Part shown: positions 1-43,701 of the stretch, in pieces
Numbering within the stretch: position 1 is the stretch's first letter
Layout of the letters: every line of letters starts with the position of its first letter
Assembly (NCBI GenBank): GCA_009837815.1
Contig: VXSV01000135.1
Span: forward strand, 1 to 43,701
Direction of reading: 5' to 3'
Source of the DNA: Acidimicrobiia bacterium
GTDB taxonomy: Bacteria > Actinomycetota > Acidimicrobiia > Spongiisociales > ZC4RG35
DNA: 43,701 nt
Position numbers and translations under genes: made by a program
Notes under the pieces: model-generated
The model's database searches: none
What the model was told of the DNA's origin: nothing
The model's input: the letters and a program-made list of their open reading frames with translations, nothing else

Positions 1-746
1 CTGCGATCCCGGCTCCGGCCGATCCTTGTGCGGGGCGGGCGGGCGTTGCCGACTACCTCCGCCGGGGGGCCCTCTTCGACTATCTGGCCTTCGTCGAAAA
101 GCACGATGCGGTTGGCCACTTCCCGGGCGAAGCCCATCTCGTGGGTGACAGCCACGATGGTCATCCCGGTCCCGGCTAGCTCCTGCATAACCTCCAACAC
201 CTCTTTGATCATCTCCGGATCGAGAGCCGAGGTCGGCTCGTCGAACAGCATGATCTTGGGATCCATGGCCAAGGAACGGGCGATGGCCACCCTCTGCTGC
301 TGGCCGCCCGAAAGCTGGCCGGGATACTTGGCGGCCTGTTCCGGGATCCCTACCCGCTCCAGGAGGGCCATGGCGCGCTCCTCGGCGTCCGAGCGGGAGC
401 GCTTGCGTACCCAGACCTGCGCCAGGGTGATGTTCTGCATCACGGTGAGGTGTGGAAACAGGTTGAACTGCTGGAAGACCATCCCCACCTCCGACCGAAT
501 CCGCTCTATGTTGCGCACATCAGAAGTCAGCTCGATTCCAGCCACCACGATCCGCCCCTCCTGGTGCTGCTCCAGGCGATTGATGCACCGTATGAAGGTC
601 GACTTGCCCGAGCCCGACGGACCGATTACTACCACCACTTCGCCTTCCTCGACGGAGGTGGTCACCCCTCGCAGGGCCTGGAAGTCCCCGAACCACTTCT
701 TCACGTTCTCACAAACGATGATCGGATTGGCTGCGCCGTTGTCCAT
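1..746 (-). CDS. Polar amino-acid ABC transporter ATP-binding protein (3' end cut by window)
   Basis: Cytoplasmic ATPase that powers amino-acid uptake with the two permeases encoded just upstream. About 248 codons are visible, near the usual full length of GlnQ/AapP proteins (about 240-250). Visible motifs are Walker A GPSGSGKST, the Q-loop in VGMVFQQFNLFPH, the ABC signature LSGGQQQR, Walker B IMLFDEPTSALDP and the switch histidine in VTHEMGFA. The ATG at 746 is followed by DNGAANPIIVCENVKKWFG and is preceded by GAGGGAGCAGCAG. The gap to the upstream permease stop is 17 bases, so it belongs to the same operon. The last visible residues (after EEGPPAEVVGNARPP) diverge from the common family ending, and the stop lies outside the window. 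Assignment to the GlnQ/AapP/HisP class is secure; the substrate is not. Confidence 0.93.
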   Translation of the reverse strand, partial: MDNGAANPIIVCENVKKWFGDFQALRGVTTSVEEGEVVVVIGPSGSGKSTFIRCINRLEQHQEGRIVVAGIELTSDVRNIERIRSEVGMVFQQFNLFPHLTVMQNITLAQVWVRKRSRSDAEERAMALLERVGIPEQAAKYPGQLSGGQQQRVAIARSLAMDPKIMLFDEPTSALDPEMIKEVLEVMQELAGTGMTIVAVTHEMGFAREVANRIVLFDEGQIVEEGPPAEVVGNARPPRTRIGRSRDR

Positions 747-763
747 CTGCTGCTCCCTCTTGA

Positions 764-2503
764 TTACCGGGTGCCCACGCCTAATCGTCTCTCCAGTCGC
801 AGGCTGGCCCGACTGAAGCTGAAAGCAAAAATCCAATACACCAACGCCGCCAAAAGCAGGTTCTCCAGAATGCTCCCCAAGGAGTCGGGCTGGTTGGGCA
901 CGATGTCGCGCGCCACCCGCAAGAAGTCCGCCAGCCCGATGATGGCTACCAGTGAAGTGTCCTTGAAGAGGGCGATGGCCTGACCGACCAGCGCCGGAAT
1001 GACCACCCGCAGAGCCTGCGGGAGAGTGATGAGCATGGTCATCTGGGCAGTGGTCATTCCCAACGCCCGGGAGGCCTCCGACTGACCTTTCGAGACGGCT
1101 TGCAGGCCTCCCCTGACGTTCTCGGCAAGGTAAGCCGCAGAGAAAGCGGTAATCGCCAATAACGCCTTGGCCTCGCCGGCGAAGTCGAGTCCCGGCGGCA
1201 GGAACCGGGGAATCACCTTGTCGCCGAAGAACAGCACGGTTATGAGGGGAACGCCTCTCACCACTTCTATGTAGACGATGGAGAGTATCCGGAAGATCGG
1301 CATGGAGGAGGTGCGCCCCAGAGCCAGCATCACCCCCAGAGGAAAGGACAGCGCCGTGCCCCCCACCGCCAGCAGGATGGTGAGGTTGATGCCGCCCAGG
1401 AAGTGCCCACGGGTGGCCAGGTCGGTCGATCCGATGCCCATCAGGAAGAAGTACAGGGTGCACAGCCCTCCGGCCAGCCACGTCCAGTAGAAGACTCTAC
1501 GCGCCTTGGGACTGGCGGCGAACGTGGGCGTGGCCAAGGAAAACAGCGTCAGCAGCAGAAACAGCACCCGGATGGCCATCGGCCACTGGATGGCCCAGGA
1601 ATAGATAGCGACCGCACCCAGGAGGAAATTCACCCCGGCCGCCTGCTCCCGTCCCGCCCGGCTCACCACCCGGATCACCGCCGGTCCAGCCGCTATCAGA
1701 AGGCATGCCCATGGCAGCCAGGGCGTCACCTCTTCCCAGACCAAGCTGGGGTTGCGCTGAATGTGCAGATAGATAACGGGAAAGGACAACACCCACAGAA
1801 TGGTGATCACCCTCTTGATCGACCGGGCCGAAAGCCACTGGCTCACCAGTTTCCCGAACCAGTGAAACGCCACCACCACCAATGCGGTAACCGTCAGAGG
1901 CCAGGTGGTGCTGGACTCAAGCGGCATGTACCAGACCAAACCCACCAGCAGGGCTCCCACGATGGCCAGCACTCTCGCCACCGAGACCTCTCTTTCCTGT
2001 CGCACCAGACGCATGGTCCCCACTCCCACCCCGAAGAGCGCCACCCCTCCAACAACCAGAACCGTCTGGGTGGCGCTGCCGGCGGGAGACCACAATGAAA
2101 GCACCCCCACAACCAACGCAGTGGCCCCTATCGCTCTCACGGAAGCCACCACCTTGATCACCGACACCTGCCCCCCCATCCCCCATGAGGCGGTGGAGAA
2201 ACCTGCAAGCGCGGCCACGATCCACAGCGACCACCACATATTGAGCAGGTCCTCTCTCGGGTAGGCCTCCACCACGTAGTTGGCGGCGTTGGGGGGCATC
2301 ACTTCCCATCGGCGGTCGGGACTGAACACGAAACGCAACACCCCCAGGATCAACAGCAACAGCCCCGCGGTGAGCATCACCGTCAGCGTTCCGTTGAACC
2401 CCGAGTTGAAGAGGTTCTTGCGCGCCCAGTCCAGCCACCCGATCCGAGAGGCCTTGGGGGGAGGCTCCGCAGGCAGGGGAAGATCGAAGGATTCCTCGTT
2501 CAT
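764..2503 (-). CDS. Amino-acid ABC transporter permease, enlarged (AapM-like)
   Basis: Inner-membrane permease of the His/Glu/Gln/Arg/opine class. The C-terminal third carries the permease core and the EAA loop that contacts the ATPase (GGLQAVSKGQSEASRALGM, then LPQALRVVIPAL). At 579 residues it is much longer than typical AapM (about 380). The additional sequence is a run of hydrophobic segments in the N-terminal 340 residues, starting after a short cytoplasmic tail (MNEESFDLPLPAEPPP). Its ATG directly follows the TAG of the upstream permease, with no intervening base, so the two are translationally coupled. The C-terminal domain makes the family clear. The role of the extra membrane segments is unknown. 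Confidence 0.88.
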   Translation of the reverse strand: MNEESFDLPLPAEPPPKASRIGWLDWARKNLFNSGFNGTLTVMLTAGLLLLILGVLRFVFSPDRRWEVMPPNAANYVVEAYPREDLLNMWWSLWIVAALAGFSTASWGMGGQVSVIKVVASVRAIGATALVVGVLSLWSPAGSATQTVLVVGGVALFGVGVGTMRLVRQEREVSVARVLAIVGALLVGLVWYMPLESSTTWPLTVTALVVVAFHWFGKLVSQWLSARSIKRVITILWVLSFPVIYLHIQRNPSLVWEEVTPWLPWACLLIAAGPAVIRVVSRAGREQAAGVNFLLGAVAIYSWAIQWPMAIRVLFLLLTLFSLATPTFAASPKARRVFYWTWLAGGLCTLYFFLMGIGSTDLATRGHFLGGINLTILLAVGGTALSFPLGVMLALGRTSSMPIFRILSIVYIEVVRGVPLITVLFFGDKVIPRFLPPGLDFAGEAKALLAITAFSAAYLAENVRGGLQAVSKGQSEASRALGMTTAQMTMLITLPQALRVVIPALVGQAIALFKDTSLVAIIGLADFLRVARDIVPNQPDSLGSILENLLLAALVYWIFAFSFSRASLRLERRLGVGTR

Positions 2504-4030
2504 CTACCTCTCCACCAGTTGGGTGCGCCGGTTGTAGTAATTGATCAGAACCGAGATCAGCAGGCTGATGGTCAGATAGAAGGCCATCCAGATCAGGATC
2601 ACCTGGATGGTGTCCCCGGTCTGGTTGAACATGGTCTGTCCCACCTGCACCATCTCCGGGAAGGCCACCGCTATTCCGAGGGATGTGTTCTTCGAGAGGT
2701 TCAGATACTGATTGCCCAGCGGGGGGAGAATCACCCGGAATGCCTGAGGCAGGATCACCATGCGCAAGAGTTGTCCCCGTCGCAGCCCCAGGGCGTAACC
2801 GGCTTCGCTCTGGCCCTTCGGAACCGACAGAATCCCCCCTCGCACGATCTCGGCGATGAACGACGCTGTGTAGAGGGTCACCCCCATCCAGATCCCGAAG
2901 AAGGACGGAGTCATGGTCAAACCGGTACCGGCGATCTGGGGGAAACGGCCCGGAACCTCAACCGAGGGAGACCCGATGGCCAATGGCGCTCCCGAGCGGA
3001 GAAACTCGAACTTCTGCTCGCAGAACTCCAGCAGGTATTGGAGCACGTTGGTTCCCACCTCGGTTGCGGCCGGCAGCAGCATCAAGACCGCTGCGCCGCC
3101 TGCGCCCAGCACTCCGGCCAGGATCATCCGGAAGTAGTCGTCGTCGGTGAGTTTGGCCAGTCCCGCCGGACTTCGCCGGGACTCGAGGAAGCGATGAATC
3201 CACCGCCACCCCAGGTAAAGGGAGACCAACGCCAGGATCACCTGGAAAATAAACACCGGAATGGCGCCCACCGAGGCTGCCAGCAACATGAACAACCAGC
3301 CGAAGGCGCCGGCCAGAGGATGGGCGAACCAGCCCACAACCGCCCATGCCAAGAAGGCCGCCAATGCCCAGGTACCCGGACGGGTGGACTCTCCCAGCGC
3401 CTCCGCTCGTCGCATCCGGGTGCGGTAGGCCCAGCGGGCGGTCAGCAGACCGGCCACCAGAAACGCCCCCCACTGCCAGAAGGTCTCCTGGGGGAAGGGC
3501 CAGGCGAATGACACCCCTTTGCGGCTTACCAGGAGGACTCCGGGAATGGGCCCCGAACTGTCTTCTTCCAGGACGGGAAAGAGGGTCGAGGCAAGGAAGA
3601 ACCAGAACACGACCTGCACCAGCACCGGGATATTGCGAAGGGTCTCCACGAATACAGTGGCCAGTCGCGACGCCAGCCAGTTGGAGGAGAGCCTGGCAAT
3701 GCCGACCACTGCTCCCACCACCGTGGCGGCGGCGATCCCCGACAGGGCGACGCGCAGCATATTGACCGCCCCGGTGTAGAACGCCTCGAGTCCGGTGCTC
3801 GGCTTGATGAAGATGCCTTCACCCAGTTGGATGCCGGGCGGATCCGTCAGAAGATCCCAGTCGAGTGACAGCCCCTGGGCTCTCATGTTGGCTGTAGCCT
3901 CGCCGATCAGCACCGATCCCAGAGCAAGCACTCCGAACAGCGCTCCGATCTGCGCGGCCCACTTGAGAAAGGTGGCGTTCCGCCAGAGCGGCGGTCGCTT
4001 GGGCGAGGCAAGGATGGTTCGGTTCGACAA
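2504..4030 (-). CDS. Amino-acid ABC transporter permease, enlarged (AapQ-like)
   Basis: Partner permease of the polar amino-acid transporter. The N-terminus (PPLWRNATFLKW, then a membrane segment ending near GEATANMRAQG) and the core motif FVETLRNIPVLVQVVFWFF are typical of AapQ. The EAA loop GGILSVPKGQSEAGYALGL followed by LPQAFRVILPPLGNQ sits near the C-terminus. Length is 508 residues against about 400 for AapQ; the surplus is a hydrophobic insertion of several membrane segments between the first helices and the periplasmic loop. The start is TTG at 4030. No clear Shine-Dalgarno precedes it, and no ATG or GTG lies between it and the conserved N-terminal sequence. The operon order is this gene, AapM-like, ATPase. 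The gene upstream is argH, not a binding protein. Confidence 0.86.
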   Translation of the reverse strand: MSNRTILASPKRPPLWRNATFLKWAAQIGALFGVLALGSVLIGEATANMRAQGLSLDWDLLTDPPGIQLGEGIFIKPSTGLEAFYTGAVNMLRVALSGIAAATVVGAVVGIARLSSNWLASRLATVFVETLRNIPVLVQVVFWFFLASTLFPVLEEDSSGPIPGVLLVSRKGVSFAWPFPQETFWQWGAFLVAGLLTARWAYRTRMRRAEALGESTRPGTWALAAFLAWAVVGWFAHPLAGAFGWLFMLLAASVGAIPVFIFQVILALVSLYLGWRWIHRFLESRRSPAGLAKLTDDDYFRMILAGVLGAGGAAVLMLLPAATEVGTNVLQYLLEFCEQKFEFLRSGAPLAIGSPSVEVPGRFPQIAGTGLTMTPSFFGIWMGVTLYTASFIAEIVRGGILSVPKGQSEAGYALGLRRGQLLRMVILPQAFRVILPPLGNQYLNLSKNTSLGIAVAFPEMVQVGQTMFNQTGDTIQVILIWMAFYLTISLLISVLINYYNRRTQLVER

Positions 4031-4054
4031 CGTGTTTCTTGGTTCCGCGTTAGG

Positions 4055-4075
4055 ACCGGGTGAGGATCCCCCGGT
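4055..4075 (-). terminator. Candidate hairpin downstream of the arginine operon
   Basis: A perfect 6-bp stem (ACCGGG with CCCGGT) around a 9-base loop lies in the 125-base gap between argH and the AapQ-like permease. No T-tract follows on the minus strand, so it would be at best an actinobacterial-type terminator lacking the U-run, or a leader hairpin of the transporter operon, whose start codon is only 25 bases away. Confidence 0.3.
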
Positions 4076-4140
4076 GCGGCCTTGAGTCTAGGGATGGGAG
4101 ACCCGGAATTCAACGGTTTAGGGGTCCTCGTCCCTACGTT

Positions 4141-4164
4141 TATGTGCCTATGTGCCTATGTGCC
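4141..4164. repeat. Three tandem 8-bp repeats over the argH stop codon
   Basis: Three perfect adjacent copies of TATGTGCC on the plus strand (GGCACATA on the coding strand). The argH TAG stop lies inside the array (4156-4158). The unit is not a multiple of three, but the stop is reached in the first unit read by the ribosome, so copy-number change further on would leave the ArgH protein unchanged. Confidence 0.9.
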
Positions 4165-5541
4165 GTTGGAGGACTGTGACTCCTCGCCGGAGAGCTCCGC
4201 GCGGAGCTGAGCGATCTGATCGGCCACGCTTTGCGGGCTCCCTCCCCCGGGGGTGGCCCTCCGCCTGACCGAGACGACCGGGTCCAGGAGGTCCAGGTCG
4301 GAAGGCTCGAAAGCGGGATGCGTCTGGGCAAGGTCGGAGAAGCTGAGGGACGAGAACTCCCGATCGTCCGCATCCAGCCGGGCCGCCATCGCTCCGGTGA
4401 CCCGGTGCGCTTCCCGGAATGGCACCCCCCTCCCCACCAGAGCTTCGGCCAGATCCAGCGCCGCGGTCTCCGGGGCGGGCGGCGGCGGATGAAACCGGGC
4501 AGACGCCAGCAGCCCGGCCAGAGCGGATGTGCCGGCCGCCAGGTCGTCATCCACCCCGAAGAGGTGTTCCTTGTCTTCTTGCAGGTCGCGGTTGTACGAC
4601 ATGGGCAGGCCTTTTTCCAAGGCCAGCATGGCAGTGAGTGATCCGATCGCCCCGGCAGCCTTCCCCCGCACCAACTCCGCGACGTCGGGATTCTTCTTTT
4701 GTGGGAGGGCCGAGGACCCGGTGGCAAACTCGTCCGCCAGGGTGACCCAACCGAACTCCCGGGTGGACCACAGGACCAAGTCCTCTCCCAGCCGGGAAAG
4801 AGAAACCAGGGCGCGGGCGCAGCACCACACGTACTCGGCGGCCCGATCCCGGGAGCCGACTGCGTCCAGAGAGTTGGCGAAGGCGGTGGACATGTCGAGC
4901 AGCGACGCGGTCCTCTGCGGCGACAGGGGAAGCGACGATCCCGCCGAGGCCCCGGCGCCGAGCGGAGAGCAGTCCAGCCGGCCGGCCAGATCCAGGAAGC
5001 GGCGCCGGTCCCGAGCCGCCATCTGCCCGTAGGCCAGCAGGTGGTGGGCGAAGAGGGTAGGTTGAGCCTGCTGGAGATGGGTGTATGAGGGGACCACCGC
5101 CCCGGGGCCCACCCGTTCCGCCGCTGCCACCAGGACCAGCGCCAGACGAGCCAGCCCCTCGGCGTGGCGCAATGCTCCCCGCCGCATGTACAGAATGAGA
5201 TCCAGGGCTACCTGATCGTTGCGGGACCGGCCGGTGTGAAGCTTGCCCCCCACCGATCCTATGAGTTCTATCAGGCGCCGCTCGACCGCCGAGTGAACAT
5301 CCTCGTCGTCGTCGCTGAACATGAACGCTCCCGACCGGGCCTCCTCGGATAAGGTCTGGAGTCCGGCGATGATTGTCTCCGTCTCCTGCTTGGACAGGAT
5401 CCCCACTTCTCCGAGCATGGTCACATGGGCTATGGAACCCTCGATGTCATCCGCCAGGAGGCGGCGGTCGGCGGTCGAGACGGTGAAGTTCCACATCGCC
5501 GATGCGGGAACCCCTCCCAGCCTCCCTTCCCAGAGGGTCAT
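4156..5541 (-). CDS. argH: Argininosuccinate lyase
   Basis: Last step of arginine synthesis: splits argininosuccinate into arginine and fumarate, as a cytoplasmic homotetramer of the fumarase/aspartase superfamily. Length 461 residues matches the family. Visible motifs are the N-terminal LWEGRLGG, the substrate-binding TGRSRNDQVALD, SYTHLQQAQPT, and the superfamily signature loop as GSSALPQKKNPD, where A-L replaces the common S-I or S-M before PQKKNP. The ATG at 5541 lies 4 bases after the argG stop. The C-terminus ends in a short acidic, serine-rich tail (SGEESQSSNGT) whose stop codon is inside an 8-bp tandem repeat. It is the final gene of the arginine operon. Confidence 0.97.
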   Translation of the reverse strand: MTLWEGRLGGVPASAMWNFTVSTADRRLLADDIEGSIAHVTMLGEVGILSKQETETIIAGLQTLSEEARSGAFMFSDDDEDVHSAVERRLIELIGSVGGKLHTGRSRNDQVALDLILYMRRGALRHAEGLARLALVLVAAAERVGPGAVVPSYTHLQQAQPTLFAHHLLAYGQMAARDRRRFLDLAGRLDCSPLGAGASAGSSLPLSPQRTASLLDMSTAFANSLDAVGSRDRAAEYVWCCARALVSLSRLGEDLVLWSTREFGWVTLADEFATGSSALPQKKNPDVAELVRGKAAGAIGSLTAMLALEKGLPMSYNRDLQEDKEHLFGVDDDLAAGTSALAGLLASARFHPPPPAPETAALDLAEALVGRGVPFREAHRVTGAMAARLDADDREFSSLSFSDLAQTHPAFEPSDLDLLDPVVSVRRRATPGGGSPQSVADQIAQLRAELSGEESQSSNGT

Positions 5542-5545
5542 TATC

Positions 5546-6735
<1,190 letters not shown>

Positions 6736-6739
<4 letters not shown>

Positions 6740-7212
6740 GTCATCTCTCCGATCTGCTCCAGTCGCTTCTTCACGCCCCGACCGCCGGACGGTCGATCCG
6801 CCACCACCAGGATGGTGTCGTCACCTGCCACGGTTCCCAGAACGTCGCCGACCTCCCCCGTCTCCAGGGAGGCGTCCAGAGCCGAGGCCACCACCGAGGC
6901 GGCGCCCGGAAAGGTCCTCATCACCACCAGGTTGGCGGATGCCTCTATCGACAGTGTGTAGGAGTTGATCACCCTTCCCAGCCTTCGTTCCGGGTCTATG
7001 GGGTCCTCCGCTTCGGCGTTGCGCGAGTTCAGCCTATAACGGCCGTCCTGGTCCTTCACCACCCCGATGTACCGCAGGTCCCGCGATACGGTGGATTGGC
7101 TGACCGCGAAACCCTCCTCGGCCAGGGCCTCCGCCAACTTCGCTTGCTCCCCGGCCCCTCCCCGAGCGAGCAGGCCGCGCAATGCCCGCCTCCGGGCTCC
7201 GGCAGAACTCAC
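6736..7212 (-). CDS. argR: Arginine repressor
   Basis: Arginine-responsive transcriptional regulator of 158 residues, the usual ArgR size. The N-terminal winged helix-turn-helix includes [19 protein letters not shown]. The C-terminal hexamerisation and arginine-binding domain includes [17 protein letters not shown], matching the conserved GTxAGDDT stretch. The start chosen is GTG at 7212, because it sits one base after the argD stop, is preceded by GGGGAGGG, and leads directly into a normal N-terminus ([15 protein letters not shown]). The reading frame stays open upstream but only over argD. Its location between argD and argG is usual in Actinobacteria, except that argF is missing. It is expected to act on the operator upstream of argC. 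Confidence 0.95.
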
Positions 7213-7213
7213 T

Positions 7214-8416
7214 TCAACCCTCCCCGCCGATCGCACCCGCCAGAGCCGCGCCGAACCTCGAAATCGCCTCGGCCGTCTCTTCGCGGCTGATGGTGAGCGG
7301 TGGAGCGAACCGGACTGCATCGGGCCGGACGTTGTTGACCACCAGCCCGAGTTCCAAAGCCCGCCGGGTGATCCCCGCCGCCCACTCTCCTTCCAGAACG
7401 GCTGCCAACAGCAATCCCCGACCCCGCACTTCCATCACGCCATCCAGGGCGCTGAGACCCTCTGAGAACTGGCGCGAGCGCGCCCGACAGTTGGCCAGCA
7501 GGTCCCGCTCGGCGATCTCGTCCAGAACAGCCAGGGCCGCCGCGCAGGGAACCGGACCGCCGCCGAAGGTGGTGCCGTGGTCGCCGGGGCCGAAAGCGGT
7601 AGCGACCTCCTCCCGGGCCATGCAGGCGCCGATCGCCAGGCCGTTGGCCAGGGCTTTGGCCACCGTGGCGATGTCCGGCTCGAAACCCAGTCCCTGCCAG
7701 GAAAACATGTGCCCCGTGCGCCCCATGCCTGCTTGGACGTCGTCGATTATCAACAGGGCCCCTTTCCGGTCGCACATCTCCCGGACCTCTTGGAGGAACT
7801 CGGCGGGGAGGGGAATCACTCCCCCTTCTCCCTGGGTGGTCTCGATCATCACCGCCGCGGTGCGATCCGAAACAGCACGATCCAGGGCGGCCACATCCCC
7901 GGTGGGAACCTGAAAAAACCCGGGGGGAAGGGGCTCGAAGGTCTCCTGTTTGGCGGGTTGGCCGGTGGCGGCCAGAGTGGCCAGAGTGCGCCCGTGGAAA
8001 GAGCCCAGGAGAGAGATCACCTCATATCGGTGCGGGCCGTGCCGTTTCTGGGCGAACCTCCGAGCCAGCTTGATGGCGGTCTCATTGACGGTAGCACCGC
8101 AGTTGGCGAAGAACACCCGGTCCAGCCCCGAGAGAGCCGACAGCCTCCCGGCCAGGCGCACCATCGGCTCGGTGTAGAAGATGTTGGAGACGTGAACCAG
8201 TTGCGACAACTGGGCGCGGGCGGCCTCCGCCACCCTCGGGTTGGCGTGTCCGACCGCCACCACCGCCAAGCCGGTGAGACAGTCCAGGTAGGAGCGCCCC
8301 TCCCGGTCGAACAACCAGACTCCCTGTCCTCGGGTGAACACCACCGGTGTCCGACCATAGGCCGGGATGAGTTTGCGGTCGGCCTTCTCGATCCAATCCG
8401 TGACTTGCGGGTTCAC
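7214..8416 (-). CDS. argD: Acetylornithine aminotransferase
   Basis: PLP enzyme converting N-acetylglutamate semialdehyde to N-acetylornithine. Length 400 residues, fold type I class III aminotransferase. Conserved blocks: YLDCLTGLAV near the N-terminus, FFANCGATVNETAIKLAR (the common form has S-G-A-E-A-N, so this is a variant), GSFHGRTLATLAATGQ, the PLP-binding IIDDVQAGMGRTG, and the Schiff-base lysine in TVAKALANGLAIGA. The start is GTG at 8416 in a GTGA overlap with the argB stop. The variants (NCGATVNE, DDVQ) are unusual but all catalytic elements are present, and the operon context supports argD over other class III aminotransferases. Confidence 0.94.
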   Translation of the reverse strand: MNPQVTDWIEKADRKLIPAYGRTPVVFTRGQGVWLFDREGRSYLDCLTGLAVVAVGHANPRVAEAARAQLSQLVHVSNIFYTEPMVRLAGRLSALSGLDRVFFANCGATVNETAIKLARRFAQKRHGPHRYEVISLLGSFHGRTLATLAATGQPAKQETFEPLPPGFFQVPTGDVAALDRAVSDRTAAVMIETTQGEGGVIPLPAEFLQEVREMCDRKGALLIIDDVQAGMGRTGHMFSWQGLGFEPDIATVAKALANGLAIGACMAREEVATAFGPGDHGTTFGGGPVPCAAALAVLDEIAERDLLANCRARSRQFSEGLSALDGVMEVRGRGLLLAAVLEGEWAAGITRRALELGLVVNNVRPDAVRFAPPLTISREETAEAISRFGAALAGAIGGEG

Positions 8417-9318
8417 TGTTCCTCTCCTTCGTGGTGAATGACCATGGTCCCGATCCCCTCGGGTGTAAACATTTCCAACAGCAGGGCATGTTGGATTCGA
8501 CCGTCCAGGATGTGCGCCTGGGAGACGCCGCCTTTCATGGCTTCCACCACCGCCCTCAACTTGGGAAGCATCCCTCCCCGGAACCGGTCGACCATCATCA
8601 CCAACTCGGGCAGGGTCATCTTGGAGATGAGTGTGGAGGCGTCGGCGGGATTGCGATACACCCCCTCCACGTTGGTGAGGAACACCAGCTTCTGCGCTCC
8701 CAAACCGGCGGCCAGGGCGCCAGCCACAGTGTCGGCGTTCAGGTTGTACACCTCGCCGTCCAAACCCAGTCCCAAAGGCGCCACCACTGGTGTCATGCCG
8801 CCATCCACCAGGAATTCGATCAGAGCCGGATTCACCTCGACCAGATCACCGACCCTTCCCAGGCGGTCGTCCAGGCGGCGACAGCGGAACAGGCCCGCGT
8901 CCACCCCGCTCAAGCCCACCGCGTGTGCGCCACTGGTCTCCAGAAGGCGGGTGATCTCCCCGTTGACCTCTCCCCCCAACACTCTCCGAACCAATTCCAT
9001 GGTGCGCGAATTGGTCACTCTCAGTCCGTCCACCCAGGTGGGAGCGATCCCTTCTCTCTTCATAGCTGCGGTGATCTGTGGCCCGCCTCCGTGAACCACC
9101 ACCATCTTTATCCCGACCTGGGAGAGAAGAGCCACGTCCCTGGCGAAGGACCGGGCGAAGTTCGGGTCATCCATCGCCGAACCGCCGTATTTGACTACCA
9201 CGACTGTCCCGGAGAATCGGCGGATGTAGGGCAAAGCTTCCATGAGGATGGCCGCCTTCCCCATCGAGGAGGCGATGCGAGGCTTGAGGCGGGTAGGGGG
9301 GCTGTGGCCGGTGGTCAT
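8413..9318 (-). CDS. argB: Acetylglutamate kinase
   Basis: Phosphorylates N-acetylglutamate in the second committed step to ornithine. 301 residues of the amino-acid kinase fold. Visible: VVVVKYGGSAMDD with the phosphate-binding lysine, VVHGGGPQI, the substrate-binding VDGLRVTNSRTMELV (R-V-T and E region), NLNADTVAGALAAGL, and the C-terminal GGMLPKLRAVVEAMKGGV. The ATG at 9318 forms an ATGA overlap with the argJ stop. The frame remains open upstream across argJ, but that extension has no kinase similarity and was dropped. An N-terminal helix (LKPRIASSMGKAAILMEALPYIRRF) matches the arginine-sensitive, hexameric type, so feedback inhibition by arginine is likely (inference). Confidence 0.96.
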   Translation of the reverse strand: MTTGHSPPTRLKPRIASSMGKAAILMEALPYIRRFSGTVVVVKYGGSAMDDPNFARSFARDVALLSQVGIKMVVVHGGGPQITAAMKREGIAPTWVDGLRVTNSRTMELVRRVLGGEVNGEITRLLETSGAHAVGLSGVDAGLFRCRRLDDRLGRVGDLVEVNPALIEFLVDGGMTPVVAPLGLGLDGEVYNLNADTVAGALAAGLGAQKLVFLTNVEGVYRNPADASTLISKMTLPELVMMVDRFRGGMLPKLRAVVEAMKGGVSQAHILDGRIQHALLLEMFTPEGIGTMVIHHEGEEQ

Positions 9319-10481
9319 GACGGCTCCGCGTTGAAGGTCACGTATCCGGGGGTGAGGTCGCTGGTGAGAATCCGGGCCGTTCCCGGGCCATCCCCCACCG
9401 CCACGTCGACCGCGAAGTCTCCCGCCAGCAGCGGCTCGACCGCGGACAGATCCACACCGGTGTGGATTCCTCCCCTTGCCACCGCTGTTCCCTGGTAAGT
9501 GATGTCTATCCGGGACGCGTCCAAGGGCTCGCCGCAGGCGCCGAGGGCGGCCACCAGGCGTCCCCAGTTGGGATCGCCCCCGTAGAAGGAACAGCGCACC
9601 AGGTCGGAGTCGGCTATCGCCATTCCCATCCGACGGGCCGAGCCGTCGTCCGCGGCGCCACTCACCCGGATGGTCACCACGCGAGTGCAATCCTCTGCGT
9701 CCGCCACTATGTCACGGGCCAGCTGTGCGCACACCTTTCGCACGCCCTTTGTCAACTCCTCCGGTGACGGCTCGATCCCAGAGCGGCCGGACGCCATGAG
9801 TATCACCGTGTCATTGGTGGATTCGCATCCATCGATATTGATGGTGTTGAAAGTGTCCTCCACCGCCTCGGAGAGCACCCCCTTCAGACGTTGGACCGAA
9901 GAAACGGCGTCGGTGGTCACCACCGCCAGCATGGTGGCCATGCTGGGACGGATCATCGCTGCCCCTTTGGCCATGCCTCCCACCCGGAATCCCCCGAGAC
10001 CGGAGACCGCCGCCTCCTTTATGAAGGTGTCGGTGGTCATGAGCCCGGCCGCGGCTTGTCGGCCCGCCGACGGGCTTGGCTCGGCCCGGGCCACGAGAAG
10101 CTGCATAGCCGGAAGGATCTTGTCCATGGGCAGTTGCGGGCCGATCGGTCCGGTGGAGCAGACCAGCACCTCGGTGACTTCGCACCCCAGCGCCCCGGCG
10201 ACTGCGGCGGCCATGTCGTAGGCGGCCCGGTCGCCGACTTCCCCGGTGGCGGCGTTGGCGCAGCCCGAGTTGAGCGTCACCCCCCGAATCGTCCCCTGCG
10301 AGATCTCCATGTGCCGACGGGAAAGTCGCACCGGTGCGGCCGCCGCTCCGTTCCGGGTGAACACCGCGGCGGCAGGCGCCGGTTCCTCGGCGATCACAAC
10401 GCTCAGGTCCAAAGCGCCGGAGGGCTTGATCCCCGCCGCCGCGCCGGCCGCCCTGAATCCCTTGGCGAAGGTAACGCTCAT
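9315..10481 (-). CDS. argJ: Bifunctional ornithine acetyltransferase / N-acetylglutamate synthase
   Basis: Recycles the acetyl group from acetylornithine to glutamate; bifunctional members also use acetyl-CoA to start the pathway. 388 residues. The precursor cleaves itself in the sequence PSMATML, giving an N-terminal nucleophile at Thr183; the following VVTTDA is also conserved. TLNSGCANAATG and STGPIG form the oxyanion region. The family motif before the cleavage site is usually KGAGMI, here KGAAMI. The ATG at 10481 overlaps the argC stop as ATGA. No separate argA is present in the window, which fits ArgJ being bifunctional, but that is inference. Confidence 0.95.
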   Translation of the reverse strand: MSVTFAKGFRAAGAAAGIKPSGALDLSVVIAEEPAPAAAVFTRNGAAAAPVRLSRRHMEISQGTIRGVTLNSGCANAATGEVGDRAAYDMAAAVAGALGCEVTEVLVCSTGPIGPQLPMDKILPAMQLLVARAEPSPSAGRQAAAGLMTTDTFIKEAAVSGLGGFRVGGMAKGAAMIRPSMATMLAVVTTDAVSSVQRLKGVLSEAVEDTFNTINIDGCESTNDTVILMASGRSGIEPSPEELTKGVRKVCAQLARDIVADAEDCTRVVTIRVSGAADDGSARRMGMAIADSDLVRCSFYGGDPNWGRLVAALGACGEPLDASRIDITYQGTAVARGGIHTGVDLSAVEPLLAGDFAVDVAVGDGPGTARILTSDLTPGYVTFNAEPS

Positions 10482-11500
10482 GGCATCCACCCGGTGGTGT
10501 CCAGGCCGGTTGCCTCTTCCAGGCCGAATACCAGGTTGGCTGCCTGGACGGCCTGGCCGGCTGCTCCCTTCAGGAGATTGTCCAGGGCGGCCTGGGCTAT
10601 CACCATCCCGGTGTGGGAGTCGAAGAAGGCCGTGACCAGCGCCCGGTTCGATCCAGCCACCCATCGTGTCTGCGGGGGACGATCGACAACGTCCACCAGT
10701 GGGCGGCCCTCATAGGCCTTTCCGAGGATTCCCAGAAGATCTTCCCGGTCTCCCGGAGGATCGGCGGCGGGCATGGTCACCGTGGCCAGCAGTCCCCGCT
10801 GGATGGGAAGCAGATGTGGAGTGAACGTGACACGGGTGACAACGCCGGCCATCTCCAAGCCCATCTCCATTTCGGGCCGATGCCGGTGGGTCGCCACCCC
10901 GTAGGCCTGTGCTCCTTCCGCCACCTGTCCGAACATCAGGTCTGATCGGAGTGACCGTCCTGCGCCCGAGACGCCCGACAGGCAGTCGGCCACCACCGGA
11001 CCCGTGGTCAACCCTCCTGCCAGCAGCGGCACGGAGGCAAGCATCACGGCGGTCGGATAACACCCCGCCAAGGCGACCCGCCGGGCGCCTTCCAGGCTGA
11101 ACAGCTCCGGCAGGCCATATCGCCACTCGCCCAGGCGTTCGGGGGCCGGATGGGGGGCGCCATAGGCGATCTCATAGCGCTCCCCGGCGTCGAAGCGGTA
11201 ATCGGACCCCAGGTCGAACACCGCTGAGCCTCTCTCCGCCAACTCGTGCCCCAACTCATATGATGCCCCGTGGGGCAGGGCCAGGAACGCCGCGTCCACC
11301 AAGGGAATGTCCTCGGGAACCGTGTGCGACAGCCGCCGATCGCCCTTGGACAGGTGGGGATGCACCTCCCCCAGCGGGGCGCCTGCCCGGCTGTGGGCGC
11401 CGAGCCACACCAGGTCGAAGAGCGGGTGGGCGTCCAGCAGCCGGATCAACTCCCCGCCGGCATACCCGGAGGCGCCGATCACCGCCGCCGTCAGTCTCAT
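10478..11500 (-). CDS. argC: N-acetyl-gamma-glutamyl-phosphate reductase
   Basis: NADPH-dependent reduction of N-acetylglutamyl phosphate to the semialdehyde. First gene of the operon, 340 residues. The N-terminal nucleotide-binding motif is VIGASGYAGGELIRLL; the catalytic cysteine is Cys147 in AGCYPTAVML; LPHGASYELG and DLGSDYRFD are typical. The ATG at 11500 is preceded at about ten bases by GAGAGG. The 64 bases upstream separate it from the stop of the metallopeptidase lipoprotein gene on the same strand and hold a good promoter overlapped by an ARG-box-like palindrome. Confidence 0.97.
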   Translation of the reverse strand: MRLTAAVIGASGYAGGELIRLLDAHPLFDLVWLGAHSRAGAPLGEVHPHLSKGDRRLSHTVPEDIPLVDAAFLALPHGASYELGHELAERGSAVFDLGSDYRFDAGERYEIAYGAPHPAPERLGEWRYGLPELFSLEGARRVALAGCYPTAVMLASVPLLAGGLTTGPVVADCLSGVSGAGRSLRSDLMFGQVAEGAQAYGVATHRHRPEMEMGLEMAGVVTRVTFTPHLLPIQRGLLATVTMPAADPPGDREDLLGILGKAYEGRPLVDVVDRPPQTRWVAGSNRALVTAFFDSHTGMVIAQAALDNLLKGAAGQAVQAANLVFGLEEATGLDTTGWMP

Positions 11501-11527
11501 GTGAAGTCAGCCTCTCGCATCGGGACA

Positions 11528-11556
11528 ATCATATACGAATATGCGCATAGCACCAA
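11528..11556 (-). promoter_or_regulatory. Candidate ArgR-controlled promoter of argC
   Basis: On the minus strand TTGGTG (11551-11556) and TATGAT (11528-11533) are separated by exactly 17 bases, a good sigma-70-type arrangement. The spacer holds an imperfect palindrome, TATGCGCATATTCGTATA, which resembles the AT-rich inverted repeats bound by ArgR. Repression by occlusion of the promoter is the simplest reading. The promoter ends 27 bases before the argC start. Confidence 0.55.
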
Positions 11557-11564
11557 GCCGGTAG

Positions 11565-13313
11565 CTATCCCTGAGCATTCTCCTCGTGTCCGAGCGGATA
11601 CAGGTCTCGTTCAGGCATGGCGGGCGGTAGCGGTTCGTAGAGCCAGGATTCCACCAGATCCCGCGCCGGACCTCCCCCGGTTTCGGACACCAGCGACAGA
11701 AGGTCGGCGGTTGTTGCGTTTCCGTAGCGATGGGTGTCGTGCCAGGTCCTGAGCATCCGGAAAAAGGGTTCGTCGCCCAGGTGGTCGCGAAGAGCCACCA
11801 GGGTGAGCGCTCCTCTTCCATAGACGGAATAGTTGAAGAGGTCATCGGCGGAGGGCAGGCCGGGTGGATAGAACCGGCGGGCCGCCATCGCAGTCGCCCT
11901 CTCGATGGCCTCGGTCGTGTCGCCGGACAGGAAGAACTCCCCGGAGAACAGCCGGTAATGGTTGGCTACCTCCCGGTCGTAGTCGATCACCCCCAGAATT
12001 TCTTCCGTCCACAGCCATTGCGAGAGGGTGGCGGGCCCCTCATTGAGCCAGATGTCGCTCCAATCCGAGACCGACACCGAGTTGCCGAACCACTGGTGAG
12101 CCAGTTCGTGCACCACAACCTCCTCCTGCACCAGCGATAGGTCGTATGTAGGAAGGGTCTGATGTTCCAAGGCCAGCCCCAGTCCGGCGTCGACCACCAT
12201 GGCGCCCAGGGTGTCGAACGGATAGGGCCCGAAGAGTTCCGACAGGAATCCCAGTATGCGATGCTGGTCGGTGAAGGGGTCGATCAATTCGAGGTCCAGG
12301 CCCTCCGGATACCAGGTGGTGATCTCCAGGCCTAAGGGGTCGGGCTCTGGACGGGACGCAAACTTACCGATGCCGAGCGGTATCAGATAGGGGGCCACCG
12401 GCTGTTGCATAGACCACCGGAATACCGATGTGTCCTTCTCCTGCCGCACCTCCTCCAGGATCCCACCCGACACGGCGGTCCACCCCTCGGGGACCTCCAC
12501 TTCCACGGTCACCAGCGCCTTGTCCAGAGGATGGTCGTTGAAAGGCGCCAGGGCGGCGGAGCCGTCCGGCTCGTTCATCATGAAAAATGTCCCCTCGTCC
12601 GTGGACCAGCGGCCGCCGGAGGTGAGCCCTTGAATGGCTCGCGCCGGTCGGGAGGCCACCACCCCCTCATAGGAGACGGATACCGTCATGGGCTCTCCCT
12701 CGCCGAGCGTCCGGGACGGCGCGATGATCAACTCTTCGGAGACCTGCTCGTAGTCCGCCGGCACGCTGTTGACGATCACCGAACTGGTCTCCATACCGAA
12801 AAAGTCCAGGCTGAACAGGTCAAGATCGGTGGTGGCGACGGCCGCGATGGTGGAGGAACCCGAGAGCCAACCCGTCTCCGGGTCGAAGCGGAAGGCGATC
12901 AGGTAGCTCTCCACGTCGTAACCGGAGGCGCCGAGGGTCGGATAAAGGGCGTCGCCGATCCCTTCCCGTCCCAAAGCCTGCAGGCGCTCCCACAGAGTGG
13001 GCTCCGGCGGAATGGTGGTGGTAGTACTGGTAGCAGTGGTGGTGGTAGTAGTAGTAGTGATAGTGGTGGTGGGAGGTGTGGTCGTCGTAGTTGTAGAGGA
13101 AGTTGTCGTGGTCGATCCGGCGGCGGTGGTCACGGCCGCCTCCACCGTGGACGATGTGGCCGTGGAGGCGCCGGTTGTTGAAGTGGTGGCGGCCGGCGTG
13201 TCCCCAACGGCTCGGGTCGTGTTGTCCTGAGGGGCGACAGCAGGGTCCCCGCCGCAGGAGGCGGCAACCACCAAGCATCCGAGCAGCGTCCCGCCCGCGA
13301 TCAGTCTCTTCAT
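11565..13313 (-). CDS. M1-family zinc metallopeptidase, predicted lipoprotein
   Basis: Predicted extracytoplasmic aminopeptidase-like protein of 582 residues. The N-terminus MKRLIAGGTLLGCLVVAASC is a lipoprotein signal with a plausible lipobox ending at Cys20. A Thr/Ser-rich spacer follows to about residue 103. The catalytic domain has the zinc site HELAH (His402-His406) and the third ligand Glu425 in WLNEGPATL, where P replaces the usual F after EG. LALEHQT corresponds to the exopeptidase GxMEN-type motif but is modified. The ATG at 13313 makes an ATGA overlap with the upstream CCA-transferase stop. A longer frame is open upstream but would place extra residues before the signal peptide. The substrate is not predictable. 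Confidence 0.86.
   Translation of the reverse strand: MKRLIAGGTLLGCLVVAASCGGDPAVAPQDNTTRAVGDTPAATTSTTGASTATSSTVEAAVTTAAGSTTTTSSTTTTTTPPTTTITTTTTTTTATSTTTTIPPEPTLWERLQALGREGIGDALYPTLGASGYDVESYLIAFRFDPETGWLSGSSTIAAVATTDLDLFSLDFFGMETSSVIVNSVPADYEQVSEELIIAPSRTLGEGEPMTVSVSYEGVVASRPARAIQGLTSGGRWSTDEGTFFMMNEPDGSAALAPFNDHPLDKALVTVEVEVPEGWTAVSGGILEEVRQEKDTSVFRWSMQQPVAPYLIPLGIGKFASRPEPDPLGLEITTWYPEGLDLELIDPFTDQHRILGFLSELFGPYPFDTLGAMVVDAGLGLALEHQTLPTYDLSLVQEEVVVHELAHQWFGNSVSVSDWSDIWLNEGPATLSQWLWTEEILGVIDYDREVANHYRLFSGEFFLSGDTTEAIERATAMAARRFYPPGLPSADDLFNYSVYGRGALTLVALRDHLGDEPFFRMLRTWHDTHRYGNATTADLLSLVSETGGGPARDLVESWLYEPLPPAMPERDLYPLGHEENAQG
13010..13120. repeat. Trinucleotide-rich low-complexity tract encoding a Thr linker
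   Basis: Imperfect runs of GGT, AGT and GTC triplets on the plus strand encode an almost pure threonine linker in the metallopeptidase lipoprotein. Synonymous codons vary, so the protein composition appears to be conserved rather than a single expanded DNA unit. It probably acts as an extended, flexible stalk between the lipid anchor and the catalytic domain. Confidence 0.8.
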
Positions 13314-14782
13314 GCCGGAGGAGGGGGGCCCGGGTCTTCCAACCCCTCGTCCAGCGCCCATTTACGGGCGATCGTCAGCGCCTCGTGCTCCGAATAGGGG
13401 CCCTCATCTATGCGCTTTTCCAGGAGAACCTGCATGATCTCACCCACTTTGGGACCCGGAGACATCCCCAGATAGGCCATGATTCGGTGACCGTTGACCG
13501 GCGGACGGAGACGCTCCAGGTCCTCCTTCTCCTTGAGCTCTGCGATACGCTGTTCCAGCTGATCGATCCGATTCTGGATGGCGGCGGCTCGGCGCCGGTT
13601 GACGGTGGTCACATCGCAACGAACCAACTCGTTCAGGTCCTCGAGAAGCGGTCCGGCGTCCCGAACATAGCGGCGCACCGCCGAATCCGACCAGCCCATC
13701 TTCAGGGTGTGTGGACGGAGATGCAACTCCACCAGCCGCGTCACGTCGTCTATAACCGCCCGCCGGTATCTCAGTTCCTCCAGGCGTCGGCGGGACAGCC
13801 GCGCGCCCACCATCTCGTGATGGTGAAAGCTGACTCCTTTGGGCCCGTAAGTGCGGGTGTCGGGCTTGCCTATGTCGTGGAGCAGGCAGGCCAGGCGCAA
13901 CACCAGCCGCGGCGAGGCTTTCTCCACCACGGCCAGGCTGTGGGCCAGGACGTCCTTGTGACGGTGGCGGGGATCCTGTTCCATCTCCAGGGAGGAGAGC
14001 TCGGGCAAGAAGTGCTCAGCCAACCCTGATCTCACCAGACCCAACAGGGCCTCGGCAGGACGGGGGGCGGTGAGCAGCTTGCTGAGTTCGTCTCTGATCC
14101 TCTCGGCCGACACGATCTGGAGGCGGCCCGCCATCTCGGCCACGGCCTGCAAGGTGGGCGCGGCAGGTTGGAACTCCAACGTAGCCCAGAAACGGAAGAG
14201 GCGAAGCATCCTGAGTGGATCGTCGGCGAAGGTCTTCTCCGGAGAAGTGGGGGTGGTGAGGACCCGCCGGGCAAGATCGGCAAGCCCTCCGAACGGGTCG
14301 ACCATCTGGGCGTCGGGCACCTTGATCGCCAGGGCGTTCACCGTGAAGTCCCTCCGCTCAAGGTCTTCTTCGATGGTGTTGGAGAAAGAGACTTCCGGAT
14401 GGCGGCTGTCGGTGCGATAAACGTCCCTCCGAAAGGTTGTTATCTCGAGGGTGCTCCCCTCTTTGATGCCGGCCACTGTCCCGAACGCCTCGCCGGTGGT
14501 GTAAACCTTCTCGGCCCAGCCTTCAAGAACGGCTTTGATCTGCGGCGGACGAGCGTCGGTGGCGAAGTCGTATTCGTCGCCGGAGCCAGGACTGGCCTGG
14601 GCCAGGAAGGCGTCCCTCACCGTGCCTCCCACCAGGTAGAGCTGGTGGCCGAACTCAGCGAAGCGGCGGCCCAGCAGACCGGGGATCTGCCCGGCAGCCA
14701 ACAACCAAGTCAGTCTTTCGGGGATCACCGGCTCAATGTTGGTAGGCATCGATTGGCATTTGCTCGGAGTTTTGGCGTTCAC
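13310..14782 (-). CDS. pcnA: CCA tRNA nucleotidyltransferase (HD-domain type)
   Basis: Adds or repairs the 3'-CCA of tRNAs. 490 residues: N-terminal nucleotidyltransferase head with LVGGTVRDAFLA and the metal-binding acidic cluster in GSGDEYDFATDARP, then ERRDFTVNALA, the RNA-binding RMLRLFRFWATL helix, and an HD phosphohydrolase domain with CLLHDIGKPDTR. The homologue sits in the same place near the origin in Mycobacterium (Rv3907c, annotated pcnA). The start is GTG at 14782 in a GTGA overlap with the deacetylase stop; ATG at residue 12 (MPTNIEP) is an alternative. The tRNA-Ile in this window lacks an encoded CCA, so this enzyme would be needed to finish it. Confidence 0.92.
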   Translation of the reverse strand: MNAKTPSKCQSMPTNIEPVIPERLTWLLAAGQIPGLLGRRFAEFGHQLYLVGGTVRDAFLAQASPGSGDEYDFATDARPPQIKAVLEGWAEKVYTTGEAFGTVAGIKEGSTLEITTFRRDVYRTDSRHPEVSFSNTIEEDLERRDFTVNALAIKVPDAQMVDPFGGLADLARRVLTTPTSPEKTFADDPLRMLRLFRFWATLEFQPAAPTLQAVAEMAGRLQIVSAERIRDELSKLLTAPRPAEALLGLVRSGLAEHFLPELSSLEMEQDPRHRHKDVLAHSLAVVEKASPRLVLRLACLLHDIGKPDTRTYGPKGVSFHHHEMVGARLSRRRLEELRYRRAVIDDVTRLVELHLRPHTLKMGWSDSAVRRYVRDAGPLLEDLNELVRCDVTTVNRRRAAAIQNRIDQLEQRIAELKEKEDLERLRPPVNGHRIMAYLGMSPGPKVGEIMQVLLEKRIDEGPYSEHEALTIARKWALDEGLEDPGPPPPA

Positions 14783-15789
14783 CCCGACACACGGTCGTGG
14801 ATGTTCATCAGTCTCTCCAGGGCGCGGTGGCTGCCGGCAGAGGACAACTGGGTGGGAGTCGAGCTCTGATAGGCCCGGCCGGCCATTCCCAGGAGCATTG
14901 CCCGGGTGGACCCCGCAATGGCATCCAGGTTATAGCCGCCTTCCAGGAAAACCAGGATCCGGTTGGAGGGAACGAGTTCCAACAACTGGTCCGCCATGAA
15001 GTGGTAGTCGCCTTCGGTTAATCGCAGATCCGCCAAGGGGTCCAGGTGATGGGCGTCGAACCCGCAACTCACCAGAACCCAGTCGGGGCTATATCGGCGA
15101 AGGCGTGGGATCACCATCTCCCGGAAAAGCCTCCTGTACAAATCGCCGCCGGTCCCGGCCGGCAGCGCCGCATTGATGGTGTATCCCTCCCCCGGTCCTG
15201 CACCCACCCTCTCGAGAGCCCCCGTGCCCGGGTAGTGGGGCCATTGATGGGCGCTGATGTAGAACACATCCGGATCGTGTTCGAACTCGGCATCCGTTCC
15301 GTTGCCGTGATGCACATCCCAATCGATGATCGCCACCCGGTGGCCCCGGGTCTGGAGAAACCGAGCGGTTATCGCAGCATTGTTGAACAGACAGAATCCC
15401 ATCGCCCGATCCCGAAGGGCATGGTGACCAGGGGGTCGCACCGCCAAAAGGGCCACCGCTTCCGTCTCTCCTTCCAGAAGCCGGACCGCCTGCGGTCCCG
15501 ATCCTGCCGCACGAACAGCCGCTTCCCACGATTCGGGACCTGCCGCCGTGTCAGGATCGAACCTGCCCCCTCCAGCGGCGATCACGTCCCGGACATGGGA
15601 GATGTAAGCCGGAGTGTGGGCCAATTCCAATAAGTGATCATGGGCCTCCGGCGGTTCCACCCTTTCGGTCTCGAGGCCTGAAGCAGTCACGCCCCGCTCA
15701 ACGGCCTCCAGCCGGGCCGGTCGTTCAGGGTGACGGGGTCCGGCCTGGTGCCGGTGGAAACTGGGATGGGTCAAGTAGAGAACTCTCAC
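14779..15789 (-). CDS. Histone-deacetylase-family (acetoin utilisation-like) amidohydrolase
   Basis: Zinc-dependent deacetylase of the arginase/HDAC fold, 336 residues. Family motifs are complete: RHPERPARLEAV, RPPGHHA, the GFCLFNNAAI loop, DWDVHHGNGT with zinc ligands, YISAHQWPHYPGTG, SCGFDAHHLDPLA and LEGGYNLDA. Bacterial relatives act on acetylated polyamines or on protein acetyl-lysine; which applies here cannot be told. The start is GTG at 15789. It is the first gene of a three-gene operon with pcnA and the metallopeptidase, the overlaps being four bases each, and it is divergent from the pseudokinase gene. Confidence 0.9.
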   Translation of the reverse strand: MRVLYLTHPSFHRHQAGPRHPERPARLEAVERGVTASGLETERVEPPEAHDHLLELAHTPAYISHVRDVIAAGGGRFDPDTAAGPESWEAAVRAAGSGPQAVRLLEGETEAVALLAVRPPGHHALRDRAMGFCLFNNAAITARFLQTRGHRVAIIDWDVHHGNGTDAEFEHDPDVFYISAHQWPHYPGTGALERVGAGPGEGYTINAALPAGTGGDLYRRLFREMVIPRLRRYSPDWVLVSCGFDAHHLDPLADLRLTEGDYHFMADQLLELVPSNRILVFLEGGYNLDAIAGSTRAMLLGMAGRAYQSSTPTQLSSAGSHRALERLMNIHDRVSG

Positions 15790-15843
15790 GGTCGCATCAG
15801 ATAGTCTGGCGCGACGTCCCTCCCCTTTGGAACCTCACAGGTC

Positions 15844-15849
15844 GATAAT
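15844..15849 (+). promoter_or_regulatory. -10-like element before the pseudokinase gene
   Basis: GATAAT lies 15 bases before the ATG at 15865, which would give an almost leaderless transcript, a common arrangement in Actinobacteria. No convincing -35 was found at 16-18 bases upstream. Confidence 0.3.
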
Positions 15850-15864
15850 CTTCGAGTAGAACCG

Positions 15865-17220
15865 ATGCCGCCACCCCTACCCGAACGCTATCGCCTTGAG
15901 GTTCGCCTGGGCAGAATCGAGGGTGTCGAAGAGTGGCTGGCCACCGACACGGTGTTGGACCGGCCGGTACAACTGCGGGTGCTCGGCCCGGAGACGGCGC
16001 CTTCCCTGCGTGAAGATTACCTTCAAGCCGTGCGCCTCTCGACAGTGGCGGCTCATCCCAACCTGCTTTCGGTTTACGATGCAGGCGCCGTCCCCGGGGG
16101 AGTGTTCGCGGCCTACGAGTGGACCGGAGGGGCAGCCTTGTCCCACCGGCTGGCGGCCGGCGCCAAACCGAGTTCTGCCGAATTTCAACCGAACGCCGCC
16201 GGCCTGGCCGGGGCGCTGGCAACCCTGCACGAGGCCGGCATCGTACACGCCCGGATCAGTCCCAACACGATCTATTACTCGGTGGACCATCCGGCCAAGC
16301 TGGGCGGAGTGGGTCCGCCCAACGATGAAAGCACTTTCACCAGCGATGTAGTGCAACTGGTCGAGACCCTGGAGCATTGGGCGATCGGCGCGACGTCGCG
16401 GGGCCTGCCCCTCTCAGAGTTGGTGGATGGCATCGCCCCCGCCATAGACGACATCCTCGCTGACGCCGCCGCCGGACAGCTGACCTCGTCGGAGTTGGCC
16501 GCCCTCCTGGCGGCGGCCCCCGCCACCACCAACTCCTCCTCCCGGACGCCCGGCGCCTCCCGGGTCGGGGTGTGGCTGACCACTGGCCTGATAGCCACCG
16601 CGATTGGACTGGTTGGCATGGGCACCCTGCTGTCGGCCGGCTCTGTTTCACCTCCACCTTTGCAGGAATCAACCACCACCCTCACCACTACCCTGCAAAC
16701 GCCCACCGTGACAGAAGCCGCCCCTATGCCAACCGTTCAGTCCCCGGAACCGGTTGCTCCTCCCGCTCCGGTACTCACTACGACGCCACCTGCGCTGTTG
16801 GACGTCCCGATCGTGTTTACTCTCGACCCCTACGGGGGCGGAGGGGAAATGGACCACCGCCTGGGGTTCCTGGTGGATGGAGACCGTGACACCACCTGGC
16901 GAACCGAGCGCTATTTCGACCCGCTGTCGTTGATCAAGGCGGGCGTCGGGCTGGTGATGACGCCTCCTGCCGGCGCGCGACAACTCGAACTATGGGGCAT
17001 CACCCCGGGAACCGTTTACACTCTGTCCTGGGCGGAGTCTCCCAACGCTTCCCTGGAAGAATGGAGTCCGGTGGCTACCGGGCAAACCACTTCCGGCGCC
17101 TTCTTTCTCACCTTGCCTCATCAGCCGGACGGTTCCTGGCTGCTGTGGTTCACCGAACTGCCAAATGTAGGTCCCGAGAACTATTCAACTTCGATCGCTG
17201 AAGTTCGGTTTTGGGGTTGA
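15865..17220 (+). CDS. Membrane pseudokinase with exported discoidin-like domain (MurJ C-terminal module)
   Basis: 451 residues. Residues 8-215 resemble a Ser/Thr kinase fold but are inactive by sequence: the VAIK lysine is replaced (VQLRVL, Arg38), HRD has become HAR (128-130) followed by ISPN, and no DFG is present (LGGVG). One membrane segment spans about 234-258, then a Pro/Thr-rich linker, then an exported domain (about 313-451) beginning FTLDPYGGGGE and containing LVDGDRDTTWRTERYFDP. The same order, pseudokinase, helix and this exported domain, forms the C-terminal half of mycobacterial MurJ/MviN (Rv3910), which lies at the equivalent position upstream of trxB. The MurJ flippase part is absent here. 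In Mycobacterium the phosphorylated pseudokinase domain recruits FhaA; whether that holds here is inference. Confidence 0.82.
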   Translation: MPPPLPERYRLEVRLGRIEGVEEWLATDTVLDRPVQLRVLGPETAPSLREDYLQAVRLSTVAAHPNLLSVYDAGAVPGGVFAAYEWTGGAALSHRLAAGAKPSSAEFQPNAAGLAGALATLHEAGIVHARISPNTIYYSVDHPAKLGGVGPPNDESTFTSDVVQLVETLEHWAIGATSRGLPLSELVDGIAPAIDDILADAAAGQLTSSELAALLAAAPATTNSSSRTPGASRVGVWLTTGLIATAIGLVGMGTLLSAGSVSPPPLQESTTTLTTTLQTPTVTEAAPMPTVQSPEPVAPPAPVLTTTPPALLDVPIVFTLDPYGGGGEMDHRLGFLVDGDRDTTWRTERYFDPLSLIKAGVGLVMTPPAGARQLELWGITPGTVYTLSWAESPNASLEEWSPVATGQTTSGAFFLTLPHQPDGSWLLWFTELPNVGPENYSTSIAEVRFWG

Positions 17221-17297
17221 ATAAACAGGTTTACGGTGGATAACGAGCGACCACCATGGTCTATATGGCAATCGCCTACCTGGTGAAGGCACAAACC

Positions 17298-17324
17298 GGA
17301 GGCCAACCTCGCTAGCCTCCTTTC
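17298..17324 (+). terminator. Candidate terminator after the pseudokinase gene
   Basis: Perfect 6-bp stem GGAGGC/GCCTCC with an 11-base loop, followed by TTTCTC. It lies 77 bases after the pseudokinase stop and immediately before the proposed GTG start of the next small gene, so it may separate the pseudokinase from the trxB operon. Confidence 0.45.
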
Positions 17325-17329
17325 TCGCT

Positions 17330-17623
17330 GTGCAATTCGAAGAACTGCCCACTCGCTTCGCCGATGCACTTGAAACGGTGGCCGGTCGGGTACGGGCCAT
17401 GACCGCCGACCGGATGGAAGGGTGGATCCGTACAGCCATGTTCCTCGGGATCGCAGTGGTGATCGGTGCTACCGGCCTGGTCTTCCTGCTGATCACCGCC
17501 CACCGGGCTCTGGCGATCGGCTTGGGCGCGGCGGGCTCGCTGGCCACCCTGGGAGGACTATTTCTCATCGCCGGGCTGTTGATATGGAACAGGGGAACAA
17601 CCCATCCGCGAGGTCGAGAATGA
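17330..17623 (+). CDS. Small two-segment membrane protein
   Basis: 97 residues, not recognised as a named family. An amphipathic N-terminal stretch (about 1-37) is followed by two hydrophobic segments (about 38-58 and 62-86) and a short basic tail. The layout recalls actinobacterial holin-superfamily membrane proteins, but the similarity is only in general form. The GTG at 17330 lacks a clear Shine-Dalgarno; ATG at 17399 is an alternative that keeps both membrane segments. The stop overlaps the trxB start as ATGA, which supports it being a real translated gene. Confidence 0.6.
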   Translation: MQFEELPTRFADALETVAGRVRAMTADRMEGWIRTAMFLGIAVVIGATGLVFLLITAHRALAIGLGAAGSLATLGGLFLIAGLLIWNRGTTHPRGRE

Positions 17624-18555
17624 ACGACATTCAAAAGGTGCTGATTATCGGAGGGGGGCCTGCAGGCTACACCGCCGCTTTGTACGCGGCCCGCGCCGAG
17701 TTGGCTCCCCTGGTGCTGGAAGGCAGCACCCCGGGAGGCCAGCTGATGATCACTACGGACGTGGAGAACTACCCTGGCTTTCCCGAGGGCGTGCTCGGTC
17801 CCGAGATCATGGAAAAGTTCCGAGCCCAGGCTGACCGGTTCGGCGCCCAGCTCATCAGCGAGGACGCCACCGCCGTCGACTTCTCCTCCACGCCCCTCCA
17901 AGTAGTCACCAATGGCAAGGTCCACCGTTCCCACACTGTGATAATCGCCACCGGCGCCAGCGCCAAATGGCTAGGCGTGCCGGGTGAAGAGCGACTCACC
18001 GGCCGGGGAGTTTCGGCCTGTGCAACCTGTGACGGCTTCTTCTTCAAGGACAAGGATCTGTTGGTGGTGGGCGGCGGCGACTCCGCAATGGAGGAGTCCT
18101 TATTCCTCACCAAGTTCGCTTCCTCGGTTACGATTGCCCACCGCCGTGACGAATTCCGCGCCTCCGCCATAATGGCGAGGCGCGCTCTGGCGAACCCCAA
18201 GATCAGGGTGGAGTGGAACACGGTCGTCGAAGAGATCCACGGGGAGGAACAGGTGACCGGCGTCACCCTGGTCGACACTCTTAGTGGGGAAGCCAGGCGA
18301 CAGCCTGTCAACGGAGTTTTCGTGGCGATAGGCCATCGACCCAACACCGAGCTGTTCTCCGGGTGGGTAGCATTGGACGAGCGCGGTTACATCGCTCTCG
18401 CCAATGCCGGCGGCACCGCCACTTCCGTGCCAGGGGTGTTCGCGGCGGGTGATGTGGCTGATCCCACATATCGCCAGGCCGTCACCGCCGCGGGGACCGG
18501 GTGCCAAGCCGCTCTGGACGCTGATCATTATCTTCAAAACACCGTCGGGCTGTAG
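17620..18555 (+). CDS. trxB: Thioredoxin reductase
   Basis: FAD- and NADPH-dependent reductase that keeps thioredoxin reduced; 311 residues, the bacterial low-Mr type. FAD motif IIGGGPAGYTAALYAARA, PGGQLMITTDVENYPGFP, redox-active CATC at Cys134-Cys137, NADPH motif VVGGGDSAMEESLFL with HRRDEFRA, and the C-terminal AAGDVADPTYRQAVTAAGTGCQAALDA (FAD ribityl contact) split by only short variations. The ATG at 17620 overlaps the upstream small membrane gene. The frame is open further upstream but only antisense-like sequence is encoded there. trxA follows 31 bases later in the same operon. Confidence 0.97.
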   Translation: MNDIQKVLIIGGGPAGYTAALYAARAELAPLVLEGSTPGGQLMITTDVENYPGFPEGVLGPEIMEKFRAQADRFGAQLISEDATAVDFSSTPLQVVTNGKVHRSHTVIIATGASAKWLGVPGEERLTGRGVSACATCDGFFFKDKDLLVVGGGDSAMEESLFLTKFASSVTIAHRRDEFRASAIMARRALANPKIRVEWNTVVEEIHGEEQVTGVTLVDTLSGEARRQPVNGVFVAIGHRPNTELFSGWVALDERGYIALANAGGTATSVPGVFAAGDVADPTYRQAVTAAGTGCQAALDADHYLQNTVGL

Positions 18556-18586
18556 GCAGCCCGGTCAAGAAAGGAATCAACAACCG

Positions 18587-18910
18587 ATGGCGGACAACCT
18601 TCTCACTATCACCGACCAGAATTTCCAGGACGTCATCTCGGGCGACCGGCCCGTGCTGGTCGACTTCTGGGCCGAATGGTGCGGCCCCTGCCGTTTGATC
18701 GCTCCCCACCTCGAGGCGCTCGCCACAGACCATCCCGACCAGTTGGCTGTCGCCAAACTGAACATCGACGAGAACCCTCAATCGCCTGCGAGCTACGGCG
18801 TGATGAGTATCCCCACCCTCATCTTGTTCAAAAACGGGGAAGAAGTGCAGCGTATAGTGGGCGCGCGCCCCAAAGAGTGGCTCTATAAGAACATAAAAGA
18901 GCATCTCTGA
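18587..18910 (+). CDS. trxA: Thioredoxin
   Basis: Small dithiol oxidoreductase of 107 residues with the classical WCGPC active site (Cys32, Cys35) in VDFWAEWCGPCR, the cis-proline in SIPTLILFKNGE, and DENPQSPASYGVMS. The ATG at 18587 follows AAGGA at 12 bases. It is the substrate of the TrxB encoded immediately upstream. Confidence 0.97.
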   Translation: MADNLLTITDQNFQDVISGDRPVLVDFWAEWCGPCRLIAPHLEALATDHPDQLAVAKLNIDENPQSPASYGVMSIPTLILFKNGEEVQRIVGARPKEWLYKNIKEHL

Positions 18911-18998
18911 CCTGCATTAGGGGGGTTGCCGTCTGGCCGACCGGTCTCGCTCTATCCTGATGAAACAAGGGCAGTATTCTGCGATCACCAGGTAACTG

Positions 18999-19961
18999 AT
19001 GCGCCGCTACCAGCTAGGCAATTCCGGAGAGGGCGTCAGGGAAATACAGGAACGTCTCTCCGCCCTTGGGCACGGTTGCGACCGGGACCGGCCCGGAGAA
19101 TTCGGGGAGGCCACCCTGGCGGCGGTAAAGGCGTTCCAGCGGACCCGAAGCCTGCCGGCCACCGGAGTGGTGGGACAGGAATCCTGGAGGGCGCTTTATG
19201 AAGCCGGCTACCGGCTGGGTGACCGCCTGCTCTTTCTGCGGCGGCCCATGCTGCGCGGGGACGATGTCGCTGAACTCCAGAGCCGGCTGGACGCCTTGGG
19301 GTTCGACACCGGCAAGCCCGATGGCATTTTCGGCCCCCAGACGGAGCGAGGCCTGCGCGATTTTCAGTTCAACCGGGGTCTGGCGATCGACGGGATCTCC
19401 GGCCCCGAGGTCATAACCGAATTGCGTTTGGTGGCGCGCGGGGAAATGCGGGCGGGCCGAGTGACGCTCCGAGAGCGCGAGTGGCTCCGTTCGCGGCCCT
19501 CCACCCTGGTTGGCGCCCGAATCTACTTCGATCCGGCCTGTCGCACCCAGGAGGAGGCCTCGGTGAGCTGGGAGGCAGCCACCGCAGCATCAATAGCGCT
19601 CCAGCAGGGGGGCGGGACCCCCATCCTTTCCCGGGGGGTGGACAGCACTTTTCCCGAGCGGGTGCGGGCGCGGCGAGCCAATCGCATGGGAGCGGACCTG
19701 ATTGTCTCTTTCCAGCTCTCGGGCCAGCCAAAGGGGGTGATCAGCTACTTCGCCACCTCACAGAGCCATAGCGTCGCCGGCAAGTTGATCGCTTCCTGCC
19801 TGGCCAAAGCTATGGACCTGGAGGTGGTTGGCCAGGCCACGGCCATTCTCAAGGACACCCGGTCGCCGGCGGTGGTCATAGCCGTCCCCGATTTGGGCGC
19901 CACCACGGGAGAGGCCGCGGTGCTAGGCCTCAAGCTCTTTTTCGAGACCCCGATCTCCTGA
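18999..19961 (+). CDS. cwlM: CwlM-like protein: two peptidoglycan-binding domains plus degenerate amidase
   Basis: 320 residues. Two PG-binding-1 repeats occupy about 8-68 (SGEGVREIQERLSALG) and 82-142 (RGDDVAELQSRLDALG, then PDGIFGPQTERGLRDFQ). Residues 172-318 align with N-acetylmuramoyl-L-alanine amidase type 3, but the zinc site is destroyed: the usual DPGHG is DPACR (178-182), the SIH histidine is replaced in SFQ (237-239), and the catalytic glutamate near the C-terminus is replaced in VVIAVPD. The protein therefore cannot be a conventional amidase. In Mycobacterium CwlM (Rv3915), also just after trxB-trxC, works as a regulator of MurA rather than as a hydrolase. No signal peptide is seen, consistent with a cytoplasmic role. 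Confidence 0.83.
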   Translation: MRRYQLGNSGEGVREIQERLSALGHGCDRDRPGEFGEATLAAVKAFQRTRSLPATGVVGQESWRALYEAGYRLGDRLLFLRRPMLRGDDVAELQSRLDALGFDTGKPDGIFGPQTERGLRDFQFNRGLAIDGISGPEVITELRLVARGEMRAGRVTLREREWLRSRPSTLVGARIYFDPACRTQEEASVSWEAATAASIALQQGGGTPILSRGVDSTFPERVRARRANRMGADLIVSFQLSGQPKGVISYFATSQSHSVAGKLIASCLAKAMDLEVVGQATAILKDTRSPAVVIAVPDLGATTGEAAVLGLKLFFETPIS

Positions 19962-19995
19962 CCTAGCCGTCTCTTCGCAGATGGCGTCTGGTAAA

Positions 19996-20022
19996 TTACA
20001 CTGTTGTAACTCTCGCTATAGG
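19996..20022 (+). promoter_or_regulatory. Possible promoter and small inverted repeat upstream of parS-rsmG
   Basis: TTACAC (19996-20001) and TATAGG (20017-20022) are 15 bases apart, slightly short for a standard promoter. Overlapping the first element is a perfect 5-bp inverted repeat, TTACA-CTGT-TGTAA (19996-20009), which could be a binding site. The support is positional only. Confidence 0.25.
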
Positions 20023-20075
20023 TTTCCCCCGGCCCTTGCGCCTCCATGCGTCTTTATCCTGTCTGCCTCCCCCCG

Positions 20076-20091
20076 TGTTTCACGTGAAACA
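20076..20091. promoter_or_regulatory. parS: parS site 1 (centromere-like ParB-binding site)
   Basis: Perfect 16-bp palindrome TGTTTCACGTGAAACA, identical to the bacterial consensus parS. It lies about 700 bases upstream of parA and 61 bases from a second identical copy. ParB nucleates here and spreads using CTP. Confidence 0.98.
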
Positions 20092-20136
20092 TCTCTGGGT
20101 TGCGTTGCCCGAGCGCCGCACCCGCCTTTGGGGGGT

Positions 20137-20152
20137 TGTTTCACGTGAAACA
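20137..20152. promoter_or_regulatory. parS: parS site 2, at the rsmG 5' end
   Basis: Second perfect TGTTTCACGTGAAACA. It lies 8 bases before the rsmG ATG at 20160, and if translation began at TTG 20136 the site would itself encode FHVKH, a known N-terminal motif of RsmG proteins whose genes start over a parS. ParB binding here could affect rsmG-parA-parB transcription. Confidence 0.98.
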
Positions 20153-20159
20153 TAACCAA

Positions 20160-20780
20160 ATGGCCGGCCACGACGGGATGAATACCGTCCGGAGAGCCGC
20201 CGACTGGGCAGGGATCAGCCTAACCGCAGGCCAACTTGCTCTTCTCGGAGATCTTGCCGACTGGCTGGTCGCAGAGGCGATCCCGGCGGGCGGCCTGGGG
20301 CCCGCAGAAGGGCCGGTGGTGCATTCCCGACATCTTGCCGACTCTCTTTTGTTCGCCACCCCTTGGCGCTCTCGGCCAGGCTCCCCGGCCACCATCCTTG
20401 ACATAGGCGCCGGCGTGGGCCTTCCCGGCCTGCCTCTGGCCATTTGTTGGCCCTCCAGTCGCGTCACCCTCCTGGAGCGGTCGGCGCGGCGCTCTGACCT
20501 GGCGAAGCGTGCGGTGCGCCTCTTGGGTTTGGAGAACGTCGAAGTTGCCACCACCCAGATGCGGGAATGGGAGACCACCGCTGAACTGTTGGTGTGCCGC
20601 GCGGTGAGTTCCCCCAACCGCCTCAGAGGGGACCTGCGCAGGCTTCTCGACCCCTCCGGAGTAGCAGTGATCGGGGGTTCGCATCACACCCTGCCCAACT
20701 ATCAAGGGTTCTCGACCTGCCGGATTCCATCCAATATCCTTGGAAACCCGGTGTGGCTCCTTATCATGGACAAAACATGA
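20160..20780 (+). CDS. rsmG: 16S rRNA (guanine527-N7)-methyltransferase
   Basis: SAM-dependent methyltransferase that modifies G527 of 16S rRNA (also called GidB). 206 residues from the ATG at 20160. SAM-binding motif ILDIGAGVGLPGLPLAI and LLERSARRSDLAKRAVRLLGL are clear, as is HSRHLADSLL. The C-terminal third is short and divergent: the usual K-G after the glycine-rich turn is replaced in VAVIGGSHH. TTG at 20136 would add LFHVKHNQ encoded by parS; neither start has a good Shine-Dalgarno, so the start is uncertain. It overlaps parA as ATGA. Orientation is opposite to that in Mycobacterium relative to jag-yidC. Confidence 0.9.
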   Translation: MAGHDGMNTVRRAADWAGISLTAGQLALLGDLADWLVAEAIPAGGLGPAEGPVVHSRHLADSLLFATPWRSRPGSPATILDIGAGVGLPGLPLAICWPSSRVTLLERSARRSDLAKRAVRLLGLENVEVATTQMREWETTAELLVCRAVSSPNRLRGDLRRLLDPSGVAVIGGSHHTLPNYQGFSTCRIPSNILGNPVWLLIMDKT

Positions 20781-21556
20781 CCTCTGCTTTGATCGCCATC
20801 ACCAACCAAAAGGGCGGCGTAGGCAAAACCACCACGTCTATCAACCTCGGCGCCGCCTTGGCGGGCTTGGGCGAATCGGTTCTGGTCCTGGATCTGGACC
20901 CCCAAGCCAACGCCACCTCCGGATTGGGCGTCAACCATGAAGAGGTTGCTGTTTCGATTTACGACATCCTGCTCAAAGACACGCCCGTCGAGGACGCCAT
21001 CGAGCCTACCGCGGTAAGAAACCTCTATCTCCTGCCCTCCACCCGACATCTTGTCGATGCCAACATCGAACTGGTGCCCATGATGGCCAGAGAACAAAAG
21101 CTGCGAAATGGTTTGCGAGAAATCGACGGGCAATTTTCCTATGTCTTGATCGACTGCCCACCTTCCCTAGGCCTGCTAACGGTAAACGCCCTCACTGCCG
21201 CTCACTACGTCATGATTCCGATGCAGTGCGAGCAATACGCCCTCGACGGCCTCATGGAACTGAATCGCACCATCGAAATGGTTCGCTCCGCTCTCAATCC
21301 CTCCCTGGAGCTCCTCGGGGTCCTCTTGACCATGATGGACGGCAGGACGCGTCTCTCCAGAGAAGTATCCGAACAGGTAAAGGGCTACTTTGGCGACAAT
21401 GTCTTTCGCAGTTATATCCCTCGTAGGGTTCGGCTGGCCGAGGCGGCATCCTATGGGGAGCCCATCGACATCTTCGACAACATGAACCGGGGCGCCATCG
21501 CCTACCGGAGACTGGCCGAGGAGCTCCGTGACCGTCTCAAAGCAAAGGGGGCATAG
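20777..21556 (+). CDS. parA: Chromosome-partitioning ATPase ParA
   Basis: Deviant-Walker ATPase that moves ParB-parS complexes; 259 residues, the usual chromosomal ParA (Soj) size. The P-loop is KGGVGKTTTSIN with the signature lysine, followed by VLDLDPQANATSGLG and the Walker B segment YVLIDCPPSLGLLTVNAL. The ATG at 20777 overlaps the rsmG stop and the parB start follows 5 bases after the parA stop. The absence of an N-terminal helix-turn-helix indicates a chromosomal rather than a plasmid type Ia protein. Confidence 0.97.
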   Translation: MTSALIAITNQKGGVGKTTTSINLGAALAGLGESVLVLDLDPQANATSGLGVNHEEVAVSIYDILLKDTPVEDAIEPTAVRNLYLLPSTRHLVDANIELVPMMAREQKLRNGLREIDGQFSYVLIDCPPSLGLLTVNALTAAHYVMIPMQCEQYALDGLMELNRTIEMVRSALNPSLELLGVLLTMMDGRTRLSREVSEQVKGYFGDNVFRSYIPRRVRLAEAASYGEPIDIFDNMNRGAIAYRRLAEELRDRLKAKGA

Positions 21557-21561
21557 CCACA

Positions 21562-22431
21562 ATGACCAGCCGTCGAGGAGGATTGGGCCGGGGTTTGAGC
21601 AGCACCCTGATCCCAACCGGTGAACCGGCCTCCGTTTCACCCTACCGGGAAATCCCCATCAGCCGGATCCGTCCCAACCCCTCCCAGCCCCGCACGCATT
21701 ATGACGAGGAGACGCTCCGGGGTCTGGCCCGTTCCATCATCGAGGTCGGGGTGCTACAACCCGTTGTGGTCCAGGAGGCCGATAACGGCTACACCCTCAT
21801 CTCAGGTGAGCGTCGCTGGCGGGCCGCACAACTGGCAGGCCTCGAAAGTATACCTGCCATGCTGCGACAGGCCGATGAGACCGCCGTTCTCACACAGGCG
21901 CTCATCGAGAACCTCCAACGGGAAGATTTGACTCCCTTGGAGGAAGCCTCTGCCTACCGCGACCTCATTGATCAACACGGTCTGACCCAGCAGGAGGTAG
22001 CCCATCGGGTAGGCAAAGGGCGCGCCACGGTAGCCAACAGCGTCCGGCTCCTCCGCCTGCCGCCGCCCATTCTCGAACTCCTGGAGACCGGCAAGCTCAC
22101 CGCCGGGCATGCACGGGCGCTCCTTTCGGTGTCCGACCCCAAGTACGCGACTCACATCGCCAAACGGGCCGTGGCGGAGGGTTGGACGGTTCGGCAGGTT
22201 GAAGAGGCCGCTAATGCGAGGGTCCCGCGCAAACGGGCCTCGCGCACCGCCAATACCCCTCGGCCTGCACAGATCGTCGAATTGGAGACCCGGCTCACCG
22301 ACCAGTTGGGTCTCCCCGTCTCCATCAGCTACGGGAACCAAAAGGGGAGCGTGAAGGTCGGGTTCAACTCGATTGACGATTTGCAAAGAGTCTTCGCCAA
22401 GCTGATTGCCCCCTTGTCAGAGAGGGCGTAA
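21562..22431 (+). CDS. parB: Chromosome-partitioning protein ParB
   Basis: CTP-dependent DNA clamp, 289 residues. N-terminal RRGGLGRGLSSTLIP, the CTP-binding arginine patch GERRWRAAQLAGL, ENLQREDLTPLEEA, a helix-turn-helix (LTQQEVAHRVGKGRATVANSVRLL) that reads parS, GHARALLSV, and a C-terminal dimerisation domain after about 225. Two perfect parS sites lie upstream of the same gene cluster. It is convergent with jag, with only 34 bases between the stops. Confidence 0.97.
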   Translation: MTSRRGGLGRGLSSTLIPTGEPASVSPYREIPISRIRPNPSQPRTHYDEETLRGLARSIIEVGVLQPVVVQEADNGYTLISGERRWRAAQLAGLESIPAMLRQADETAVLTQALIENLQREDLTPLEEASAYRDLIDQHGLTQQEVAHRVGKGRATVANSVRLLRLPPPILELLETGKLTAGHARALLSVSDPKYATHIAKRAVAEGWTVRQVEEAANARVPRKRASRTANTPRPAQIVELETRLTDQLGLPVSISYGNQKGSVKVGFNSIDDLQRVFAKLIAPLSERA

Positions 22432-22465
22432 ACCCACGGCCTTCACTGCCAAAAAGGGGCGTGGC

Positions 22466-23275
22466 TTAGTCGGCGCTTTCCTCTACATAGGCTATCACTA
22501 CATAGCGTTGTGGAGCTTCACCTTCTGAAAACGAACGCACATTGTCGTGCTTGCTCACTGTATCGTGAATGACCTTGCGGTCAGCAGCGTTCATTGGCTC
22601 AAGCATAAGTTCCCCCCCTTCGGCGTTCACCTGTTCTATCAGGCCTGACGCGTAGATGGCCAGAGCCTGGCGCCGGCGCATACCGTACCCGGCGATATCC
22701 ACCCGTAGTCGAGCCGACCCGTTGGTCCTGCGCTTGATGACTGACTTGGCCACGGTGTGGAGAGCCTCGATCCCGCTGCCCCGCGGGCCCACCAGAGGCT
22801 CCGTCTCTTCGCCCCTGACCTCCAAGGCAACCAGGTCGTCATCCAGCTTGATCTTCACCTCCCCATCCATGTCCACCGCCTCCAACAGACCCGCCACAAA
22901 GCTCCTGGCCACCTCAGCCTGCTCGTCCACGGAGGCAGCCGCCTTGTTCTTAGCAGGTTGCCCGCGTCCTCCGCCCGCCTTCGGCGCCTGCCTCCTCTGG
23001 GAACCACGCGCCTGGGTCTGCTTCTGCCGTTTGGGCCTGCTGTCCTGCTGGCGGCCCTTGGTCTTCTCGCCTCGTCCCCCTCGGCCGCGGCGACGCTTGG
23101 CCGGTTTGCGTTTGGCGCGCACGATGGCGTCCTGGCGGCCCACTCCCAGGAATCCTCGGGCCGGCTCCTGCAGTATCTCCCACTCCACCCTGTTCCGGTC
23201 CTTGAGGCCCAGCTCCTCCAATGCGGCCTGCTCAGCCAGTTCCACCGTTCGGGCTCGTATTTCTATCAGTTCCAT
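22466..23275 (-). CDS. jag: RNA-binding protein Jag/KhpB
   Basis: 269 residues. Jag_N domain (about 1-52: ELIEIRARTVELAEQAALEE and EPARGFLGVGRQDA), then a very basic disordered linker (about 55-115, rich in R, K, G and Q), a KH domain (about 118-195, with GPRGSGIEALHTVAKSVI) and a C-terminal R3H domain (NAADRKVIHDTVSKHDNVRSFSEGE). The protein is a cytoplasmic RNA-binder associated with cell-wall growth and membrane-protein biogenesis in other bacteria. The start at 23275 shares one base with the yidC stop (TAATG), so both are coupled. The frame is open further upstream over yidC, which was ignored. The basic linker is longer than in most homologues. Confidence 0.92.
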   Translation of the reverse strand: MELIEIRARTVELAEQAALEELGLKDRNRVEWEILQEPARGFLGVGRQDAIVRAKRKPAKRRRGRGGRGEKTKGRQQDSRPKRQKQTQARGSQRRQAPKAGGGRGQPAKNKAAASVDEQAEVARSFVAGLLEAVDMDGEVKIKLDDDLVALEVRGEETEPLVGPRGSGIEALHTVAKSVIKRRTNGSARLRVDIAGYGMRRRQALAIYASGLIEQVNAEGGELMLEPMNAADRKVIHDTVSKHDNVRSFSEGEAPQRYVVIAYVEESAD

Positions 23276-24144
23276 TATTGGTTCCTCCTCTTCCTCCTCC
23301 TCGATTTTCTGACCGAATGGGAGTGCGGTTGAACGGGCGACGGGGGATCTCCCTCGTCTGGTTTCTCCTCCGCGCCCAGCCCTGGTGGCGGTTCCGGCCG
23401 ACCGTCCATCCAGTTGATAGCGATTTGCTGGCTCAAGCGAACCAGATTGGAAGTCGTCCAATACAGCAACAATCCCGCGGGAAAGTTCCACGAGATGAAG
23501 CCGAGGAAGAGCGGCATGATGCGGGTGAACATCTGCATTTGCCGTCTCTGCCGATCACCCGCCACAGAGACCTGGTCGCGTTGGGTGTACCACTGCTGGA
23601 TGTATTGAATGGTGATCATCAGGATCATGGTGCCCAGGTAAGGGAGCGCGGCCACAAGTCCCGTGGTGGTCGCCTGGGCTGGACTCAACGCCAAGTCCAT
23701 TCCGACGAAGATGGCCTCCTCTGCCCGGATGGCCTCCCACAGAGCGCTCCCCGCAGGCACAGGGGAGAAGTCGGTTTGCAGACCGGTGGGATCGTTCAAG
23801 ACCCGAAAGATGGCAAACAGGATGGGGGACTGGACCAGCAGCGGGCCCAAACACCCCAGCGGGGAAGCTCCGTGCTCGCGTTGCAACTCGGTCATCCGAC
23901 GCTGCATCTCTTCGCGTTGATCCCGGTAGTCCCGTCGAATACGCTGCAACTCCGGCTGTATCTGCATCATCGCCCGGCTGGACCGGGTCTGTTTCAGGGT
24001 GAGTGGAAACAGCAAGGTGTTTATCACCACCGTGACCAGGATGATCGCTATGCCGAAGCTGGGAATGAAGTCGTATGAGATGGCAAAAGACCAGCCCAGC
24101 CCCTCCTTGATCCAATCCCAAAGGGTCCACCACGGGTCTAGCAT
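23275..24144 (-). CDS. yidC: Membrane protein insertase YidC
   Basis: Inserts and folds inner-membrane proteins, alone or with SecYEG. 289 residues with five predicted membrane segments: one near residues 22-50 (IPSFGIAIILVTVVINTLLF), the cytoplasmic coiled-coil hairpin (about 55-95), the GCLGPLLVQSPILFAIFRVL segment, LPYLGTMILMITIQYIQQW, and the C-terminal LGFISWNFPAGLLLYWTTSN with the conserved F-P-A-G-L-L-Y-W-N pattern. The conserved hydrophilic-groove arginine lies in KQTRSSRAM. A long basic tail (VRKSRRRKRRNQ at the end) could bind ribosomes. The start overlaps yidD by 7 bases. Confidence 0.95.
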   Translation of the reverse strand: MLDPWWTLWDWIKEGLGWSFAISYDFIPSFGIAIILVTVVINTLLFPLTLKQTRSSRAMMQIQPELQRIRRDYRDQREEMQRRMTELQREHGASPLGCLGPLLVQSPILFAIFRVLNDPTGLQTDFSPVPAGSALWEAIRAEEAIFVGMDLALSPAQATTTGLVAALPYLGTMILMITIQYIQQWYTQRDQVSVAGDRQRRQMQMFTRIMPLFLGFISWNFPAGLLLYWTTSNLVRLSQQIAINWMDGRPEPPPGLGAEEKPDEGDPPSPVQPHSHSVRKSRRRKRRNQ

Positions 24145-24410
24145 GTTTCCACCCCTCCTGCCGGGACCGGCACCGGATCATACCCGCTCGACCCGAAAGG
24201 TTGACAACGCAACAATCGACGCACCGTCAAAACGACGCCCCTGGTAACGCCGAATCGCTCGACGGCTGTCCTGGCGTATGCCGAACAGGTGGGAAGGTAC
24301 CGGCAACGGCGTCCCAGGTTCGGGCTTATCCGCTCCTGATAGAGCTTTAGCGCGCCCAGCAAAAGCCTTGCGGACCGACCGCTTGTCCTTTGCTCAGGTT
24401 GTGCTCTCAT
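24138..24410 (-). CDS. yidD: Membrane protein insertion efficiency factor YidD
   Basis: 90 residues. Signature YQERISPNLGRRCRYLPTCSAYA and the C-terminal CQPFGSSGYDPVP match the family. Assists YidC-dependent insertion, with a predicted amphipathic helix at the membrane surface. The ATG at 24410 lies inside the end of rnpA (17-base overlap) and its end overlaps the yidC start, giving a compact rnpA-yidD-yidC-jag block. Confidence 0.94.
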   Translation of the reverse strand: MRAQPEQRTSGRSARLLLGALKLYQERISPNLGRRCRYLPTCSAYARTAVERFGVTRGVVLTVRRLLRCQPFGSSGYDPVPVPAGGVETC

Positions 24411-24690
24411 TTTCCATCACCGTTTCCAGTGCGGCTCTAAGCCACTCCACCAATGTGCGGAAGGGAACTTCCGCCACTTGCCGGGTGGCCACTACCACAT
24501 AATCACGACCTGGAGGAGGACCGACTTCCGCCAAAGCGGCGCGCAAGCGTCGCTTTGCACGATTGCGGACGACGGCCGTTCCAACCCGGCGACCGGCCAC
24601 CAGACCGATCCCTGTCCGATCTGTGGTGTTCGGCGCCGAGATGACGCTCAGGCCGCCCACCCGGCATCGCTTGCCTCCCGAGAATACCAA
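24394..24690 (-). CDS. rnpA: Ribonuclease P protein component (true start probably upstream)
   Basis: Protein subunit of RNase P, which trims tRNA 5' ends. The hallmark RNR block is present as VVRNRAKRRLRAAL, preceded by GIGLVAGRRVGTA. From the TTG at 24690 the protein has 98 residues and lacks the first helix. The frame continues upstream with [21 protein letters not shown], which matches the family's N-terminal pattern of basic residues before F-x-x-V-F-x-x-G. That region contains no ATG, GTG or TTG before the rpmH stop; the only candidate is CTG at 24741, overlapping the rpmH TGA as CTGA. A start there would give 115 residues, the usual size. Confidence 0.88.
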   Translation of the reverse strand: MVFSGGKRCRVGGLSVISAPNTTDRTGIGLVAGRRVGTAVVRNRAKRRLRAALAEVGPPPGRDYVVVATRQVAEVPFRTLVEWLRAALETVMENESTT

Positions 24691-24737
24691 GCGAAAATGC
24701 CTGGAAGTCCGCAGCGGCTGGTAACGCCGGCCTATCT

Positions 24738-24872
24738 TCAGGCAGCCAGCCGCCTGCGACCCTTGTGTCTCCGGGCCCGAATCACAGCTCGGCCCCCGCG
24801 GGTGCGCATCCGATGACGGAATCCGTGCCGCCGCTTGCGACGGCGAACCTTGGGTTGATAGGTCCTCTTCAT
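24738..24872 (-). CDS. rpmH: 50S ribosomal protein L34
   Basis: 44 residues, [20 protein letters not shown] followed by [24 protein letters not shown], matching L34 over its full length. The frame is open upstream but the conserved family N-terminus fixes the ATG at 24872. First gene of the rpmH-rnpA-yidD-yidC-jag block. Confidence 0.98.
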
Positions 24873-24906
24873 TAACCGAACCTGCAGACTGTCGACAGCC
24901 ATGTCA

Positions 24907-24935
24907 AGGCTATCGCAGCAGCCCGCGGAAGTCAA
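24907..24935 (-). promoter_or_regulatory. Candidate rpmH promoter
   Basis: On the minus strand TTGACT (24930-24935) and TAGCCT (24907-24912) are 17 bases apart, 35 bases before the rpmH start. A separate perfect TATAAT on the same strand at 25037-25042 could be a second, more distal -10, but has no good -35. Confidence 0.4.
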
Positions 24936-24962
24936 GACGATACGGTCCCGCTTAGGTAGGAA

Positions 24963-25014
24963 TGGCCGGAAAGAGGAGGCGTTTCGCGGAATCGGGCCAA
25001 AAGCCTCCCGGCCA
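24963..25014. other. Large imperfect hairpin between rpmH and cobT
   Basis: TGGCCGG (24963-24969) pairs with CCGGCCA (25008-25014) and GAGGC (24976-24980) pairs with GCCTC (25003-25007), separated on one side by a 6-base bulge, enclosing a 22-base loop. It falls in the 269-base divergent gap. It would be in the leader of an rpmH transcript starting near 25030, or upstream of cobT. No B12-riboswitch core is recognisable. Confidence 0.45.
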
Positions 25015-25141
25015 CCGGAATAATTACAACCTTGTCATTATATGTTTGCACCCCGGCCTTTGTGCTCGTCGAGGATTGGGTTCCTCCTAGTCTGACGATG
25101 ACCGCCTAACAACTGTTCCACGCCCGGAAGGCAGTCCTGCC

Positions 25142-26227
25142 ATGACCAGACCTCTCACGCTGGCGGAGGCCGGAAGACGCATCCGGCCTGCCGACCGAGA
25201 CGCCATGCTGCGAGCACGATCGCGGCAGTCGTCTCTAACGAAGCCGGAGGGGGCTCTTGGCCGTCTGGAGGACATCTCGATCCGACTGGCCGGCATGTTC
25301 GGCGACGAACGGCCTTCCATAGGCGGCAAGACGGTGATCGTGGCGGCGGCCGACCACGGCGTCGCTGCCCAGGGCGTCACCGGGTATCCGCAGGAGGTGA
25401 CCTCGCAGATGGCTCTCAACTTCCTCTCGGGCGGAGCTGCGGTAAGCGTTATGGCCAACTTGCTGGGAGTGCGCCAGATCGTGGTGGACGCCGGGATCGC
25501 CGGCCCGGCATTGCCTCGCCACCCGGACCTGCGCTCCATTCGCGTGGGGAGAGGCACCGGGGACATAAGCCTCGGGCCTGCCATGTCACGCGACCAGGGC
25601 ATCCAATGCGTCGAAACGGGCATCAGGCTGGCGATCGAAGTGGCGCCCGAAGAAGGCTCGCACCTGATAGCAACCGGCGACATGGGAATTGGAAACACGA
25701 CCTCCTCGAGCGCGGTGACCGCCGCAATCACCGGGCGCCCACCGGAGGAGACCACCGGCGCGGGGACGGGACGCACCGCCACCGAACTCCTCCACAAGAC
25801 CGCCGTGGTCCGTCGGGCCCTGCAGGTGAACGATCCTGATCCTTCCGATCCGCTGGACGTGCTCGCCAAGGTTGGCGGGTTCGAGATCGGTGTGCTGGTC
25901 GGCGTCATTCTGGGCGGCGCCGCCATGCGCTGTGCCGTGCTGCTGGATGGGTTCATCTCCGGGGCTTCCGCTCTATTGGCGCAAGGCCTGTGCGCCGCCG
26001 CGCGGGATTACATGATTGCGTCCCACCGGTCGGCCGAGAAAGGCCATGAAACCGTGTTGTCTCACATAGGCTTGGAGCCCCTGCTGGACTTCAACATGCG
26101 TCTCGGAGAAGGAACCGGAGCGGTGCTTGCCATCCCGATCGTGGAGGCGGCCGCGGCCTGTCTGTCCCGAATGGCCACTTTCGACCAGGCCGGCGTCTCC
26201 AACCTCCCAGACGCCAGGCAGTCGTGA
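25142..26227 (+). CDS. cobT: Nicotinate-nucleotide--dimethylbenzimidazole phosphoribosyltransferase
   Basis: Activates the lower-ligand base as alpha-ribazole phosphate for cobalamin assembly. 361 residues. Family segments: LTKPEGALGRLEDISIRLAG, VIVAAADHGVAAQGVTGYP, ATGDMGIGNTTSSSAVTAA, GRTATELLHKTAVV, KVGGFEIGVLVGVILGGA and the C-terminal RLGEGTGAVLAIPIVEAA containing the catalytic glutamate region. The ATG at 25142 follows GGAAGG at a slightly long distance. First gene of a three-gene cob operon that sits between rpmH and dnaA. Confidence 0.96.
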   Translation: MTRPLTLAEAGRRIRPADRDAMLRARSRQSSLTKPEGALGRLEDISIRLAGMFGDERPSIGGKTVIVAAADHGVAAQGVTGYPQEVTSQMALNFLSGGAAVSVMANLLGVRQIVVDAGIAGPALPRHPDLRSIRVGRGTGDISLGPAMSRDQGIQCVETGIRLAIEVAPEEGSHLIATGDMGIGNTTSSSAVTAAITGRPPEETTGAGTGRTATELLHKTAVVRRALQVNDPDPSDPLDVLAKVGGFEIGVLVGVILGGAAMRCAVLLDGFISGASALLAQGLCAAARDYMIASHRSAEKGHETVLSHIGLEPLLDFNMRLGEGTGAVLAIPIVEAAAACLSRMATFDQAGVSNLPDARQS

Positions 26228-27036
26228 GCGGGCTTCGCTCAGCATTGGGCTTCCTGACAATCATTCCTGTCGGGTCCGGCTACAGAACGGGCACCGGAGG
26301 ACTGTCTTCGGCCCGCGCCTGGTTCCCTGCCGTCGGGGTGCTGCTCGGTTTTGCCCTGGCAGGCATCGATCTCCTGTTGGGCTGGGTCTACATGGCGGGA
26401 TCCGGCGCCGATGCCCAAGCCCATCCTACGCGTCACGTCCTTACCGCCGTAGTTCTGGTCACGGCCTTGGTCGCCATGACTCGCGCCCTGCACCTGGATG
26501 GGTTCATGGATACCTGTGACGCCCTCCTTGGTGGTTCCAGCCCGGAGCACCGCCGACGGATTCTTAAGGATCCGGAGGTCGGAGCCTTCGCAGTGGCGGG
26601 GGTGGTGTGTTTGCTCCTGCTCAAGGTCGCGGCCGTCTCGGCCCTGCCGGACCAGGTCCGTCCGTGGATATTGATGCTGGTCCCCTGCATCTCCCGAGGA
26701 GGAATGCTGTTGGTAATGGAGATGTTTCCTTACGTCGGGGGCGATGGTCTGGGTGCTGCATTCCTCAAGCGGCCGGGCCGGTGGCAGTTGATCTTCGGTA
26801 CCACCCTCGCGGTGCTGGCCGGCTTCGCGCTGGCGGGACCATGGAGTCTTGTCTTACTTGCCTTGGCCTTTCTTGCGGCCTGGTCGATCGGAGCCTTTGC
26901 CACCAGGCTGTTGGGAGGCGTGACCGGCGACATCTATGGAGCCGTCAACGAAACCGTGGAGGCCGTCGCCTTCCTTTGCGCTGCTCTGCTGAGCGTAGGG
27001 GCGCCGAATGTGCTGATCCCTTCGTGGTACCCGTGA
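26224..27036 (+). CDS. cobS: Adenosylcobinamide-GDP ribazoletransferase (cobalamin synthase)
   Basis: Integral-membrane enzyme joining alpha-ribazole (phosphate) to adenosylcobinamide-GDP. 270 residues with several hydrophobic segments. Visible are SALGFLTIIPVG at the N-terminus, the metal-binding acidic motif HLDGFMDTCDALLGG, RRRILKDPEVGAFAV, and GGVTGDIYGAVNETVE in the C-terminal part. The start is GTG at 26224, overlapping the cobT stop as GTGA; its own stop overlaps cobU in the same way. Confidence 0.94.
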   Translation: MSGLRSALGFLTIIPVGSGYRTGTGGLSSARAWFPAVGVLLGFALAGIDLLLGWVYMAGSGADAQAHPTRHVLTAVVLVTALVAMTRALHLDGFMDTCDALLGGSSPEHRRRILKDPEVGAFAVAGVVCLLLLKVAAVSALPDQVRPWILMLVPCISRGGMLLVMEMFPYVGGDGLGAAFLKRPGRWQLIFGTTLAVLAGFALAGPWSLVLLALAFLAAWSIGAFATRLLGGVTGDIYGAVNETVEAVAFLCAALLSVGAPNVLIPSWYP

Positions 27037-27575
27037 AGGGGGACATAACTTTCATCCTGGGTGGGGCTCGCTCAGGGAAAAGCACCGCCGCCGAGCGGCT
27101 GGCCCGCCGAGGCGACCGCGTGCTGTTCGTCGCCACCGCCGAGGCCCTGGACGAAGAGATGGAGAGGCGCATCCGGATCCACCGACAAGAACGGCCCACC
27201 GAGTGGGACACCCTGGAGGAGCCTCGGGCGCTTGTTTCGGCGCTGCAACCCCGTCTCGCCCACTACGAGGTCTTTCTGATCGACTGCATAACCGTATGGG
27301 TGAGCAATCTCTTGTTGGCCATGGACGACCATCCCGACGCCGAGCGCCGCGTAGTGGACGAGACGCGACGACTCCTCGACCTGATGCAGGACTCTCACGC
27401 CGCGTGGATTGTGGTCAGCAACGAGGTCGGTATGGGTATCGTTCCGGCTTCGCCTCTCGGAAGGGTGTTCCGTGATGCTCTGGGCCGGGTCAACCAGATC
27501 ATCGCCGCTCGGTCCAGCAGGGTTCTCCTGATGGTGGCGGGGCTGTCCTTCGAAGCGCCGCTCTATTCAGAGTGA
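27033..27575 (+). CDS. cobU: Adenosylcobinamide kinase / adenosylcobinamide-phosphate guanylyltransferase
   Basis: Bifunctional enzyme that phosphorylates adenosylcobinamide and transfers GMP to it, providing the CobS substrate. 180 residues, normal length. P-loop FILGGARSGKSTAAERLA, the region containing the GMP-accepting histidine (RIRIHRQERPTEWDTLEEP), LIDCITVWVSNLLL and VVSNEVGMGIVPASPLGRVFRD. The GTG at 27033 overlaps the cobS stop (GTGA). Together CobT, CobS and CobU form the late nucleotide-loop pathway; no corrin-ring genes are in the window, so the cell may salvage cobinamide or encode the ring genes elsewhere. Confidence 0.95.
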   Translation: MKGDITFILGGARSGKSTAAERLARRGDRVLFVATAEALDEEMERRIRIHRQERPTEWDTLEEPRALVSALQPRLAHYEVFLIDCITVWVSNLLLAMDDHPDAERRVVDETRRLLDLMQDSHAAWIVVSNEVGMGIVPASPLGRVFRDALGRVNQIIAARSSRVLLMVAGLSFEAPLYSE

Positions 27576-28048
27576 CACACAAAGTTCGAGAACCCCGGTC
27601 AGAGATGGGCCCACGCCGGGCGTCAGTTGGTTCCCCGCGGCGGGACGGGTCCGCGGACGCCTTGCAGCCGCGCCTGTGAAGTCGCGACAACAACCTGTTT
27701 TGTGGCAAAAAAGCCCCAAGAGTTCGCGAAATAAAGCCCCCATAATCCCACCGGTGTCTTTCGGCAGGTAAACCCGTATGTCCACCCAGGCCGACCCCCG
27801 GTGGCCAGAAGCCCTTTCCCAGGTCAACTGGGGAATCTGACCCGATTTGCCATGCGGTGTCACCTCTTGGCGACGGCGGTTTTCCCAGTTCTTACACTTG
27901 CCCTACCGATGGACTCTTCCCTGCCGGGTGGGTCCTACCGGTTGTCCCGCAAACCCCTCTGAATCCGCCCCAGTCCCCCCAAACCAAGCCTGCGGTTCGA
28001 CAGTCGGAGTTGCACGTAGCCTCGACCCGAATCTCAGGCGCCGGAGAT
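27576..28048. other. 473-base region before dnaA without a recognised gene
   Basis: Holds a compound hairpin near its left end (GGCGTC 27619-27624 with GACGCC 27656-27661, and CGCGG 27636-27640 with CCGCG 27651-27655), which may end cob transcription although no T-tract follows. Further right are a poly-A patch near 27707-27712, two short palindromes (TCGCGA near 27682 and TTCGCGAA near 27723) and CATAAT at 27741-27746. No DnaA box with fewer than two mismatches was found. The dnaA reading frame is open from 27857 but the extra N-terminal sequence looks non-coding. It must contain the dnaA promoter; parts of oriC are possible. Confidence 0.5.
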
Positions 28049-29410
28049 GTGCCTGCCTTGAACCCGTCCGCCACCCGTTTCGACCACAAGGTCTTCCGTA
28101 AAGTCCTCACCGCCAGTACTTCAACCGACAACTGGTCCCGCTGGTTCAAGGACCTGCAGGTCTCCCCGAACACCTCGGAGATCGTGGTGGAGGCTCCAAG
28201 CGGGTTCGTGGCAAACCAGGTCAAGGCCCGGTTCCTCCGGGAGGTAGAGGAAGCTGCCCGTAGCGCAGGCGCCGGAACATCTCCTCTCGGCGTGCGCGTC
28301 ACGGTCAACGAGACCGACGCCGTGCGTTCCTCCAACGGCCACGCCGCCGGCGCACCGGTCCCATCCGTAGAGAAGACCACTGAGTCTCCGGCCAAGCGTC
28401 ATCCTTCCAACTTCCACCGCTTCGCCACCTTTGAAGTCGGTCCGTCCAATCGTTTCGCCCACGCGGCCGCCTGGACCGTAGCCGAGGACCCCGGCATCTA
28501 CAACCCCTTGTTCGTCTACGGCGCATCCGGAGTCGGCAAGAGCCATCTGCTGTATGCCATTGCCAATCATGCCAGAAGACGCCATCCCTCTCTCGTGATC
28601 CGCTACTGCACCGCCGAGGCCTTTGTGCAGAGTTTCATCCAAAGCGTCGGGAGACGGCGGATGGAAGACTTCCGCCGCCGCTTCCGCCAAGTAGACATGC
28701 TCCTCTTGGACGACTTCCAGTTCCTGGAGGGCAAGGAGCAGACCTTGGAAGAGTTCTTTTGGACTTTCAACAGCCTCCACCAAGACGGGAAGCAGATTGT
28801 GATCAGCTGTGATCGCCCGCCCCGAGATCTGACAGCCATGGAGGACCGTATAAGAAGCCGCGTAACCGGGGGTTTGCTGGCGGATGTGGCGCCACCCTGT
28901 CTCGAAACCCGCCTGACGATCCTCCGCCGCTTGAACGCCGGTCATTCCCCACCCTTTTCCCCCGATGTCCTCTCGATGGTCGCCGAGAGGATCACCGATA
29001 ACGTCCGTGATCTGCAGAGTGCTTTGCGCAGACTTTCTGCTTACTCCACACTCGTAAACCAGCCCTTGACCCCTCAAGCCGCGTCCGAACTGCTGGCGCC
29101 TCTCTCGGGATTCTCGCATTCTGCTCCCACTCCCGAGAAGATCATCGCTGCCTGCGCTGAAGCCTTCGACACCTCAGTGGCCGAGATCCTCGGTCGCAAC
29201 CGCCGCCCGATCCCCTCGGCTGCCCGTCGGGTGGCGATGTACCTGACCCGCGAACTCACCGACCTCTCCTACCCGCGAATCGGCAAGGCATTCGGCCGTG
29301 ACCACTCCACCGTGATCTCGGCCCACCGGGGCACCCTCGCCCAAATATCCACCAACCAACCCTTCGCCGAGCGCGTTTCAGCTATCCACAGCTCCCTCCA
29401 CACCCACTAG
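28049..29410 (+). CDS. dnaA: Chromosomal replication initiator DnaA
   Basis: AAA+ initiator, about 453 residues from GTG 28049 (TTG 28058 is an alternative with better spacing from GGAG). Domain I is recognisable as FRKVLTASTSTDNWSRWFKDL. The AAA+ core has Walker A GASGVGKSHLLYAI (most DnaA proteins have GxxGxGKTH, so Thr to Ser and an altered loop), Walker B MLLLDDFQFLEGKEQTLEEFF, QIVISCDRPPRDL and the arginine-finger region RIRSRVTGGLLADV, where a Val replaces the usual Phe. Domain IV keeps the signature GRDHSTVISAH. The sequence is somewhat divergent throughout but nothing essential is lost. Confidence 0.94.
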   Translation: MPALNPSATRFDHKVFRKVLTASTSTDNWSRWFKDLQVSPNTSEIVVEAPSGFVANQVKARFLREVEEAARSAGAGTSPLGVRVTVNETDAVRSSNGHAAGAPVPSVEKTTESPAKRHPSNFHRFATFEVGPSNRFAHAAAWTVAEDPGIYNPLFVYGASGVGKSHLLYAIANHARRRHPSLVIRYCTAEAFVQSFIQSVGRRRMEDFRRRFRQVDMLLLDDFQFLEGKEQTLEEFFWTFNSLHQDGKQIVISCDRPPRDLTAMEDRIRSRVTGGLLADVAPPCLETRLTILRRLNAGHSPPFSPDVLSMVAERITDNVRDLQSALRRLSAYSTLVNQPLTPQAASELLAPLSGFSHSAPTPEKIIAACAEAFDTSVAEILGRNRRPIPSAARRVAMYLTRELTDLSYPRIGKAFGRDHSTVISAHRGTLAQISTNQPFAERVSAIHSSLHTH

Positions 29411-29588
29411 ATGCTTCTCCACCGATCACCGACACCACCCCGCGCCTATTGGGGAGAGCCGCCGGCGCCGGAATACAAACAGGCTTGTAATACTCCCAGG
29501 TCTGGCCTCAATTCTCCAACCCTGTCCACAGACAACACCTATTACGAACACAACGAGTAGTTTTAAACTAAATGAAATCCTAAGAAAG
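29382..29588. other. oriC: Candidate replication origin (dnaA-dnaN intergenic region)
   Basis: Two near-consensus DnaA boxes, CTATCCACA (29382-29390, at the end of dnaA) and CTGTCCACA (29522-29530), each differ at one position from TTATCCACA or TTGTCCACA. Inverted repeats TACAA/TTGTA (29474-29489) and the 10-bp palindrome CCGGCGCCGG (29462-29471) lie between them. A 30-base stretch before dnaN (29558-29587) is about 80 percent A+T, with TAGTTT-T-AAACTA at 29558-29570, a candidate unwinding element. The dnaA-dnaN location is the actinobacterial rule. The number of boxes is low, so the call is moderate. Confidence 0.5.
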
Positions 29589-29598
29589 GGGAACTTCT

Positions 29599-30687
29599 GT
29601 GAAGATCCGAGCTAACCGGGAACAGCTAGCCGATGCGTTGGGACGCGCCCAAAGAGCCGTCGGCTCGCGTGGCTCTCTTCCGGTCTTGCAAGGGCTCTTG
29701 TGCGAAGCCTCCGAGGGGAAGCTGGCAGTGACAGGTACCGATCTTGAGGTGACGGTACGGAGCGAGATCGAAGCCGATGTCGAGGAATGGGGGAAGGCGG
29801 TGGTTCCGGGGAGACTGCTGACCCAGGCGGTGAGGCGGATGCCCCCGGGCGCCGTGACGTTACGGGCAGGGGACCAGTCCGAACTCGAGATCTCGGGGGA
29901 GACTCCCCAGCCGGTTTACTCCCTGAGACAGCTCTCGGATGACTTTCCGAAGTTGGGGTCGGCAGGCGCCGGGGGAACCGAGGTCGAAGGGGAGGGCCTG
30001 ACCACGGCCATAAAGCAGGTGGCCCCCGCCGCCTCGACGGATCTTGGCCGGGCAGTCTTGACCGGGGTTCTGATGGAATCCACCTCCGAACGGCTGCGTA
30101 TGGTCGCGACAGACTCATATCGCCTGGCGCTCAGAGACCTGCCTGCCATAGGACTGGAGGCCACGGGTTTGCTGCCGGCGCGGGGATTGCGTGAGCTGCC
30201 CAATACGGTGGGCGCCAGCAAAGTCAACGTCGGCTTCACCGAACGCGAGGGTATCTTTGATTCAACAGCCGGATCTCTCCGGTTGCGCATGATCGAGGGC
30301 AATTTCCCCAAGTATGAGACCCTTCTGCCCAGTGAGTATCCAAACCAACTGGTGTGTGACCGGGAGTCCTTGTTGGAGACGATCAGGCGAATGGAGTTGG
30401 TTGCGGAGGATCACTATCCCGTCAGGCTCACGATCACCGATGGGGGAGCGGAGGTGAATGTCATACGCCAGGATGTGGGACGCGCCACCGACCATGTGGA
30501 AGGAGACTTCCATGGAGAGAGCGGCAGTTTGACGGTGGCCTTCAACCCCAGGTATCTGGCTGACGGCGTGGTGGCTACCGGCGCCGAGAAGGTGCGGTTG
30601 CGCATTATCGATGGCATGAAACCGAGCGTTATAGACGATCCCGAGCGAGAAGAGTTTCTCTACCTTTTGATGCCGGTCAACGTGTAG
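29599..30687 (+). CDS. dnaN: DNA polymerase III sliding clamp (beta subunit)
   Basis: Ring-shaped processivity clamp of 362 residues with three repeated clamp folds. Starts with MKIRANREQLADALGRAQRAVG; RMVATDSYRLALRDL and the C-terminal MPVNV, which follows the family ending, are clear. GTG start at 29599, with AAAGGGG eight bases upstream. The recF start follows directly on its stop (TAGATG). Confidence 0.97.
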   Translation: MKIRANREQLADALGRAQRAVGSRGSLPVLQGLLCEASEGKLAVTGTDLEVTVRSEIEADVEEWGKAVVPGRLLTQAVRRMPPGAVTLRAGDQSELEISGETPQPVYSLRQLSDDFPKLGSAGAGGTEVEGEGLTTAIKQVAPAASTDLGRAVLTGVLMESTSERLRMVATDSYRLALRDLPAIGLEATGLLPARGLRELPNTVGASKVNVGFTEREGIFDSTAGSLRLRMIEGNFPKYETLLPSEYPNQLVCDRESLLETIRRMELVAEDHYPVRLTITDGGAEVNVIRQDVGRATDHVEGDFHGESGSLTVAFNPRYLADGVVATGAEKVRLRIIDGMKPSVIDDPEREEFLYLLMPVNV

Positions 30688-31779
30688 ATGGCCCTGGCCT
30701 GGCTGGCTTTGGCGGGGTTTCGTTCCTACCAGGAGTTGCAGTGGGCGCCGTCGCCGGGGGTCAATCTGGTTATCGGGGGCAACGGAGTAGGCAAGACCAA
30801 CCTGCTGGAGGCGGTGGGGATGGTGTTCACGGGCGCCTCTTTCCGAGGGGCGCCTGACCGGGCGCTGGTCGCTTCCGGCCGGGATATGGCGGCGGTGAGG
30901 GGAGCAACCGATCAGGCTGCGCCTCACACCATCGAGATGGTCGTGCACCGGACAGAGCGACGACGGCTTCTGCTCAACGGATCCCGCCCCGGCAGACTGA
31001 GCGACTTGGCGGAGGCCGGAAGGGTGCTGGTGTTCATCCCCGAGCACCTCGAACTGGTGAAGGGCGGTCCCGGCCGGCGGAGGGACTGGCTGGATGAAAC
31101 CGCAGGTTTGCTGTGGCCCTTGTCGAGGGCCGACCAGGCTGAATACCAGAAGACCCTTCGTCACCGCAACGCCTTCTTGAAGACGGGGGACAGAGACGAC
31201 CGCGTCACGCTGGAGGTTTGGGACCATCGGCTTGCGCTCTCGGGGGCAAGGGTGATGGCAGCCCGAGCCCGGGCCTTCCACGAGGTGGCGAATGCGGTGG
31301 CGGGGGCGGTGTCAGCCATTGCCGGAATGGGCGAGCGTATCTCGATCGACTATCGGTCGGACTGGGGCGGCGCCCTTGATACAACCGTGCCGCCTGCCGA
31401 GTGGGAGCGTTGCATGCAGAAGGCATTGGAGGCTTGCCGCAACCGGGATTTCCTGGTGGGATCCACCACGGTGGGCCTGCATCGTGACGAGCCCATCCTG
31501 ACCTTGAACCAGCACGATGCGCGTCTCTACGCCAGCCAGGGTGAGCAGCGAACACTGGCCTTGGCCTTCCGCCTGGGTGTTTTCGGCGCCGTGGAGGACG
31601 TGGCCGGTTCCCGCCCCATCCTGGTGCTGGATGATGTGTTCAGCGAATTGGACCGGGACCGGGCCGAGGCGCTGGTGGAGTGGCTGCCTGCCACCCAGAC
31701 CTTCATCTCGGCTGTGGAGGAGGAAAAGACGCCGATCTCAGGGGATGTGTGGCGAGTTACGCCGGGGTGCGTCAGGTGA
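30688..31779 (+). CDS. recF: DNA replication and repair ATPase RecF
   Basis: SMC-like ATPase for gap repair, 363 residues. Walker A GGNGVGKTNLLEAV, N-terminal FRSYQELQW, FIPEHLELVKGGPGRRRDWLD, the ABC-type signature ASQGEQRTLALAFRLG and Walker B ILVLDDVFSELD. The ATG directly follows the dnaN stop. Standard dnaA-dnaN-recF order. Confidence 0.96.
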   Translation: MALAWLALAGFRSYQELQWAPSPGVNLVIGGNGVGKTNLLEAVGMVFTGASFRGAPDRALVASGRDMAAVRGATDQAAPHTIEMVVHRTERRRLLLNGSRPGRLSDLAEAGRVLVFIPEHLELVKGGPGRRRDWLDETAGLLWPLSRADQAEYQKTLRHRNAFLKTGDRDDRVTLEVWDHRLALSGARVMAARARAFHEVANAVAGAVSAIAGMGERISIDYRSDWGGALDTTVPPAEWERCMQKALEACRNRDFLVGSTTVGLHRDEPILTLNQHDARLYASQGEQRTLALAFRLGVFGAVEDVAGSRPILVLDDVFSELDRDRAEALVEWLPATQTFISAVEEEKTPISGDVWRVTPGCVR

Positions 31780-32084
31780 GCCGTTCATCCTCGAACCCGA
31801 TCCCTGCGGGGCGTCACGTGGAAGAGACCTTGGCAAAGATGGGGGTTCCTTGGGTTGCGGTCAATCTGCGAATTCGCCGCGACTGGAAGGACCTGGTCCC
31901 GCAGCAGTGGCGTGACAAGGCCCGGCCCAAGGTCTTGGAGGAAGGGCGCCTGACAGTCGAGGTCCCCTCGCAGATGGACGCTGCCCTACTTCGGTACGGA
32001 ACAGCTTCATTGACCGAGCGGTTGAACGCCGGGCTGGGCTCGCGGGTGGTGACGAGTGTGAAAATAATTGTACCGCGTCGGTGA
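31776..32084 (+). CDS. dciA: DUF721 (DciA-type) protein
   Basis: 102 residues from GTG 31776, which overlaps the recF stop as GTGA. DUF721 proteins include DciA, the ancestral loader or activator of the DnaB helicase. The pattern W(K)DLVPQQWRDKARPKVLEEGRL-type start and TVEVPSQMDAALLRYG match the DUF721 core; the position between recF and gyrB is exactly that of Rv0004 in Mycobacterium. An upstream extension within the recF region is a shadow. Confidence 0.82.
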   Translation: MSRSSSNPIPAGRHVEETLAKMGVPWVAVNLRIRRDWKDLVPQQWRDKARPKVLEEGRLTVEVPSQMDAALLRYGTASLTERLNAGLGSRVVTSVKIIVPRR

Positions 32085-32161
32085 GTTGATTAAAGCCCAG
32101 TTCAGAGGCCATGTTCGGTCGCAAAACAGCCAAAGTTAATGCAGAGATTGTCACAGGGTCC

Positions 32162-32170
32162 TGCTAAAAT
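32162..32170 (+). promoter_or_regulatory. Candidate gyrB extended -10 promoter
   Basis: TGCTAAAAT carries a TGN extension immediately before TAAAAT (32165-32170), a good extended -10. TTGTCA at 32148-32153 is too close to act as its -35. Transcription would start about 32177, giving a leader of some 78 bases to gyrB. Confidence 0.45.
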
Positions 32171-32254
32171 TCTTCAGTGTGGCCGGGGGTCGCCAACCTA
32201 CCTCGTCGGACGACCCGCTGCCGACAGTTCACAACAGGAGGCGTCAAACACACA

Positions 32255-34168
32255 GTGACCATCACAGAGCGATATTCCGCAAAGGACATCGTTGTCCTGG
32301 AGGGCCTGGAAGCGGTACGCCGCCGGCCCAGCATGTACATCGGATCCACCGGGCCGAGAGGGCTCCACCACCTGGTGTGGGAGGTGGTGGACAACGCCAT
32401 CGACGAGGCCATGGCCGGGCACTGCACGGTGATCGACGTGACTCTGCAGGAGGACGGGTCGGTACGGGTGTCCGACAACGGAAGAGGCATCCCGGTCGGC
32501 CTCCACACCCAAACCAGGATGTCGGCTCTGACCACCGTGCTCACCGTGCTGCACGCCGGAGGCAAATTCGAAAAAGGGTCATATCAGGTGTCCGGCGGCC
32601 TGCACGGAGTGGGCGTGTCGGTGGTCAACGCACTCTCGGAGCACCTGGACGCCGAGGTTCGCAGGGAAGGGCGGATATGGACACAGAGGTTCGAGAAGGG
32701 CTTGCCGATGGGACAGGTGGAGAAGGGCCGACGGGTCGCCCGGACGGGCACCACCATCACCTTCCTCCCCGACAACGAGATCTTCCAGGAGATTCGCACC
32801 TTCTCCCGGGCGACGGTGGCCTCCCGGCTGCGGGAGTTGGCCTATCTGAACCGAAACCTCCGGATCCAGCTGACCGATGCTCGGCAGACCCCGGCCCACA
32901 CCGAGACTTTCCAGTACAAGGGGGGGATCCGGGACTTCGTAGCTCATCTGAACCGGAAGCACGATGTTGTGAACGCCCGGCAGATCGTTGTTGAGGACCA
33001 GGATGAAGAAGCCGAGATGGAAGTGGCGCTTCAGTGGACCACGGGCTACCAGGAGAACGTGCTCTCATTCGTCAACAACATCAGGACTGCGGAGGGGGGG
33101 ACCCACGAGGAGGGATTCCGCCGCGCTCTGACCAAGGTGGCCAATGAGTACGGCCGGGCCAAGAACCTCATCAAGGAGAAGGAGTCCAACCTGACCGGAG
33201 AGGACGCCCGGGAAGGGTTGACCGCGGTGCTGTCGGTCAGGGTGAAGAACCCTCAGTTCGAAGGACAGACCAAGACCAAGCTGGGCAACACCGAGATCCG
33301 CTCCTATGTGGAGAAGGCGCTCAACAAGGCCCTCCCGGAATGGCTGGAGAAGCACTCACCCGATGCCCGGGCGATCATCACCAAGGCGTTGGGAGCGGCA
33401 AAGGCCCGGGAAGCGGCCCGCAAGGCCCGTGAGCTAACCCGGCGCAAATCGCTCCTCGAGTCGACCAGCCTGCCCGGCAAGTTGGTGGACTGCTCCAGCC
33501 GGGACCCCTCCGAGAGCGAGCTGTTCATAGTGGAGGGAAATTCGGCGGCCGGGCCGGCCAAGCAGGCCCGCGACTCCCGGGTTCAGGCCATCCTTCCCAT
33601 CCGCGGGAAGATTCTCAACGTGGAGAGAGCCCGGTTGGGGAAGGCGCTGATGAACAAGGAAGTGCGGTCGATCATCACCGCGGTGGGGACCGGCATCGGA
33701 GAGGAATTCGACATCGAGAAGTGCCGCTACCACAAGATCGTCCTGCTCACCGACGCAGATGTGGACGGCTCCCACATCCGCACCTTGTTGCTCACTCTCT
33801 TCTTCCGCAACATGCGGGGACTGCTGGAAACCGGTTACATCTACATCGCCCAGCCTCCGCTCTACCGGGTAAAGCGGGGCGCCAAGGTGATCTACCTGAA
33901 GAACGATGCGGAGTTGGAGGCGCTGCGGCGCAAACACCCCCGGATCAACCCCACCCGTTTCAAGGGGCTGGGAGAGATGAATCCCGATGAGTTGTGGGAC
34001 ACCACCATGAACCCCAAGACCCGGACCCTCCTGCGGGTGCAGACCAACAACCTGGCCGCGGTGATGGAGGAAAACGAGCTGTTCCGGACACTGATGGGCG
34101 ATGACGTCCCGGCCCGGCGAGAGTACATCAAGACCCACGCCTCCGACATCCGCTTTCTCGACGTATGA
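32255..34168 (+). CDS. gyrB: DNA gyrase subunit B
   Basis: ATPase and TOPRIM subunit of gyrase, 637 residues. GHKL ATPase motifs: VVDNAIDEAMAGHC, RVSDNGRGIPVG and GGLHGVGVSVVNALS. TOPRIM: the catalytic glutamate Glu427 lies in VEGNSAAGPAKQARDS, where the third residue is Asn429 in place of the almost universal Asp (EGDSA); the DADVDGSHI acidic cluster is intact. GTG at 32255 is chosen because AGGAGG lies 13 bases upstream and the product begins TITERYSAKDIVVLEGLEAV; the frame is open back to 32177, but no family similarity extends there. gyrA follows with an ATGA overlap. Confidence 0.97.
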   Translation: MTITERYSAKDIVVLEGLEAVRRRPSMYIGSTGPRGLHHLVWEVVDNAIDEAMAGHCTVIDVTLQEDGSVRVSDNGRGIPVGLHTQTRMSALTTVLTVLHAGGKFEKGSYQVSGGLHGVGVSVVNALSEHLDAEVRREGRIWTQRFEKGLPMGQVEKGRRVARTGTTITFLPDNEIFQEIRTFSRATVASRLRELAYLNRNLRIQLTDARQTPAHTETFQYKGGIRDFVAHLNRKHDVVNARQIVVEDQDEEAEMEVALQWTTGYQENVLSFVNNIRTAEGGTHEEGFRRALTKVANEYGRAKNLIKEKESNLTGEDAREGLTAVLSVRVKNPQFEGQTKTKLGNTEIRSYVEKALNKALPEWLEKHSPDARAIITKALGAAKAREAARKARELTRRKSLLESTSLPGKLVDCSSRDPSESELFIVEGNSAAGPAKQARDSRVQAILPIRGKILNVERARLGKALMNKEVRSIITAVGTGIGEEFDIEKCRYHKIVLLTDADVDGSHIRTLLLTLFFRNMRGLLETGYIYIAQPPLYRVKRGAKVIYLKNDAELEALRRKHPRINPTRFKGLGEMNPDELWDTTMNPKTRTLLRVQTNNLAAVMEENELFRTLMGDDVPARREYIKTHASDIRFLDV

Positions 34169-36618
34169 CCGAGGAGACGCCTCCCTTGAATCCCACGCTG
34201 TACATGGGTCCCGAGATCGGTCTGACAGAAGAGATGTCGCAGTCCTTCATGGATTACGCCATGTCGGTGATCATCTCCAGGGCTTTGCCCGACGTGCGGG
34301 ACGGACTGAAGCCGGTCCAGCGCAGGATCATTTACTCCATGAACCAGGCCAACCTGGTACCGACTGGTCGGCACCGCAAGTGCGCCACGGTGGTGGGAGA
34401 CGTAATGGCCCGGTTCCATCCCCACGGCGACCAGGCCATCTATGACGCACTGGTCCGCCTGGGCCAAGACTTCAGCCTCGGCCACCCTTTGGTCGACCCG
34501 CAGGGAAACTTCGGCAGCGTCGAAGATCCGCCGGGCCAGATGCGCTATACCGAGTGCCGGTTGTCGGAGATTTCCTTATCGATGCTGGAAGGCATCGACG
34601 AGGACACGGTGGACTTCGTGGAGAACTACGACGGGGAACATCGCGAGCCGGCGGTGCTTCCCTCCCGCTACCCCAATCTTCTGGTAAACGGCGCCCAGGG
34701 GATCGCGGTGGGGATGGCCACCAACATCCCTCCCCACAATCTGGGCGAGGTTATCGACGCTTGCGTTTACCTTCTGGACAACCCGGACTGTCCGCCTGCC
34801 GACCTTCTGAAGTACGTCAAAGGGCCGGATTTCCCCTCCGGGGGACAGATCGTGGCCGACGACGCGGTGAAGGAAGCGCTTGTCACCGGTCGGGGCTCGG
34901 TCAAGGTGAGGGCGGTGGCCGAGGTCGCCGAGATCCGGCCGGGACGCACGGCCATAGTGGTCACCGAGCTCCCATACCAGGTCTCCCAGGACCGGGTGTT
35001 GAAAAAGATCGCCGACCTCGTCAACCAAAAGGAGATCGCAGGCATCGCCGATCTCCGCAACGAGTCATCGTCGCGGGTCGGCACCCGACTGGTCATTGAA
35101 TTGAAGAAGGGCGCCGTCCCCGAAGTTGTCAAGAACCAGCTCTACAAGCGGACCCAACTCCAGAGCACCTTCGGGGTGAACATGGTCGCCCTGGTGGACG
35201 GGATCCCCCGCACGATGGGCATCGCGGAGGCCCTTGGCCACTACCTCGACCAACAGATGGAAGTGGTGGAGCGGAGGACCCGCTTCCGACTCGACAAGGC
35301 CGCGGCTCGCGCCCACATATTGGAAGGCCTTTGCATAGCGGTGGATCACATCACCGAGGTGATCGCCGTGATTCGCTCCTCGGCCAACACTCCCGAGGCG
35401 CGTTCTCGCCTGGCAGACCGGTTCGAACTCTCCGAAATCCAGGCCAACGCCATCCTGGAGATGCCGCTGCGCCGCCTCACCGCCCTCGAGTCCGAGAAGC
35501 TGGCCACAGAGCTAGCCCGACTCCGGGAGGTCATAGCCGACCTTGAGGACATCCTGGCCAAGCCTCCCCGCCGGTGGGCGATCATCCGCGCCACCCTCCA
35601 GGAGGTCCGCAAGGCGCATGCCGTCGCCCGACGGAGCCGGCTGATAGGTGAGCTTGGCGAGATGTCCATCGAAGATCTCATCGCCGACGAGGAGTTGATC
35701 GTCACCGTTTCACGGAGCGGTTATTTGAAGTCGGTTAAAGCCGGCGCCTACCGTACCCAAGGGAGAGGCGGCCGGGGCGTGAAAGCCGCCGGGCTGGCCG
35801 AGGATGATGTGATCTCACACCTGGTCCATACCACCGCCCATTCGTATCTGCTGTTCTTCACCAACCGGGGGGTGGTTCACCGGTTGCGCGCCCACGAGAT
35901 CCCCCGGCAGTCCCGGACCGGCAAGGGTGTCCTGGCCCATGCCGTTCTTCCCATCCAGCCGGAGGAACGGATCGAGGCGATCATCGACACCCGAGACTAT
36001 GAAACAGTGAAGTACCTGGTGATGTTCACTCGTCAAGGGATGGTGAAAAAGACCGACTTGAAGGCTTATGACTCCCGTCAGAAGACCCTTCGGGCCATCA
36101 ACCTGTCGCCCGGCGACGAATTGGTGGCGGTACGCACCACCAATGGCGACAACGATCTGTTGATCTTCACCGAGCGGGGACAAGGACTTCGCTTCCACGA
36201 AGAGGGCATTCGCCCGTTGGGAAGAGCTACCCGCGGTGTCATCGGGATTCGGTTATTGGAGAACGACAAGGTGGTGGGCGCCTGTTCGGACATGGAGGGG
36301 AACGAGGTCCTTCTGGTCACCTCCAAGGGGTTTGCGAAGCGCACGAAGATGAGCCTGTTTGCATTGCGCAAGCGGAAAGGGCAGGGAGTTATCGCCATCA
36401 AACTTTCCAAACCGAGGGGCATGTTGGTCGGCGCCCGGGCGGTGGGGCCTGAGACCGAGGTGATGCTTATCTCCTCGCGGGGGATCGCCATTCGGACAGA
36501 GGTCTCTTCGGTAAGCACCCAGGGTCGCTACGCCACAGGGGTGAAGGCGATGCAGTTGGGCGACGACGAGACGCTGTCTGCGTTTGAGATCGTTCCCACC
36601 GAGAACGGGGACGGCTGA
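34165..36618 (+). CDS. gyrA: DNA gyrase subunit A
   Basis: Breakage-reunion subunit, 817 residues. Catalytic Tyr128 in [10 protein letters not shown]. The quinolone-determining loop reads [13 protein letters not shown]: Gln90 occupies the site of E. coli Ser83 (Ala90 in M. tuberculosis), while Asp94 (E. coli Asp87) is kept. The C-terminal beta-pinwheel domain carries the GyrA box as QGRGGRG, which identifies a true gyrase that wraps DNA rather than topoisomerase IV. The ATG at 34165 overlaps the gyrB stop. Confidence 0.97.
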
Positions 36619-36659
36619 CCGGACGGCGCCGGAAGCAGCGGCCCGCCGGTAGTCTCTGG

Positions 36660-37166
36660 ATGGTGTTGGACGCGCAGCCCACCCACTCGGTTCACCGGGT
36701 CCGCAGAATCATCCGTCGGGTGGATCCGTGGACCGTGCTGAAGGTGTCCTTCATCGTCTACATGGTGGCGGCATTCGGGTTCATGCTGGCCTCGGTGATG
36801 TTCTGGGAGGTGGTGGAAAGATCGGGCATTCCCCAGAAGATCACCGACTTTTTGATCCAGATCACCCTTCTGGATGAAGGGGAGGCGCCTTTCTCGAACA
36901 CCGAGCAATTCGTCCGGCTCTCAGCGATTCTGGCGGTCGCCTGGGCATTTCTGTCCAGCGGCCTCACCACTCTCGGCGCCATCATGTACAACCTGGTGGC
37001 CGACGTGGTGGGGGGCGTGGAGGTGGTGCTGTTGGAGGAGAACGTGGTTCCGGTGCTGGTAGCCGCCCCGCCCTCGGAAACGGTCCGGGTCCAATCGTAT
37101 ACCCCCGCCGAGCTGCCCGCTCCCACACGCTCCGATCAGCCCACCATGCTGGTGGAGTCGGAGTAG
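36660..37166 (+). CDS. DUF3566 transmembrane protein
   Basis: 168 residues. The N-terminal RRVDPWTVLKVSFIVYMVAAFGFML matches the start of DUF3566 proteins, which follow gyrA in many Actinobacteria (Rv0007 in M. tuberculosis). Two hydrophobic segments are visible (about 25-48 and 83-107), and NLVADVVGGVEVVL closes the domain. The C-terminal 40 residues are rich in Pro and polar residues. Function is unknown in the family. Confidence 0.85.
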   Translation: MVLDAQPTHSVHRVRRIIRRVDPWTVLKVSFIVYMVAAFGFMLASVMFWEVVERSGIPQKITDFLIQITLLDEGEAPFSNTEQFVRLSAILAVAWAFLSSGLTTLGAIMYNLVADVVGGVEVVLLEENVVPVLVAAPPSETVRVQSYTPAELPAPTRSDQPTMLVESE

Positions 37167-37253
37167 CTCCAAGGCCGGTGTGTCGGGGCCGGATTGTGCT
37201 TTGCTGAGGTGTATCGATCAGGTCCGAGTCTCCCTACCCGGCCGGGGGAAGAG

Positions 37254-38729
37254 TCATAGGAGGAGTCCACTGGTGTCTTCGACGTCTTCCTCTCTCATCA
37301 GCATGGCGGGCAGGATGGCCAGCAGGGAAAGGAATCCGGTGATCATGAAGAGGTTCTGGAACACGGTGACGCCGGCTCCTATCAAAACGGCCTCGGTCTC
37401 CTCGAAGGTCGGTCCCAGGGCCACGTCGCCGGTCAGGCTGTAGAAGCGTTCTATGCCCCAGGCGGACAAGGCGGCCAGGCCCAACGCCATCCCCACCATC
37501 CGCGACGCCGTCACCAACGAGGCCGCCGCTCCCCAATAGTGGCCCGGGGCCGCGCTCAGAGCGCTGACTCCTATGGGCGGGATGACCAACCCGAATCCCA
37601 AACCCGCCATAACCAGGGGCAGAGTGAGCCGGGGTTCTTCCACCTGGGTTTCCCAGCCACTCATGACCAACAAGCCCGCCCCCATGAACGCCAAGCCTAT
37701 GATGCACACCGATCTCACTCCGGCCCGGCGCAGGACATAGCCTCCCACCACCGCCCCCACCGGAATGGCTGCCGTCAGCCGCAACAATTGGAGAACGCTC
37801 TCCAATGCTCCCTTCTCCATGACGGTGGCCGCCATGAGCGGCACTGCCACCAACGCGATGATCAGGGCGACCCCAACCAGGAACTGGGTTGTGTTGGAGG
37901 AGAGAAACGCCCTGGACCTGTACAGGAAGGGGGCCAGGAGTGGCTGGGCGGAGCGTCTCTCCACCATGACCAGCGCGAAAATCAAAGCGATCCCGGCCGC
38001 CGCGAAGAGGTAGGGGTACACCGACTCTCCCGAGAAAATGGCCCGCTGCGATAGCCCGGCGGTCAGAAAGATAAGGGACGCTCCCAGCACCACCGCCCCG
38101 AAATAGTCCATCTTGGCCGCGGGGTTGGGGCGATTCGGCAGGATGGCCAGAAGCCCGATGAGAATGAAACTCTGGGGTATGTCCAGCCAGAATATCCACC
38201 GCCACCCCGCCAACTCGATGATTGCCCCCCCATATAGTGGCCCCAACACCGACCCGGCTTCAGCCGCGGCCGCCACCAGCCCGATCGCAATGCCCCTCCT
38301 TTCGGGCGACACCGCCGCCACCGCCATCGCCAAACCTATGGGCACTGTGGCGCCTCCTCCGACTGCCTGGATCACTCTGGCGGAAACTATCCACTCGAAG
38401 TTGGGCGCCAGGGCCACGAACAACGACCCTACCGAGAACACCACCAAAGAGGCCTGGAACATCCTGATGCGCCCGTGGACGTCGGACAGGCGCCCACCCA
38501 AGGGCATGGCCACCGTGTAGGCGACCAGGTACCCGGTGACGATCCAGGACGCTCTGTCGAGGTCGGTGAGAGGGATCTCCAAGTCCACCATGACGCCTGG
38601 CAGGGCGGCCACCACAACGGTCTGATCCAGGGCGGTGGAAAAGACCCCCAGGCAGATGATCGCCAGAACACCCGACTCGGAGGAGGCTATTGACGTGAAG
38701 AGCTGTCTGGCGCCCTTCACTGCCCTCAC
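37254..38729 (-). CDS. MFS transporter, DHA2-type with 14 segments (P55-like)
   Basis: 491 residues with about 14 hydrophobic segments. Motif D-like LGVFSTALDQTVVVAALP, motif A-like PLGGRLSDVHGRIRMF and a motif C region SVLGPLYGG place it in the drug:H+ antiporter-2 branch. GTG at 38729 overlaps the stop of the LprG-like lipoprotein gene as GTGA (a second GTG lies three codons later). The pairing, with the lipoprotein first and the transporter second, is that of the mycobacterial lprG-Rv1410c (P55) operon, which exports triacylglycerol-type lipids. On sequence alone it could equally be a general multidrug exporter; the pairing favours lipid export. Confidence 0.88.
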   Translation of the reverse strand: MRAVKGARQLFTSIASSESGVLAIICLGVFSTALDQTVVVAALPGVMVDLEIPLTDLDRASWIVTGYLVAYTVAMPLGGRLSDVHGRIRMFQASLVVFSVGSLFVALAPNFEWIVSARVIQAVGGGATVPIGLAMAVAAVSPERRGIAIGLVAAAAEAGSVLGPLYGGAIIELAGWRWIFWLDIPQSFILIGLLAILPNRPNPAAKMDYFGAVVLGASLIFLTAGLSQRAIFSGESVYPYLFAAAGIALIFALVMVERRSAQPLLAPFLYRSRAFLSSNTTQFLVGVALIIALVAVPLMAATVMEKGALESVLQLLRLTAAIPVGAVVGGYVLRRAGVRSVCIIGLAFMGAGLLVMSGWETQVEEPRLTLPLVMAGLGFGLVIPPIGVSALSAAPGHYWGAAASLVTASRMVGMALGLAALSAWGIERFYSLTGDVALGPTFEETEAVLIGAGVTVFQNLFMITGFLSLLAILPAMLMREEDVEDTSGLLL

Positions 38730-39511
38730 CCGAGGTCCGGGAGTTCGATGTCGACAGAAACGTCGATGCCTTCGATGGTCAGGAGGCGGACGGTTTCGGG
38801 TGCGTCGTCGTTGTAGATCCGGCCGGCGATCCTGATCTGCTTCAGAGCGTGGTCGGTCTCGTCGATCCAGAGACCCAGGCTCACCGCATGACCCGGGTCG
38901 ACGGACGAGATGAGGTCCGACAACTGCTCTGACGACAAGGTTCCATCGACGCGGATGGTCTGGACGCCGTCCAGAGACTCCCGGCCTGCGACAACGGCGC
39001 CGTCCTTGATGGTGGTGAGCAGATCCTGCAAAGTGAAGCCCAGTCCCGAGAATTTGAATGGCACCTGCTCCAAGGGGAGGGGGTTCCACGGCGCATCTGC
39101 AGAGAGCTTGAGGTATGCCTCCTCCCCGACCGCCATCATCTCTATCTCCACAAACCCGAATCCGGGCGCCTCCACGTCAACAACCATCCTGAAGCTGTCG
39201 GGCGACTCGACCTCTGTTTCCATCCTCTTGAAGGTGGTGCCGAAGAACTTGGCGCCCGATTCCAGTTCGTCGACCATGCTGAACCTGGCGGTCGACATGG
39301 CGGCCATCACCTCTCCCGCCCCGGTCAGCAGGGCATCCACATCAACGTCCGGCGCCGGATCGGGCGAGGAGTCCCCTCCGCACCCGGCGACCAGGGAAGC
39401 CAAAGCCATCATCGCAACGGTGATGGAAAATAGCCGAGGCGGTGTCCTGGACGGCCTTGTGTCGTCGGCTCGATCGAGGCGGTTGAAGATGCTCCTCGTC
39501 AGCCACAGCAT
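38726..39511 (-). CDS. LprG/LppX-family lipoprotein
   Basis: 261 residues. Signal peptide with hydrophobic stretch LFSITVAMMALASLVAGC; the lipobox cysteine is Cys44. The mature part resembles the LppX/LprA/F/G fold: FGTTFKRMETEVESPDSFRM, FVEIEMMAVGEEAYLKLS, a tryptophan-proline turn (PWNPLPLEQVPF), and LGLWIDETDHALKQIRIAGRI. Family members carry a hydrophobic cavity that holds lipid tails. The ATG at 39511 gives an unusually long n-region before the signal and has no good Shine-Dalgarno, so the start may be elsewhere. Operon partner is the MFS transporter. Confidence 0.82.
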   Translation of the reverse strand: MLWLTRSIFNRLDRADDTRPSRTPPRLFSITVAMMALASLVAGCGGDSSPDPAPDVDVDALLTGAGEVMAAMSTARFSMVDELESGAKFFGTTFKRMETEVESPDSFRMVVDVEAPGFGFVEIEMMAVGEEAYLKLSADAPWNPLPLEQVPFKFSGLGFTLQDLLTTIKDGAVVAGRESLDGVQTIRVDGTLSSEQLSDLISSVDPGHAVSLGLWIDETDHALKQIRIAGRIYNDDAPETVRLLTIEGIDVSVDIELPDLG

Positions 39512-39564
39512 GATAAAAGTCAGGGTAGCCGCATCTCTTCGAGGAGACCTGCCATCTTCCGACG

Positions 39565-39570
39565 TATAAT
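39565..39570 (+). promoter_or_regulatory. Consensus -10 before the sterol methyltransferase gene
   Basis: Perfect TATAAT, 29 bases before the GTG at 39600, with a GGAAAGG ribosome-binding site at 39589-39595. A recognisable -35 is absent. The same bases read on the minus strand give TATACG, a possible -10 for the divergent lipoprotein-transporter operon. Confidence 0.45.
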
Positions 39571-39599
39571 GCCACTGCCTCGAATAGTGGAAAGGCGCC

Positions 39600-40637
39600 G
39601 TGCGACTCCGTGAACTACACAAAGGGCTGAAGGCCGCCTACCGCGGGTCTGACGTCGCTCACCGCGTTCGACGCTTCCATGGATGGAGCGACAGAGCCTC
39701 GGCGGCGGAAGTCCGGACGAGCGACTACGACCACGCCGAAACCGTGGAGGAATACTACGACCTCTGCAGCGAGTTCATGGTGTTCGGTTGGGGTGAGTCC
39801 CTGCACTTCGCCCCTCTGGCGCCCCACGAGAGCTTGGAGGAGTCCAAGATCCGACACCAGCGGTTGATGATCGCCAAGCTCGAGTTGACAGAGGGCATGA
39901 CGGTGATCGACGTCGGTTGTGGGATCGGCGGTCCGATGCGCCGTTTGGTCCGCGAGGCCGGCGTCAGGGTCGCCGGAGTAAACCGCAGCAAGATCCAGCT
40001 CGACAAGGCCAAGGCGTTGAACGCCGAGGCGGGACTCGAGCATATGGCCGACTACCTGGAGGCCAGCTTTATGGACATGGGCGCCTTCGCGGACGCCACT
40101 TTCGACCGGGGTTACGCAATCGAATCCACATGCCATGCGCCGGACAAGGTGGGGGCCTTTGCCGAGATCCACCGCGTGCTGAAGCCCGGTGCGCTGTTCT
40201 GGGGTCAGGAAATGTGCATGACCGACAAGTTCGACTCCGAAGACCCCCGGCACCGGACTATCAAACAGGACCTGATGCATGGCATCGCGCTAAAAGACAT
40301 CGCCACTACCGATGAGGTGGACAGGGCTCTGGCAACGGCGGGATTCGAGGTCATCGAAGGGGTGGACCGAGCGGTCGATGAGAACAGTGCGGTCACGCCC
40401 TGGTACCTGCCCATGGATACTCCCCACCGGAGGGGGGGAAACGCCCTACGCAGGATCCCGATGGGCCGCCGGGCAATCGTCTGGGCATCCAGCCTGGCCG
40501 AAGCCACAAGAGTGTTGCCCAAGGGGTCATCGGATGTCATCAAATTGCTGGATCAGACCGCCAAAGCTCTTGTCGAAGGCGGAAGCACCGGCCTTTTCAC
40601 TCCTCTGTACTGTTTCCTGGCGCGCAAACCTCTCTAA
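39600..40637 (+). CDS. Sterol 24-C-methyltransferase homologue
   Basis: 345 residues. In order: YYDLCSEFMVFGWGESLHFAP (52-72; the eukaryotic SMT region I is Y-E-Y-G-W-G-x-S-F-H-F), SAM motif DVGCGIGGPMRRL (104-116), YAIESTCHAPDKVGAF (172-187; IEATCHAP in fungi and plants), EIHRVLKPG, EMCMTDKFD (204-212), GFEV, and PWY (267-269). The end, GGSTGLFTPLYCFLARKP, is typical of the sterol methyltransferase C-terminal domain (PF08498 type). Such a run of matches points to SAM-dependent alkylation of a sterol or sterol-like side chain and not merely a generic methyltransferase. GTG start with GGAAAGG upstream. Substrate specificity in this bacterium is unknown; no squalene epoxidase or oxidosqualene cyclase is in the window. 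Confidence 0.9.
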   Translation: MRLRELHKGLKAAYRGSDVAHRVRRFHGWSDRASAAEVRTSDYDHAETVEEYYDLCSEFMVFGWGESLHFAPLAPHESLEESKIRHQRLMIAKLELTEGMTVIDVGCGIGGPMRRLVREAGVRVAGVNRSKIQLDKAKALNAEAGLEHMADYLEASFMDMGAFADATFDRGYAIESTCHAPDKVGAFAEIHRVLKPGALFWGQEMCMTDKFDSEDPRHRTIKQDLMHGIALKDIATTDEVDRALATAGFEVIEGVDRAVDENSAVTPWYLPMDTPHRRGGNALRRIPMGRRAIVWASSLAEATRVLPKGSSDVIKLLDQTAKALVEGGSTGLFTPLYCFLARKPL

Positions 40638-40663
40638 ATCCTCTCCCCGCCGTCATACACATG

Positions 40664-40684
40664 CCGGACCGCGGACAGGTCCGG
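40664..40684. terminator. Hairpin between sterol methyltransferase and tRNA-Ile genes
   Basis: Perfect 7-bp stem CCGGACC/GGTCCGG with a 7-base loop, in the 90-base gap between the convergent methyltransferase (+) and tRNA-Ile (-). No T-tract on either side. Could terminate both transcripts. Confidence 0.5.
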
Positions 40685-40727
40685 GAACCAGCCTCCCTGT
40701 AGAGCCTTCGACCGGCGTCAAATCCGG

Positions 40728-40802
40728 TGGGCCCACCTGGATTTGAACCAGGGACCTCATCCTTATCAGGGATGCGCTCTAACCAACCTGAGCTATGAGC
40801 CC
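40728..40802 (-). tRNA. ileT: tRNA-Ile (anticodon GAU)
   Basis: 75 bases folding as a full cloverleaf on the minus strand. Acceptor GGGCTCA pairs with TGGGCCC; D-arm GCTCAGGTTGGTTAGAGC; anticodon stem CATCC/GGATG around CTGATAA with anticodon GAT; T-arm CCTGG-TTCAAAT-CCAGG; discriminator A. The 3' CCA is not encoded (CCG follows). A tRNA-Ile near gyrA is common in Actinobacteria, usually followed by tRNA-Ala, which is not found here. Confidence 0.97.
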
Positions 40803-40968
40803 GGAAAACCCAAATCCTAACCCCGTTGATTTCGGGCAAGGTCCGGTTTTGGACAGGGCGCTCTTCCAGGCCGCAGGTCGCCAGGGCGCCGTGGGGCCGG
40901 CAGGAACTATCGTTCGGGGCGGGCGTGGGTTCGGTATGTCCAGAACGAGAGGCGGAGAGTTTGAGATC

Positions 40969-42315
40969 ATGAGACAGGCAGGGGCGATCGTGGTCGGCGC
41001 CGGGATCGCAGGCGTGGCGACCTGCTATGAACTGGCGGTGGTCCGGGGGGTGGAGGAAGTGATAGTGGTAGACCCCCGGCCGCCCCTTTCTCTCACATCC
41101 GACAAATCCTCGGAGTGTTATCGCAACTTCTTCCCAAACAAGCCGATGGTCGAGTTGACCAACCGATCCATCGACATCCTGGAGACCATGAAGGAGGAGT
41201 CCGACGACTTCTTCAACATGTCACGGAGGGGGTACCTTTTCGTGACCGGCGACCCCGGGCAGTTGGCGGCGCTTGCCAGAGCGGCGGAAGCCAGTTCGGG
41301 CTATGGGGCCGGCCCGGTTCGATTCGCCGGGTCTGCGGTTGATGGTGAGGAGCAAACCGGTTTTGTTGTCTACCAGACCCCAGAGGCCCTCCTGGGTCGG
41401 TTCCCATACCTAAGCGACAAAGCCCTGGGGGCGCTGCACGTTCGCCGGGGTGGCTGGTTCAGCGCCCAGCAGCTGGGCGCCTGGATGCTGGAGCAGGCCC
41501 GGAACCACGGAGCGGAGGTCGTGTTCGATGAAGTAGTGGACATAGAGACACAGCGGGGGAGTGTTGCAGGCGTGCTGCTGAGATCGGGCGCCCGGATCTC
41601 GGCCCCGGTTGTGGTCAACGCGGCCGGGCCGATGTCCAAACACCTGGCGCGCCTGGTGGGTGTCGAGTTGCCCTTGCACGCCTCCCTACACCACAAGGTT
41701 TCGTTCAGAGACCACCTTGGAGCGTTTCCCCGCGAGGCGCCCATGCTCCTTTGGACAGACCCGGTAAGCATCGACTGGAGTGAGTCAGAGAGGTCCGATC
41801 TGGCCGCGGAAGGGTTCCACGAGCTGCTGGGGGAGATAACCACCCCGGTCTTCGGTCGGCCCGAAGGGGGCATGGACTCGCCCTTCGTCGAGGCGCTCTG
41901 GAACTACCGACCCTATGTTCTGGACGAACCCACATGGCCGCCGCCGCGGGCCGACGTCATGTTTCCCGAGGCGGTGCTGCGAGGATTGTCGGACATGTTG
42001 CCGTCCCTGGCCCGTTACCGCCATCAGTTGCCCTACTCGGTGGTGGACGGCGCATACGTGATGAAGACCCCGGAGAACCTGCCGCTGATAGGGCCTGCGG
42101 GCCCCGCGGGGTTCCACCTGGTGACGGGGATGTCGGGATACGGGGTGATGATTTGCGCGGCCGCCGCCGAACTGGTCGGCGCCCAGGTGACGGGAGGCGA
42201 ACTCCCCGGGTATGCGGACAAGTTCCTTCTCAGCCGCTACGAGGATTCCGATTACCTGGCAGGCCTGGACCTGGTGGACACCGGCGAACTGGCCAAGCAG
42301 GGAGCAAAGCGCTGA
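40969..42315 (+). CDS. FAD-dependent oxidoreductase (DAO family)
   Basis: 448 residues from ATG 40969, chosen because GGAGAG lies about nine bases upstream and the dinucleotide-binding motif AIVVGAGIAGVATCYELA follows at once; ATG 40936 is possible, and the frame open back to 40795 would cover the tRNA. DAO-type features: a conserved SSECYRNFFPNKPM flavin-region loop, GWFSAQQLGAWMLEQAR, VVNAAGPMSKHLA, and the C-terminal TPENLPLIGPAG-x-x-GFHLVTGMSGYGVM. The closest types are sarcosine oxidase beta subunit and dimethylglycine/glycine oxidase-like enzymes, acting on secondary or tertiary amines. An amidohydrolase gene follows after 37 bases. Confidence 0.87.
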   Translation: MRQAGAIVVGAGIAGVATCYELAVVRGVEEVIVVDPRPPLSLTSDKSSECYRNFFPNKPMVELTNRSIDILETMKEESDDFFNMSRRGYLFVTGDPGQLAALARAAEASSGYGAGPVRFAGSAVDGEEQTGFVVYQTPEALLGRFPYLSDKALGALHVRRGGWFSAQQLGAWMLEQARNHGAEVVFDEVVDIETQRGSVAGVLLRSGARISAPVVVNAAGPMSKHLARLVGVELPLHASLHHKVSFRDHLGAFPREAPMLLWTDPVSIDWSESERSDLAAEGFHELLGEITTPVFGRPEGGMDSPFVEALWNYRPYVLDEPTWPPPRADVMFPEAVLRGLSDMLPSLARYRHQLPYSVVDGAYVMKTPENLPLIGPAGPAGFHLVTGMSGYGVMICAAAAELVGAQVTGGELPGYADKFLLSRYEDSDYLAGLDLVDTGELAKQGAKR

Positions 42316-42352
42316 CAACACATAAACATATCCAAGGCGTTGGAAGGGTGTC

Positions 42353-43701
42353 ATGACCCACCCCAGCCTCAAGATCGACCAAGCCCGATACGTCATCACG
42401 GTGGATGATCGGAGAAGGGTCATCCGAGACGGCTCGGTGGTGGTCAGGAATGGACTCATAAGCCACATCGGGAAGGCGGACGAGCTCCGCCACGTCGGCG
42501 CGGATCGGGTGATCGACGCCACCGACATGGTGGTGACGCCCGGATTCCTGAACGGCCACATGCACATCAGCTACGCGCATTCTGTCCGGGGGGTCTTCCC
42601 CGATGACGTTCCCGACCGCTTGAGACATGTATTCGCCATGCAGTCGGTGATGACGGAGGAAGAAGAGCACCTGACCACCCTGCTCGGCTTGGCCGAGCTC
42701 CTCGGGACCGGAACAACCACCCTCGTCGATCCGGGCACCACCAAATTCCCCGAGGCGTGCCTGGACGCCTATGACCAAGCCGGATGCAGGGTGATAATCG
42801 GGGAGCAGGTCCAGGACCGGGAAAACGGACTGCACCTTCCCGTCTATGACACCGCCGAAGCCCTGGAACGCGTGGAGGCTTCTGTCAAAGCACTGGACGG
42901 GCGCCTATCGGGCCGGGTGCGGGCTTGGGCGATGCCGTTTTCGCTGGAATTCTGCAGCCCCGAGTTGCTGATCGGCGCCAAGAGAATCGCCGACCACTAC
43001 GGGACGGCCCTGACCCTCCATCACTCCGGCGGCGCTCGGGCCCCCGGACCCGAGCCGACCGAGCGCCTGGCGCAGCTCGGGGTGCTCGGTCCCAACCTGC
43101 TGCTTTCCCACTGCATGGACCTGACCGACCGGGAGATAGAGTTGATCGCCTCCTCCGGCGCGGGGGTGGTCGTCTGTCCCAGCACGGTGATGAAGGCCGG
43201 CGGCAACACCGGTCGGGGGGGACGACTTCCCGAGTTGTTGGATGCCGGGGTGGCGGTGTCGCTGGGAACAGACTCCGTCAACAGCTCCAACTTCTCCGAC
43301 ATGGTGCGGTGCGTGAACATCGCGGCGACCGTCTACAAGGACGTCCGGGAAGACAACAGCCTGATACCGGCTGAAACCGCACTCGAGTTGGCCACCCGGA
43401 CCGGCGCCACAGCCCTTGGTTTCGCCGATTCCCTGGGGGCTGTCGAGGTGGGAAGGAAGGGAGATCTGGTTCTGTTCGACACCCGTCGTCCCGAGTGGCG
43501 AGCCCTGACCGACCCGGTCCGCAACCTTGTCTATTCCGCTACGGGCGACTCGGTGGACACGGTGATAGTCGACGGCAGGGTGGTTTTCGAGGCGGGCAGG
43601 CCTTGCTTCGTCGGCGACTTGTGGGAGTTGATCCAAAAGGTCGAAAAGATCGGCAAGCGGGTCCGGGCCGCCACCGGCGTGGGCTTTCCCTCCCGATGGC
43701 C
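42353..43701 (+). CDS. Metal-dependent amidohydrolase (TrzN/SsnA/guanine-deaminase-like, cut by window end)
   Basis: 449 complete codons are present with no stop before the window ends. Amidohydrolase superfamily, with the first metal motif His69-x-His71 in FLNGHMHIS, histidine(s) 223-224 in LTLHHSGG, His253 in LLSHCMDL and Asp307 in SLGTDSVNSSNFSD. The N- and C-terminal segments form the usual small beta-sandwich (IDATDMVVTPGF and RKGDLVLFDTRRPEW). The class acts on amino- or chloro-substituted rings and on deaminated nucleosides. ATG at 42353 preceded by GGAAGG. Probably cotranscribed with the FAD oxidoreductase; a joint catabolic route for an N-containing compound is inference. Confidence 0.88.
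   Translation, partial: MTHPSLKIDQARYVITVDDRRRVIRDGSVVVRNGLISHIGKADELRHVGADRVIDATDMVVTPGFLNGHMHISYAHSVRGVFPDDVPDRLRHVFAMQSVMTEEEEHLTTLLGLAELLGTGTTTLVDPGTTKFPEACLDAYDQAGCRVIIGEQVQDRENGLHLPVYDTAEALERVEASVKALDGRLSGRVRAWAMPFSLEFCSPELLIGAKRIADHYGTALTLHHSGGARAPGPEPTERLAQLGVLGPNLLLSHCMDLTDREIELIASSGAGVVVCPSTVMKAGGNTGRGGRLPELLDAGVAVSLGTDSVNSSNFSDMVRCVNIAATVYKDVREDNSLIPAETALELATRTGATALGFADSLGAVEVGRKGDLVLFDTRRPEWRALTDPVRNLVYSATGDSVDTVIVDGRVVFEAGRPCFVGDLWELIQKVEKIGKRVRAATGVGFPSRW

Follow-up and report, generated by a model that had tools for sequence, protein, structure and literature searches.

What does a homologue of amidase-3 enzymes do once its active site has decayed, and does it work in the way described for CwlM of mycobacteria? 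The question is raised by one gene in the 43,701-nucleotide stretch of DNA from an Acidimicrobiia bacterium that is here called the window. In Mycobacterium, CwlM (Rv3915 / MSMEG_6935) is a PknB-phosphorylated activator of MurA (PMC4946905, PMC6180346, PMC12723410), and activation of MurA in vitro by the M. tuberculosis protein depends on both phosphorylation at its C-terminus and its REEEL helix (PMC4946905, PMC12723410). M. tuberculosis CwlM from which the tail was missing failed to activate MurA, the in vivo effect of CwlM on MurA was modest, and the interaction between the two proteins could not be measured in that mycobacterial work of 2025 (PMC12723410).

The open reading frame of the gene lies at 18999-19961 on the + strand of the window, runs exactly from ATG to TGA over 320 codons, and encodes a zinc-site-less amidase-3 homologue of 320 aa; the source genome is 2.34 Mb in size and 94% complete. 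Two peptidoglycan-binding repeats, which together score 116 bits against Pfam PG_binding_1, occupy residues 4-68 (19008-19202, +; PF01471 in two stretches, and the structure model) and residues 86-140 (19254-19418, +; the best PF01471 stretch), and the best PDB sequence match, in the region of repeat 2, is the N-domain of SleB. A linker helix with the residues R158-E159-R160-E161-W162-L163 follows at residues 154-165 (19458-19493, +; conservation and model), where mycobacterial CwlM has its REEEL site. The remainder is an amidase-3-like fold without a zinc site at residues 172-316 (19512-19946, +; model and Foldseek), for which the Pfam Amidase_3 match stays below threshold (23.4 bits against a cut-off of 27). 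Just one open codon precedes the ATG, too little for a signal peptide, and the protein has no hydrophobic segment; a lack of signal peptide has been stated for all actinobacterial CwlMs (PMC4946905). The two repeats and the missing signal peptide had both been read correctly in a preliminary description of this DNA.

Upstream of cwlM, on the same strand, are trxB (17620-18555; Pfam and synteny) and trxA (18587-18910; PF00085 and conserved synteny), and downstream are rsmG, or gidB (20178-20780; PF02527), parA (20777-21556) and parB (21562-22431), the last two called from reading frames and synteny and all three on the + strand; pcnA, jag and yidC are further neighbours by sequence. The trxB-trxA-cwlM group beside rsmG-parA-parB is kept in nearly all loci of the order that were examined, and is also the arrangement around mycobacterial cwlM. 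Within the source genus rsmG-parA-parB (20178-22431) is co-directional with cwlM; almost every other locus of the order that was examined has parB-parA-rsmG pointing towards cwlM, that is, the block is inverted. Orthologues were found in most of 60 relatives, the protein is related over its full length to other CwlMs, mycobacterial ones included, and the CwlMs of the order form one supported group (100) on the CwlM tree. Its identity as a CwlM orthologue is well supported. A phage origin of cwlM was considered and rejected, as phage proteins match the peptidoglycan-binding repeats only and coverage of the query stays below 80% in every record. At G000:C150:19142-22075 several peptidoglycan-binding repeats also occur in an open frame of great length (1827 aa), and congeners have similar long frames.

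The zinc positions of the window CwlM were read by alignment to zinc-intact CwlMs. DPACR (residues 178-182; 19530-19544, +) replaces DPGHG and places Cys181 at the first zinc-ligand His, SFQ (residues 237-239; 19707-19715, +) replaces SIH/SLH and places Gln239 at the second, and Ala295 (19881-19883, +) takes the place of the catalytic Glu. These substitutions are those of the preliminary description, which called the degeneration complete; this was overstated, because the zinc-ligand Glu aligns to a retained Glu186 (19554-19556, +), present in 47/50 members of the order as well, so that three of the four active-site residues are lost. From the loss of the zinc site it follows, as far as sequence can tell, that the protein would have lost catalysis, and the earlier proposal of a CwlM that is unlikely to be an enzyme is well supported. 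None of the 50 sampled members of the order (Acidimicrobiia) has a full zinc site in the alignment, and dN/dS between CwlMs of the same genus is 0.03-0.08, so that the loss in the window is not an accident of one assembly. In the six other members of the class, outside the order, the site is degenerate too. Some other Acidimicrobiia CwlMs (L074, L087-L091) lack the whole metal-site loop and are more degenerate than the window CwlM; CwlM-like proteins of other actinobacterial families (L226, L232, L235-L237, L240) align through their repeats and not through the zinc site or the C-terminal end, and in these the C-terminal domain may be of another kind or truncated.

Loss of the zinc site is as such already known in kind, since Boutte et al. 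2016 (PMC4946905) reported missing zinc ligands in mycobacteria, where the zinc and catalytic positions read R/E/R/D in our alignment, and found the active site to be dispensable and conservation to be mixed among Actinobacteria. The site is intact in 18 of 34 other CwlMs of our first sample and in most of the second, and on a quick, unrooted CwlM tree built without the zinc-site columns the intact and lost states switch at least 9 times across the phylum. Because zinc ligands have been lost so many times, their loss alone is no argument for MurA activation.

The fold itself has been kept. An AlphaFold model computed from an alignment of 64 relatives has a mean pLDDT of 92.3 and a complete amidase-like fold; its pTM, only 0.58, leaves it uncertain how the domains are placed towards one another. 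Foldseek matches include Rv3717, Ami1 and CwlV, and the nearest solved structures are those of the amidase-3 enzyme Rv3717 of M. tuberculosis (4m6h/4m6i; TM 0.65 over the target), which bears out the recognisable amidase-3 fold noted earlier. Most amidase-3 enzymes (Rv3717/Ami1, CwlV, AmiC) share the fold at a TM of ~0.55-0.65 over the target, and differ from the window CwlM in that the latter is cytoplasmic, falls below the Pfam cut-off and is without three of the four zinc and catalytic residues. The within-genus dN/dS amounts to strong purifying selection on cwlM, with a smaller ratio for the repeats than for the amidase-like part. Across the order the pseudo-amidase is the least conserved part (0.60); the inter-repeat segment (0.83) is the most conserved, followed by repeat 2 (0.78) and then by the linker helix (0.77), where E159 and W162 are invariant in the order and R158, E159 and E161 are conserved within and beyond it. 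A degenerate hydrolase domain that serves as a regulator has a precedent in EnvC of E. coli, although EnvC is periplasmic and activates amidases (PMC4946905), whereas the window CwlM is cytoplasmic and linked to precursor synthesis.

Evidence on what the protein acts upon comes from genomes of the order that have lost it. Well-covered genomes without cwlM are found in a family, f6 (G038, G045, G051, G058; 95-97% complete), and in a genus, g8 (G012, G026); two more genomes, G028 and G032, were not counted as they are only 82% and 75% complete and have congeners with cwlM. In f6 and g8, psk (the pseudokinase gene described below), trxB and trxA share a contig with the adjacent parB-parA. Nothing recognisable as cwlM lies between trxA and parB in any of the six genomes, and the spacing between the trxA and parB hits is 61-144 bp in five of them and 791 bp in G026. 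The only full MurA of these genomes shares 35-37% (f6) or 30-31% (g8) identity with mycobacterial MurA; for all tested MurAs from CwlM-bearing genomes outside family f36 the figure is 47-59%. On the MurA tree one supported group (62 rows, 99) holds the enzymes of CwlM-type genomes, and those of f6 and g8 stand outside it on separate long branches and are only 30% identical to each other, so that they look like two separate replacements. Of these divergent MurAs (L280-L285), that of g8 has Cys at the fosfomycin-target position, where those of f6 and the MurA of the source genome have Asp.

The same association is seen at the scale of the phylum. Among 199 genomes, CwlM-type MurA, called by a strong match (E <= 1e-125) to a profile of CwlM-partner MurAs (A3), occurs in 156/162 genomes with CwlM and 5/29 without (Fisher 3e-20), a count that is confounded by clades and not phylogenetically independent. 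Eight incomplete genomes without a MurA match were left aside, and G197, which is complete and match-less, was counted as lacking CwlM-type MurA; absence of CwlM was assigned at the analyst's threshold of E ~1e-20, and several of the genomes so assigned have weak partial matches. The six exceptions with CwlM come from fragmented assemblies, with the match in two pieces in three of them, and their MurA genes are likely truncated. For three of the five exceptions with CwlM-type MurA and no detected CwlM, the protein is present in congeners or in other genomes of the family. The cleanest losses are f6 and g8, and G160, G197 and G072 are further candidates. A small literature search, itself weak evidence of absence, found no earlier description of a comparative coupling between CwlM and MurA.

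The residues proposed to join the two proteins in mycobacteria, CwlM E178/E179 with MurA R346/R355 as predicted contacts (PMC12723410), are half changed here. Counted from the zinc-ligand Glu of mycobacterial CwlM, E178/E179 correspond to R160/E161, and in the MurA of the source genome positions 346 and 355 are Tyr and Arg; the E178-R346 contact is thus not kept, and the E179 position is still Glu. R355 is Arg in 51/62 main-group MurAs and in 0/6 from cwlM-less genomes, the MurAs of which have a one-residue insertion and an Arg at 351. Covariation between CwlM E178 and MurA R346 was looked for and not seen. The MurA of family f24, whose CwlM has no linker motif, carries the same loop insertion as the cwlM-less genomes; f24 is the only case that fits, and covariation of linker and loop is not established because other CwlMs without the motif, in ~15 genomes with a linker unlike REEEL, come with an uninserted MurA loop.

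That the window CwlM works by phosphorylation through PknB, as in mycobacteria, has in its favour that the genome encodes a PASTA kinase of the PknB type, MurA and MurJ, and that the synteny of cwlM is that of M. tuberculosis. It also shares with mycobacterial CwlM the order of its domains, the lack of a signal peptide, the trxB-trxA-cwlM-parB/parA/rsmG locus, orthology on sequence, the loss of both zinc His residues and an R-E-x-E linker, and differs from it in having Ala rather than Asp for the catalytic Glu and Arg at the position of E178. We nevertheless consider this mechanism very unlikely. The protein ends ~7 residues past the amidase-like fold, so the phosphorylatable C-terminal threonine that had been suggested as a check is not there, and neither a C-terminal tail nor a PTG/TGT motif occurs in any of 50 members of the order. 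In our second set of CwlMs the PTG/TGT tail is seen only in mycobacteria and a single family related to them, and a further family has a degenerate version of it; L089 has a PTG, which may be chance. Boutte et al. (PMC4946905) describe the distribution otherwise, and their sample and motif rule are not the same as ours. FhaA_N, present in 42/60 relatives and 177/199 genomes of the phylum, is absent from all six genomes of the source genus, another difference from mycobacteria, and the wall-kinase cluster at its usual place appears by reading as fhaB-pstP-rodA-pbpA-pknB without fhaA, pknB being confirmed. Upstream of the fhaB-like gene at L223 (G000:C48:20000-34800) a sequence resembling 'mobile mystery protein' genes was seen, by reading only. 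As the tail needed for MurA activation in M. tuberculosis is missing here, the published mechanism is not simply transferable. An active site re-made from Cys181, Glu186 and another ligand, or a redox sensor at Cys181 beside trxA/trxB, is hardly credible, even though 41/50 members of the order have Cys at the first ligand position, nearly all have Glu186, and trxB-trxA adjoins cwlM. The third ligand position varies in the order (Q, R, A, T, G and others), and an alternative metal site, named earlier as a refutation, was rejected because no third position is conserved; moreover the catalytic Glu is gone in 49/50 and the Cys is replaced by A, G or V in 9/50, and the trxB-trxA neighbourhood is kept in more distant loci also.

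A different target is suggested by psk (15865-17220, +), upstream of trxB, which encodes a pseudokinase, a TM segment at ~234-261 and a C-terminal domain, with HMM matches to mycobacterial MviN; it is the counterpart of the C-terminal portion of mycobacterial MviN/MurJ and lacks the MurJ portion. Long matches to it occur in 57/60 relatives, and it lies upstream of trxB in most order loci. Mycobacterial CwlM has been reported to bind the intracellular domain of MurJ (PMC6180346), and a non-enzymatic membrane scaffold could be imagined that acts with the MviN-type pseudokinase protein mainly on lipid II flipping and not on MurA. This we regard as unlikely: psk and cwlM are not lost together, for all six cwlM-less genomes keep psk and family f8 has CwlM without it, and what was replaced was MurA. 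In addition, binding of CwlM to MurJ could not be confirmed (PMC12723410). In contrast to mycobacteria, the MurJ of the source genome (547 aa) ends ~20 residues past its last TM helix and has no intracellular linker of the kind that binds M. tuberculosis CwlM, which also counts against the mycobacterial phospho-mechanism. The pseudokinase part of mycobacterial MviN is a stand-alone gene in this order (window 15865-17220; L213, L214, L218), with a MurJ without the intracellular domain encoded at another place. It is also improbable that the link between cwlM loss and MurA is indirect, both having changed for another reason such as a wider change of the envelope, with CwlM aimed at something else. 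Clearly independent events are few and the phylum count follows clades; against this stand two nested cases, independent of each other, each with a precise deletion and with a different MurA, and other candidate cases in the phylum.

The coupling to MurA is supported by comparative evidence, in that cwlM loss coincides with a different MurA, and the CwlM-type MurA regulator first proposed for this gene is right in direction, as a non-enzymatic protein linked to MurA, though not by the phospho-mechanism. The zinc-free, tail-less CwlM is probably a non-enzymatic, phosphorylation-independent partner of one MurA subfamily, kept for that purpose, which would contact MurA and raise or stabilise its activity. 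The conserved part would most likely make this contact, namely the pair of peptidoglycan-binding repeats together with the R-E-x-E-W helix of the linker, and the pseudo-amidase fold would serve as a scaffold. Any control must be independent of a tail, since there is none to be phosphorylated, and might be exerted by ligands of the repeats. Set against this reading are the requirement for the tail in vitro and the modest effect in vivo in mycobacteria, the lost E178-R346 contact with no covariation, the many CwlMs that accompany an ordinary MurA loop without a REEEL-like linker, the five genomes that have CwlM-type MurA and no detected CwlM, and the chance that the deleted partner and the replaced enzyme share a third cause. 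ReoM/IreB of Firmicutes is likewise a cytosolic protein that acts on MurA, but is unrelated and promotes degradation of MurA by ClpCP (PMC12723410).

On a wider view, there is about an even chance that CwlM has since ancient times been dedicated to a single MurA subfamily of actinobacteria as its partner, that its catalytic site became dispensable early and decayed many times, that the phospho-tail came late, and that loss of cwlM forces the exchange of MurA for a self-sufficient one. There is no settled account of how actinobacteria switch MurA on, and the tail-less CwlMs, together with the lineages that have no cwlM and another MurA, are clean material for asking whether CwlM is at base a partner of MurA and what phosphorylation contributes. 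As MurA commits the cell to wall synthesis, the answer bears on the control of growth in the whole phylum.
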